A stretch of 64,000 nt of DNA from Echinarachnius parma (Eukaryota; Echinodermata; Echinoidea; Clypeasteroida; Echinarachniidae), in contig JBAMJV010003055.1 in NCBI GenBank assembly GCA_037951105.1, positions 62,001 to 126,000 on the forward strand. The letters run 5' to 3'. Made by a program: the position numbers and the translations under genes. Below are positions 1 to 64,000 of this stretch, piece by piece (the first letter of the stretch is position 1; the number at the start of each line of letters is the position of its first letter). A model generated the notes under the pieces. That model was given only the letters and a program-made list of their open reading frames with translations, had not been told where the DNA came from and searched no databases.

Positions 1-683
1 AACAACAAATGGTCTCTCAATCAAGCATTTCTTTTTCTGTTGTGTGAACTTTAGAAATATAGCAAGCTGTGTGAATGATTACTGAAATGTTGTCATCTAT
101 CAAATCTCGATGTTCTTTTAAAAATAGGTTGAACGTCTCTCCTTTATTATTGCCCAAAACATGAATCATTATAGAATGATGTTGACACTTTGTACAAAGC
201 CATGCTTGACATTGCATACCATGCATTGTACGTTGCAGGCACATATTGTACAATGTACAATGCGGATGTCAGTTTTTCACATACAAATTACAACATTTGA
301 TAGTATAAATACAAGGGCAGAGAGCAAATATCAATCTTCATTTTAAACTCACGTAAACCATATTCTTAAGCCGGTCTCCAACAAGTAGACTTTTGCTTCC
401 TATCTTTTCTAGCATTGCAACAAAAAAAGTTGCTTAAGTTAAATGTGTGAGGTGAATAAAACCGTTTCAAAGGCCGAGACTGCGGTTTCAAAGTATTGAG
501 CGTGTTTTAAATTGTGGATGCGCACACAAGACTTGTTTTTTTTATGATAGTCAGTTTTTACATTTTTCTATGCAACTTATAATCAAATGCTAAACTTGAA
601 GTTAGATATTCCGGTATACATACACAATGCATTTTAGTGTAGAACATTGAAGAATAGATTTTAACAAAAGTGACCAGGAACAC

Positions 684-714
<31 letters not shown>

Positions 715-977
715 ACTTCCACCTTAGCAATGGCCACTCCATACATTGGTTGTCAAAATAATGATATATCTGGGAATGTGACCCAAGATGTGCATGCATG
801 ATAGCAACATCATTTGACTGTCAGTCTTGTCAGATTCATGAACTCTTGGAATGTGCCACCAGATGACCTTTGACCCGCTGTGTCAAACTTCCTGCAGAGG
901 TATCTAGGTCACCGGGAGGGCACCTCCCTAGAGTGGCAATAAATGTTTAATGTGGTGTTCATTCAGAACTGTAAAAC

Positions 978-1445
978 AAGCCTCCACACTAACTTTGTTT
1001 GTCTGCACTGGCCCATTTAGGCAAGTAAAATCATAAATGTTAAAATTGTACTTGCCCTGACAGAAAGTTTACTTGCCCCCATAGTGTGGTAGATGAGATT
1101 AACACGTAATTAGATATTATTTTTTTCTCTCATAGTTTAACAATTATTTAGTTGCCCAATCAGGCAATCAAACTAGACCATTTACGACATTTTACTTGCC
1201 CGACATACATTTTTACTTGCCCAGGGCAACAGGGCAAGTGCTAGCCAGGGTAGGAAATATATGGGGGCTGAGGGCGACTTTGCCCCCTAATTTTCAAAAT
1301 AGCCCCCTGAAATCAGTAGGTAGCCCCTAAAATTACCATAGGGTATTATGTGAAATATTTTGCGATATCCATCAACTCGAAAAAGTAGCCCCCTAAAATT
1401 AAAAATTAATTCCTGCATTGGTGCTAGCTAGTGTCAAGCCCTAGG
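978..1445 (-). mobile_element. hAT-like MITE family A copy, interrupted by family C
   Basis: Starts AAGCCTCCACACTAAC and ends GTGTCAAGCCCTAGG, flanked by TGTAAAAC and TGTAAAAG (8 bp, one mismatch). Read on the minus strand the family runs CAGGGCTCGACACTAG to TTAGTGTGGAGGCTT. The inside carries many TTGCCC/GGGCAAG motifs in both orientations. Another element (1246-1420) is inserted near its end. Confidence 0.8.
1246..1420 (+). mobile_element. hAT-like MITE family C copy inserted in family A
   Basis: 175 bp from CAGGGTAGGAAAT to ATTCCTGCATTG, bounded by the perfect 8-bp duplication GTGCTAGC (1238-1245, 1421-1428). The body repeats AGCCCCCTAAA-type motifs. Removing the element and one GTGCTAGC restores a normal family A end, so C inserted after A. 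Confidence 0.88.
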
Positions 1446-1475
1446 TGTAAAAGTAGTATGGTACATGGAAAGGAT

Positions 1476-1697
1476 CAGTGAAAAGAAATACACAGGGGCT
1501 CTGGGCGATATAGCCCCCGAAATGCCAAAAAGAGCCCCAGAAAATCGTAAAAGAGCACACGTCAGAAAATCGTAAAAGAGCACACGTCAGTAAATATGCA
1601 TTGAATTTTATGGAGGAAAATGTTTTCTAAAGTTCTATTTGCATACTGAAATGGTTGGAAAGTAGCCCCCATGTATAACATTATATTTTTCCCCCTG
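1476..1697 (+). mobile_element. hAT-like MITE family C copy
   Basis: From CAGTGAAAAGAAATACACAG to TTTTTCCCCCTG, with the perfect 8-bp flanks GAAAGGAT (1468-1475, 1698-1705). It contains a short internal duplication of AATCGTAAAAGAGCACACGT. Confidence 0.82.
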
Positions 1698-2960
1698 GAA
1701 AGGATTGCTCATGAGAATTCTATTCAGTTTCTACAGGGCTCCCAAACTTATAACATGAATATCTCTGAAGTAGATAAACTGACTTTAGCACCCTTCTTGT
1801 TCTCAACTGACAAAATGATGTCGGGTAATTTTTAATAGCTGGTTGACATCACTGTTGATCCATATGACATACTTATGTTTTTAATCTCATACCCCTTTCT
1901 TATCAAGAATAACATCCTGGTATCGAAAATAATTCAAAAACTGCCTAATTTTCGAAGATATAATATCAAACTCACCAAAGTTCAATATTGCCAAATCAAA
2001 GACATATTCTAGTTCCTTTTCAATCGTTTTAATCATTTAAAATAGTAATAAATTGCATACCTCAATGGCTTTGCTATTTAGGTGACAGATTTAACATATA
2101 AACCGAACACAAAAAGTAACTTCACCCCCTAAGCAATTGCCCATAATTTCATAACCGATTATTCTTTCAAGATGTCATCTTACCACAATATTGGCACAGT
2201 TGTTATGTTCGATATGTGGAAAATCAGAGATATTCATTAGTTTATGGCTGAATGAGCACAGATTAAAGACAAAATGGCCCAATTCAAAAGTCACAAGGTA
2301 TTGCGCGTGCCTGTACATTGTTGTGAATACGCAAATGCGGCGGAATGGATTGATCATGGTTTATGAAACAATGCTGTTTGATATTCCATTCATTTTGATT
2401 TTTTGATGGCACATGTGGTAAAATGCATTAATTGCAATTGTAAAACAGTGCATTTTTTAATTTTCCAACTCTCAATAATTTGTAATGATGATAATATTTT
2501 TGCGAATGTTGAAATATGTTTCACAAAGATTCAAAGTTTATGGAAAAGCATAAGTTTCTTTTTAAAATTGTTGAGACAGTTCTTCTGAAAAGGCATAAAG
2601 GTTGATAAAATCAATTAGTTGTGTTATATTATCAAGGAGCCCTATTGATATAATGTTTGGGGAAGTTTGAAATACTTGTATTTTTTTTCCTTTGGAAAGT
2701 CCAACTTAGAATTAAGTTCAACTTTGAATCTTTGTGCAGGCTAAAAAGTGAATTTCAAGCATCGCTGTATACGAAACCAAGATGTGAACGGGCCTGTAGT
2801 GGAACTTTGGAATTTCTCGGGTTGGGTGGGAGCGATAATGAATTAGAGTCTGGGACACTGAGCTTCCTGGTTACACGCTGGGCCCGTTTCATGGGAGACT
2901 GGCAATTACTGCAACGATTTGTGGGTGTGAGTTGGATTTTAACCCATTCCAGACAATTTA

Positions 2961-3169
2961 CAGTCAAACCTGTGTATAGTGACCACCGAAGGGAAGTAAG
3001 AAAAGTGGACACTGTAGACAGGTGACTTTTATAGATAGGTTCATTCCATTGTTTTTCTCTGCAGGGGATTATGTTTAGTGGCCACTATAGGCAGGTTGGC
3101 TGCTATAGACAGGTGGCCACTAAGACAGGTGGCCACTAAGACAGGTGGCCACTAAGACAGGTTTGACTG
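2961..3169. mobile_element. TA-target MITE (CAGTCAAACCTG family)
   Basis: CAGTCAAACCTGTGTATAGTG to CAGGTTTGACTG, with TA on both sides. Inside are repeats of GGTGGCCACTAAGACA near the right end. TA targets and this terminus point to the Tc1/mariner/pogo group. It overlaps two open frames at 2657-3025 that I do not consider genes. Confidence 0.82.
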
Positions 3170-4278
3170 TAGTTGTGTTATAACATGTATTTAACTTAGT
3201 CCCTATCCCCAAATATGTTTGGTACCAGTCCTAAAGGCTAAATGTGATAAACAAACTAGGAAATGAATGGTAGTTTTCTGGGACAGAATCATATTCACAA
3301 ATGATGAACATACGCAGATTTAAACTATATTTATGGGCAGAATAAAAAATTCCAAGTAGGTATTGATAAATAATCAAAATGTTTTACATCTAAGTGGATA
3401 TAGGTAACTAGTAATTATTATTAATGATCTCACTGATGATGGCCACAACCTGCTGGTTCATACATACATTTGTACATTATGTAATATTAATTGAAAACAT
3501 TGAGAAAATAGCCCTATTACAAACAAATTCAAACTCACCACAAAATGCAAGAAAATATTTAAAAGAGATCTATGTCTCAGACATATCAACGAGCATGCTA
3601 CAACATTTATGCCTAAACATACCACATTTAATGGTTATGTTCATGTTTTAGAAAAATTTTGCATATCTTGTTTGTATTACATTACACTAAAGGGTTCAGT
3701 TCGGATAGCTTGTATTTTCTCTCTTTGTAAAATGAGTGAAACATACTGTAATATTGTAAATAAAATCTCCCGACAGCACAGCTCCATAATTTCTGAAGTG
3801 CAAAGTTTCAGATTCATACCAAGGACAAATCGACAGCTTCTAGATTGCCTGGAGCGACTTTAAAAAAATGAGTTGCTATCAGGCAGCCAAATAATATAAT
3901 TGCCAAATTCATATTAATAGTTTCCCCCAAATAATGGAATTGCCTGAAGCCATATTTTGAGTTTGTCCATGTGTCCCCCAGATGTAGAACTGCATTTCTA
4001 TGGATGTGGTAGCAGGCCCGAACAAACTATGTCATTCCAGATTTTCTAAACCACATTTGCAAGAACCAATCTTGAATTTCATGAGTCTCATAGCTATTAT
4101 TGTGGTATATCGATTTCATATAGAACCATATTACGCTTAAAGTGGTCCATTAGCTTTGTCAAATTCAACTAAAATCACTTTTGAGTTTTCACATTTCTCT
4201 TGTACCTTGCTGTTTGGCTTATAGTAACCGATGAATGAAACTGGCTTTGATTTTTTTAATATCTCACTAATTCGTATG

Positions 4279-4621
4279 CAGGGATCAACACTCGCACTGT
4301 CGTGCTGGCACGGGGCTAGTGAAATTGCTCTTCGGGCCAGCAAAAATGTATAAAAGTCATATTTTGGTAGCCCGATCGGGCCAGCAGATTTTCAACCCGA
4401 CTTTGACAAAATTAGAAAAATCTTGTTTTCTTCCATGTTATGCTTCATCTATAATCACAGGTTTGATCAGGAAAGAGTGATATTTTAAATAGTAAAACTT
4501 TTACTCATGAAATACTATTTTCAGGCCAGTAAAGTTTTCTTTTGGGCCACCAGAAGAGGGGAAGAAATTATTTCACTGGCCCGACCGGGCCACTGACAAA
4601 AAAGTTAAGTGTGGAGCCCTG
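4279..4621 (+). mobile_element. hAT-like MITE family B copy
   Basis: CAGGGATCAACACTCGCAC to AGTGTGGAGCCCTG, about 343 bp. The body has many GGCCAG/CTGGCC and CCCGATCGGGCCAG motifs in both orientations. Family B shares its terminal sequence with family A but not its middle. The copy lies in the netrin intron after exon 4. Confidence 0.75.
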
Positions 4622-4972
4622 TCTTATGATTCTTTGGAGTGAATGAAATTGAAAAGCGTTCCAGGATTGCTTTTGGATTGTATTTGAAATCATTGAGCAG
4701 TAGGTGATAAAATCTGTGGAAAAGGGTATATTTTATATAGCCTTGCTTATACTTTAAGTTCAAAATTCAAATTGAATCTTATTGGTTTAGGTCTACTTTT
4801 CTATGTTTTCTTATTCATATGCTCAAAACTGATGAGGAATATAAAATGATGTTGATCTGATATAATGTAGGGTAAAGATTTTCATTATCACTGAATTGTG
4901 CTGTATACATGAATATTTAAATAATCAAATGGTATTTATTAAAACATTGAAGTATTCAAAAAATGGACTTAC

Positions 4973-5148
4973 TCATGCATTGATTAGCGTTCTCTGCAGT
5001 GGCTCTCCTCCACTTCATGTTATTGTACAGGGGCAAGCACTCGCCACAGTCCGGTCCAGCCGTGTTGTGTTCGCACTGACAAACTAAGCGATTGTAGGGG
5101 TCGTTGGGAGCCTCAACGCACCTGCTGGCGTGGCCATTGCACTTACAC
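4973..5148 (-). CDS. NTN1: Netrin exon 4: first laminin-EGF (LE1) repeat
   Basis: 176-nt exon encoding residues 266-324. All eight LE cysteines are present: CKC, SRC, LVC, QC, DC, EC and the final NQC. The motif HNTAGPDC and the segment [12 protein letters not shown] are diagnostic of netrin LE1. The exon starts with G completing Arg266, after acceptor CATCTCAG, and ends one base into a codon before donor GTAAGT. The reading frame stays open a few residues into the intron, so the donor sets the end. The next exon (LE2) is not found between 1 and 4972 and must lie beyond the left edge. Related but decayed pieces of this exon lie just upstream at 5219-5552. Confidence 0.93.
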
Positions 5149-5218
5149 CTGAGATGATTAAACAAGTTTGAAAAATATTCACTCAAATAATAATTGGTAA
5201 CGATTTCTAAATTGGCTA

Positions 5219-5552
5219 AGCTGTGTTGTCTTTACACTGACAAACCAAGCGATTGTAAGGTACCTCTCTGGTAGAGCTATAATGCATCATTAAAGTATTA
5301 AATAGTATGACCTTGGGTGATGTTTTGTTTATATAGCTACTTATGACATTATGTTAAGACTGACAAACCAAATAGTGGTAAGAGTCATTGGGGGCCTGAA
5401 CGCAACTGCTAGTGTGGCCTTAATGAACACCAGAGATAATTAAAACAAAGTTAGAAAAGTATGTACACACAAATGATTACAAAATTGGCAACTTTGTACC
5501 ATTGGGCTATAAAGGTTGTGCTGTGTTCGCACTGCCAAACTAAACAATTTTT
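5219..5552 (-). pseudogene. Decayed tandem copies of the netrin LE1 exon region
   Basis: Three stretches upstream of exon 4 resemble it on the same strand. 5219-5262 matches the [10 protein letters not shown]-coding part; 5356-5500 matches from there through the acceptor and about 70 bp of intron at roughly 75-80% by eye; 5518-5552 matches the HNTAG-coding part again. The copies carry base changes and gaps that remove the cysteine pattern and alter the acceptor, so they cannot serve as LE exons. They imply past tandem duplication of the exon. Confidence 0.75.
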
Positions 5553-5866
5553 CTTGTCCGTAATTAATATAGTTGGGTTTACATAACAAATTATGTGTTA
5601 ATCTAAACAAGCGTATCAATGGACAATTCATGGAATTTGCATCAATACACAGTTGTGTCCCATATCCTGCACAAAACCTTCCAAATTCACAACGGATGTC
5701 GGTAAACAATCTACCCTCCGATATTCAATTAATGTGTGTATATAAACAAGTGCATTACAAGTACCCTAATTCACATCAATAATGAAAAACTTGATGTATG
5801 GTGACCAATACATAATGCCATTGTGGGTGTCGATAGACATACCCATGTAGATTTCTTTTTATCAAT

Positions 5867-6161
5867 AGGCCCATTCACACAGGCTTATTTAGTGCGATTT
5901 GAAATGCGATCAGAATTTCAAAATTATTTGCGCCTGTTCACACATGAAAAAATCGCACTAGCTCAGACCGCATGCAGAACCTCATAATGTGAACTGCACG
6001 CGTACAAGCGCTTTGCATGATGGGATATATAATCACAACGGTTCACACTCGCCGCTATTATTTTAGCCATATTTTGTGTCTACATTTTTTATGTCCACAC
6101 AGCAAAACATTTCGAAATTTGGATCTGCATCGCGATTATTTCAGTCTGTGCGAACGGGCCT
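5867..6161. mobile_element. MITE with AGGCCCATTCACAC ends
   Basis: AGGCCCATTCACACAG at the left and the near-inverse CTGTGCGAACGGGCCT at the right. It contains several TGCGATTT/ATCGC motifs and a TTCACAC repeat. The target duplication is uncertain (TA or longer). It lies in netrin intron 3. Confidence 0.7.
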
Positions 6162-6866
6162 AATTACAATAACCCAATTGTTGCATTTACCATTTTCACA
6201 CATTTAAGAAATTATTTACTTTTCTTAGATTTTAATGAGGTTTGTAGCCTAAATCACATCTGTCATTTCAACAGAATTATTCTTTGTTGATGTGTTTTAT
6301 TGGTTTCAAAAACATGTAAAATAAATCAAAATGGCAATCAATTTTTTTCTTTTTTATCATGACAAAAAATGTTTTTTTTAAGGCAATCATTCACCATCTT
6401 CAGCAATTTCACGGTACTAAACATCACAAAAAAGTGTTTAAAAAGGCAATCATTAAACATCTCCAATAGCAGTTTCTTGTACAAATTTATGACCAAGGCC
6501 CAACCTCCACACACAGTTCACTGTGGGTGTCGACAAACAAGCCATCTACAATTCATTTGATCACCCACCGATTACATTCATAGAAATTATCAATGGAGAA
6601 CAAATTTGAGATCTTTCCAAAAGTTTTTTTCTTCTCTTTCCATTTTTCCCTCTCTTTGTTGACTTTGACACAGGAGGTGGGTAGGCAACAAAAGGCAGCA
6701 ATGAAAATGGCCAAACAAGTAGACAAGAGTCAATTGCCCCTTTTCATATCATGAGAATGACTTTAACTGTAGACGGCTTTCTCAAATGGTCTGGGATAAC
6801 TCGTCACACTTTCATATCTAATGTAGATGGTGCGGTTCAAAAAGACATCTGAAAATATCTAATCAT

Positions 6867-6923
6867 TAGATCTTTTATAATTTGAGTTGCATTAGCAATG
6901 CAACTCAAATTATAAAAGATCTA
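6867..6923. repeat. Perfect palindrome, 27-bp arms, 3-bp loop
   Basis: TAGATCTTTTATAATTTGAG and TTGCATT are exactly mirrored around AGC. No direct repeats or element termini were seen, so it may be a minimal hairpin or the scar of a larger element. Confidence 0.9.
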
Positions 6924-7856
6924 GTTTGATTTGTAAACAGGTGATGAGTGTGTTAAACTGGCACCTGACCTGACCAATTCTTAAATGTTTAAAATCGTAA
7001 AACTTGGTGACTGTAGTTTAAAAGGGGTACAGTGATATTTGGCATTCGTTTGTTAGTTGTATCTCACAAGTCAAAATAAAGAACATGGCTGATAATAACC
7101 TAGTTTTCAGGCTATTGTTATTCAACTTGATTTCACATTATTCAATTCACAACCATTTTGTATTTGAGTCTATATCTATTTGTGTCTGTGCCTAGTAGTA
7201 TTAGTACTACTTACTATCAACACATATGTGATCCATAGAGTTACAAGTAAAATTTGTATGATCATTTGAAATACCATGTTCACTTGGCAAAACTTATTGA
7301 AACAGTCTTGATGCTAAGTTAAATCTATGTGAGTGGGATGGGTATGTAGCATAATGCTCAAAGTTTCTCAGCACCAAAAATGTATTCTTCTTTATAATAT
7401 AAAGTTCTTTTAGTACCTAATAATTACAGCGAGATTATGACAGTTATGCCCCATTAGTTAGTATTATGTGCTCAATAGAAACTTCAACAAAGTAATTTGT
7501 TTACCACCTCCCACCCATAGATTAACAAGAAAAATGCAAAAAATGTAGCTGTCACGGTTAATTAACTCTTGAATATTTGCCAATAAATATACAGTAGGTA
7601 TTCTTCATGTAACTGATTGTGATTCAACAGACAATATTGACAGCAAACAGCACAAAGTGTTACAAGTAAAATGGTGTGTAATACACTGTGAAATGTTACA
7701 AGCAATGTATAAACATTTCATTTGAAATCCTTTGAAATTGTCTACAGCTAGCACTGAATACAGTAGATGTCATTATATGAGGAGTTTAAATGTCATTTCC
7801 AACATTGTACAAAATATGCTATCATCATATCGCACAACATGCATTACTCTTGAAAT

Positions 7857-8918
7857 TAAGCCTGAGTCATGTCGGAATTTTTTTGTTCCGGAATTCGCCA
7901 GTGTTGTGCCGGTCGGAATCCGGTATTCCGATAAAAAAACAACCTGCCAATGAATGATACAGAACGAACACGCACTATAAGGTCTGCCATAGCTTCGGCA
8001 GCGCAGGCAGGCCCCGCGCTGCGAGACAGGCCAACTCAACTGCCTCGCGGAAAATTTTGTAGTAGAAAACTATCAGAAGAAAACAAATGACAAAAAAGTA
8101 CAAGAAAGACGATGTTGAATGAAACTTACAACGACAAGAAATCCGCTGCGTTTATATGAAAGCCGATCTAGACTAGTAGGCTACTAGTAGCTACCCGGCC
8201 CGGCGCGCCCCGCACAGTCATGCGCTATGCAGCTGCTACCATAGCGCTCAGCTCGAGCTGCACATAAAAATGTACTGTTAGATCAAACGATAATTCTCAA
8301 TTAAACATTGACATCCAGTCCGCCCTCTTTCGGTTACTAATGCTCGATACAACCCGCCATATCACTCGTATACTTTGCGTGCAGGTTACGGGTCTATTTT
8401 CTTACGCAAGAATCCATCCGCCGGGAATTGGGGAAGTCCCGGCGGATGGATTCTTGCATAAGAAAATAGACCCGTAACCTGCACGCAAAGTATACGAGTG
8501 ATATGGCGGGTTGTATCGAGCATTAGTAACCGAAAGAGGGCGGACTGGATGTCAACGTTTAATTGAGAATCGTTAACAGGTACATGTGTGCAGCTCGAGC
8601 TGAGCGCTATGGTAGCAGCTGCATTATAGCGCATGACTGTGCGGGGCGCGCCGGGCCGGGTAGTAGCTACTAGTACTAGTCTAGATCGGCTTTCATAATA
8701 AACGCAGCGGATTTCTTGTCGTTGTAAGTTGCATTCGACATCGTCTTTCTTGTACTTTTTTGTCATTTGTTTTCTTCTGATAGTTTTCTACTACAAATAT
8801 ATAAGATATTCTTTATGTATTACATTGTTTCATCGGAATACCGGAATGGAGAAAACAAAACCGGAACACGCACACACCGGACGGATTCCGGTCTTCCGAC
8901 CGTTCCGACCCAGGCTTA
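7857..8918. mobile_element. 1.06-kb hAT-like element with a giant internal palindrome
   Basis: Terminal TAAGCCTGAGTC and its inverse GACCCAGGCTTA are flanked by the 8-bp direct repeat CTTGAAAT (7849-7856 and 8919-8926). Subterminal sequence is rich in GGAATACCGGAAT-type motifs on both ends. The core (about 8055-8797) is a near-perfect inverted repeat with arms of about 370 bp around a few bases at about 8430. It has no protein evidence. The 8-bp target size fits hAT, with P or Merlin as less likely options. Confidence 0.85.
8055..8797. repeat. Near-perfect 370-bp inverted repeat
   Basis: The left arm begins TTGTAGTAGAAAACTATCAG and the right arm ends with its inverse. CAGTCATGCGCTATGCAGCT on the left mirrors the matching piece near 8620 with a few differences, and the two arms meet at CCGCCGGGAATTGGGG. 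It is GC-rich relative to its surroundings and forms the inside of the 7857-8918 element. Confidence 0.9.
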
Positions 8919-9017
8919 CTTGAAATGTATATAATCTCTGTACTTTTTGAGATATGATTAGAAGTATCACACAAGTAAATTCTTATTATTTCCATTATTC
9001 AGCAGATTTAATTGCAT

Positions 9018-9018
<1 letters not shown>

Positions 9019-9051
<33 letters not shown>

Positions 9052-9097
9052 CCACCATCACCATCATCACCATCATCATCATCACTATCATCATCAT
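9019..9097. repeat. (CAT/CAC)n microsatellite
   Basis: About 26 trinucleotides of CAT with CAC variants directly before the SINE. It creates a poly-His frame that is not a gene. Confidence 0.95.
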
Positions 9098-9450
9098 GGA
9101 TGTGGTGTGGCAAGATTGGTAGAGCGCGCGCTTTCCAATCATGAGATCCCGAGTTCGAACCCTGCCCACCGCGTTTGTCCTTCAGCAAGACAATTTATCC
9201 ACTATTGCTGCTCTCTACCCAGGTGTATAAATGGGGACCGGTAGGAGGTGAAAGCCTTTATGTGAACGATCTTCTTGAGCCCACTGAGCGCTTGGAAGGA
9301 ATACTCCCCAGGGAGTGGAGATGGTGCACACAATGTGTGCTGGTTCGCATCGTATCCTATGACCGGGGTAGTAATAAAATTGTAAAGCGCTTAGAGATGA
9401 TTATCAATCGTGATAAGCGCTATATAAAAATTGGAAAATAATAATAATCT
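9098..9450 (+). mobile_element. tRNA-derived SINE, apparently full length
   Basis: The tRNA-like head has an A box (TTGGTAGAGCGCGC) and a B box (GAGTTCGAACCCTG). It is followed by a body with CTCTACCCAGGTGTATAAAT, AAGCGCTATATAAAAA and an AATAATAAT tail. RNA polymerase III transcription and LINE-driven copying are expected for such elements. A CAT-repeat tract precedes it and netrin exon 3 follows within 11 bp. Confidence 0.85.
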
Positions 9451-9460
9451 TCCCACTTAC

Positions 9461-9591
9461 CTTCCTCCGATTGAGAAGTCTGTGATAGCGTAGAAGTACG
9501 AGCGAAGGACGTTTGGAACTCTGAACACTTCATCTCCAAATGTATTTAACCTCGTTAGCATAACAAGAATGTCTGTTGCTGTTACCCAATC
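9461..9591 (-). CDS. NTN1: Netrin exon 3: end of laminin N-terminal domain
   Basis: A 131-nt exon that is easily missed because it is short. It begins on a codon boundary with [10 protein letters not shown], continues [11 protein letters not shown] and ends [13 protein letters not shown] plus two bases (AG) of an arginine codon. Vertebrate netrins read [19 protein letters not shown] and SYFYAVSDLQVGGR in the same order. The acceptor is CTACCAG and the donor is GTAAGT. The first base of exon 4 (G) completes AGG, giving the GGRCKC junction that links the domain to the first LE repeat. A tRNA-derived SINE ends only about 10 bp beyond the donor side. Confidence 0.92.
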
Positions 9592-11314
9592 CTGGTAGGA
9601 AAAAAAGTTAAGATTTAATTTTCAATTAAATTGAATTGAATTAAAAAGCTTTAAACATAGAGAGTATGGAACCTACACATAGGTATAATGTATATACTTA
9701 ACATTGTTGTTAGGTACCTGATCATATTCAAAGGGTAATGCCAGACCATACATAATACATTAAGTGTACAGTGTACACAATCTTAACTCCCTGTGGAGCA
9801 TTGCCTTTCAAATTCATGCAAATTGAGCAGCTCAGTCAGACACAAGATAATAATGCACTCTGGAACCAGAGAGGGCCTTTTCATAGTCGAAAATCTGAGA
9901 TTTAAAGACCAATTTTGTTTTCACAAGGAACATTTCTATCTACTTGTTTAAAAGGTCCCTGACACAATCTCGATTCAGATGTCAAGCTGGATACACAAAT
10001 AAACCGCCCACATTTTGCAGCCTCCTGATATCGTATATCTCAAATACATGTGTTCTTGAATTTCTTCTTCTATTATTACATGAACTTCACCTTTTTCATA
10101 TCCAAACTAAAGAAATTTACAACAGATTTGTCTAAACAAATTTCTGTGGCCCCTGTTTTCCCCTCTGCTATGTATAGTTTAAACCAGTCAGGATTGGTCT
10201 TGTATGGAGGCGTATTGTCATACTAAATTTAAATAGCCTTACATGGGTTCCCAAAGTAATATTTGAGACTTCAATCATGTACCATTTTCATTGTAATGAT
10301 ATGTAAGTTTTCATTGAATGATATGTAAGTTTTCATTGAATGATATGTAAGTTTTTCATAGAAAAGGATTAATTACCTAGTGAAAACAGAGAAAATATAT
10401 GTCTGATTTTATCCCGATAGTTCACGTGAAGTATCCAAATTCGGAAACTATGGACAATTGAGTATCCAAATTCAGATACTCTTGACTACGGTCAAAAGCA
10501 TCTATACTATAGACGCTTTTTAAATTCAATCTTAGATATCTCCATAATTAGGGAGACATTTGAAAAATCAAAACCCATTTCATCCTTTTGTTATCATTTA
10601 AGCTATACAAAAAGGTACAAGAGAAGTGTGAAAGCTCCAAGTGATGTTGGTTAAACTTTGGCAAAGTTAATGGGTCACTTTATAGGGGAGGGAGGCCCGC
10701 TTTCAAGATATAAAGATATTATTCATATCAAACACGTTTTTAATGCAGGGTTCCAACTAGCTAGGGTGTGGTATAACTTGATGGCCCTTCTGGATGCAAG
10801 ACTGGTGACATTATGGGGGTCGAGACTGGTGAGTTATGGGAGTTGTAAACGCCTCGGAGGGTAAGGTCAGACCACATGGCGTGTGGTTGGGCTCCAATCC
10901 AAACACCCTCAGCGTTATATTTTCTGTTTTTAGTTACGCTGGCAAATAAATGGGAAAACATACATATGTACCAGTTTATACCATGTACAAATCGGTGGCA
11001 GAGTCGGCTCAAGTCCAGCGGGCCAGTGGTAGTGCCGAAAACTGGATAAAGTTTGGGTATGGAAAGGCTAAGATTTCAAACAAAGGGGGAACAATATTTT
11101 TTGCTACAGGTGGGACAGGGGGTTGACCTCTAGGCCACACCCTCCCCCCCCCCCCCCCCCCCCCCCATTCCCTTGGCTACAACATTTGTAGAAATATGAG
11201 TGCAATAAGGGGCAGAATAATAGAAAAATAGAAATATGATATAGAGAGCATTTGCCCTCAAGCTCTCACATTCTGTGTTTTTAGTTCTGCTGCTAATGAG
11301 AGGGACCACATATA

Positions 11315-11744
11315 CAGGGTGGCCCCATAAACGGAAGAGGATACTTGCCATAATGAAGAAACATGATGACTAGGTTCACAAGATAGGGCATAGCTTTTAC
11401 AGAGAAAAAAGATAGCAAGAACAGTAATTTTGGTGGACAAGTAATTTTTGTTTTAGGATGTCTTTAAATGACACCATGTCAGGTTCCAATTTTTTGTCAA
11501 TTTCTACAAAGTCGGTGCTTGATGCCATGACGGGCAGGATGTGTGATTTATCAGGCACCGACTTGGTAGATATTGACAAAAATTTGAACCTGACATGGTG
11601 TCACCATGAAACAAAAACTACTTGACCAAACTTACTGCTCTTGGTATCATTTTCCTTTACAAAAGATGCCCTATCCCGTGTCCCTAGTCATCATGTTTCT
11701 TTATTATGGCAAGTGTCCCATTCCGCTTTTTGGTGGCCACCCTG
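11315..11744. mobile_element. 430-bp TA-flanked fold-back MITE
   Basis: CAGGGTGGCC at the left and its inverse GGCCACCCTG at the right, with TATA at both edges. Almost the whole length is an inverted repeat of about 200-bp arms, for example TTGCCATAATGAAGAAACAT against ATGTTTCTTTATTATGGCAA. The arms meet near 11530. The termini look mariner-like. Confidence 0.82.
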
Positions 11745-11964
11745 TATAGAAGTATACCTTTGAAGCTATTAAAGGAAAAATTGCAAAAATAAAAATATGG
11801 GTAGACAGGGATAAAAAAGCCCAGAGCATTTATTTTGGCTGTTGTTTTTAGTCATGGTGGTGGAAAGATAAACAAAGAAGGATTTGACTAAATATTTATG
11901 TTTCTTCAAGATATTTTACCACTTAATCAGGTAAACCTGTTAACTTAAAGGGGTAAAATATACA

Positions 11965-12174
11965 GGGTCGACACTAGCATTTGCCCGATTGCCTAGGGCA
12001 AGTAAAATTCCATGAATGGTCTAGTTTTGTTGCCCAATCGGGCAACTAAATAATTGTTCAACTGCAACAGAAAATGTTATTTCATCATCTAAATATCATG
12101 GGCAAAGTACAATTTGAAAATGTATGATTTTACTTTCTAAATGGGCCAGTTCAGAGTGTGGAGGCATGTTTTCA
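11965..12174 (+). mobile_element. hAT-like MITE family A copy
   Basis: Opens CAGGGTCGACACTAGC and closes AGTGTGGAGGCATG. The internal GGGCAAGTAAAAT and the palindromic TTGCCCAATCGGGCAA are as in other copies. Its target duplication is not readable. Confidence 0.7.
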
Positions 12175-12631
12175 GTGGCATCACTAAGGGGGCATGTGCC
12201 CCCATCCCCCCCCCCCTAAATAAAATTGAGAAAAAAACAATACAAGACAAAGGGGAACTTTTGAGAAAATAAAGAAAATAAGTAAACACATAAGGTGCCC
12301 CCACCCCCCAATAATCTACCTGTACATGCCCTTTGATCAGTCAGTCCAACCATAGACCCTACTACGGTCCAACCATAGGTCCAACAACGCTGCCACTGCT
12401 TGTATTCTCTGAGTGTTACCAGAGTGCATGTAGCCTCGCTTTTATTAAATCAAATAGGACTACTGCTGCCCTTGCCCCTAGGCCTTGTCTATTCTGACTC
12501 CCAAGGTCAAAGGTCAAACCCAAACAATTTCAATGTGGATGAAGCGCTAAAGCCAGTCTTCGGCTGACAGATGGCATTAGTCCAAGCTCAGGTAGATACA
12601 GACTACCAAAACCATCCCCTGTCTCTACCAT

Positions 12632-12806
12632 TTAAATTGGACATGTTGCAACTTGGATGTACGTTGGAAGTATTCGTAACCGAAAGTTTAAAGGGACACT
12701 TGCACAGACCCGTACCCATTAAATTGGACATGTTACAACTTGGATGTACGCTGGAAGTATTCGTAACCAAAGTTTAAAGGGACACTTGCACAGACCAATC
12801 CCAGTA
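12632..12806. repeat. 88-bp tandem duplication
   Basis: AAATTGGACATGTTGCAACT to GACACTTGCACAGACC repeated head-to-tail with a handful of changes; a shorter echo (AAAGTTTAAAGGACC) follows at 12893. Confidence 0.9.
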
Positions 12807-13077
12807 TCTATTAGAATCAAAGAACTGGACAAAAGTGTTGTAAGGGCGAAGATACCGGCTTCTTCTGGTTACTCTCCGTTAGACTTTGTACAACAAAGTT
12901 TAAAGGACCTTAACAACAATGATACAGGATGAATTTAATTCTATCAATTATTTTTTTATAGAAAATTATGGGTCATTTTAAAGAGGATGTATAAAAAAAC
13001 AATTTAATATTAGAATGAAAGTTCATTTGTATTGGTATTTCATAAGAAGTAACACAGGTCATTTACAACGCTGATGA

Positions 13078-13262
13078 CAGTGGCATAGCCAGGGATTTTG
13101 CGAGGGGGGGCTCTAACCCGCGAGTGCGTTTTGGGTCTGCTGGTGGGGAACTAGGGGGCACAGCCTCCAAGAAGCTTTAAGATTTTAGCTGTTCATTTCC
13201 CCAAATCAGCTAAAAAGCAACAAAAAAAAAAAACCTAAGGGGCCCCCCTCGCAACGCCAGTG
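13078..13262. mobile_element. hAT-like MITE (CAGTGGC...GC family)
   Basis: CAGTGGCATAGCCAGGG to CAACGCCAGTG, with flanks GCTGATGA and GCTGACGA (8 bp, one mismatch) and subterminal GGGGGGCTC/GGGGCCCCCC stretches. It lies about 100 bp outside netrin exon 2. Truncated-looking relatives are at about 12173-12320 and 33075-33130. Confidence 0.75.
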
Positions 13263-13364
13263 GCTGACGAAGGCTGTAGTTGACAAGTGAACAGTTCAGA
13301 GGTAAATATTTGTATTGCAATCAAAAGTTTAAAATGTTACTTCTTATTAAACAAAATACTGTAC

Positions 13365-13666
13365 CTGTAAAACTGGGCTGAAATCAAATCTCCTAGCACT
13401 GGGCCTATTCTCCAGTGTACTAAAGGCAATATTTCCTCCCGTCAGCGGCGAGATATCGCTGAATTCACTTGTGCATAGCGCCTTCGTCTCGTCCGACGAG
13501 CTCACGTAATCGCTATCTGGAAAGCCGTACGTTGAGCGGCACGAACCGCTGTAATACTGATATGGTATCCATGGGCAGTCTTGACACGTCCTCTTGTAGA
13601 CGGCAAAACTCTCCGGCCGCGGCGAATAGAATTTGAGACGGATGTACGTTATTTCAAACGATTTAC
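13365..13666 (-). CDS. NTN1: Netrin exon 2: central laminin N-terminal domain
   Basis: The 302-nt exon supplies GT to complete Gly122 and then 100 codons, ending exactly on Gln222. Acceptor TTGCAG and donor GTACAG bound it. Landmarks shared with netrins are GKSFEITYI, FYSPRPES, AVYK, PWIPYQYYS, the cysteine after YYSGS, SPLTGGNIAFSTLENRPSA, and FSPVLQ. In vertebrate netrin-1 the second landmark reads FCSPRPES; here the cysteine is Tyr135. Two extra cysteines, C149 and C152, occur in the stretch RTCQDCPW where vertebrates have none. The splice phase fits exon 1 (1 to 2 bases) and exon 3 (phase 0). Base composition is more GC-rich than the surrounding intron. Confidence 0.93.
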
Positions 13667-13896
13667 CTGCAACGATACAAAGCAAAAGAGAAATACATTT
13701 AGAATCAAATCACATTGTTATAGGCCTGTGTGATGAAAAAAAATACTTCAACGACCAAATAAAACTTGACTATTGGGCAAAGGAAACACAAGATGGACAT
13801 AAATTTATTTACCTGTAGAAGCAAATGAGCAAAATACATATATTGACATTTAATTTTTATGTTTGAAGCCGATACTTATAAGCAACATCTGACATA

Positions 13897-14118
13897 TGAT
13901 GACACACGCGGTACCCCGGGGTACCGTTGTACCTTGGGGTACCGTGTTGTGTAGCGCCATCTTGCGTCCAACCGTACCGCAGCTATTGCGTTGTGCATGC
14001 AGTACAGCGCGCGATTGTATGCACGCTATACCCACAGTACAGCCCTAAAAATTAAATAAATAATTAAACAAAATGGCGGATTTTCGTCTGGTACCCCGGG
14101 GTACCGTTTATGTCATCA
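13897..14118. mobile_element. 222-bp MITE with GGTACCCCGGGGTACC palindromes
   Basis: TGATGACACACG plus GGTACCCCGGGGTACC at the left, and the same palindrome followed by GTTTATGTCATCA at the right; TA lies on both sides. A third, partial GGTACC motif (TTGGGGTACC) lies next to the left palindrome. Confidence 0.78.
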
Positions 14119-15167
14119 TATATACAAATGTATCTTTTATAAATTATTTTAGTAATTCATAATGACAAAAAAAATGAAATAATGGCAACAATGAATGAAT
14201 GAAACTTGATCGAGATGTTAATAAAACTTGAGACTGGTGAACATGATATCAAATGATTCATGGATAAAAACTGTTGAATAACTGAATTAATCTTGGCTGA
14301 AAGCCCAATAAAACTTGAGAATGACCATGGACATGGATGCATGTAATGTACTCTCAAAGAATTAACCTTTTGTAAAGTAAACAAAGAGAAAATTTAAAGG
14401 ATGACAGGACTTAATAGTAAAAACAATTTGCTGCTTTAACATTTGAAAAAAATATCATCCTATAGGAGGATCGTACATGTATCTTTTATCAGAGGAAACA
14501 TAATACTTTTGTTTTAAATCAATATTATGTGAATACATTTTTTCAAATTTCCAGAACTGCATTAATTCAGTACAATAGTAAGGAATCTGGATTGAAATGA
14601 TTTTTCTTAGTGTTTATATAAGCAAAATAAATTAAATTCATCTATCACTCTAGCAATTGCACATGTACATGTACATGTATGTGATGATATTACTGAAATT
14701 GGGATGTACCGAGCTAAAACCATAAGACACTGCACAATGTTCCTCCATACCCATACACAAACATACATGTACAACAAAATGGTATTCTGGAATTGATTTT
14801 CTCATGTACTGCAGTGTATATGACTGGCACTGGTAGTAGATATACAAACTACCCCACTACACATCCCATCCATGGATCATCCTTATCTATCTACATGTAC
14901 ATACAGTAGTCTTATAAATCATCCAGGCTTGATAAGTCTCCACTCTCCAAGTGACCTCCTTTGGAGAGGAGGTCATCTCAGGTCACTAGGGGTCATCTAA
15001 GGTCAAGTTAGGGTGGGCCTCTAAATATTTGACAACTTAGTGGATGGATGGATCTGTGACTGTCCTTCTCTCTCTCTCTCTCTCAATTTTCTCAAAAACT
15101 TTTTCAGCATTATCTGAGCAGTGCCAATGACATCACATCACGACCATGATAACTCTTCTCATATACA

Positions 15168-15498
15168 CAGGGCTCCACACTCAACTTGTTGGTCAGTGGC
15201 CAGTGGCCCAGTCAGGCCAGTGAAATAATTTCTTCCCCTTTTCTGGTGGCCCGAAAGAAAAATTTTACTGGCCCAAAAATTGTATTTCATGAGTAAACTT
15301 TTACTATTCAAAATATCACTCTTTCCTGATCAAATCTGTGATTATAGATGAGCATAAGATGTAATAAATCAAGATGTCGGGTTGAAAATCTGCTTGCCCG
15401 ATCAGGCCACCAAAATATGTCTTTTATACATTTTTGCTGGCCCGAAGTGCAATTTCACTGGCCCCGGGCCAGCGGGCCAGTGTGAGTGTCGAGCCCTG
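15168..15498 (-). mobile_element. hAT-like MITE family B copy
   Basis: CAGGGCTCCACACTCAAC to GAGTGTCGAGCCCTG, 331 bp, about 80% like the 4279 copy read in the opposite direction. ATATAC occurs beside both ends. Confidence 0.75.
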
Positions 15499-17012
15499 AT
15501 ATACGTATGTATATATGTCTTTATCTCCTTCTGCCACCTCTTCCTCTATTACTCTCTCTTGTTTATTTTCTCTCCCCTTATTCCAGGGGAAAAAATCAAA
15601 TGTATTTTTAGCAGGCCACTATCCAAGCTCACCAGAATGCGAATAGCACTCATAAATGTGTTTTGTGTTGAACTCTTATCATGTAAATTTGTGTGAGAAC
15701 TTTTATGCTTTTGGGGGGCTATTTTGGGTATTTCAGGTGGTAAAGCGCCCTGGATCCCTTGCATGTTTCTCTGCATCTTTCTCATACCCCTCCTTGTATT
15801 CTGTCAGTAGACTTACATGCAATGAAAAGGTCATAGCGACATCATAAATCTTGTCACCATCAATGTGTGAGTTAAAAATATTGGACAGCTACTGGTACAG
15901 TAGATGTAATACATGTATGTGCACATCCCCACCCCCCCCCCCCCTCGTTTTCTCTCTTCCTATTTTCTCAACCTCGTTTTAGTTTTAAAGATACTATGAT
16001 TACTATCCTCCTTTTGCACGCCGAAATTCGTTGCTAGATAGTTGTCATTTATGTAAAAGATTAGGAATTAAAAATATAAGCACGCTAAAAGTGATTCAAT
16101 GAGATTTGTGATCAAAGTCATCGAACAGGATGATTTTCTTTGAACTTGTTATTAAATGATAATAATGATCCGCGATAATTAGATTCGGAACAGAAAAACA
16201 GTGAGCCTGAGGGTTAGACTTCAAAGCGACTGTTTCTCCTTGCATCACTTGAATCATTTAACGCTTTATTGGATGTACATAATACCATTTTGGCTTATAT
16301 AATGTTTTACTGAACTTGACGATGCCTGCAAAATGAGTACTGTACCTTTAAGTCACAATCAGTAGAATGCCACGTTGTGAGAAAGGTCATGGTATCATCA
16401 TAAATCTTGAGTTATCATTCAATAAAGAGTGGTTAAGAAAAACAACTGTTACAACTACTGTGGAGTTGCATGGAAAATCTGATTCCATGGCATTCACATT
16501 TGAAAGCAAGTAAAATGGAGGCAAGACAATTTTTTCTTTCTCTCATTCATTCTGGGTTATGTAGAGAAGAAAATTGTGTGACACCGATAGAACCACTATG
16601 GTATGAACAGGGTATAAGATAATCATGTTTAAAAGTTGAGAGCCATGTAGAAACCAATGTAAGCACTCATTTATATTTGAAGAATGTTCCCCCAAATTAG
16701 ACACATGTATCCATTATCCAAACAAAATCTGCATTACATTTTTAAATAGATTAGAGGAGGCTTGATCAGCCCTACAAGATGGTACATGCGTAAAGTTTCT
16801 CATTTTATCAAAAGATTGACTTAATTCCTTCTCACTTTCACCCAATAACATGTTATGAGTGTACAGTAGTGTCAATGTACTTTCCTGGGCAATATGTGGG
16901 TGATCTGTCATTTTGGTCCTAAATCCACGGAGGGGTAGCAAATCCCCTCCCAATCCCAACCTGCTCTCAGTCCCACAATGCAAGGGACAGGAAAGAAAGA
17001 GGTAAACATTAT

Positions 17013-17275
17013 CCAGGGCTCGACACTAGCATTTAATTGACCGCTTGCTCTGGGCAAGTAGAAATTGATGTCGGGCAAGTACAATGTTGTAGATGGTCAT
17101 GGTTGCTTGCCCGATAGGGTAATTCAAATTTATCTTCAACTACTAAAAGAGAATGTAGTTTGTTACATGAAACCTCATCCAGAAGTAAGTGGACAAGTAA
17201 ATTGAGTAAAATGTTGAACATTTATGATTTTATTTGCCCAAACGGGCCAGTAGAGAAAATATTTAGTGTGGAGGT
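17013..17275 (+). mobile_element. hAT-like MITE family A copy
   Basis: Opens CAGGGCTCGACACTAGC, with GGGCAAGTA motifs inside and TTAGTGTGGAGGTT at the far end. CATTATC occurs directly before it and again about 10 bp after it, a possible degraded duplication. Confidence 0.7.
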
Positions 17276-17827
17276 TACCATGGTTTGCATTATCAACCAG
17301 GCAATGGTCTATCCTTCAACATGTAGACAAATAATATGAATAAATGAATGAATAAATAAATAAATAAATAAGTAAATAAATAAGTAAATAAAGGAATAAA
17401 TTAATTCATCAATATTCAATTAATTAGTTTGTATACATAACACTGAGCAAGTGTGCAGAAGACACTGTGCGCAAGGCCTTTCGCGAGATAGCAATGCACT
17501 TCTGATTTATGAATCTGAACCAACTGTTAAATGGGGACGAGTTTCCCAAATCCACTTCTATTGTTAATACGAATACCGCTAGAATTCCAATAGGATTTTC
17601 AGGGGGCTGGGAGGAGGGCAAATGAATTAGGCAAGGGGCAGCAAGGGGTTGAGCTTGACCATTTAATTAGCTGGCTGTTCATAGAATTCCAGGTCAAGGG
17701 ATGTTATGCATACACAGAGTGTACTGGTGAATGGTGATTTAATTGAAAGAGAAAACACCTTACTGGCGTTGGGATGTTTGCTGTTCCTTTGACCCTATGG
17801 ACAAACAGCAGCATTCCTTTGAAGTCA

Positions 17828-18265
17828 GGGCCCATATTTGGTCAACTTTATTTGGTCAAAATCGACCCAGAAACGGCTGAAATATTAATACATATATCTG
17901 ATCTTATAATTATTTGGGGCCCAAATAATTAGATGATTTTTCAAAAAATTAAAAAAATGCTTGCACTTTTTCAAAAATTTTCAAAAGCGTTTTTTAAATA
18001 GTTGTTGATGATCTCTCTATTTAATCATAATTTCAATAAAACATCACATGCATAATTTCATATGAAAAATGGTTGAAACCTATGCCTTTTTAGAAAGCGC
18101 CCTCTTGTGTTATAATGTCTCTTTTGAATGATAACAGGCTTTTTACTTAGTCGTTTGTAATTTTGTATACCTTTCGAACATGGTAGAGTTATAACTATTA
18201 GTTTATAATGTTACTGTCCAGGTTTGGTTACTAAAGTTCAGCCTTACCAAAACTGTACTACCCCT
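17828..18265 (+). mobile_element. Family D copy, 5' truncated
   Basis: Matches the family from GGTCAAAATCGACCCAGAAA onward and ends CCAAAACTGTACTACCCCT followed by TTAA. The first about 100 bp of the family are missing. Confidence 0.75.
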
Positions 18266-20107
18266 TTAATACTGATCCTTGCAATAAGCTATAGTTTATA
18301 TACAGTTTTAGTTGTATGTACAATGTATATTATACAGCTCCAGGCACTGTGACTCAGCCAGTACAGAGTGGGTTAATTAATTCGTTACAGGTTGATTTCC
18401 GGTGACTGATATCAGTTGCTGACTAACACCATAGTATATGTACATAATATACACGTGTACGAACGCTGAAATCAATGAATGATGCATTTGGGGGAAATCA
18501 AAATGGCCTTGAGAAGAAACTGAATAGTTTAGTGCTAAAATTTGGCCATTTAGAGGTGGTTTGCATTCGTAAATCAGACACGCATTAGCACTACCATCTT
18601 GGGAATGCCTTGTGCATGGTGTGAAATACCAGGGAATGAATTCAATTGGAATTCAATTTTGAGGGCTACTTTTCTACCATTGAAGTATGAAAATAATAGC
18701 ACTCTGAAATGTATTTTGCATTGAATTCTATCTATGCAGTTACAGGGGTTCTTTTAAAATGTTGGCTTTTGGGGACTGAGTCGCCCGACTGTACAAATGT
18801 ATAGACAATTTCACTGTTATAGAATCTACAATGTACATTAGCCCTTTAATAATTTTTTTTTTTTTCTCAAAAAAATAGTTTAGTGCGAACATGTACTATA
18901 TGTAAAGTAGGCCCGGTGAAACATCCATGCATGTATGTATTTCCCATTCACATCGGCTATATTACATTATAGCTGGAGAGCATATATGTTATGACAAGGA
19001 GTTCATTGTTGCTAAGCTGGAAGAGCGTAAGTAATTCCATACCAAGTTATTCTCTCTTTTCTCATGGCCCTAATACTAGTAGTAGATCCTTGCCTATCTT
19101 CTACTTTACTAGCCTTTTAGCAAGGCTTAGCGGCTGAATGGCTACGCTGCAGGAACGACAGAACGCTTGGTGGAGACTATCCGGCGAGCGGCAAAGCCGC
19201 GTGGTCGCGCTCTCCAGTCGTTCCTGCATACTATAACGTGCATTCAACTTAGCTCAGACGAGAGGCCTTGTCAAAAGGCTACTACTTTACTAGCTACTGG
19301 CTATAATGTGCAGTGTCAGTTAAAGTCACATTCTGACGGTTTTCAGGAGTTATTACCCTCAAAAAGAAGAAATGTTTGCCATTTTTCTAAAGCTCTCAGA
19401 ACGCTTCCAGTCAAAATTCCTCACTTTGAGTTTTCTATGGGCTTGCGAAGAAAGCTATAATAAGGAAAACAAATTTCCCTTTTTTGACAAGCAGCTCTCT
19501 GTTATTTCTGTGAATTATGTTTTTCTATTCTCTATCCCTCTCTTCTCAACATTCGGCTGCAGGCTATTTATTTTGTGCGTAAAAGTCAAATTTCCTTGAT
19601 CACTGCTCTGAATGGAATAATTTTTCTTATCAATGTTTCCTCATAGGATATCATGATTCCAAGGACACATACAATACAATCACCACAATTCATGCATCTT
19701 TTTGTTCAGTTCATCTGCAAATTGTGGCATAAAATGCACTATGTTTACTTTCCTCCCCTCATATAACTCAATACTCTAGTAACTCATTTCCATCATTTCA
19801 TGTTTGGAATTAATGTCACAAAAATCAAGACTTAAGTTTCTCAATTTTGGGGGCATGCATGAACCTACAAGTATGATGAAGAAAATCAAAATAAGGTCAA
19901 CTGTAAAAACCAAGGGTGAAACCACAATCAAAGAAAAGTGATGAACTATTAAGAACAGTCTTTTCTCATTGTTATGCTATCCTTGCCAAACTCAAAGGGA
20001 TAACAATTTACTCTGATATTCATTACATCCTCGTTACACTGAACCCATCACTTAATTCCATACCCACTTCATACCAACTTCCAACTAATGATCCCAGAAC
20101 ACCTATG

Positions 20108-20267
20108 CCCCGTTGCAGAAAGAGATACAATCGATTGTAAGTTAAGATTGCTTGTAAGTCAGAAAATTTGCGCATTTCAACTAATCAGATTTGCGGATTT
20201 CGAACACGTGATCTGACTTACGATTAATTGCAACTTACAATCGATTGTATCTCTTTCTGCAACGGGG
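20108..20267. mobile_element. 160-bp palindromic MITE
   Basis: CGTTGCAGAAAGAGATAC with ATCGATTGTAAGTTA at the left and the exact inverse at the right. The middle also pairs loosely (AATCAGATTTGCG). The target duplication is unclear because the ends merge into CCCC/GGGG. Confidence 0.78.
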
Positions 20268-21217
20268 CCCTGGACTGACAACATTACGTCTCACAAAACT
20301 GTCAATAAATGTCATTCAGAAACCAAAACATTATATATTATAAATTTATGTAATAATATGGCAAGTTTCTCCTTTTCTATAAAGAAAATCCAGTGATATT
20401 TGATGACATAATTTTCAGTACCCAATAAATTTTTGGTTGCAAGATTTATGCGTGATGATTTGAACTTCGCTGTTTTTAGCGACAAAAATGTTCCTTCCTT
20501 GGCCACCGTCATTATACATGTACATGTATTAAATGGCTTGCCTCGTCCAGGCACCAACATAGAATAGCTATGTATGTAAATGAAAACATCACTGCCCTTT
20601 CTGATAAACTTTCTGATAAACTTGAACAGTTTAAATTTGTAATCAAAAATATGAAAAGGGATAATATTCAAGAACGTCTGTTAAACACCTGTTCCTTTGG
20701 CTTTGTACATTGGCCGTAATCCTGCAACAGCCAACAGCAAGGAAAGCAATAGCGCCAGGTAGAGCCTAGTTTAGATGACTAAACGGCACAAGGACCTGTG
20801 CTATAGGATTACTCACAGAAATAAGAGGGCTGACTGATGTTGGCCAGTATACTTCAATGGTCTCAGTTCTATATATATACACTCAGGAATAAGGATGACA
20901 TTTTGTCATTGGAAATAAGTTATCTGAAATTGAATTAATTGATGCAGTTGCAGCCTGGGCTGGCAAGGACAATTTGCATTTTTTTTAAAAATCAAACACA
21001 AATATTTTGAACAGAAAGAGAAATCATGAGAGTCAAATAGTTGTAGATTACTCTAACATGGTTGGAGAAAAATATTCAGAAAGTAATTTAATAATTAAGA
21101 AACAGGAGAAACTACTTATAAAAACATATTTCTCCGACACTGTTCATAGCCAAAATATGTCTCGGACTTATTCTGGATGGGTAGATAGGGGGAAAACAAA
21201 GTTTTCATGAAATTTAA

Positions 21218-21942
21218 AGGTATGGTGACAAGAAAACTGCCTCAAAATTGGGTTTTACTGTATCTAAGGTAGATTTTCATGAAGATTACTAATACAAACA
21301 TATTTTCCTCGTGGGAAAACCCGGTAAAATAAAAAAATCAACTTGTAAATTCTCTTTCGGAACCCCCGTAAAAAAACTGAGTCCCGGGCGAACAAAAAAT
21401 GACGTCATCTTTGTGACGTCACCGGCAGGCAATCGCAGTTTAGCTCGGTCATAGACGTACACGCTGAGTACAATACTCACGTTGACACAGAGATATTATT
21501 TCCATTTGTTTCAATATTTGCAAACATTTGTTCAGGTTTATATCATGGGACGATATACACTCAGATGTGTAGCTGCATCCTGCTACAATTCATTTCTTAG
21601 CAATTCTTAAGCATTTTCAGTAAAACCTCAATTTACAAGCAAAAACGAGTTTGTTTTACAAGCAAGTCATAGGCTCTGCATGTAAACAATGCACATTCCT
21701 CCGCGTTGCGGTCTGCAAGTGATGTCATGAATCGGGTGACACGTGCGCACATTTCCGCTCTGCTATAAATGACTTTTTTTAGGAGCATGGAACGCCGATG
21801 CGTAATAAAGCAAAAAAGTTGCATGAAATTTACCTTTTTTTCCCAACTTAAGGATTTCTTTGAAAAAAAGAGTGTGGTATATCAATAAAGGCACATATTT
21901 AAAGCTATAAACCTGAATCAAAGCCGGGATTGCACCCCTCCT
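21218..21942. mobile_element. 725-bp TTAA-flanked element with two CREs
   Basis: AGGTATGGTGAC to AATCCCGGCTTTG-type right end (CACCCCTCCT), with TTAA on both sides (21214-21217, 21943-21946). It contains two perfect TGACGTCA sites (21400-21407, 21414-21421). The ends match only loosely, so the element call is moderate. Confidence 0.55.
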
Positions 21943-23216
21943 TTAAGTCAGGCAAATATAAATCATTAAGAAAACACAAAACACATCATGCAAGCATGCC
22001 CTCAGAGTTGATAACAAAAATATCTGACAACCTCTTGTATACATGCCCTGCATACATGCCCTGCATACAGGAAGTGGTATAGGATCAGGCCTTTTATTCT
22101 CTCAGACACTAAATCAATATGTCATTATCAATTGTGTGAAAACAAAGAAAAAGAATGTTGTGCTGTATGCAAACATATGTGACCAGCTACAGCAAAACCC
22201 ACTACTTGTCCGTAGTTCATGTTTTGAAGAAATGAGCATTTTAAGTTCACATAATGTGTGTAAACGACTTATGATGGTAAAATTGAAACAATCATATCTT
22301 CGTCAATTATTGACCAATTTGTTAGAACAAAGCATCAAATGAAAGCTTGTGATGTGGCCTTTCTAATGGTATGAAAATCTACATTTTGATTTTTACCGAC
22401 AAGTGCAGGGTTTTGCTATAGCCAGTCACATCATCACATGTATTGTACCTATAGGAGCTTGTAGCTCATTGATTGTACCCTTACTCTCAAACACAAATAA
22501 ACACACACACACACATACACAAACATTTTGTTTAAAGCGACACAGTTAATATATGGTACAAAAATAATTATTTTGTATTTTTAGCATCAAATAATTGGTA
22601 AAACAATCACCAGACTGACCAAAAATTACATTCTAACACTATTAAATAAAATTAAAAATTAAAATAAATCATTTAGTATTTCTCATAAAAAATATAAAAT
22701 GCATTACTGCTATTAACTGCCTGTGATAGTAATCCAAATTATGTAGAAGGCTGGAGGCATCGTGAAATTCACACACACAAATTATCCAAATCCAAATTAT
22801 GTGATTGTTATAGTATGCACAGGTCTGTTATCCCAAATATCAATGTCGAAAGATAATACCTTGATAAAGATAATAACTGATTTTAATTGCCACGGCCTAT
22901 AATACCAGCGCTACATCAGTAATATACCTAATTAAATTATGCATAAACCTAATTAGAATCAGTATTTATGCAATTTGACAGTGAAACAAAATTAAAGTGA
23001 ATTAAGTGGAATTTGGGCAAATTTAATTAGAATCCATATTTATGCAATTTTGACAGCAAAAGGATATTGAAGCAAAATAGAATTTGAGCAAATTTTATTA
23101 GAATCCAAACATGTTTTTCCAGAATGCACTAAGCCACTGAAGCGTCAGATAAAGGGTAATGTAAGCCGAATATACCACATCTCATCACTTCAGTGCCCCC
23201 CCCCCCCCCCCCCCCC

Positions 23217-23376
23217 CCGTTGCAGAAAGAGATACATTTAAATTTGATGGTAAGTTACAATTAATTGCAATTCAGATCATGTGTTCTGAATGCGCAAATC
23301 TGATTGGTTGAAAAGCGCAAATTGTCTGAATTACAGTTAATTGTAACTTACAATCGTTGTATCTCTTTCCACATCA
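23217..23376. mobile_element. Second copy of the CGTTGCAGAAAGAG palindromic MITE
   Basis: Follows a long poly-C tract directly. CGTTGCAGAAAGAGATAC opens it and GTATCTCTTTCCACA closes it with a worn end. The central inverted repeat GTTACAATTAATTGCA is kept. Confidence 0.72.
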
Positions 23377-23547
23377 TTACATCCCTTGTTTTCAACAACA
23401 CACTGGTATTTCATTGGTCATGAAAAAAGTATAAGAATACTACATGATATTAGATAACCAAAAACCCTCCACTTTTGTGACAAGTTACAATTCTTTGAAA
23501 TAACAAAATACTACATATATATACTCTATATCCACTATCATTATACC

Positions 23548-23550
<3 letters not shown>

Positions 23551-23614
<64 letters not shown>
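23551..23614. repeat. (TATC)n microsatellite
   Basis: About 16 uninterrupted TATC units. Confidence 0.95.
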
Positions 23615-24587
23615 GCCTATGTCTCTCCACTGCAGAAGGAAGGCCTCTTCATCACCATTCCATTTTCTTCTTTCTTGTGCTTGTCACATCCATTTTATAC
23701 CCTAGCAATCATTAAATGTATAGTTTTTCTTATATACTCTATGCAAGTGTGGATGTGCATGGATTAGCTTTATTTGATTCAAGTATCACATTGTCAGCAA
23801 GCACTAATGACTAATCCATGACCACTGATGCAGCAATAAAAGGGGATTAAAAGTAACCGATTATAACATCTTAGATCAACAGATCACATTTCCTCACGCA
23901 TCATTACAGCATCAGGTTACTCAACCACAAGCTCACTTTTCCAACGATCAATACTGACATCCATATTCAGGTACCCCATGGAATTTAAAGGACTATTTTA
24001 ACACTTCCATCCATGTAATTATTCCAGACACTACAAATGTTACATGGATTTCGTAACCTGTTTGAACAAGGTAATTTAATTCAGTATAACTATAAAACAT
24101 GTATTCTCTACAGATCCCGCCATCATCCACACCTAAGTATATTTGTAAATATCCCCTAACAAACTATACAGGAATAAATTTGACACCACAGAATTATTTT
24201 TAAAAAAGCGTTTCACCTGTAAAACAAATTACTTACATATTAAAACAAGACATTTTCAAAAACAAATTTGTCTATAGATCAAAACAAGAACATCCCTTTA
24301 AACTCTGCACAAGTTACTCAACATATCATTCCTGACTGCTCAATACTTCTTTATACACCCTCCATGTACCCCATGAAACCACTCATTGATCAAGGGGCTG
24401 TCATCCCTAACAAAGGGGATTAAGATTAAGTGGGGGGTCAAGAGGGGGGCACAATGACCCCCATGGCCTCACAGGAATCCCTCTACAAATTGAGCATACA
24501 ATGGTTTGAGCACTGACAATACACGGATGGGAAGAGGCAGGAATGACAATACAGAAGATAGTTTTGATATATGTAACACATATAACC

Positions 24588-24858
24588 AAGCCTCCACACT
24601 AACTTTTTACTCTACTAGCCCTTTCCCTTTCGGGCAAGTAAAATCATACATTTTGAAGGTTTACTTGCCCTAATATGAAATTTACTTGCCCTCTTACTTC
24701 TTGATGAGATTTAGATGTAAGAAATTACATTGTTTTCTCATAGAAGAACAATTATTTAGTTGCCCGATTGGGCAAGCAAACCAGACAATTTGTGGCATTT
24801 CACTTGCCCGACACCAATTTTTACTTGCCCCAGGGGCAATTGCTAGTGTCGAGCCCTG
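24588..24858 (-). mobile_element. hAT-like MITE family A copy with perfect target duplication
   Basis: AAGCCTCCACACTAAC to CTAGTGTCGAGCCCTG (271 bp), flanked by the perfect 8-bp repeat ATATAACC (24580-24587, 24859-24866). This copy defines the family ends. TTGCCCGATTGGGCAA lies near the centre. Confidence 0.88.
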
Positions 24859-25341
24859 ATATAACCATAACATGGAGGTACCTTGCCAAATACACTATCT
24901 TATCAAGCAACGTTACTTGAATACAAATGTGACTGTGAGCGCTATCCATACACGAATAGCTCTCTAAATCTAATAAATGTGAATCAGTTTACCTGCAGAC
25001 CATAAGCATCCTATAGTACATTATATAAATAGAACTCGTAAAGAGTTTGGAATCTGTGCGTTTTCGTCCCTGGGCTTCTCTGTTCGAGAAATATAATACT
25101 GTAAAACACTGCCATGTAAATGGGACCATCATTTAACCTCCTATCCAGGAGATTTTTTTCTGGAATCTGTTCCTCCATAGGGTACATAACAAAGAGTGGA
25201 GGCATATTTGTTTCACAAAATGTTACGCTTTTAATAGCTCAAACTTCATGCTCAGCACAAGATGGTTGGATTCAAAATGCATCCGTGAGATCTAATTCAG
25301 TGAGATCTAGGAATTTCTAGTAAGCATTGCATCTCCTTAAA

Positions 25342-25975
25342 TCAGATGGCAGACGCACTCACTACTGAGCCAATTCAACTTCCAATTTGTACTCAATAGT
25401 TTAGTTGGTACTGCCAGCCCCCTTCCACCACAACAAACAAACAAATCTGAATTTGGAATTGTAACTGCTAAAAGGGACCTAGTAACTTTGTTGACATGTG
25501 CAAAAAGTGATGAATGGTTGATGCAATGTATATTATTGTTATCTCATATGTCCACAGGGTATTGTGTGAAAATTTCAAGTCAAATGGACATTGCATGGCC
25601 AAGTAATGAGCGAAAATGCAAAGTGATATTCAATAACTCACTGCACTCACTTTGTACACAGAAGAAAAACTCGCCCGGAGTTTTTCTTATCTGAATACTT
25701 CGATCGTACATATCTTTGTAACGAAAGGGAAATTTGAAAAACCGAAACCTGTCCCATGATTTTATTGTTAATATGAATACAACAATGTATGAGGGAACCG
25801 CTAGAATGAAAAAATTATTTTGAGGATTTGGACAATGTTACTAAGTCAGATGGCAGACGCACTCACTACTGAGCCAATTCAACTTCCAATTTGTACTCAA
25901 TAGTTTAGTTGGTACTGCCAGCCCCCTTCCACCACAACAAATAAACAAATCTGAATTTGGAATTGTAACTGCTAA
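25342..25975. repeat. Pair of 130-bp direct repeats 504 bp apart
   Basis: 25342-25471 and 25846-25975 are almost identical (TCAGATGGCAGACGCACTC to AATTGTAACTGCTAAA), separated by 374 bp of other sequence. There are no terminal motifs or priming sites of an LTR element, so this is recorded as a local duplication. Confidence 0.9.
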
Positions 25976-28900
25976 AGAAATTGTTATTTTAGAATAATTC
26001 ATTATCATCAGTGTTTCTAGATTAAATTGTTGTATTTTGTAAATATCTGGTTAATAAATCTCAATTGTAAAAGTTAGAGACACAAATTACAAATTGTATA
26101 AATTAAATGCTGTCAATACTATTTAAACTGATAGTACAGTAAGAACCATGGTGATGATTGATTCTGTAATAACTAATCACTGTTTTTATATATTTTATTC
26201 TCCATAGTTACCGAATTGTAGACAACTTAACCATACTTCAAATAATTAATACATTTATGATTGATTGCATAAAAATAAATCACTGTCAATGTTTTTTCTA
26301 TATGTAGGTATTCCATAATTCTCCATTATACATGCCTACCAATGGTAGACAAGTTAATCATACTTCAAATAATTCATTGAGCTTTATTGATAATAAAGGA
26401 TGTCATACAGACAATATTTTTTACAACCAGATAGAACCTGGAAAACAAATATATTTCCTGTGAGGTTTTTTTTTTCTGTCTCTTTGTGGTGTGGTGGGAC
26501 ACCATCTAGACCACAATGCAACGGTGACTCATAGTATGATAGTAGGTAGCTCTTCACACATCGTCCTAGCCTCACTTCAAGGTTATACAATAAAATGTAT
26601 ATTTTCAATTTATATCAAATCTGATTTAATGGTTGCTTGGAGGTGTTGGTACTTTTAAAGCTTATCTACATTAAAATAACACTCTGAAATAAATTTACAT
26701 TTAAACCTAGATGGGAAATTTGAAGGGTTCTTTAAATATGATTTTGATTTGGGTCTCTTTGGTGCATTAGTTTTCCTTTGGGGAGGGGGGAGCTAAATCG
26801 CTCCTAACCTCATTTATATTCTCACTGTGCGACCAAGCAGACATACTAATGATGGAATATGATACAAGTTCTGAACTCTTGAGTATTGGAGTATATTGCA
26901 CAATGCACATGTAAAATGGCAAAAAGACAATGGAACATTTGTAAATTATTACAGGATTGACAGTAGGCTAACTATTAAACACAGGAGCTCTTTTTCACCT
27001 AACTACCAATTTCATCATAAAAACCACAAAACACACCAAACTATAGACATTTTAGTTTGTTTTTCACAAAACCATGTTTGACACAAAGGCCATTATAACT
27101 ATAGTGGTGACTGGTGAAGCGGATATAAAGCAAATATGTGCATAGACAAAATATGCAGGTTCATGAACTTTCATGTTTCAGCCTTGTTGATTCCCATTTT
27201 ACTATAAATATTTGTAATTATAATTCTCTGTCTATATTTGGAGGTATATCAAGAGAAAAATTCTCCCCATATGCAGCTTTCAAACCTTGTACATGTATGT
27301 GTTTAATTGTAAGTTTTATCTTACTCTTTATGTAAGAATAGCAATAGATATCAATTTCTTATTGAAATTGACTTGGTATTAGAGCTTGGTGTGATTTGTT
27401 TACACCCTTTTTCATAGAAAACATCATAATTTTGTTGATTGTGTTGGTGAAATTTGTAGTTTGCTAGCGTGACTGAGCTAGTGGGCTTTGTGTGTGTGGC
27501 GGAGGTAGAATCACTCTGGCTTCATTCTGTTTTGGCTAGATAAATCTTTTAGGGGTGGGAGATTGCATATAATATAGTAAACAAAAAAAATGTCATGAAA
27601 TTTGCAATTTGCAAGCACGACTGGGCTTTGTATGTGGTGATTGCGAGGCTAGATAAGACTTCATACCCATCATTTATAACCCATTTTGCTTTTGCACTTG
27701 TGATTATATAAAATTCTTGGAGAAATTGTGCCGTGGTGGTGGGGGGGGGGGGGGGGGGGAATGTGGGAACATTTCTTGTAGAGGTACAGTACTAGGTAGA
27801 CATAATAAAGGTGAGAATTCAAACACACCAATGTTGTAACCTTTTCAGTTATGCTTTTCCAGATACAGATACGATGTAATTTTTTTTGTGAAATTTGTAG
27901 TTTGCTAAATATTTTAACATGCATGGACTACTGCGCTTTATTATAGTGTGTGGTGAGGATAGGATCACTCTGGCCTGGTTCTGTACGTGTGGCTCGATGA
28001 AAGGGGGGGTTTGCATAGCCATAGGGAGCAAGTGAGCCGTGACAGAGGGGCTTTCACAATGGTATGCCACCCTCCTTTTCACTCCAAAACACTGGGCAGG
28101 AAGGACTCCTATAGATAGTGGCATTTCTTCGCGCAAACACATAATATGCAAGTTATTTGGTCGACTTGTCTTGATCTTTTTTCTTTGAGAAAGTGGAATA
28201 TTAATTATTACCTTTCTAACAACAAAATTTTCTTGAAACAGTGTTAGGGTAAATATATAAAGAGAATATGAATTTTGAACCAGATTTTGTCTATCATTCG
28301 TATATTGAGCTTATATATATATTTATTACAGATTCTTTCCGATTATATCCACATGTATAATCCAAAACATTGGTATAATTTGCTATAATTACTCAGTACC
28401 AGGCCATCATATACACCTGCACGAACGACCACTGATAATTCATCCATCAACTGAACTATTTGTAATTTAGTCCTCCAACAAAGTTACAGAGTACCTTTAA
28501 TATCGCTCAACTGTCCAAATGGATAGTCAGAACATCCCTTTATCTATTGTGAGATGACACACAGAGGGGCTTTGCTCATGGAAGCATAGAACCGGTCTCT
28601 TCAACAGTTAAAGGGGTTATCCTGGATTTTCACTCAGATAGAATTATGAAAACGCTTGGATGGTTTACAAATAATATGGTGCAAAATAGCAATTTAAACA
28701 TATATGTAGCTCCAGCCAGTGTAATTCTCACTGCATATATCACTACTCAAGGTGCAATCACAGTTTTGTAATTTTAAATGTTCTGCCAGTGTTCAGTATG
28801 TACCATAAAGTGCGAAACTTTCATACATACATAGAACAAAAAGTATCTGCATTTTTTTTTCTTCAAAATGTTACACCCATTATATCTTAACCATTATCTA

Positions 28901-30202
28901 TGTTGTATTTACTGCGAGTGTTCACATTTGAGATGATTTCAGTCTCAGAGAGGCTTCAAAGCCCTGACTGGCCCTTTAAATGCATGTCAGCATACTATAT
29001 TGGGATCCCCTACAAAGACTTGTCCAAACAAAGAGAGATAGTGGAATGATAGACCGTACCCTGAAATTATTGGGCTATTTTTATCGCTAGAAAATGTATG
29101 TGTATGCATGCATGATACATGTAGGGACAGAGAAAAGTGTGGATCTTTGGTTTATTGGATTGTTTTTTTACAAGACTGCAAAATATTGCCAGTATGTGGA
29201 TCCCCTTAAAAATGTATACAAAGTAATAATAATAACAATAATAAATAACATATATAAGGCTTTTTATATAAGTTTGTAAGCGATATAGGGGGGGGGGGGA
29301 AGAAAAGAGAAATAACAACAAAAGGTACAAATTATAATGAAAAGATAATAAAGAGCATTGCATAATTCCATAAGGTTAAATTATAAGTATGCAGCATTAC
29401 AAAGAACTAGGAATAAATATGATGCATCGCATGTTTATTGGGCTATTTCACTAAAAACTACATACATTATTTTGTCAACCCCCACACCCCCTCAAAATGA
29501 GGTAGTACCCATGCATGTAAGTTTAGGAATCCCCCACAAAGCCTTGCCCAAACAAAGGAATTTTAAGGGGAAAAGAAAGGATAAATTCTCAGTTTATAGG
29601 GTTATTTTTACCACAAAGCCCCCTAAAAACTACTTGCAAGGGGTTGGGTAAAGAATCCAAAGAATATAAAGATCTATGGAAGAATACAAGTTTGTTGGGT
29701 TATTTCACCACAATTAATACCCCCTCAAAATACGTGTGTGCACAGGAATGCACAAAGAATAATAATGCCCATGATTTTTATTTGGCATATCTTACCACAA
29801 TGTAATATGATATAATAGTGGCATCCCTCAAAAGGATATATACAAGGGCTTGTGGAAAGAAAAAATAACTGATTCCTTGGTTGAACATAAAGTTATTATT
29901 ACCGCACAAGATCATGATACTACAGTATTGCCTTCCCCTCAAACATGTACACATGGGACCATAGTCTTCTTACATTGTACCTTATACTATAATACAAGGA
30001 CAAATGTGAATAATTTAACCTTTGCATTTTAGTTTTTATTATAAGTGCAATTAAACGATCCAATAACATGTGGGCAACAGCTCTTGGCATTTAAATGCAA
30101 ACTCTTTGTTGACGGAGTATATAGACTTAACTTTCTACACACAAGTGTGCTAATAAAGAATCTCTGCAACTCACAAGAAAGACCATAGTTTTACTAAGCC
30201 CC

Positions 30203-30233
<31 letters not shown>

Positions 30234-31859
30234 ACTCCTTTATTCCAATACAAAGTTTTAAAAGGTCATCAAATTGTACATGTATATCTAATAGAAAATA
30301 TGTGATTACAAAAATATTCCTTGACATGTTTTGTTATTCAAATGATACACACTCTTTCATTCAATTTTAGTTTTAAAAGTTCATAACTTTCATATATCTC
30401 TCATAGTCAAAGAAGATATGTGATAACAATATTATATTCTTTGGCATTTTTTTTTCTCATTCAAATGACCAAACAGGATAAAATCAGAAGAAAGCTGTAG
30501 TCTGGTCTCATCAAAATGAATTTTGACCTAATATTGGCGCCCCTAAAATATGTGGATACCTTACTAGGGATTCTCCAATAAATAGCAACTCAATTGTACA
30601 TAATCATCATTTAAAAAAATCATCAATAATTATTGTCAAATATTATCTGCATTTATCTTTATACAGTCAACATAATTTCATACAGTTCTATTCTATTTTT
30701 ATATAATTAACATAACACAACAATCATAAATAATTATTGTAAACAAGTATTGGTATATATTTTTCATAAAGTCAACATAACAATGTTTTATTCTATCATC
30801 AAACAATTTATCTATAGTTTCATAAAAATAACGTTCAAAACTTAACTTATTCTTCATACCCATTATAACCAAAGGAATTTCATTCATTTGTTAATGCATT
30901 TTTTTTACTTTGGAGGTCGTAACATCTCTATAAGTTATGCGATTTCATCCCAAATAATTTCAAGAATATTATTTGGATGCCCTCCGGGTAGGTCATCCCT
31001 TCCCTAGTTTGTGGCGGGCGAGGCACAAAAGCTTATTTGATAATTCACTGCAAAGGCGGGTCCATTATACATTGTACACCCCTTCTGCATTCATACATTA
31101 TTCAGCCAAATTTTGTGTTCTTTGCTAACGACCTCCTCCCGTTAATATGTCTCACTATGAATTCCAACAGACCAGTACTGTGCATAAATGTGAAATAACA
31201 GCTACAAAGTAACAGAGATTATGAATATGGTAATAACAAAAAAATCTCACTTTGTTTATGTGTATATAATATTTTTTTACTTTGATGTGTGTGTGATACA
31301 AATTTAGCTTACAGTGTAGAACAAAAATATAGTCAATGATGTACATTTATGAAGTTTAGCTTAGTGACAGCCATATTCCTTAATATAAACATGAATTATA
31401 GCTTTGGACAAGAATGCATTAATTTCAATACAAATATAAAGATAAGCTTTATGACTAATCTTATTCCACCTATTCAAGCGAAATCAATTCCACATGAATA
31501 TAGATTTATCTTTCTGCCGATACAATTCCATCTGCATTTGTGTGAAATTCCCATTCCCCATATAAATGCCTTCACAGATAATTTCAACTTCGGACAAGAG
31601 TGAGTTCAACTGTCCATAAATATGAGGTTTATCTCAGTGTCTAATACCTTTTCATCAATACTATTCCCAAAAAATATTTTTTTATATACCTTTGCGATGT
31701 TCTTATTCAATAAATCTGCATACATGTGTGCAATTATTGTGAGTGTGGTGAAAATTAATTCAATAGTAATCCCTTCCCAGCAAATTTCAAGAATGAATTC
31801 AACTGTGTATACATACAAATATGAAGTTTAGCTTCATGACTTAATCCCATTTCATCTAT

Positions 31860-32130
31860 TCAAATTCAATTAAATATGAAATTTAGCTTTGTGATGTTCT
31901 AATTCCATCTGCATACATGTGTGCAATAATGATTGTTGTGAGTGTGGTGAAAAATGCTCATTCAACAGTAATGCCAGCCATTCAACTGTTCATAAATATC
32001 ATTCATCTATTCAATTCCAAAGAATATGAAATTTAGCTTTGTGATGTTCTAATTCCATCCGCATACATGTGTGCAATAATTATTGTTGTGAGTGTGGGGT
32101 GGTGAAAAGTGCCCATTCAACAGTTAATAC
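31860..32130. repeat. About 155-bp tandem repeat
   Basis: ATGAAATTTAGCTTTGTGAT, GCATACATGTGTGCAATAAT and TTGTTGTGAGTGTGG recur at about 31875 and 32027, with a more diverged copy at about 31700. Confidence 0.8.
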
Positions 32131-32244
32131 CTTCCCAGCGTGTACTGTAGTCCTTTTTGCCATTTCCCTTCCGACCCATTACACAAAGCCATCAAGATAC
32201 ACAACACCCCGCTGGGTGAACTCTGCATACAACCCACATTCAAA

Positions 32245-32720
32245 TTGGGAAAACCGCACCACGGTGCCATAGACCAGGCTGTACAATCCCACACAAAACA
32301 TTCTGACTTTTGATCTAGAATAGGACCGATGGAACAAGTATCAGATATACATGTAACTATAGATCTATATCTAGTATACATGACAACAAATCTTACTCCA
32401 CCTACATACAAATTGCAAAAACTGCACCAGTGCCATAGACCAGGCTGTACAATCCCACACAAAACATTCTGACTTTTGATCTAGAATAGGACCATCTATT
32501 AGAGCTATGGTGCATGATGGAACAAGTATCAGATTTACGTGTAACTTTAGATCTACGTCTAGTTACCACAACAAAAATTCTTCTTCCACCTACAGTACAT
32601 TCAATTGAAGAAAAAAATACACCGGTGCAATAGACCAGGACTAGATACTAAGTACGTTACAGTTTCCCACACACACCATTCTGACTTTTGATCTGGAACT
32701 ATAATAAACAATAATCAGAT
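32245..32720. repeat. About 180-bp tandem repeat, three copies
   Basis: GTGCCATAGACCAGGCTGTA, CATTCTGACTTTTGATCTAG and GGAACAAGTATCAGAT recur at about 32265, 32428 and, more diverged, 32620. Confidence 0.8.
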
Positions 32721-33483
32721 ATATCTACAGATCTATAATTAATCAGAACTCTACACTGATAGTACACACAACCCATATTTAAGCATTTTGACGTTAGATA
32801 GATCCGACTTTCTATATAAAACAGAACTAATGTCAGTAAGTACTATGATGGAACAAGTATTGGATCTGATAAATAAACCTAGAGATCTAGATATTAAATA
32901 GCGTGGCACATATTGGCACATGTACATGTATATATGATCTGTGCCTTGCCTTGATGAAGCTGTTCAATCATCATCACCATCACCATCAAGCCTGCATAAG
33001 TGGCATTGCTGAACACGAGCTAGCAATGTGGAAGCTTTTGTTGTTATAAAGACGTATAACAAATCAATGTCCATCAGTGGCGTAGCATGGGCCAAACCAT
33101 AAAGAGGGAAGGGGAACAAGTTTTCACACAGGAGGGGTTGATATAGGTGAGGCCAAAAAAATAAACCATGGTTCATTTTTCTTCCAATTTCTTTCCCATA
33201 GTCGAGGGGAAATAAAAAATAATCCATTCTCATATAATATATCACGAGAAATATATAAAAAGACCTCCGGATAGCTAGACCGGTGCTCTCGTAACAATTG
33301 AGTTTTTAAAAAACCCTTGTGCTGGTGTTCGTCACTGAAACACTTTTTAATGTTCATTATGGTCAGAAGCTACATGTATGATAAACCTGACACAAACCTG
33401 AAGGATAAGAAATCAAAGTAAGGATATGTGCCAGGGAACTCAATGCGCATAGAAATGGAATACATAGAGAGATGATGCAATGC

Positions 33484-33694
33484 TAGAAATTAACCTTTTT
33501 GCCTTGTGGCCCAGTCGGGTAAGTAAAAACAAAATTTGTCAACTTCTAGTGGCCCCAAACAAAGAAAATCATAACACATTCTGTTACATTTGCTTGCCTG
33601 AAGGGGCCAGTAGAATTTAACATCAATGAAATTTGGTGGTCCAAAGCTAATTTTTAGTGGCCCCGGGCCAGTGGGCCTATGATAATATCGAGCA
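33484..33694 (-). mobile_element. Diverged family B copy
   Basis: Shows TTGTGGCCCAGTCGGGTAAG, AGTGGCCCCAAAC and GGGCCAGTGGGCC followed by ATATCGAGCACTGG. The termini are worn, so the limits are approximate. Confidence 0.55.
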
Positions 33695-35228
33695 CTGGAG
33701 TATGTAGGGGTAAAAGGGGGGAGGGGGGGGGAGGAGTCTCCAAAGGGGGCAGGAAATTACCCCTCCTCCTCCTCCATTAGCCGGCCGCTGCTGTCCCCTG
33801 AACTTTTGGCCCAGCGATGCAAACTCATTAATGAAGATGACAGTCACATTACACAGCCCATTTACCCAAGCTGCAAGTCTGCGAGTGAGTCGAGTGTACA
33901 TGTCACAAACACACTGCCGTGACAAGGCTGACATGCGAGAGAACAAATTTAATTAGAGGTGGGAAGGCTTGAGCCCTTTGATGTTTAAAGGGAAAGGCAT
34001 GCAGAAAAATAAATTAATAAGACGTGGGGAGGAACAGGCAATTGAAGAGCAATTTAAAGGTACTCTCATGTAATGCCATACATACGACCCTGATATATGT
34101 AAAGAACAACTTCTAGAAGAGTTGGGAATAGTTGAGCCTTTGATATTAAACAAATGGTACACTTGTTCTTCATACCATTGCTCACAAGGTAATAGTTAAT
34201 ACCAGCTCCCTGTTCATACTGTATAATAACAAACAAATGAATGAATGAATGAATGAATGAATGAAGAATGAATTGACCTAAGAACGAATGAACATAATGA
34301 CATACAAAGAACGTACAAACGAACAATCGTAAGAATGAACGTACAAACGAAATAAAGAACGAACGAACGAACAAGTGAATGGAAATAAATGAAATGCTGC
34401 TGATTTTTGCTGACTTTTAGAGATGGGACAGCCCAAACCTTATAAGTTGAGTGAAGTATACCCATAAAGGCATGCAGTAAACAAACAATAAGAGGTGCAA
34501 AGTCTACATTTAAAAAATAAATGTACAAGTTAAAATTACTCTTCTAAGATTTCCCAGGGTTCGTTTCAGCATTATGGGGTTATATCATCCAGAACTGTAG
34601 AATTGTATGATATAAACCCAGGTATTGCATGGGCTAGTGGCTGCAAAATAAGAATAGATCTTTATAAATCACAAGTACATTTCCATGTACTATGGTATTA
34701 AAAGTAGCGGTAAAAAAGCTATAGATACATTTCCACAAACCACTATGCATGGGAACATAGCTGAAAAGCAAAACGCACCACACCACACTTTCTGGGAAAG
34801 TACAGTAGCTGAAAATTTGAACCAATAATGATTTCACACCAAATAGCCATGCACTGAAAAAAATACTGTGCACAATGTAACTTATTTTTGGAATTAAATC
34901 GCAACAGTAGTATATTTTTCTTTCTCGACGAAGCGCCTCATCTACCAGAGATGCAACTTCATAACTTCATCACCATCTGCATACTACAAGCCGTCGTTCG
35001 TCGCTGTCGAGCTTTCACTCAACAAAGGCTCATTGTCGAACTCTTCCTTACTCATGTTTTTTTACTCCCACTCATACATAAGATACCCTTGTGTAAACTA
35101 ATGTATCTAGCGTGCAATGAATTGATGTACTTCACTAGTTTACTAGCATATCCATGGATGCGACCCAGTGTCTATTACTCTTTCTATTACAATGAAATGA
35201 ACCGAACATTTCTGGCATTCCTCTCGGC

Positions 35229-35690
35229 TCCCAACTCTCTACAAACCGTTGTCTGGGACGCGAGACAGTACTCGTACATCTAGAGATGTAAATTTGAAGA
35301 TTGATGATTTACCTCTCTCCCTCTATCATTATAAATGCACAATCCTGACTCGACTAACATCTATAACTGTATAGTCTCATCGGAGTCATAGAAATGTATC
35401 ATTACAGCAACCCAACTCTACAAACTGTTGTCTCGACTGATGATGATGTCGATGAGACAGTACTTAAAATTCTATGTAAATTTGAAGATTTATGATGTAC
35501 CCCTTTCCCTCTCTCATGCACAATCCTGACTTTACACAACTATGACTATATACTAGTCTCATAGAAATGTATAATCGCACCAACTCTAGAAACTGTTGTC
35601 TGGACTGATGATGGTGAGCCAGTACTTGTACATCTATGTAAATTTGAAGATTTATGATGCCCCATCCCACCACTTCAAATGGCTACAACT
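35229..35690. repeat. About 175-bp tandem repeat, three worn copies
   Basis: CCAACTCTACAAACTGTTGTC, a GACAGTACT-like piece and GTAAATTTGAAGATT recur at about 35229, 35408 and 35580. The 131-codon open frame ending at 35283 runs into the first copy. Confidence 0.8.
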
Positions 35691-36669
35691 GTATCCTCCC
35701 AGTTTACAATGTAAAACAATGACTATATATATATTCTCCCTTCTTGCATTATAATTTTGTAAAAAGTAGTAATATAAAGCAATTGGCAACAATAGTCTTT
35801 CTAGACTGATTGCCATTAAATTTAAAAACAACAACAACAAACAACTTTACCTCAGAGTTTTTTTGGCTAGGGATGTACAAATAATGCAATGTATGAATAC
35901 GACTCCTGGTAGACGGTCTATGTACACTACTCACTGTCTGAAGACCATAGAACAGTACATTGAATATTCACATACATGTTCATGTACTAACATACATGTA
36001 GTTCATATTCTTCATTTATAAGAGATGTAAAAATACATGTAAATGTATGTACATAATAACTTGTAATGTTTACAGGAATGGCTAGCTACTCCCAATTTCA
36101 ACAATACTGATTGATATTATTTATTTGTATAAGTGCTTTATTGGAAATTAAACTGTCTTGTAACCAACCGTTTTAAAGTCAGATTTGTTCACATCATGAT
36201 CATGTAAGAAACATTGTATGTACTGTGATTACATGTACAGCAATACTCTTGCTTCTATCTGTAGTCATTTACATTAAAAATATGAAGGAAAATACTTTGA
36301 ATTCATAGCTTCACCATCAGTAAACAACAGAATAGCATATTGGTAATTGATGCCATTAGCACATGAGAAAGGTAAGAATAACAGCCTGTTTTTCAACATA
36401 TATTTATCTTTCAAAGACATCAGTACGGAGATGGAGCAGGTACAGTATGTACATAATATGTGCAGAAGTTCTTGTGCGCAGCGTATAAAGCTATGACTGC
36501 TTCGTAACCAATATCATAACTGAGGTATCATCTAGCCCACCAATAATTGCAAAATGATTGATTGAATTATGATTGATGGCATTATTATCCAAGCATGCTA
36601 GTTAGGCTGGGAACTATTCAAAGGCACATCCCTATCTATCTTAGATCAATGATCAATCTATCTATCTAT

Positions 36670-36788
36670 CAGGCTAGGAAATACACGGGGGCTGAGGGCG
36701 ACTTTGCCCCCTAATTTTCCAAATAGCCCCCTGAATTGAGTAGGTAGCCCCTAAAATTACCATTAGGTATTATGGGGAAAATGTTGTG
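36670..36788 (+). mobile_element. Family C copy inside a TCTA repeat
   Basis: CAGGCTAGGAAATACACGG opens a 119-bp copy closely matching the 1246-1420 element, ending GAAAATGTTGTG. TCTA repeats sit on both sides, so the target duplication cannot be read uniquely. Confidence 0.7.
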
Positions 36789-37150
36789 ATCTATCTATCT
36801 ATCTGTCTGTCCGTCCGTCCATTCATCCAGCTAACCATTCTCCCATCCATCTGTCTATCTATCTATCTGTCTGTCCGTCCGTCCATTCATCCAGCTAACC
36901 ATTCTCCCATCCATCTGTCTATCTATCTATCTGTCTGTCCGTCCGTCCATTCATCCAGCTAACCATTCTCCCATCCATCTGTCTATCTATCTATCTGTCT
37001 GTCCGTCCGTCCATTCATCCAGCTAACCATTCTCCCATCCATCTGTCTATCTATCTATCTGTCTGTCCGTCCGTCCATTCATCCAGCTAACCATTCTCCC
37101 ATCCATCTGTCTATCTATCTATCTGTCTGTCCGTCCGTCCATTCATCTAT
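36789..37150. repeat. 64-bp minisatellite, about 5.5 copies
   Basis: Unit made of TCTATC/TGTCTGTCCGTCCGT tracts plus CATTCATCCAGCTAACC and ATTCTCCCATCCATCTGT. The copies are identical or nearly so, implying recent expansion from a TCTA/TCTG microsatellite. Confidence 0.95.
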
Positions 37151-37947
37151 CTTTTCAAGTAATATATAATTTGTCCATTTGTATAACAAGCATCCCCATA
37201 TGAGGCAGAGTGTTGGGAAATACAGTGAATGTACAGATTTAACAAATAAAACCTGTGTTCTTAGCAATTTTACAAACATTTCCCTATTTATTCTTGAACT
37301 ACTATACATAATGTATTAAATATTGAATGTACATTGGATAATTGAAAGAATAGTATCAGTAAATAATGCCAGTGATAATACTATTCACAATAAAGCAGTA
37401 GAAACAACATGTTCTCCAAAGCAAAAACACATGTACCTGTACTGTAAACAATATAAATGTCTGTACACTTGATCAAATTTGAAGGGAAAAATCCTTATTT
37501 AGTGATACAGTAGCAGCAGTATTACTGCGCCACAAGGGAGTTGGGATCTCCCTGGCACACTAATCTTGCGGCAAACCACAAAAACCTGGTTCCTCAGAAT
37601 TGCTCCTACAGTTACTTCACATAGGACCAGGGAAATTGGAGCTACATTGAGAAAGAGAAGGGCGCTAAAGTCACTTTGTGTACTCTTCAAAGTTTGTGAG
37701 CCCTCTAGTCTAGTTCTGAACCAAATGTACAATGTACATGTAGCTGTCTTTTATTTTTTATATACATGTATACATGTATATTCCACAAATTAGAAATAAC
37801 TATTCTCAGAAAATTTAGCATCACATACGAGTTAGCATCTGACCTGGGCTACAGGAGTACAAGATGGTTTGCAGAACTCAATTGAGCAAAATACGGACTT
37901 AACGCCCTTCTCACTCTAACCCCCAATGTAGGACTAGGATCTACAAT

Positions 37948-38055
37948 GGGTGATTTCAAGTATGGTGTTTAAGGCCGGTGTTGGTGTTTATTACACACAA
38001 ATACCAGTTTGATAAACACCAACACCAGCCCTAAACACCATACTTGAAATCACCC
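37948..38055. mobile_element. 108-bp hairpin MITE (GGGTGATTTCAAG family)
   Basis: Begins GGGTGATTTCAAGTATGG and ends with the exact inverse. The inside, GGTGTTGGTGTTTAT versus ATAAACACCAACACC, also pairs, making the element one long hairpin. AAT lies on both sides (37945-37947, 38056-38058). It abuts a larger member of the same family, separated only by the shared AAT. Confidence 0.85.
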
Positions 38056-38058
38056 AAT

Positions 38059-41003
38059 GGGTGATTTCAAGTATGGTGTTTAAATCTGGTGTTAGTGTTT
38101 ATTAAACACTAAATCGGGCTTAAACACCATACTTGAAATGACTTAGTGTTAGGATGGTGTTAACGTGATGACCTCTGATTTCACCGTTGTACAAACTTCC
38201 GTTTCCGACTGGCGGTGTTTATTGATATGGCAATATACTATCAGAGATGGTGTTGAGCTAGTGTTAGTGTTTATTAAACACTAACTGCAGCCTTAACACC
38301 GTACTTGAAATGAGTTGGTGTTAGAGGTTTGACCTCGTATTTCCGGCAGTGGCACGTGGTTGCTGGTGTTTAGCGTCGTCTGCTAATCTGCCCGATAGTG
38401 TTAGTGTTGAAGAGTCTGTTCATTGATTATAAATTGAGTCGAATTTGGTATGATTGTGAAGGTAATCTTGTACTTTACAAGCCTCGAGAAATTCAGATTT
38501 AAAAAAAAAATTTAAATATTTTTAAATCGAAATTGAAAATGAGAAAAAATCACCCTCCAAACCAGGCCCAAATTCACTCCGATCTCGCCGCTTAGATCGA
38601 TGACGTGTGGCAAGGGGCGCATGCGCAATCGCCGCGGTATGATAGATCAGTTTGCGTGCAGTATTCGTTACAACAACCACCGCTTGCTCGTTTTGCAACA
38701 TCGGAAATGAAGAAACAAAAATCTAGAAAATTGCCCAATGTTAGTGTAAAAGTACATATTTTACCGTATGAGTGGTTATTTTCCCAAAATTAGAGATTTG
38801 ATTTGACAAATTGAGAGACGCAAATTGAACGTGCCTCGAAAAAAAAAATGCCCGTCAGTTGAATGATACGGAACACGCACTAGAGTTTCAGCGGCCCAGG
38901 CCCGCGAGACAGGCTGTGCTCTAGCTACCTAGCTGAGCTGCTGCGCCAACTGCCATGACTGCCTTGTAAGTAATTGCACTTTTAAAAAGCTCCGAAAAGG
39001 AACGAAAATGCAAGATTATTACGATCACACCTATTCTAGACTATCTCTTATTTTACTTACATGTTTGTAGGGCTTTTAAAACAAATACCAGAACAATTAC
39101 CTGCAAAAACAGCAAAAAAAATTGCGCTGATAATATTGCACCGTTACTCACTAACGCGAGCTGAATTGAAGCGAGCTACATACACTGCACTAGCCGCTAT
39201 ATATTGCATGCATATTTTCCACCGTATCGCGCACGGTCGAGGCTCTGCACGTATTATGCATGCCGCCAGCGAGTATGATTCAACTCGCAGACTAGGTGAT
39301 TCATTTACCTATTTTTACTTTATCAGACACATTAATGAATAAAAGAATAACTTTACAACGAATATAAATTGTTATTTTATTAGTTCAAAAAGTTTAAACC
39401 ACCATAATTGTATAGGAAATAGTTTAAACAACCACGGAATCCTCGGTATAAAGGGGTATAATTCCCGTATATTACGTGGTAGATACCGAAGCTTCCTATT
39501 GGATAACCCCTATGGTGACGTCACTACAACACACACAGCTACTGACTCCGCTCGTCGCTGGATTGGGGGTTTTGAGGCAGTGTTTAATATGATCATTTTT
39601 TTTCAATTTTTGGATGTGCTAGTAGTTGGAAAGTAATATTTTCATATTCTGTATGATTTCAACTTTCTGTAAAGATATAATTTGGCTAATATTGGTTTTT
39701 CTTTGAATAAAATCTTTGAGCATGTATACGCAAAACTCCATAGAGATAACAACTTCCATAGGGATCGAAATGAAAGTCATTTCAAGTACAGATCGAGCTG
39801 GTGTTAGTGTTACTGTTGCTAGGTGGGCATTAAAATCACAATTCTGAACTGAAATGGTGGTGTTTTTGTTTGTCTGAGCATGTAAAAAGGGTGTCAACCT
39901 AGATAATTTTTGAAGTTTTACTTAAGTGAAGATTATGAAACGCAATGCAAATCTTATTTTTTAAATTAATGTATTGATTTGAATATCTATAGTAATTTAA
40001 AGAAATAAGGTCATACAATTCATATTTTCATTATTTTATAATCAAACATTAGTTTTCACTACATAAATTCTTTAGACCATTTGGAATAATAATACAACAA
40101 AGCAAAATTTGAATAGCCAGGTTCTTCCTTATGTTTATATTGTTGTTAACATTAATTATTTTATGTATTTCTTGTCTAATTATACACCCGCCACCCCCCC
40201 CCCCCCCCCTCCCCCGAAAAAAAGTCACTAAGCACTGGGAATTGTCTGTACATCTTTGACATTTTATTACAGTGAACTTATAATTGAGTTAAAAACTGTA
40301 GTAAATTTGTTGTGAATAATGGCTAAAAAAAAAATAATAATAAAAAAAATAACCACACCGGGGACTCGAACCCACTTCTATGATTTATCTGGTTAAGTGA
40401 TACACGTGCGACAGGTCTTAACCCACTCGGCCACCAAGCACCTAGTGATCACGTGACCGATTTTAATAAAGTATATCATGTTACATACTATTGGTATTTA
40501 CTCGGAACTTGCTACCGTGCTGTCACCGGGATTTATGCCTACATCTTCGGCTATGCAAACCGTTAACGCTAGCCATATGTCTCAGCGCGCGACGGGCATT
40601 CAATTTTTAGAAGAGAGTCACGCACATTTCTTGCGAGTTTAGTTACAAATTTCACTAAAAATAGGGAATATTCACTAAAATCGTATCGACCAAGTGAATG
40701 GTTTGAATGTTTTTTTTAAATTATAGTATTCAATACATGTATGTGGTAAATCTTCATTACGGCTTGCTCTCTAATTCGTAACCATGTAAGCGTTTTCGTT
40801 ACCATTTTAAGGGTGTTCGCGTGATTTTGTCTCTGGTGTTGACAAACACTAGCGATACTGATCGATTACTACTCAAGGTCATCACGATTAAAAAGTTCGT
40901 GACCTTAGATGCTTAATCTGGAAGCTGGTGTTTAGCTCAGATTAGAGGCAGTTTTTCACCCTCAACACTAACACTAACCCCAACACCATACTTGAAATCA
41001 CCC
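38059..41003. mobile_element. 2.9-kb non-autonomous DNA transposon, same family
   Basis: Same GGGTGATTTCAAGTATGG terminus at 38059 and its inverse at 40985-41003, with AAT on both sides. The left subterminal region repeats the palindromic unit (GTGTTAGTGTTTATTAAACA with CACCATACTTGAAAT) at about 38060-38140 and 38250-38325. Inside are a piece related to the 7857-8918 element (about 38850-38960), a tRNA-like segment on the minus strand (40358-40443), a poly-C tract, and no recognisable transposase. A 3-bp target is used by Harbinger, CACTA and Academ groups; I cannot choose among them. Confidence 0.8.
40358..40443 (-). pseudogene. tRNA-Ser/Leu-like sequence
   Basis: On the minus strand, GGTGGCCGAGTGGGTTAAG is a good class II A box. 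GGGTTCGAGTCCC about 50 bases later is a good B box, with a long variable region between, then a T-rich terminator-like run. The acceptor stem (GTGCTTG against CGGTGTG) does not pair well, so I treat it as a tRNA-derived SINE head or pseudogene, not a working tRNA. It lies inside the 2.9-kb element. Confidence 0.6.
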
Positions 41004-41093
41004 AATGTATGGGTGGGTGTTGTGCGGCCTTGATTGGTAAATGATTATTATCTGAAAATTGTACATCACATACAGGAAGCCTCTGACATATAC

Positions 41094-41433
41094 CAAGGCT
41101 CGAGACTCGCACTGGCCCGCTGGCCCGGGGCCAGTGAAATTGCACTTGGGGCCAGCAAAATGTATAAAAGTCATATTTTGGTGGCCCGATCGGGCAAGCA
41201 GATTTTCAACCCGACATTGACAGAATTAAAAAATCTTGTTTTCTTTTATGTCGTGCTTCATCTGTAATCACAGGTTTGATTAGGAAAGAGTGATATTTTG
41301 AAGAGTAAAAAGCTTACTCGTGAAATACAATTTTGGGACCAGTAAATTTTCTTTCGGGCCACCAGAATAGGGGAAGAAACTATTTCACTGACCCGACCGG
41401 GCCACTGACTAAAAATGTGAGTGTGGAGCCCTG
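41094..41433 (+). mobile_element. hAT-like MITE family B copy
   Basis: CAAGGCTCGAGACTCGCAC to AGTGTGGAGCCCTG, 340 bp, with internal GGCCCGATCGGGCAAGC. Short TATAC matches flank it. It lies between the 2.9-kb element and the duplicated empty site. Confidence 0.75.
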
Positions 41434-41467
41434 CCTATACTATAGTATTGGATGGTATACAAATCTT

Positions 41468-41557
41468 ATTTAATAGCAAAATACTGACTTAATGCCCTTC
41501 TCACTCTCACCCCAACCACTAGGACTAGGATCTATGGGTGTTGTGCGGCCTTGATTG
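41468..41557. repeat. Duplicate of the sequence flanking the 37948-41003 elements
   Basis: AGCAAAATACTGACTTAATG, CCCTTCTCACTCT, GACTAGGATCTA and TGGGTGTTGTGCGGCCTTGA match the left flank (37885-37944) and right flank (41010-41037) of the paired AAT-flanked elements, joined without them. Confidence 0.85.
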
Positions 41558-42836
41558 GGGTCAGACCAGCTTGGGGTCAGGGAGGGTGGGGGTCACGCTG
41601 GGGTCGCGCCCCTCTGGGGATGCCAAATTAGGAACCACCTGGCAACATTCCTGTCTGATGAGCTCAGAGCTCAATTAAAACATACTCCCCCTTTCACATT
41701 ATAACTGAACATGGACAGAAATTTGTTTTCGATATGTTGAGGTTTAAATTATTTTCTGGCTGGTAATGCAGTTACATTCATGAATATAATAAAAAAACAT
41801 TATGAACTAGAAATGTCAATATTCCTGTCAAATAATCTTAAGCTCAGAGCTCAATTAAAACATACTCCCTCTTTCACATCATAACTGAATAATGAAGTCC
41901 TGCAACATTTCTGGAAAGAGTTTTATGAGGAGACATTTGAACAATACCAGAACAATTGAAACTGGCTAAAAACCAAGCATGCGAATGGATATTATTTGTT
42001 CATTTGGTTTTATTGATTTATTCCTGCATTTTCAATACAAGACATAATCCTGATATATGAAATTAACAAATATTTCTTCATATACTGTAGTACAAATACT
42101 ACAAAATTATGTACATCAAATAAGATGCATACAAAAAAAAAGTACAAATTCAAGGAAAAGAGGCAAAGTATAAAATGCAGGAGCCCGTGAGCAGCGAGCT
42201 TGAAATGGAATGGTGGTATCAAGTATCACCGAGATCAGAAATATATCCCTCATTGGTCACAAAGAAGGATGGAGAATTTGAAACCTGCATTGGACATTTT
42301 CAAACCACATTGATAATGATCTGTCCAATTATCAGCCTGTAATATGAAAAGGGGACATGACAGCCAAGGGATACCAGACACTTTGAATCACCTTGGGTCA
42401 AGGGTCGGGTCAAGGGTCAAAGGTTACAATTCCTCTGCAACCTGATCTGCACTGTACACTGAATGACTGAATACTAGCACAGGTGAAAGTTACATCTGAC
42501 TTCAGAGATGAGGAATTTGTATGTGATATTATGATGTTCAAACGGACTGATTTTTAGGGGGGGGGGGGGTTCTGTTCGTTTGTTTTAACTGCATGTATTT
42601 CCAATTAAACAATGAATCCAATAAGTTCCAAAAGATCTGCACATTTGTTTTACCATTTGTTTGTAAGAAAAAATGCAAAAGAGTGAGCTATAGGTTAACC
42701 GATAACCGCCAGTTTTTTCGCGACAGGTTAATGTTTTTGGAAATATCCAAAGTACTACAGCTCTACACATTATTTCTTATCTGATGCAACTTGGGTCAGC
42801 TAACCTACATTTGTAAGTCAAGATCAGTATTGATCG

Positions 42837-42936
42837 AAAATGAGCAAAGAAAAATAGGCTTCGCCAGGAATTGAACCCGAGAACTTTGGATTGCTAGACC
42901 GGTGCTCAAGCTCAACCCATCGAGTCACAAAGACTC
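42837..42936 (-). mobile_element. tRNA-derived SINE copy
   Basis: Minus strand: A box-like TGACTCGATGGGTTGAGC, B box GGGTTCAATTCC, then GGCGAAGCCTATTTTTC and TTGCTCATTTT. Compared with the next copy it carries a small insertion (GAGCTTGAGC). Confidence 0.75.
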
Positions 42937-43130
42937 TTGAATGGGGGACGTTCCCATGAAACCCTTTTCATTGCTCGATTAGTCAGAAGCTATATAAACG
43001 GGGCACTAACCCAAGGATAATTAAATCAACTTTTCTAGTGAAAGTGCGCTGGATCATACAAAGTGATGCAGCTTTTTATCAATTAAATTCAAACATAGAG
43101 GAAACTGACAAGAAATATTTTGAATGATTA

Positions 43131-43224
43131 AAAATGAGCAAAGAAAAATAGGCTTCGCCAGGAATCGAACCCGAGACCTCCGGATTGCTAGACCGGTGCT
43201 CAACCCATCGAGCCACGAAGACTC
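43131..43224 (-). mobile_element. tRNA-derived SINE copy
   Basis: Minus strand: GTGGCTCGATGGGTTGAGC, ACCGGTCTAGCAATCCGG and GGGTTCGATTCCTGGCGAAG, then TATTTTTCTTTGCTCATTTT. Its A and B boxes match the tRNA consensus better than those of the copy about 290 bp away. A short related piece lies at about 33259-33288. Confidence 0.78.
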
Positions 43225-44142
43225 AAGATTGGTATTGGCGACTTCTGTGGTTGACAAAAAAAATTATTTGAAAAGTGAAGTCAAATCAGACACAGCATGA
43301 TATAAAATGTCGAAATTCATAAAAAGATTTAATTTGGCAAACGTTATGATGAAATGACTGTCACTTATTGCTTGTCTGACGGGACTTGTGTTAGCTAACT
43401 TCAGTTTGACAAAGATTCATTCAAAACTGGTTGGTGACTTTTAAACAGACTTATATGGTTAATGAACTTGTACATTTATACATAATGGTGGGAGTCGTCT
43501 TCATATTTAGAAAAATATATAAATCAAATCAGACACAGCAAGATATAAACAGTTGAAATTCATAACAAAAAATTAACTTGGCAAATATTTTGATGAAATG
43601 ACTGTCACTTATCACTTCGTCCGGTGAGAGTGATATGGGCATAAGTCAGTTTGGGGCTAAATTGAGTTATGCATACCATCTTCTAGATGTACCTCTATGT
43701 GATGCCAACTTTTCTGATAATAATTATTACTAATTTTCGAAATATTTACAAGAAACCAAAGAGAGCTACGTACATTCAGTTTCAACAGGACCACAAAACT
43801 TTCAACGTGATTATCTCTGAAGTACAAAAAATTGACTTAGCGCCCTTATCGTTCTCAACTTGTTCACAACTTGTCTGATGCAAACTTGTGTCCGCTAACA
43901 ATCAGTTTGACGAGGCATCATTGAGACTGATAGATGGAAACGTGACTTGAAAAGTAGATAGTAATGTCCATGAAGGTGGGAATCGTCGTTATCATAACTC
44001 CAGTCAAATCAAACACAGCAAGGTAGAAACAGGTGCCTCACTGAGATAAATTATGAGAGAAATGTGGATTTCATATCACTATCATATCAGTAGTACTTCT
44101 CTATTTCTGATCCCTACGTGACACACTGAAGTGAAGACAGTA

Positions 44143-44375
44143 CCGTAAACCGGGGTGACTTTGACACCCGGGGTGACTTTGGCCACTTTTTGAGATGAAT
44201 GTATTTTCATCAAGCATCACTTTTCAGAACAAATTTCTTATTGTTTCTAATGTAGTCCTATAGGATAATGTTTAGAATAAAAAATTAGTTCTGAAGAGTG
44301 AGACCTGATGAAAATACATCCTTCTAAAAAAGTGGCAAAAGTCACCCCGGGTGCCAAAGTCACCCCGGTTTACGG
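44143..44375. mobile_element. TA-target MITE with CCGTAAACCGGGGTGAC ends
   Basis: CCGTAAACCGGGGTGACTTT at the left and the exact inverse at the right, TA on both sides, 233 bp. The subterminal parts repeat CACCCGGGGTGAC. A Tc1/mariner-type mover is expected from the TA target. Confidence 0.85.
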
Positions 44376-44632
44376 TATGTAAAATAAAGACAGGCTCACA
44401 GAGTAAATGCAATATCATTCAAATGAAGTCTCAGTAACCAAAGACTTTTTTGTTCTGTACCACAAAGTTCACATGTTATTTGTATACCTATTTTTTTGAG
44501 ATGTCTCTTGAGTAATTGAAAAAAATAGATGGATGGCCTTGTTCACATCATTACTCAAAGTCACGTTTTTACATTTCTTAAAGGGGTGAATTTAAACAAA
44601 TTATGAAATTACGGATTGCAGGGCAGCAGGAC

Positions 44633-44907
44633 CAGCGAAAAAAATACACGGGGGCGGGCGAATTCGCCCCTGAAATGCCCAAAAGAGCCCCCGAAAAAAG
44701 AAAAAGATTTTTGGGATTTTTTGGGGGGATTTTCTGTTTGGATCATGATCAAATGCTTATAAGATGATCACTTACAGCATTAGAGCTTAATAGTAGCCCC
44801 TGAAATTTGAAAAAGAGCCCGGAAATTTGTAGCCCCCGAGATGATAAAAGTAGCCCCCGAAAGTTGGAAAAGTAGCCCCCGAAATAAAAATATTTAAATT
44901 TTTGCTG
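44633..44907 (+). mobile_element. Family C copy, 275 bp
   Basis: CAGCGAAAAA to TTTTTGCTG, flanked by the perfect 8-bp repeat AGCAGGAC (44625-44632, 44908-44915). The body holds AGCCCC(C/T)(G/T)AAA-type motifs, several of them as GTAGCCCCCGA units near the right end. Confidence 0.87.
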
Positions 44908-45152
44908 AGCAGGACTAACAGTAAATTTCCTTCCTAGAGTGCCTGTCAGGCAACTATCATTTTGTATAACTTTTTTCCATTTTAGACTTAGAGGCCTGAA
45001 ACCAAACTTGGGTGGCCTAAAACAAAGAGAAAAACATGTTATTAAACAAAAATGTCTATACTCGGCTACATTTTGTAAATTGACTACAAAATATGGTTAT
45101 TTCACATAAAAGTGAGATTATGGTAATTTATAACCAAAATACACATACAAGT

Positions 45153-45484
45153 TTACAATTACTGTGGCACTATAGGTGAATAAAATGTCAGCTATAAAGT
45201 TAAACAAGCACAAACCCACAGATTTGAATGAGATGGTGGTTACAGAATCCTTCTTTACAATGTAGGTAGTTTCGAAACTTCAACTTGACTTGGTAAAGGC
45301 GGGCATACATCCTGAATACGTGTACAAGTTTACAATTACCGCAACAAAGGCGAATAAAATTTCAGCTATAAAGTTAAACAAGCACCAGTTTTGAATGAGA
45401 TGTTGGTCACAGAATCCTCCTTTACAATTTAAGTTGGTAGTTTCGAAACTTCAACTTGACATGGAATGATGGTGAAGGCGGGCC
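45153..45484. repeat. Tandem duplication of about 170 bp
   Basis: Two copies running from GTTTACAATTAC through CAGCTATAAAGTTAAACAAG and GTAGTTTCGAAACTTCAACT to GGCGGGC; about 85% alike by eye. Confidence 0.85.
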
Positions 45485-45915
45485 TATTAATAGCGTGTCA
45501 TATCATGGCAAGAGGTTAAAAGGCCCCAGGTAACGAGCATGCAATTCGATCCCTAAGTCCCGAAGATACCCCGTGGAATCGAGCCACTACCCAAGAAATA
45601 ATAAACATTCCATAACTATGACAGAATCTCTCCCAGTATAATCACCCCATATCCACTGACAGTGGAGTGGGGTTGGCTCGATTCCCTGTCATAACTTTCA
45701 TCACAGTTCATGAAAAATATCCCAAACCATATCTTCTTCTTTTAAGAAGAAGAAAAAAAGTTCCTCTGGGATCATGGACTTGACTTTCCAAATCAGAATG
45801 GGGTCCTCAGTTGGGTTCTACATGTATTTCATTATTAAAATGCAAGTCCATGTATTGGACCAAGTCTTCTCACTGAACATTCCAAAAGTCTTCCTTCAAT
45901 CACTGTTACTGTTAA

Positions 45916-46460
45916 AGGGATAGTATAGTTTTGGTTTAGCGGGCGCTTCAAGAAATAATTAATTTGTGATGTAATGAAAAACTAAGTGTAATACTTGGAA
46001 GAGCACATGATTTTAAATATAAAACAAAACATTATTTGATCAAAAATGGTTGAGAACCAGCTAAAATATCAATAATATTATCCAATTGGATTATTTGGAA
46101 TAAATATGGGACCCACATTTATTTGATGATTTAAAAAAATAATATCATGCCTACACTTTTTCAAAAATTTACCAGAGGTTTTTAAAAAGTTGTTGCTGAT
46201 CTCTCTATTGAATTATTATTTTAACAAAATATCACATTCACAATTTTTAATGAAAAAAGGTTGAAAACAATGTTATAAGAGAGCGGCCTCTTGTGTTTTA
46301 ATGGCTGCTTTTTGAATGATAACAGGCTTTTGACTTAAAGCCGTTTGTAAGTGATTTATACAATTCAAGCATCACTAAATTATAACTGTTAGTTTTGTAT
46401 AACTTTTATAAGTTTAAGACACTAAAGTTCTGTTTTCAAGACCAAAACTGTACTATCCCT
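45916..46460 (+). mobile_element. TTAA-target MITE family D copy
   Basis: 545 bp from AGGGATAGTATAGTTTTGG to the near-inverse CCAAAACTGTACTATCCCT, with TTAA directly outside both ends. The middle contains TGATCAAAAATGGTTGAG and a run of AT-rich sequence shared with the other copies. Kolobok or piggyBac mobilisation is the family expectation. Confidence 0.87.
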
Positions 46461-46669
46461 TTAAAATCAAGATTCTTCAATCATGATTCACTCCTTTCAT
46501 TCAATTTTGCATGTTACAAAACAAATTTCTGAAAGAACAATAGCATTCATTTGAACTTGAACTTGAAAGTACGCCTTTCAATCTTGTGTCATATTATAAT
46601 CAAGGTGAAAGAAACGTAACATTGGTCTGATAGAAGGTCAAATTATATAAGTCATTTCAAACCTAGCTT

Positions 46670-46805
46670 AGTGGCAACCCATCTAGATACTGTAGCAGCC
46701 AACCTGTCTATAGTGGCCACCATAAGTGATTCCCTAAAGATAGAAAATATTGGTGTAACACCTGTCTACAGAGGCCAGCTGTTTACAGTGGCCACTTTTC
46801 TTTAT
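46670..46805. mobile_element. Fragment of the CAGTCAAACCTG family
   Basis: Carries CAACCTGTCTATAGTGGCCAC and CACCTGTCTACAGAGGCCAG-like units but lacks clean termini. The open frame beginning at 46671 is a by-product of this repeat. Confidence 0.6.
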
Positions 46806-49620
46806 TCCCTTTATGTGGTCACTGTACGCATGTTTCAATGTATTACGAGACGGAATGTTCCTAGTGTATCTTGTAAACAAAACATAATAATCTGCTGTCG
46901 TAGTTACACTTACAGATCGAGTGAGAAAAAGCAAATTGCATACTCCCACCAGAGAGATGGGAGGATACTCTGCTCACACACAGTCATGTATTGTAGGCAC
47001 TTCATACATTACACAGTAGAGATAATATGCACTATGCAGTAAACATCCACGGGTACACCCACAAATCTACCGAAACCCATGAATACCACCCCCTGTCTCA
47101 AAACGGCCCACCAAAAACTCCATGAAAGGACTTGTTTGTTGTATATATGAATCCAAAACTAGAAGGCCTACTTTGAGGGAAAAAACTTTGGCAGGGAAAT
47201 TCTTTGCAGGCTATTTTTGTTGCATTTCTGGGCAATTTTGTTTTTGTTGCATTTCTGGGCAATTTTTTTTTTGTTGCCCTGAAATGTATTTCTAGCCTTC
47301 TACTGTAGTTCAAGCCCTCCGGGCACTGAAAATAAGATGACTCATTGGTAAATATATACCAGATATTGTTGACTTTGGAACATTGTGGAACATACCCTGG
47401 AGGCATCCATATATATACATTTATAGTGCTAATTTCACAAAGGATTCTAAAAAATTGATACCGCAATTTGTTATCAAATTTCAAACATTCATCAAAATAG
47501 AAAAGGCACAATTACAGATCTTTAACCCAAATAACTTCACAATCTAGAATAAGATACTTTGAATGATATTCACACTTAAAACCACTCTTACGGTATGTTT
47601 CTGGTCAATTTCATCTCAAGTTGGGCAATATAGTAAGCAGTGATTAAGAGATTGATAAAATGCATTGTGGGCTGTGGCCATGGGTATTTTAGATAGATAT
47701 AATTCATTTGGTCTGCAAACATACAAATGTTGTAAAGAAATGTGTCATCCATTGGCAAATGGCAAGAGTGTACATCTTTACAATAATAACAATTTCTATA
47801 AACATTTTTTTTTTTTTTTTACTTGTAGGCATGATCACTACAAGTAAAATGTTTTGTAAATGTTTATATAGAAATTGTTATAATTGTATATATATTATAA
47901 TTAAAATGTTTAATTTAATTGATGAAATTTAGCAAATTGATCGCCCAACCTGTTTTGTCCAGAGCTGGATAGATGCAACAAAAACTAAAATGTATGTAAC
48001 CTGGCAAGAAAATACAACTCGGTGGAGTCGGTGTGAAATAACAGTTCTAAAAATGCTCAAATAAAAAACAATGCATTCTCTTTACAATAAAAAACAATAA
48101 CTCAAGCTTATACAAATTTTAACAATTCCTTAATCCATAACACCAATTTCAATACATGATTTATTACAGAAATAACAAAACCACATAAATCTACAATTTT
48201 AAGTATTTTCAATGTTCCCTAGAAATTTGTTATAAGAATCATCTATACATACATGTACACTGTCAAGTAGGGTGATAGACCTAAACGTACATTGTACATA
48301 TAATACATGTAATGTAAGAAAGAGTTACAAAACAGTAATGAGAAAGGAGGTCAATAAGAGACGAGTGTGTGAGCTACATGTACATGTACTCTGTGAAAAA
48401 AGTGCCCCCCTCCTTTTCCCCTACCCTCTACCCCACCCATCCACCCCACTCTTACCTCAACCCCAGTTCTCAAACAAGCTCTTGAGTCTTGTATGGACAA
48501 GGGATCATCAATACATCCCCAAAGAACCCAAAGAATGCATCCTTCACCCACACTCAAACCCATTCACCCATTCACCCATTTCAGGGGAACTTTGTATTGA
48601 AGAAGAAAGAGAGGGGGCATTATCTATCTACCATTTCATTTTCACCATATATTCAGGGGAAACCCTAATAAATTGCTTCTGATTAGTAAGGGGGGGAAAG
48701 GGGAAGGAGCAGTTGTTTAACCATTTCAGTGCAATATTATAAGACTATTCCACCAATCGAACATATATTTCAGGGGAAACGGTCATAGATTGCTTCTGAC
48801 CAGTGAACAAAATTAAGAGAATGTAGCATTTCAGTACAATAAGTATATCCCTCGACACTGCATGTACTAATGGAAATGCACTAATGAATGATCCAAAATA
48901 TCTTGTTCTTGCTTGGTGCTTGATAGGTTAAAAGGGAGAAGGCTAGTATGTATCTAGGAGATGCATGCAAGTACTTTCAGATTGTCAACATTCGCCTTTA
49001 AAATATTTTCATAGTGACTGTGGCTTGTTTGAAATTATATTATTATTATGCTTCTGGTTAATCTGCCTCATTCAAAGTCCAATCCTAAATATTCTTGCAG
49101 ATAATGAATTTAGAAGTAAAATTAAAAAAACTGACATTTAAATGAAAATATTATATATGTTTTCCTTTGTTTAGTACTTGGAGGGCTAAATGAGGGGGGG
49201 GGGGAGGCTAAGAGATAGAAGTACAGGAGGGCAACCCTCTCAAAACCAGGCATAGTGTATAAACTATATTGCCTTCCCCTTTGTGTGGCACTTCCAGTTC
49301 GGAAGCTAAGGGGGGAACTGGGGGGCAGGGGTAGTACAAGAGGAGGAAATCCTCTATCCCATTCAGGCTATTCATACACAAATTTGTGGTCAAAAACTGC
49401 AGCTCATCAATTATTCTTTATGCAGAGTGCAGTGTACTGGCAATATCTAGTGGTAGATACAGTGTAGGTGGAGATAGTAAATTCTACATTGGCATCAATA
49501 GTCAATACAATGTACGAGCATGCAGTTTGTAGTGGTAGATAGATAGTAAAATACTGCAGTGAATCTACAATCTACAAATTACACTGGCCTCAATGTGATG
49601 TATGTGTGTGTGGTTTTAGC

Positions 49621-49647
49621 TGGGGGGGGGGGGGGGGGGGGGGGGGG
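49621..49647. repeat. Poly-G tract, about 26 bases
   Basis: Longest of many G or C homopolymers here. Others are at about 683, 11145, 15930, 23196, 27740, 30199, 40195, 42557, 49195, 49722, 59714, 60103 and 63299. Confidence 0.95.
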
Positions 49648-51070
49648 TAGGGGTAGATAGGAAAATACAATCAGCATTACACTGGCCGCAATACGGTGTA
49701 TGAACGTATGAACGTGTGGTGTGGGGGGGGGGGGGTTGTAGATAGACAGGGGTGAATCTAAGAATCTTCCATCTTCAATGGCCTCAATACATGGATGTAT
49801 GATGAGTCTGTGGTTTCGATCTGGGGTCGCAGGGGTGAGAGAAATGTACTATCCTTTGTTTGGGGATTTGAGTAGAATAACAGTGTCAGAAATAAAACAA
49901 ATTTACAATTAAGATATCAAATGAGATTTTGCCCAAATCTACTTCCCATTGAAAGGGCCCCCGAACTCGGTTAAAGGGATCGAGTTGTTACTCTGTTAAC
50001 ATTAATATTCCCAAAAAAAAGGACAAAGTGTTGATAAAATGTGTCTTTCTGTGATCTGATATATTCATTGAGTAATGCGTGTTAACTGTTAAATCATGAA
50101 TGAAATATGGCAAAGTAATCAGCTAAACTGCAGTGATATTTGCAGTTAGTTTGTACAGAGTTGAATTGAAACAGATATATCTTTTAGATGTAGAACAATT
50201 GTTTTTTCTCAATGATTACAAACCTTGTTGTTTATACATTTTTGCCAGACAGGAGAAAAACAAAGGCCTGGTCCACTATTTTTATTATTTTAATGTCTGT
50301 GTTTATCTATTTTTGAAAAACATGTTAACAAATGAAGCAGGTAACTTCCTGACAAATTCACAATAGTTACATGATTGTCATGTTAGATCTGCAATCCATA
50401 GCTTCCGTTGCGTAGGAGCTAGAGACGCAATTAATGCGTCTGGCTGAAAGAGTATACTTCCTATCCCCCTGACTGACTGACTGACTGATTGACTATTTCT
50501 GGTAGAACCATTTAATCGGCCGCAGCACTTTTGATCTCTTTGTTGTAGCAGGCAGTCATCACCTCTTGGTTAATCGCACAAACTGATAAACATGTCAATT
50601 AATGAGTTTATTATCAACATAACCAAGCGATAATTGTCCAAATTACAACAATTACAAAATAATTTTTTTGTTTGAAATATTTACAATGAAGTACATGTAC
50701 ATGAAATAAATAGTATCACTGAATCACACACAATAGCTGTTTGATGACAAAGATGACAAAATGTGTGGCAATTTATTATGCAATTTACATGTATTATGAG
50801 TTTATTATTACCGAACAAAGTGATAATTTGATAGTAGTCATGAAAATGGAAAAAGGTTGCCTGACAAGTTGTGTGAAAATACCTCCATATCCATTATCGG
50901 GGTTTAGAAATAGAATAAAAGACTAACAATGGTCACCACAATTTCCTGCGTTTCATTCAGATTGTATTTTGAATAGTGATGCTGCTCACTTGTTTGTACA
51001 ATTGCCTTTATCTTGTGAACAACACTTCATGTACATTGTATTATTGTAGTCGTAGATATCTCAAGTTTAA

Positions 51071-51625
51071 AGGGAAAGTTGAGTTTTGGTAGAGAGGGCG
51101 CTAGACTACTTAATTGGTTTGTGAGGTAATGAAAAACTGAGTGTAAAATTTGAAAGAGCATAATATTTAAACAATAAAATCATCTTTGTTTGATCAAAAT
51201 CGGTTCAGAAACGGCTGAAATATCCATAAATATAACAATTTGTAATAAACCCGGGGCCCGGGTTTATTAGAGAATTTTGAACCAGCCGTTAAAAATTCAA
51301 AAAAAATGCTTCCTCTTTTCAAAAAGTTACAAAATAGGTATTTAAATAGTTGTTGGTTATTTCTCTATCTAATCACTATTTCAACAAAGCATCACATGCA
51401 CAATATTTTATTCAAAATGGTTGAAACCGATGAGTGTTTAGAGAGCGCCCTCTTACGTTTTAACGGCTCTTTTTGAATGATAACATGATCTTTACTACGT
51501 CATTTGTAATTCTGTGTTCCTTTCTAGTTATAACTATTAGTTTGTAATGTAATGATGCAGGTTTTGGTTACTAAAATTCAGTTTCACTAAAACTGTACTC
51601 TCCTTACCAGAACTCAACTATCCCT
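51071..51625 (+). mobile_element. TTAA-target MITE family D copy
   Basis: AGGGAAAGTTGAGTTTTGG to AGAACTCAACTATCCCT, with TTAA on both sides, 555 bp. The middle matches the 45916 copy (GTGAGGTAATGAAAAACTGA, GAGAGCGCCCTCTTACG). Confidence 0.87.
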
Positions 51626-52395
51626 TTAAATAGTAAATTCTAAAAGTGTACATATGATACATGTACTTTTGTCTTGTTGTTACTATTTTGACGGTTTGTA
51701 ACTTTAATACTAGAAATGTACAGAGGTTGTTAAAATACTAATGTCTTACAAGACAAGAGCAGAACATTCTTCACCAATTTCAATTATGATTATACCACCA
51801 CAATATGCCACTACTTTACTATATTCAAACTCAAAGTGTACATTTCGTTGTTACTATCTTTTACTCTGTTATACAAAGGTAATGCACACCTATGTTGATT
51901 TATTTTAGCATACTTCATATGTTATTCCTGATCAATTGATCGATTGCTTCAGTTTAGGATGAACACTTTATGATTGGGTTAACAAATATGTTGTTGTACA
52001 TGTAAGTACCTGTCATGGTCAACATCCCAATTCTCTCTACACGAATTGGCAACATGGAGTTGCTCTGATCATTAAATTTGTTTAAAGGTGCAGTCAAGCA
52101 TGCTGTGTTCTATTTAAATGCTTGATCCCACCTCTATTTGGCTTATTTTTAATTATCATTATATATTAATTTCAGATAAAGACCAAATGACTGACAACTT
52201 TATTTAGTCTAATGATCAAGGGATTTAACATTGCCAATTTGTGTAATTTGGTACAAAGAATTCCTAAATTGAGTTTTGGTCTGTTACTTTATTTGTCTTA
52301 CATTTTAGACATTTGTTTACTGTATCTTGTTCTCTCTATCTGTTTCTCTCTTCTTCAATTTGTTATTTCACATTTCTTTGTTGCTATTTATAAGT

Positions 52396-52920
52396 TTAGT
52401 TTTGGTAAGGCTGAACTTAAGTAGCTAAAACCTGCACAGTAACATTATAAACTAATAGTTATAACTCCACCATGCTCGAAAGGTATACAAAATTACAAAC
52501 GACTAAGTGCAAAGCCTGTTATCATTCAAAAAGAGCCATTCAAACACAAGAGGGCACTTTTTTAAAAGGCATTGGTTTCAACCATTTTTCATACAAAATT
52601 ATGCATGTGATGTTTTATTGATATAATGATTAATAGCGAGATCATCAACAACTATTAAAAAACGCTTTTGAAAATTTTTGAAAAAGTGCAAGCATTTTAA
52701 ATTTTTTTTCTAAAAATCATCTAATTATTTGGGCCCCAAATAATTATAAGATCAGATATATTTATTGATATTTCAGCCGTTTCTGGGTCGATTTTGACCA
52801 AATAAAGTTTATTCTGCCATTAAAATTACATGTTCTCTCAAATTCGACATTCAGTTTTTCATTACCTCACAAAAAAATTGTGATGTGCAGCGCCCTTTCT
52901 ACCAAAACTAAACTACCCCT
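52396..52920 (-). mobile_element. Family D copy, opposite orientation, left end worn
   Basis: The right end reads CTACCAAAACTAAACTACCCCT followed by TTAA (52921-52924), the family start on the minus strand. The left end TTAGTTTTGGTAAGG lacks a clean terminus. Confidence 0.75.
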
Positions 52921-52938
52921 TTAAACGGCTGACTTTTC

Positions 52939-53070
52939 AGCATTCTCTTCGAAGACGTGCCCACGACTTGGCATGCATGACTAAAAGAACCGATGCTCTA
53001 TACAAATTGCATAGAGCATGGGTTCTTTAAGTCAGGCATACCAAGTCGTGGGCTCGTCTTGAAAGAGAAT
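52939..53070. mobile_element. 132-bp hairpin element
   Basis: CATTCTCTTCGAAGACG against CGTCTTGAAAGAGAATG, then CCCACGACTTGG against CCAAGTCGTGGG, and ATGCTCTAT against ATAGAGCAT close a long stem. GCTGACTTTTC and GCCGACTTTTC flank it, a possible target duplication of about 9-11 bp. It sits immediately beside a family D copy. Confidence 0.65.
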
Positions 53071-53159
53071 GCCGACTTTTCTAAGTTTTCTTTCATTTTT
53101 TCTATTTTTTTTACATTAATTTACACATAATAAATCTTGTATATTTCTAAAATTATTAT

Positions 53160-53292
53160 CATTCTAATAATTATTATGGTCATCACTATTATCATCAGCA
53201 CCATGCATCGTCATCTTCATCACCATCATCACCATCGTCATCGTCAACATCATTACCATCATCATCATCATCATCATCATCATCGTCGTCGT
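53160..53292. repeat. (ATC)n-rich microsatellite
   Basis: Degenerate ATC/CAT/CGT trinucleotides about 90 bp inside intron 1 from the netrin exon 1 donor. Flanked by a T-rich tract at 53340-53365. Confidence 0.9.
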
Positions 53293-53383
53293 CAAGTGGA
53301 AGTAAAGAAAAACTACTACATGTATAAATAATAAATGTTCTCTTTTTTTTTTCTCTTTTTTTTTCATGACATTATCCACTTAC

Positions 53384-53747
53384 CAAGGTGAATGGTGAGG
53401 TTGACCGAATTCGGGTACTGAATCCCTTCGTACATCGTTTCGCTCTGCCATCTCGTCATGCGCTCCTCACTGTGGAAATCGGTGAGGAATCGGGCTGGAT
53501 GCGACCCCCTCGTACATGTATAACACTGGCCACGGGCGCGGGCGCTGTGGACCCCCGTCTGGCGGCAGTAGCGCATGTCCCGGTACTCCCCGCAAGTGTT
53601 GGTCGCCTCGACACTCAGGTTAAAAGCCGCGTTTTGGAACTCGGGAACGCATCTCTGGGACGCTCCTTGGTCGTCATAGCAAGGCACAGAATGCTCTTGG
53701 GCCTGGCACAGTATTCCGAGGCCTAGGACTAGCAGGACCAGCTTCAT
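53384..53747 (-). CDS. NTN1: Netrin exon 1: signal peptide and N-terminal part of laminin N-terminal domain
   Basis: Coding exon 1 of a secreted axon-guidance protein of the netrin family, whose members signal through DCC and UNC5 receptors. The ATG at 53747 opens a 121-codon frame plus one base. Residues 1-17 are a hydrophobic signal peptide ending near CQAQ. The domain follows with PCYDD, RCVPEF-NAAF, TCG, RYC, a QCYTC pair, FLTDFH and WQSE, in the order seen in netrin-1. Possible N-glycosylation sites are N43 (NLS) and N116 (NLT). The exon ends in L121 plus the first base of a glycine codon, followed by the donor GTAAGT, and phase 1 matches exon 2. The start has a fair context (AGCACCATGA) and no better upstream ATG in frame. 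Netrin is firm; the NTN1-type paralogue is chosen over the netrin-4 type from overall pattern. A cysteine normal for the family is Arg99 here. Confidence 0.93.
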
Positions 53748-54037
53748 GGTGCTGTTCCGTGGTATAAAAATGCCTTCTCAAAAGTTCCTGGGAACTCCTT
53801 TCGACTCCTTGCATGCACCTGTCTTGAAAGCGCTCGATACGGGGACGCTATGCACTAGCACATACCATGGTATTCGGTACACACACACAGCAGCTTCCAG
53901 GGATATGGGTGTAGTAGCGGTGGGCTGGTGGCAGTGCAGGGGTGCGGACTTCAGTACCGATTCAGCGTTCGCTCTCTGTACTGTACACGGCTTTTGTATG
54001 TGCTAAATAAAAGTTTTTAAAAGTTCCGCAACGCTAG

Positions 54038-54044
54038 TTATATA
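54038..54044 (-). promoter_or_regulatory. Candidate TATA box upstream of netrin
   Basis: TATATAA on the minus strand, about 290 bp before the netrin ATG. A start site about 30 bp downstream would give a 5' UTR of roughly 260 nt. The sequence in between (53748-54010) is richer in GC than the flanking intergenic DNA, as expected of a leader or proximal promoter. No transcript supports it; a spliced upstream non-coding exon is equally possible. Confidence 0.3.
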
Positions 54045-54764
54045 GCTAAACATACCTATGATTCGGGGTGTGTAAACATGAATATTATCTAAGTAATCAC
54101 TGTATGCTAAAAAGTAATTTGTGATAAAATATTTAAAAAAACGTTTTTAAAAAAGCGACAATTATCGTGGCATAATAATCAAAATCATGCTAAAAACGTT
54201 AGGGAGATACACAATTAGAGAGTCTACGGATGTTCTAGTTCTTATTTTGTAGAAAAATCAAACGCATTGATATATTGGGTTATAGTACAATTTCAAATAT
54301 AATCCTGTAATTATTATAAATTCGCCTGCATGTAATTTCAAAACGGGACAACACTTGATTTATATAAGAACAAAGGAGGTGTGAGTACCATATCTTACAT
54401 AACATTTGAAAGCATTATCGTATATTATTATCTGCATTTTAACGTCTTAATAAAGTTTGTCTATATTTTACATAATTATCTTAACCAACATTACAAATTA
54501 TGTCCAAAATAAAACGGACTTTGTCGAAGCTTCAACATTACTTTGTGCTGATGCATTTGAATTCATAAACTTTCCATTGGCAACAGATCACCTCTGTTAT
54601 GGTGATGTGAAAACAACGGCATAGCTATATCCGTGGAGGGGAGGAATTGCATTATGTGCCCCCCTTATATATACAACTGATACAATTACAAAAACCTGTC
54701 CAAAAAAAACAGAAGATACATACGCGAGTGTGCCTCCCCAAATAAATCGCATGCCTCCCCAAAA

Positions 54765-54830
54765 GTTTGCATGGAGGTCTCGGGTTCAAATCCCAGCGGA
54801 ATCCCAATTTCTTTGCTCTTTTTCCTTTAT
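54765..54830 (+). mobile_element. SINE 3' fragment with B box
   Basis: GGTCTCGGGTTCAAATCCC and a following TTTCTTTGCTCTTTTTCC resemble the B box and tail of the 43131 SINE. The A box is not recognisable. Confidence 0.5.
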
Positions 54831-56822
54831 AAAATAATTAGGGACCACATTCTGCGCCCAATTAAAATGATCTTTGCCCAAATGCAAATGTTTGTATATA
54901 AAAAAAAAGGGGGTGTACATACCTTCGCCCCTTTTTTTGAATGTTGATACATGTTCGTTTAATCTATTAATTTGGTGATCGCTGGTTTACCAACTTACGC
55001 TATTGCCGGTGTTTATCAAATTGACATGATAATTATCCAAACCAAAGGCCCGTGTCCCGATGCAAACGAAATGTCCATGGTGATGGCCTGTCCAAGCCAT
55101 GATTTATGCATTATATGATTTGATTCATTGAAGAATGACAAAGGAAATACAACAATAAAGAGAGAAATGGAAAAGGAATACTGTTTCAAAGAAAATGTAA
55201 ATGGGAAAGACGTCAGACATAAATAAATTAACATTTATGATAAAGAAAGATTTATGAGAATGAAAGAAAATAATGATCATAACAAAACGTATTCTAGGCG
55301 AAAAGAACAAGTTAGGAAACATACAAACTTGTCTACAAAATTTAAATTTAAATATAATTATTGAATATCATATGATTCCTTGTATTTTAATTTAGTAATA
55401 ATACAAATAAAACTTTTGTTACGCAATGACAAATAAAATATACTATTTTATAATTCCAATTCTTTGTAAAATGTTGTTTGTGATTTATTCATTGTATAAA
55501 ATGTGTATTTTTCTTGTTGAAATTGGAATTACATTTGAACTTTAACTTGAAAAGAAACCTAATGCTATTTAAAACATAGACAAATCACGAAAATCAAATT
55601 AAATGAGGAATAATAGTAAAAGAAAAAATAAAACGATAGAAAAGGGACACCAATGCCTGCGTTGTGCCGAAAGGTGGCGCAACTTCTGTCAAAGGGATGA
55701 TGCATATAACTTGTGATGAAATGGACCGAAAAATCGTTTTTCAGTTTTCAGCTAGCTGGAAGGTCGGAATGGGGTAGAGGGTCACAAATGATCCGGGCGT
55801 ATGGCAAGCCGTTTTAACATTTATTCCTATTTCTTGATATCAAGAATTCAATTCTTGATATCAAGAATTCGACTTCTTGATATCAAAAATTCATTTCTTG
55901 ATATCAAGAATTCAATTCTTGATATCAAGAATTACCATTGCTTTACAACAGAAAATCATTTCTTGATATCAAGAATTCATTTCTTGATATCAAGAAATCA
56001 ATTCTTGATATCAAGAATTCATTTCTTGATATCAAGAATTCAATTCTTGATATCAAGAATTCATTTCTTGATATCAAGAATTCAATTCTTGATATCAAAA
56101 AATAGAATTCATGATATCAAGAATTCAATTCGTATTTCGAACGCAAGACTATTGCAAGAATTATTTTGATATCGAGCGCAAAAGTAATGCAAAAATTCAC
56201 AGTTGATTTCGAGCGCAAATGTAATGCAGAAATTCATTCTGATTTCGTGCTCAAAAGTTGCGCTTAAATTCAATGTGATTCGATTTCGAACGCAAAAGTT
56301 GTGCACGAATTCAATCTGAATTCGTGCTCAAAAGTTGCGCTCAAATTCATTGTGATTCGATTTCGAACGCAAAAGTTGTGCACGAATACATATTCTGCCT
56401 GAGCGGTGCGGTGTCGAAAGTCAATGTATCGCGAGAATTCTGCAAGAATGCATGTTGCCAGTTTGCAGTGCATTGATTGTCTCGGTGATTTTCCTTGTAT
56501 AAAATTTTCATTTCATACTGTTTAATCATTTGACTATTAATTAATGTTACATTGATAATATTGGGTGTGATTCTTACTAGTTTAATTACTTGTTATAAAA
56601 CATACAAAACGCGTCTTTGAAAAACGTAAAACGGCAACATATCAAGAAATCATTTCGTGATATGTTGCCAATAGACAATGCGCAAACCTGTAGCAAAGAT
56701 TACCCCGTGTGTAATAATATATTCACGTTTTTACTGCGCAATTTATTTTAAAATATTTTTGATCACGTCAGTTAAAATAATACTGTCCGATCTGATCATT
56801 TTCAGCAAAAAGACATCTAAAT

Positions 56823-56943
56823 TGACTTACAAAACACGCATTGTAAAAATGATAAATTGGCAACATATCAAGAATTCATGCGGAACTAATGAATTTGTGA
56901 TATGTTGCCAAATTGTGCATTTACAATGCGTATTTTGTAAGTC
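56823..56943. repeat. Long imperfect hairpin in the centre of the fold-back element
   Basis: GACTTACAAAACACGCATTG at the left pairs with its inverse CAATGCGTATTTTGTAAGTC at the right. In between, TTGGCAACATATCA pairs with TGATATGTTGCCAA, giving a stem of over 50 bp around a short loop. A smaller stem with the same GGCAACATATCA core lies at 56633-56669, and a third half-copy is at about 57089-57104. Confidence 0.8.
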
Positions 56944-57369
56944 TTTTTAGAAGTTATTTTGCTTTTAAAATATCACATCTGACGTTACTATTTCAACTAA
57001 AATACAAGTATATTTTACAATTGATCATTCAGAAAAACACGTGGACATGCACAAGGGACAATCTTTACAACAGGTTTACGCAACGTTTATTGGCAACATA
57101 TCACGAAATGATAAAAACGCACGTGGCCGATATTTGGGCTCAGACTGCAGCAGTTATGTTTACTTAGGCTCTAGGGCGGTGTACATGTGTACACAGCTCT
57201 ATGGTGTGTGTTCACAAAGCACGTCCTGAATCTGGACTAGAGACTGCGGCAGTTTTGTGAATAGGCTCTAGCGCGAGTCGTATAGGGCGGTGTGTACATG
57301 GTGTGTGTTCACAAAGCACTTCCTGAATCTGGACTAGACACCGCACCGCTCAGGAGGAAATCGTGCAAT

Positions 57370-57560
57370 ACTTTTGCGTTCGAAATCAGAATGTAATCCT
57401 GCTCAAATCTTGCGTTCGAAATCAGATTGTAATCCTGCTCAAATCTTGCGTTCGAAATCAGAATGTAATCCTGCTCAAATCTTGTGTTCGAAATCAGAAT
57501 GTAATCCTGCTCAAATCTTGCGTTCGAAATCAGAATGTAATCCTGCACAACTCTCGCGTT
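57370..57560. repeat. 36-bp minisatellite, five copies
   Basis: Five head-to-tail 36-bp units built on TTGCGTTCGAAATCAG and GTAATCCTGCTCAAAT, differing at a few bases. The last unit diverges (CTGCACAACTCTCGCG). It forms the inner part of the right arm of the fold-back element. Since 36 is a multiple of three the units read through as repeated peptides in several frames, but these are not taken as genes. Confidence 0.9.
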
Positions 57561-59128
57561 CGAATTAAACTGTGAATTTATCCACTACTTTTGAGCTCGA
57601 TATCCAAATGAATTCTTGATATCAAGAATTGATTTCTTGATATCAAGAAATCGAATTCTTGATATCAAAAAATAAATTCTTGATATCAAGAAATTAATTC
57701 TTGATATCAAGAAATCGAATTCTTGATATCAAGAATTCGAATTCTTGATATCAAGAAATGAATTCTTGATATCAAGAAATCGAATTCTTGATATCACGAA
57801 ATGAATTCTTGATATCAAGAAATCGAATTCTTGATATCAAGAATTGAATTCTTGATATCAAGATTTACCATTGGTTAACAACAGAAAATTATTTCTTGAT
57901 ATCAAGAATTCGAATTCTTGATATCAAGAATTCGAATTCTTGATATCAAGAAATGAATTCTTGATATCAAGAATTGAATTCTTGATATCAAGAAATGAAT
58001 TCTTGATATCAAGAATTGATTTCTTGATATCAAGAAATGAATTCTTGATATCAAGAAATGATTTTCTGTTGTAAAGCAATGGTAATTCTTGATATCAATA
58101 ATTGAATTCTTGATATCAAGAAATGAATTCTTGATATCAAGAAGTCGAATTCTTGATATCAAGAATTGAATTCTTGATATCAAGAAATAGGAATAAATGT
58201 TAAAACGGCTTGCCATACGGGCGCCGTACGATTTTTCTCCCTACGGCGGATTTTCTACGATTTTGGGAAATTGTGATATATCGAACGATGTCTGTGGTAT
58301 CTTAGAGTAGCAGTCACATATTTGCCGGGGCCCGTACGATGATTTTTGTCTTAAAATAAAACATATATCGCACGGCTCCCGTAAACACAATCTTAGTGCC
58401 CGTACGGGTGCCTTACGGTGCTCTTACGGTGACTCCACGGTACCCGTATACGATTTGAGTGGCCAAATATTCAGTCTCAAAATCGTACGATATTCGAAAA
58501 AGGGCTACGGTGTCCTTCCTGTGCCCGTGCGATGCCCTTGCGGTGCCCGTGCGATGCTCACTACGAAGTGTCTACGGGCTTACGGCAAGTAAACAATCGT
58601 ACAATGCATTTTGTTTTAAACTCTGCGTTAAACAAAATGTTGACATCGTACGGCGAGGAAAAATGCAACGGCGACCGCACGATAGCCACGGCACCCGTGC
58701 GGGCGCCGCACGATTCCCGCAAGATTTCACCTAAAAGTGGCATCGTATACGGGCGCCGTAGCTCAAATCGGAGCATTTGTGACCTATAAGCATAACGCGG
58801 GAGTAACACATCCGATATAAGAGTAAACCAGACGGTTTATTTATGTCAAGTGATGAAAATGCAGTCCGTATATTTTGTTATAACAAAATCCGTCTGACTT
58901 GTTCCATCAAGAAAATGAAGTTTTGTTACAGAAAGTCATACACGGCATGCAGTGTTGACAATTTTAACGTAACTACGCAATTTCGATCATCACAATATGG
59001 AGAGTCATATTTTTAAAGTTCTGATCAGCACATCATATTTTCTTTTTGTTTGTCCTTTTCAGCAGCTTTTAGAAGTTATTGGCTGAGGTCCCGCTAAAGA
59101 GAAAAGTAGCGGGGCACTTACATTTTAA

Positions 59129-60114
59129 AGGGATATAGTAGGTCCTACAGTTTTGGTCAGACAACACAAACTTGTCAGCTATACCATTACAAACTAATAT
59201 ATAGTTATAATTCATGAATGGTGCTTGAATGTTAGAAGAAAAAAAAACATAATTGAACAGCTACGTTACAGGACGGTTTTCATTCAAAAAGCAGCTGTTA
59301 ACACAAGTGGGCGCCATCCAGACACCTCAAGTTTCAACCATTTTTGTATCAAAATATGTGAATGTGGAGTTTGGTAAAAAATAGTTATTCAATAGAGGGG
59401 TCATCAAAAACGTGTAGGATTTATTTATAAACGGCTGGTTCAAAATTATTGAATTATTGTGGGATCCCACAATATTTACAAATGGTTATATTTATAATAA
59501 TAATAATAATTGTCCATTTTTATATAGCGCTCAGAGCATTATTACCTTGGCTTTAGCCGAGCAGCCTTATTCAAGCGCTCAAGGATTTCACGGGAATACA
59601 TTCCTGCCAAGTAGGCTACCCATTTACTACACCTGGGTTGAGAGCAGCATAAAATATATGGATATGTCGACGTCTCTGAACCGATTTTGATCAAACAAAG
59701 TTTTCAAAACACGGGGGAGGGGGGGGGGGGGGGGGGCTGCCATCCAGACACCTCAAGTTTCAACCATTTTTGTATCAAAATATGTGAATGTGGAGTTTGG
59801 TAAAAAATAGTTATTCAATAGAGGGGTCATCAAAAACGTGTAGGATTTATTTATAAACGGCTGGTTCAAAATTATTGAATTATTGTGGGATCCCACAATA
59901 TTTACAAATGGTTATATTTATAATAATAATAATAATTGTCCATTTTTATATAGCGCTAGCCTTATTCAAGCGCTCAAGCATTTCAAGGAATACATTCCTG
60001 CCAAGTACCCATTTACTACACCTGGGTTGAGAGCAGCATAAAATTATATGGATATGTCGACGTCTCTGAACCGATTTTGATCAAACAAAGTTTTCAAAAC
60101 ACGGGGGGGGGGGG
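59129..60114 (+). mobile_element. Family D copy with inserted SINE and internal tandem duplication
   Basis: Opens TTAA then AGGGATATAGTAGG. The body runs on through TTTCAACCATTTTTGTATC and an inserted minus-strand SINE tail (about 59495-59655). The segment from about 59316 is then repeated with an offset of 426 bp (second copy 59742 to about 60114). Each copy ends in a poly-G tract after AAAACACGGGG. The usual family end is not recognisable. Confidence 0.7.
59495..59655 (-). mobile_element. SINE 3' part inserted in family D element
   Basis: Minus-strand body with TGCTGCTCTCAACCCAGGTG, AGCGCTTGAA and AGCGCTATATAAAAA, then an ATT-repeat tail, shared with the SINE at 9098-9450. The tRNA head is missing. 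A second, shorter copy at about 59922-60041 arose by the local duplication. Confidence 0.8.
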
Positions 60115-60341
60115 GGGGGGGCTGCAGCCCCGCCTCCTTCCTAATCCAGTATTATCTTCTTCTTTTTTCTTCTAGAAAAGATGCAATCAATAAGAACTAT
60201 TACAATGAAGGCTACTAGACTACTGGCTTACTACATTATAATAATTAATAACGTTTAAACGACGGAATTCAAAATTATTCTAGAGATTTCTACTAAAAAA
60301 GTGAATGGTACGTACGTCACAGAGAAAATAAACAACGATGA

Positions 60342-60363
60342 TGACGTCAGTGCGCGTTATATA
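60342..60363 (+). promoter_or_regulatory. Candidate CRE plus TATA element for PPP1R11
   Basis: A perfect palindromic TGACGTCA (60342-60349) is followed nine bases later by TATATA (60358-60363) on the strand of PPP1R11, about 360 bp before its ATG. A start site near 60390 would give a leader of about 335 nt. The local sequence is mixed-composition and not obviously part of a repeat. This is a positional guess. Confidence 0.25.
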
Positions 60364-60725
60364 GACTTATCGTTCGTAACGATTTCGCCCCTATATAATA
60401 CCACCAACTACTTTATAAAGTTTAACAATAAAATAAACAAACAATATCTCCTCAGTAAGCCGATCAAAATTAATAAGCCCTACATTTAACAAATCTACTC
60501 TACAAATAAAGTCTAATTTTATTGAAAACAAAACATGAATAGTCGATAATCCAGACAAGGCGAAACTGTAGTAGGCGATACAACACAAGGGCCGAGAGTT
60601 GTGAAATACGTGCTGCACACTGCACTAGAGCATGAGCTGCAAGATTGTGCTAGAATTAGAAACGGCTGACCAGCATAAATCTTTCAATAATATCTCTATT
60701 TTGTCATTATAAATATTACTTTAAG

Positions 60726-60800
60726 ATGTCGAACACATTCGCACACACCGAAACAACAAGAACTATCACAGAGACGCAAACTACAAGTCGAAGTGTTTCA
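60726..60800 (+). CDS. PPP1R11: PPP1R11 (protein phosphatase 1 inhibitor-3) coding exon 1
   Basis: 25 codons from ATG, ending on a codon boundary before donor GTAAGT. The peptide starts MSNTFAH and continues as a Thr/Glu-rich stretch with TETTRTITETQTT, matching the Thr-rich N-terminus of animal PPP1R11 (SETVTETTVTVTTE in human). The exon is too short to be called from this stretch alone; the identification comes from joining it in phase 0 to exon 2. PPP1R11 is a small, heat-stable inhibitor of PP1 and has also been described as an E3 ubiquitin ligase acting on TLR2. Transcription diverges from netrin. Confidence 0.85.
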
Positions 60801-62850
60801 GTAAGTATATTAATTTTGTTTTATTACTAAAAATTGTTTTAAGAGAAAACAAGATTACGCAGATTTATACGCATGGGACCGTAGCAAAGAAGGGTAGGTG
60901 AGCACTGTAAAATCAGGGAACCTCCTAAAAACTTAAAAAGTAAAATGAACATACAGTGACTGAATCCCGACGCAAAATTTTGTGTTGTATTGCCGAACGT
61001 GATCGATTATCCCTGTTTTGCATGGTGAATGCCATTGACATGCGTGCTGCCACAGGTGCGCAGCAAAATGCCTCGGGACACTAATTTTCTTCTGGAAATG
61101 ATACTGATACTGATTATAGTGATAGGAACATTTTGCTGAACGTCCATTTATTATCCTCCGTTAATGCTGACTGTCAAATCCAACTTTCAAAGTTAAGACA
61201 TTTTTCCTATGTAAATTTGCATGTCCGGTAATACGACACGTTCGGTAATACAACACCTTGCTATACTCCACACATAGGTACATTACAGTAGCATTGTGTG
61301 GAGATCAACCTCTTCCGCCTGCTGCACTATCCAAAACATAAACAATTTTTGTCGGCCGATTTCTCCCTAAATTTACCAGCAAATGAAAAAAACTTTTGTT
61401 TATGTGATCCCTAAGTCATATACTTTGATAATAATTACCAACTTTGTTGTTTTGAAGATTGCAAAATGTAGAAAAAAAACGATTATTTCCCGTCTGTTTT
61501 CATTACCGATGCATCCTAACACACAACGTTCAACTGATGAACGGTACATTGTATGAATAGGCAGTATGGTAATCTCCCGTGTATTACCATATATTGCGTG
61601 TAAATGGTCCACCTAAGTGGACCATATACTTTGTAGATGTGCTATACTCCTCATTTTTGTCTCGGTAAAGTAAACTTGTTTTTCTTGATATGATGTTTAG
61701 AATTCAGAATCAGATAATGACTGTTAACTTAACATGTTCGCACAATTTCTAATGATTAACGTTACGTGTCCCCCATTATGATTGTAAGAATTTCATTGAC
61801 AAACTAAAAAGTTAAACAATTAAAGGACAATGAAATCCAAACAAATTGTTGTATGCACTAAAAGACACTAAATATAATGAATAGTCTCTGAAAATTTGAG
61901 CACAATCGGTCAAGAAATAAGAAAACTATGGCTCTTTGAAAAGAGCCATGTATTTCTTCAAGTGACTCAAATTGGCAACGCACTCTGGCAAAGTTGTGGA
62001 CAACTCCCCATACATTTTGTACACAAAATTTCAGTTTTGTTCAATTTTCTCAAAATGTATGTTTACCCTTCGTTTGGGTTCGACATATGTTTTGTAGAAT
62101 GCTTTTATACATAACATATCATGAGTTGGGGGAATGGAAAAATGTGACTATGAAGAAAACTGTAAAAATGAGAACATTTGTGTACAAAACATATGGGGAG
62201 TTGTCCACACACTTATCAGAGTGCGTTGCCAATTTGAGTTCCCCATGGGAATAAATGGACATCTTCAAAGAGCCGTAGTTTTCTTGTTTCTTACCCGATT
62301 ATGCTCTAACTTTCAGAGATTATTCTTCATAATCTCTTCAAGACTATGAAAGCAACATTTTGCTTGGGTTTCATTGCCCTTTAAGAATATGTCAACATGT
62401 AAAAAACTGTCAAATTCCGCCCTTTGTTTTCCTTTTCCACGAATTTTCGTTGAAGAAATCGGGTTTGCTGTTTTAAATGCTAAATACGCCTGAAGTTTAC
62501 TTTTCCTCATCTCTTCTCCCCTTTTCGTCTTTTATATTTCACTATCTTTTCTTTAGCCATCATTCAGAATCAGATAATGACTGTTAACATGTTCGCACAA
62601 TTTCTAATGATTAACGTTACGTGTCCCCCATTATGATTGTAAGAATTTCATTGACAAACTAAAAAGTTAAACAATTAAGAATATGTCAACATGTACAAAA
62701 CTGTTAAATTCCGCCCTTTGTTTTCCTTTTCCACAAATTTTCGTTGAAGAAATCAGGTTTGCTGTTTTAAATGCTAAATACGCCTGAAGTTTACTTTTCC
62801 TCATCTCTTCTCCCCTTTTCGTCTTTTATATTACACTATCTTTTCTTTAG
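60801..62850 (+). other. PPP1R11 intron 1
   Basis: About 2.05 kb. From 60801 to 61700 I see no repeat or exon. From 61702 to 62856 the intron is a tandem duplication of a roughly 295-bp unit, whose first copy holds a 557-bp TTAA-flanked insertion (listed separately). The true acceptor ends the second unit. Confidence 0.8.
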
Positions 62851-62856
62851 CCATCA
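61702..62856. repeat. Tandem duplication spanning the PPP1R11 exon 2 acceptor
   Basis: Two head-to-tail copies of one unit. Copy 1 is 61702-62562 including a 557-bp insertion; copy 2 is 62563-62856. Both begin ATTCAGAATCAGATAATG and end with the acceptor CTTTAG plus the first exon bases CCATCA. The copies are nearly identical outside the insertion; one visible difference is TTAAC present after CTGTTAAC in copy 1 only. Near identity points to a recent event. Confidence 0.9.
61824..62380. mobile_element. 557-bp TTAA-flanked hairpin MITE
   Basis: Starts AGGACAATGAAATCCAA and ends with the inverse TTGGGTTTCATTGCCCT, with TTAA on both sides (61820-61823 and 62381-62384). Inner parts are also inverted: a segment with ATGGCTCTTTGAA mirrors TTCAAAGAGCCGTAG, and TTGGCAACGCACTCTG mirrors CAGAGTGCGTTGCCAA, so almost the whole element folds back. 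It has no coding capacity. TTAA targets are used by piggyBac- and Kolobok-type transposases. The neighbouring duplicate at about 62684 has a single TTAA and no insert. Confidence 0.88.
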
Positions 62857-62953
62857 GTGCGGCTAAAACTTCATAAGCCGAAATCCGATAAGAAGGTAGA
62901 ATGGAAGACCGGCGTTGTTGACAACGAACACATGGGCAAGAAAAAGTCGAAAT
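62851..62953 (+). CDS. PPP1R11: PPP1R11 coding exon 2 with PP1-binding KVEW motif
   Basis: 103-nt exon between acceptor TTTCTTTAG and donor GTAAGTA. It encodes PSVRLKLHKPKSDKKVEWKT and then GVVDNEHMGKKKSK plus the first base (T) of a probable cysteine codon. Human PPP1R11 has the same layout: a basic segment, KKVEW, DNEHMG, then a Ser-Lys-Cys stretch. The KVEW motif that docks PP1 falls at residues 40-43, the same positions as in human. The exon carrying the CCCIYEKP-type cysteine cluster is not visible before 64000, so the gene runs off the window. The acceptor and the first six exon bases also occur as a duplicate copy 294 bp upstream. Confidence 0.93.
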
Positions 62954-63049
62954 GTAAGTATATTATTTAACATGTTCCCTAATTGATCATGCAATCCCCA
63001 TAGACTCAAAACAGGACCCACTGTTCCCGCATTCAATGGGTTAATTCAA

Positions 63050-63298
63050 GCGTCCACACTAATTTTCTCTACTGGCCCTTTCGGGCAAGTAAAATCATAA
63101 CTTTTCACTTTTTATTTGCCCAAACAGAAAATTTACTTTCTTCTAGATGACATTTTTCTCTTATATTACTCTCGTAGACCTTGACAAATAAATTTGTTGG
63201 CCGATATCCATCGGCCAACCAAACTAGGCCATTTATGACTTTCTACTTGCCCAACATCAATTTCAACTTGCCCCGGGCAATAGGGCAATAGGGCCCTA
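63050..63298 (-). mobile_element. Family A copy, degraded
   Basis: CAAGCGTCCACACTAATTTT, then GGGCAAGTAAAATCATAAC, TTGCCCAACATCAA and CCCCGGGCAATAGGGCAA, ending in a poly-C tract. It lies in PPP1R11 intron 2. Confidence 0.65.
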
Positions 63299-63637
63299 CC
63301 CCCCCCCCCCCCCCCCCCCCTCCCCCCTCCAATAAAAAAAAATTCAGGCTGCTGTATAGACAAAGCAGAAGGTGGTTGGGGAGATCTCCTCGAGCAGTGT
63401 TAGCTAATTGAACAATAATTGCCAGAACTCTGTTCCAATTTTTGAATGAAAGATTGTACAAATAATGCAGGACCTTTGAAGGAATTTTTTTCGAACGTTT
63501 GTATCCGAAATTATTTTCAAATGTTTGAGGAGAGAATCAAACGATGAGTGCTAGAATTCTATGATGCCCTTTTCTTGTCAATTGATAATTTTGATAGATT
63601 GCAAAAATAATTATTAAAAAAAAGGATCTCAGAAATA

Positions 63638-63810
63638 CAGTAAAACCTGTGCATAGTGACCACCTAGGGAAACCAGCAAATGTGGTCAGTATAGACAGGT
63701 GACCTGACCTCTATACACAGGTTCCATAACTGTTTTTCTCCTCAAAGGATCACTTTTGGTGGTCAGTTTAGCTGCTATAGACAGATGGCCACCCAAGACA
63801 GGTTTGGCTG
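63638..63810. mobile_element. TA-target MITE, same family
   Basis: CAGTAAAACCTGTGCATAGTG to CAGGTTTGGCTG, TA on both sides, 173 bp. It lies in PPP1R11 intron 2. Confidence 0.8.
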
Positions 63811-64000
63811 TAATTCACTTCTGTTTATCCAAAATTGTTATTGTTGGCTGTTGTATCTACACACACAAAAAAGCAGTGAACGTGAATCAAACAAGACGTG
63901 CAAGAATTCTACATGGCATTTTCTAGTCAATCGATAACTAGTTTTGAAAGATTATTCAAATACAAATAGAAATTTACACACACAAAAATTAAAATCCCAA

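Follow-up and report, generated by a model that had tools for sequence, protein, structure and literature searches.

We describe an inverted-repeat element of 2418 bp, bounded by identical 31-bp termini, at positions 55800-58217 of the window (the whole 64,000-nucleotide stretch of DNA analysed here). The element has defined ends, 6-bp target site duplications, a preference for CGNNCG target sites, related empty sites and many copies in the genome, and it contains no long reading frame. With moderate confidence, we regard it as a recently amplified, high-copy, non-autonomous cut-and-paste foldback transposon, with an IS3EU-type (integrase-like DDE) transposase, acting in trans, as the most likely agent of its movement; the palindromic units of its arms are probably bound by that protein as a dimer. 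Foldback elements are a known kind of transposon; arms built as arrays of palindromes are a new form of them.

Architecture of the element

The layers of the element run from a 31-bp terminus through a 13-unit array with a 28-bp block, a minisatellite and an 18-bp block to a palindromic core, and then back through the mirrored 18-bp block, the mirrored minisatellite and a 25-unit array to the second 31-bp terminus (Table 1). Most of it forms one imperfect palindrome centred near position 56884, in which the arms 55798-56083 and 57934-58219 are 99% complementary. Alignment of one half to the reverse complement of the other was near-perfect over approximately 290 bp, with two mismatches that both fall inside units; further inwards the array lengths become unequal, and layers of lower identity follow. 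The window has two exact matches to the 12-bp terminus, one per end of the element, and two more places match it at two mismatches, which is chance level.

Table 1. Coordinates of the element and its component layers within the window.
Feature	Positions	Strand	Evidence or remark
Target site duplication, left copy, CGGGCG	55794..55799	.	Same hexamer at 58218-58223
Terminal inverted repeat outside the array, 31 bp, starting TATGGCAAGCCG	55800..55830	+	31/31 identical to opposite end
Left array, 13 units of TTCTTGATATCAAGAA, spacers of 5-6 bp	55831..56123	.	Unit scan
28-bp block within left array	55932..55959	+	Identical inverted copy at 58058-58085; diverged copy at 57865-57892
Left minisatellite, period ~36 bp	56131..56391	+	Repeat and inverted-repeat analysis
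18-bp block CCTGAGCGGTGCGGTGTC	56398..56415	+	Mirror at 57337-57354
Central imperfect palindrome	56649..57112	.	63-bp arms 56649-56711 / 57050-57112; inner arms of 44 and 26 bp
Mirror of 18-bp block CCTGAGCGGTGCGGTGTC	57337..57354	-	Read from sequence and half-to-half alignment
Right minisatellite, period 36 bp, 5.3 copies	57374..57564	-	Tandem-repeat scan
Right array, 25 units of TTCTTGATATCAAGAA	57613..58186	.	Unit scan
Terminal inverted repeat, right end	58187..58217	-	Alignment to left end
Target site duplication, right copy, CGGGCG	58218..58223	.	Single hexamer in four aligned empty sites

The window contains 38 units when up to two mismatches are allowed, where shuffled sequence would give 0.05; 31 units are exact, and all 38 have at most one mismatch. 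An earlier note on this DNA had described about 38 self-palindromic 16-bp units lining both arms, a count that our scan reproduces (13 on the left, 25 on the right); its coordinates for the element were right, and the mirroring that it reported for the minisatellites and the 18-bp block was confirmed. The core palindromes at 56632-56669 and 56858-56910 contain GGCAACATATCAAGAA and ATATGTTGCC, which include half-sites of the unit, a hint of a common origin for the core and the arms. The longest stop-to-stop frame measures 122 amino acids in the window copy and 106-184 amino acids in ten other copies; none of these is a long frame, and the element encodes no transposase.

A high-copy family in the genome

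The genome containing the window (1.20 Gb, 14,790 contigs) holds 11,488 exact copies of the unit, compared with 2 for a reversed-string control. A search with the first 20 bases of the 31-bp terminus, allowing up to two mismatches, returned 2,324 termini (1,177 + 1,147), compared with 1 (1 + 0) for the reversed string. Among 100 matches listed, 15 neighbouring pairs of + and - ends lay less than 6 kb apart; their flanking hexamers agreed at 6/6 positions in 12 pairs, at 5/6 in two (L039 and L045) and at 1/6 in L041, a member of the TTAA-flanked family described below. Five more loci taken round other termini (L050-L054) comprised two short pairs with 2/6 agreement, again of the TTAA family, and three termini without a partner. 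The 12 fetched copies longer than 2 kb contain 28-52 units each, with 7-13 in the shorter arm and 20-27, once 42, in the longer one, and the middles of fetched copies align at 82-98% among the matches listed. At the other extreme of size, L042 (143 bp) keeps three units by its ends with a 6/6 duplication, and L045 (118 bp) keeps two with a 5/6 duplication. A scan of the viral_contigs and genome_contigs collections found nothing.

Long palindromes are hard to assemble, and an assembly artefact or a chance repeat could in principle mimic such a structure; however, thousands of matches spread over many contigs, together with empty sites and duplications that agree, refute this explanation for the family, and its probability is negligible, although the number of units in a single copy might still shift with long reads. 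The window element is a genuine piece of mobile DNA. The earlier note had proposed a foldback transposon inserted as one unit and had staked this on other loci with the same termini and flanking duplication; many such loci exist, and with the copies, duplications and empty sites at hand its proposal survives.

Clusters with extra ends, several of them sharing one hexamer, were seen on contigs C997, C2709, C6060 and C6956, suggesting local duplications or rearrangements around the element. On C997, a stretch of 1,477 bp is repeated at 99.9%.

Duplications, target preference and empty sites

Exact termini directly preceded by CGNNCG number 342 in the genome (the sum of four sub-patterns, 79 + 66 + 122 + 75), with none in the control. 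Neighbouring + and - ends less than 6 kb apart formed 120 pairs among the 320 of these 342 termini that were listed, and 116 of the 120 (38/39 + 43/43 + 35/38) carry an identical 6-bp duplication; the hexamers disagree in the other four. All pairs were pre-selected for the CGNNCG flank; with the two free bases independent, about 1 in 16 would be expected to agree. The pairs fall into 32 shorter than 1 kb (134-877 bp) and 88 of 1.1-5.2 kb, 63 of the latter measuring 2.1-2.5 kb.

An unselected check of the first 30 exact termini by contig order gave 15 of the TTAA family, 8 with CGNNCG and 7 others. Since 8 of the 15 non-TTAA termini carry CGNNCG, against a background of 0.085-0.125% (80 of the 63,995 positions in the window, and 114 of 134,134 in the other loci fetched), the motif is a strong target preference, not a rule: the remaining 7 of 15 lack an exact CGNNCG, some coming close (AGCGCG, GACCCG), and the motif bases C, G, C and G were seen 30, 34, 34 and 31 times, respectively, in 37 distinct non-TTAA termini of the fetched loci. 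A target motif that contains CpG would steer insertions toward CpG-rich DNA, for example promoters.

When the two window flanks were joined with one CGGGCG, at least 41 uninterrupted places matched besides the window's own halves, a lower bound in that 40 of 1,425 candidates were scored. Of these matches, 38 span query positions 121-122 to 274-276 at 94-96% identity; three further ones, on contigs already counted, reach 84-86% (121-263). Four empty places were aligned, and each has a single hexamer—CGGGCG in three, TGGGCG in one. The flank CGGGCG that the earlier note had pointed out is present on both sides of the element, the hexamer is single at related empty sites, and the read-through at these places indicates that the element landed within another dispersed repeat, approximately 20 bp in from its edge. 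The host repeat extends from 58218 to about 58800 and abounds in CCGTACG-like words.

A second family flanked by TTAA

Half of the 30 unselected termini (15) sit within a longer inverted repeat that ends by TTAA, with the edge TTAA-GGCCTGGTCACAC...GGTACGAATC-TATGGC...; the TTAA was read by eye at these edges and is imperfect in some copies. With half of the first 30 in this family, not every terminus represents an insertion of the CGNNCG kind. L041, L050, L051, L053, L054 and others belong to this TTAA-flanked MITE family and have a TATGG..CCATA module with units at the centre. It looks as if the terminal module rides inside a TTAA-type MITE. In L012 and L052, unrelated sequence follows the first 27 bp of the module.

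Conserved palindromic units as candidate protein-binding sites

Compared with the consensus, the window copy differs at 5 of 528 unit positions and at 33 of 175 spacer positions (p = 1.6e-16, counted over the 33 units followed by a step of 21-22 bp). Unit positions vary by 0.5-2.2% and the adjoining spacers by 16-21% in each of 11 copies (the window copy and ten others), which share ancestry and are not independent tests. Unit spacing is 21 bp in 23 cases, 22 bp in ten and 44 bp in three (across each 28-bp block), and 21-22 bp corresponds to about two helical turns.

One way to account for the arrays is passive expansion of a satellite within the arms, its units conserved through homogenisation and not through function. 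The number of units per arm, 7 to 42 across copies longer than 2 kb, and the ability of Tetris arms to seed satellites (PMC4079207) agree with this idea; however, homogenisation should affect units and spacers alike, whereas the spacers of the window copy are about twentyfold more variable, and we hold passive expansion to be improbable.

The palindromes might instead be retained as hairpins or cruciforms that aid excision, replication or array growth, with no protein involved. Each exact unit is indeed a perfect palindrome, and a DNA fold of the entire single strand reaches -754 kcal/mol, a value that carries no shuffle comparison; yet a lone unit reaches only -2.7 kcal/mol, and 136 of the 948 pairs in the whole-strand fold span fewer than 25 bases. 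Moreover, 538 unit-like sites in 16 copies (up to five mismatches, some outside arrays) yielded 23 variants, none a perfect palindrome and 11 of them single changes, and so no compensatory change is seen. The earlier note had envisaged hairpins at two scales; at the scale of the unit the idea is weak, given the low folding energy and the lack of any variant that is a different perfect palindrome. Because the units are conserved and helically spaced and no second perfect palindrome occurs, a symmetric protein site is favoured over hairpin maintenance, to which we likewise give a low probability.

On the best reading of the sequence, a dimeric protein binds the palindromes as phased sites. Any dimeric DNA-binding protein would suit the conservation of the units and their helical spacing, and a host factor—a transcription factor or a nucleosome-phasing protein—might bind them to the advantage of chromatin state or expression, with the transposase using the termini alone; the window copy does sit upstream of a laminin start codon, at a distance of approximately 2 kb. 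Against this, no host factor was identified, and the short copies L042 and L045 retain the units adjoining their ends, which suits a role in transposition at least equally. We consider a host factor unlikely, if somewhat less so than the two explanations above. The protein binding the palindromes is most likely the transposase, an economical guess; in Galileo, the terminal-arm repeats have been viewed as secondary transposase sites (PMC3573991; also cited in PMC4079207). The element and Galileo are set apart by the length of their target site duplications.

Superfamily assignment

Duplications are 8-11 bp long in the Mutator superfamily, to which most foldbacks belong, and 7-8 bp long in the P superfamily with Galileo; neither range fits the 6-bp duplications found here. 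The TTAA duplication of piggyBac/Kolobok-type elements is not seen at the window element.

The termini of the element, TATGG..CCATA, combine with a 6-bp duplication (116 of 120 listed pairs, and the empty sites) and with a 31-bp terminal inverted repeat (TIR) plus array. In complete IS3EU families the ends are always TA..TA and the duplications are mostly 6 bp long (PMC10045372), and fungal IS3EU families have TAYGG..CCRTA ends, 6-bp duplications and TIRs of more than 30 bp (PMC12730594). The element shares all these features with IS3EU / GingerRoot; it differs in having no transposase, and its array arms, foldback form and CGNNCG target go unmentioned for IS3EU in the excerpted text of both papers (PMC10045372, PMC12730594). 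Ends and duplication length together thus fit the IS3EU superfamily, a putative assignment made by ends only because the element encodes no transposase and no autonomous partner was found.

The integrase-core domain PF24764 (rva_4), which we take to be a marker of IS3EU-like transposases, has 34 matches in the genome, on 15 contigs, and was confirmed in the three frames read. Six of these contigs were viewed at 7.5-9.9 kb, four with flanks of about 1.5 kb and five as coordinates only; none of the 34 matches was linked to element ends. Eight short loci showed matches to the 12-bp end only with up to three mismatches; they lack units, and the rule of our script picked out no TA..TA pair whose hexamers agree. 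The six longer stretches (six contigs) had no TATGGCAAGCCG end at up to two mismatches, apart from isolated strings in L065 and L067. The 15 contigs are also absent among the 320 of 342 CGNNCG termini listed; the other 22 termini, from C10617 on, could include C11443 or C13618. The larger relative with a transposase in its middle, which the earlier note had suggested looking for, did not turn up, and no PF24764 gene could be tied to the ends.

Longer pairs, known from end positions, measure 4.1 kb (C7582), 5.2 kb (C8537) and 3.1-3.4 kb (C5539, C5995 and C4294). Three candidates for an autonomous element were rejected: L040 (4.0 kb), whose frames look reverse-transcriptase-like by their letters and whose 280-aa frame has no Pfam match at E 0.01; L044 (5.2 kb), approximately 2.9 kb longer than its relatives, with no frame above 183 aa; and the C997 cluster, with retrotransposon-like frames as read by eye. 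A search for diverged autonomous ends, using CGNNCGTATGGCAAGCCG with any base but T after it, led to two places only, both of them ends of listed pairs.

A PF24764 gene on C3561, C5134 and C5440 (L057, L058 and L059) occurs three times, the copies agreeing at 97-99% over 3.5 kb and two of them at 99.4% over 7.3 kb; these represent another transposon, a duplication or uncollapsed haplotypes.

Evolution of the arms

Ten of the 11 copies fall into two groups by their middles, one of six (including the window copy) and one of four, with L035 as an outlier. Middle identity is 95.0-99.6% within groups and 85.8-88.9% between them. By segment, substitution between groups amounts to 1.0-2.4% in both arrays—approximately the within-group level—and to 4-38% in the middle segments; gaps are uncounted in this comparison, array lengths differ, and the last 31-bp segment was left out as misaligned (gap 0.79). 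As the arrays are alike and the middles have diverged, it would appear that arms were exchanged or replaced between subfamilies, that middles were swapped, or that arms are strongly constrained.

Ongoing conversion between a copy's own arms does not hold as a general rule. Distances among the 26 arms (290 bp each, gaps counted) of 13 copies place 24 of them nearer to an arm in a different copy than to their own opposite arm. For 24 of the 26, the closest arm in a different copy matches in type (a short arm with a short one, a long arm with a long one), the exceptions being the long arm of L035 and the short arm of L040. A copy's own arms differ by 2-5% in nine copies and by 18-36% in four (L035, L036, L040 and L044). 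The arms of L046 are 5% apart, against 14% to the nearest other arm, a likeness that conversion inside this copy could explain. The arm identity of the window copy, as judged from these distances, was inherited from a master copy.

Proposed mechanism and relation to known foldback systems

In the mechanism that we propose, the transposase would recognise the TATGG end plus the 16-bp palindromes, the latter bound as a dimer. With a spacing of 21-22 bp, neighbouring sites would face roughly the same side of the helix, and each arm could serve as a long symmetric loading platform. Arrays would grow and shrink through slippage or unequal exchange, and recombination may spread arm sequence among subfamilies. 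More speculatively, a self-inverse dimer site may have replaced directional subterminal repeats: arrays would then be free of orientation, any arm could pair or exchange with any other, and the arm would become a portable cassette for two transposase systems, joined to a CGNNCG-selecting transposase. We advance this as a tentative possibility. If true, orientation-free arrays would explain why arms are nearly unchanged between subfamilies with different middles, and a portable arm cassette would explain the same terminal module inside a TTAA-type MITE.

The earlier note had likened the order of layers to that of sea urchin TU elements, whose layered arms have an outer tandem domain; any such kinship is tentative, and the ends and the length of the duplication point to IS3EU instead. 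Muta1, a Mutator-like element of Aedes aegypti termed a type 2 foldback element, likewise has a short terminal motif followed by a short-unit array (9 x 12 bp, with 3-4 bp spacers) and derivatives that differ in array length and middle; unlike our element, it makes 8-9 bp duplications and encodes a Mutator-superfamily transposase, and in its case it is the terminal motif, not the repeat unit, that is called palindromic (PMC5225508). Tetris and Galileo of Drosophila share tandem repeats of variable copy number in long TIRs, proposed extra transposase sites and exchange between subfamilies (PMC4079207, PMC3573991). However, their repeat units are approximately 210-220 bp long and are not described as palindromes in the excerpts of these papers, Tetris makes duplications of 8-10 bp (PMC4079207), and Galileo encodes a P-type transposase (PMC4079207, PMC3573991).

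Foldback elements are mostly tied to Mutator (PMC4079207), and the present family offers a likely different superfamily together with a simple palindromic candidate binding site. Searches of the open-access literature (subscription papers and Repbase being outside their scope) listed neither a foldback with a self-palindromic unit nor an IS3EU foldback, nor the letters of the unit TTCTTGATATCAAGAA, in agreement with the earlier note, which knew of no description of such an arm unit. The new points are the CGNNCG preference, the contrast between units and spacers, the combination of similar arms with diverged middles, and the terminal module inside a TTAA-flanked MITE family. For the question of how foldback arms grow, this family provides well over 100 copies with readable unit and spacer barcodes.

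Genomic setting of the window copy

The element starts approximately 2 kb upstream of the ATG in a laminin N-terminal exon (53367-53777, minus strand; PF00055, E 5.6e-21), and a laminin EGF exon lies at 4959-5231 on the same strand (PF00053, E 5.6e-8). These exons mark the window as animal DNA. From a reading of the letters, the laminin is probably a gamma chain. Elsewhere in the window, positions 36790-37147 hold a 64-bp tandem repeat of 5.6 copies that are 100% identical.
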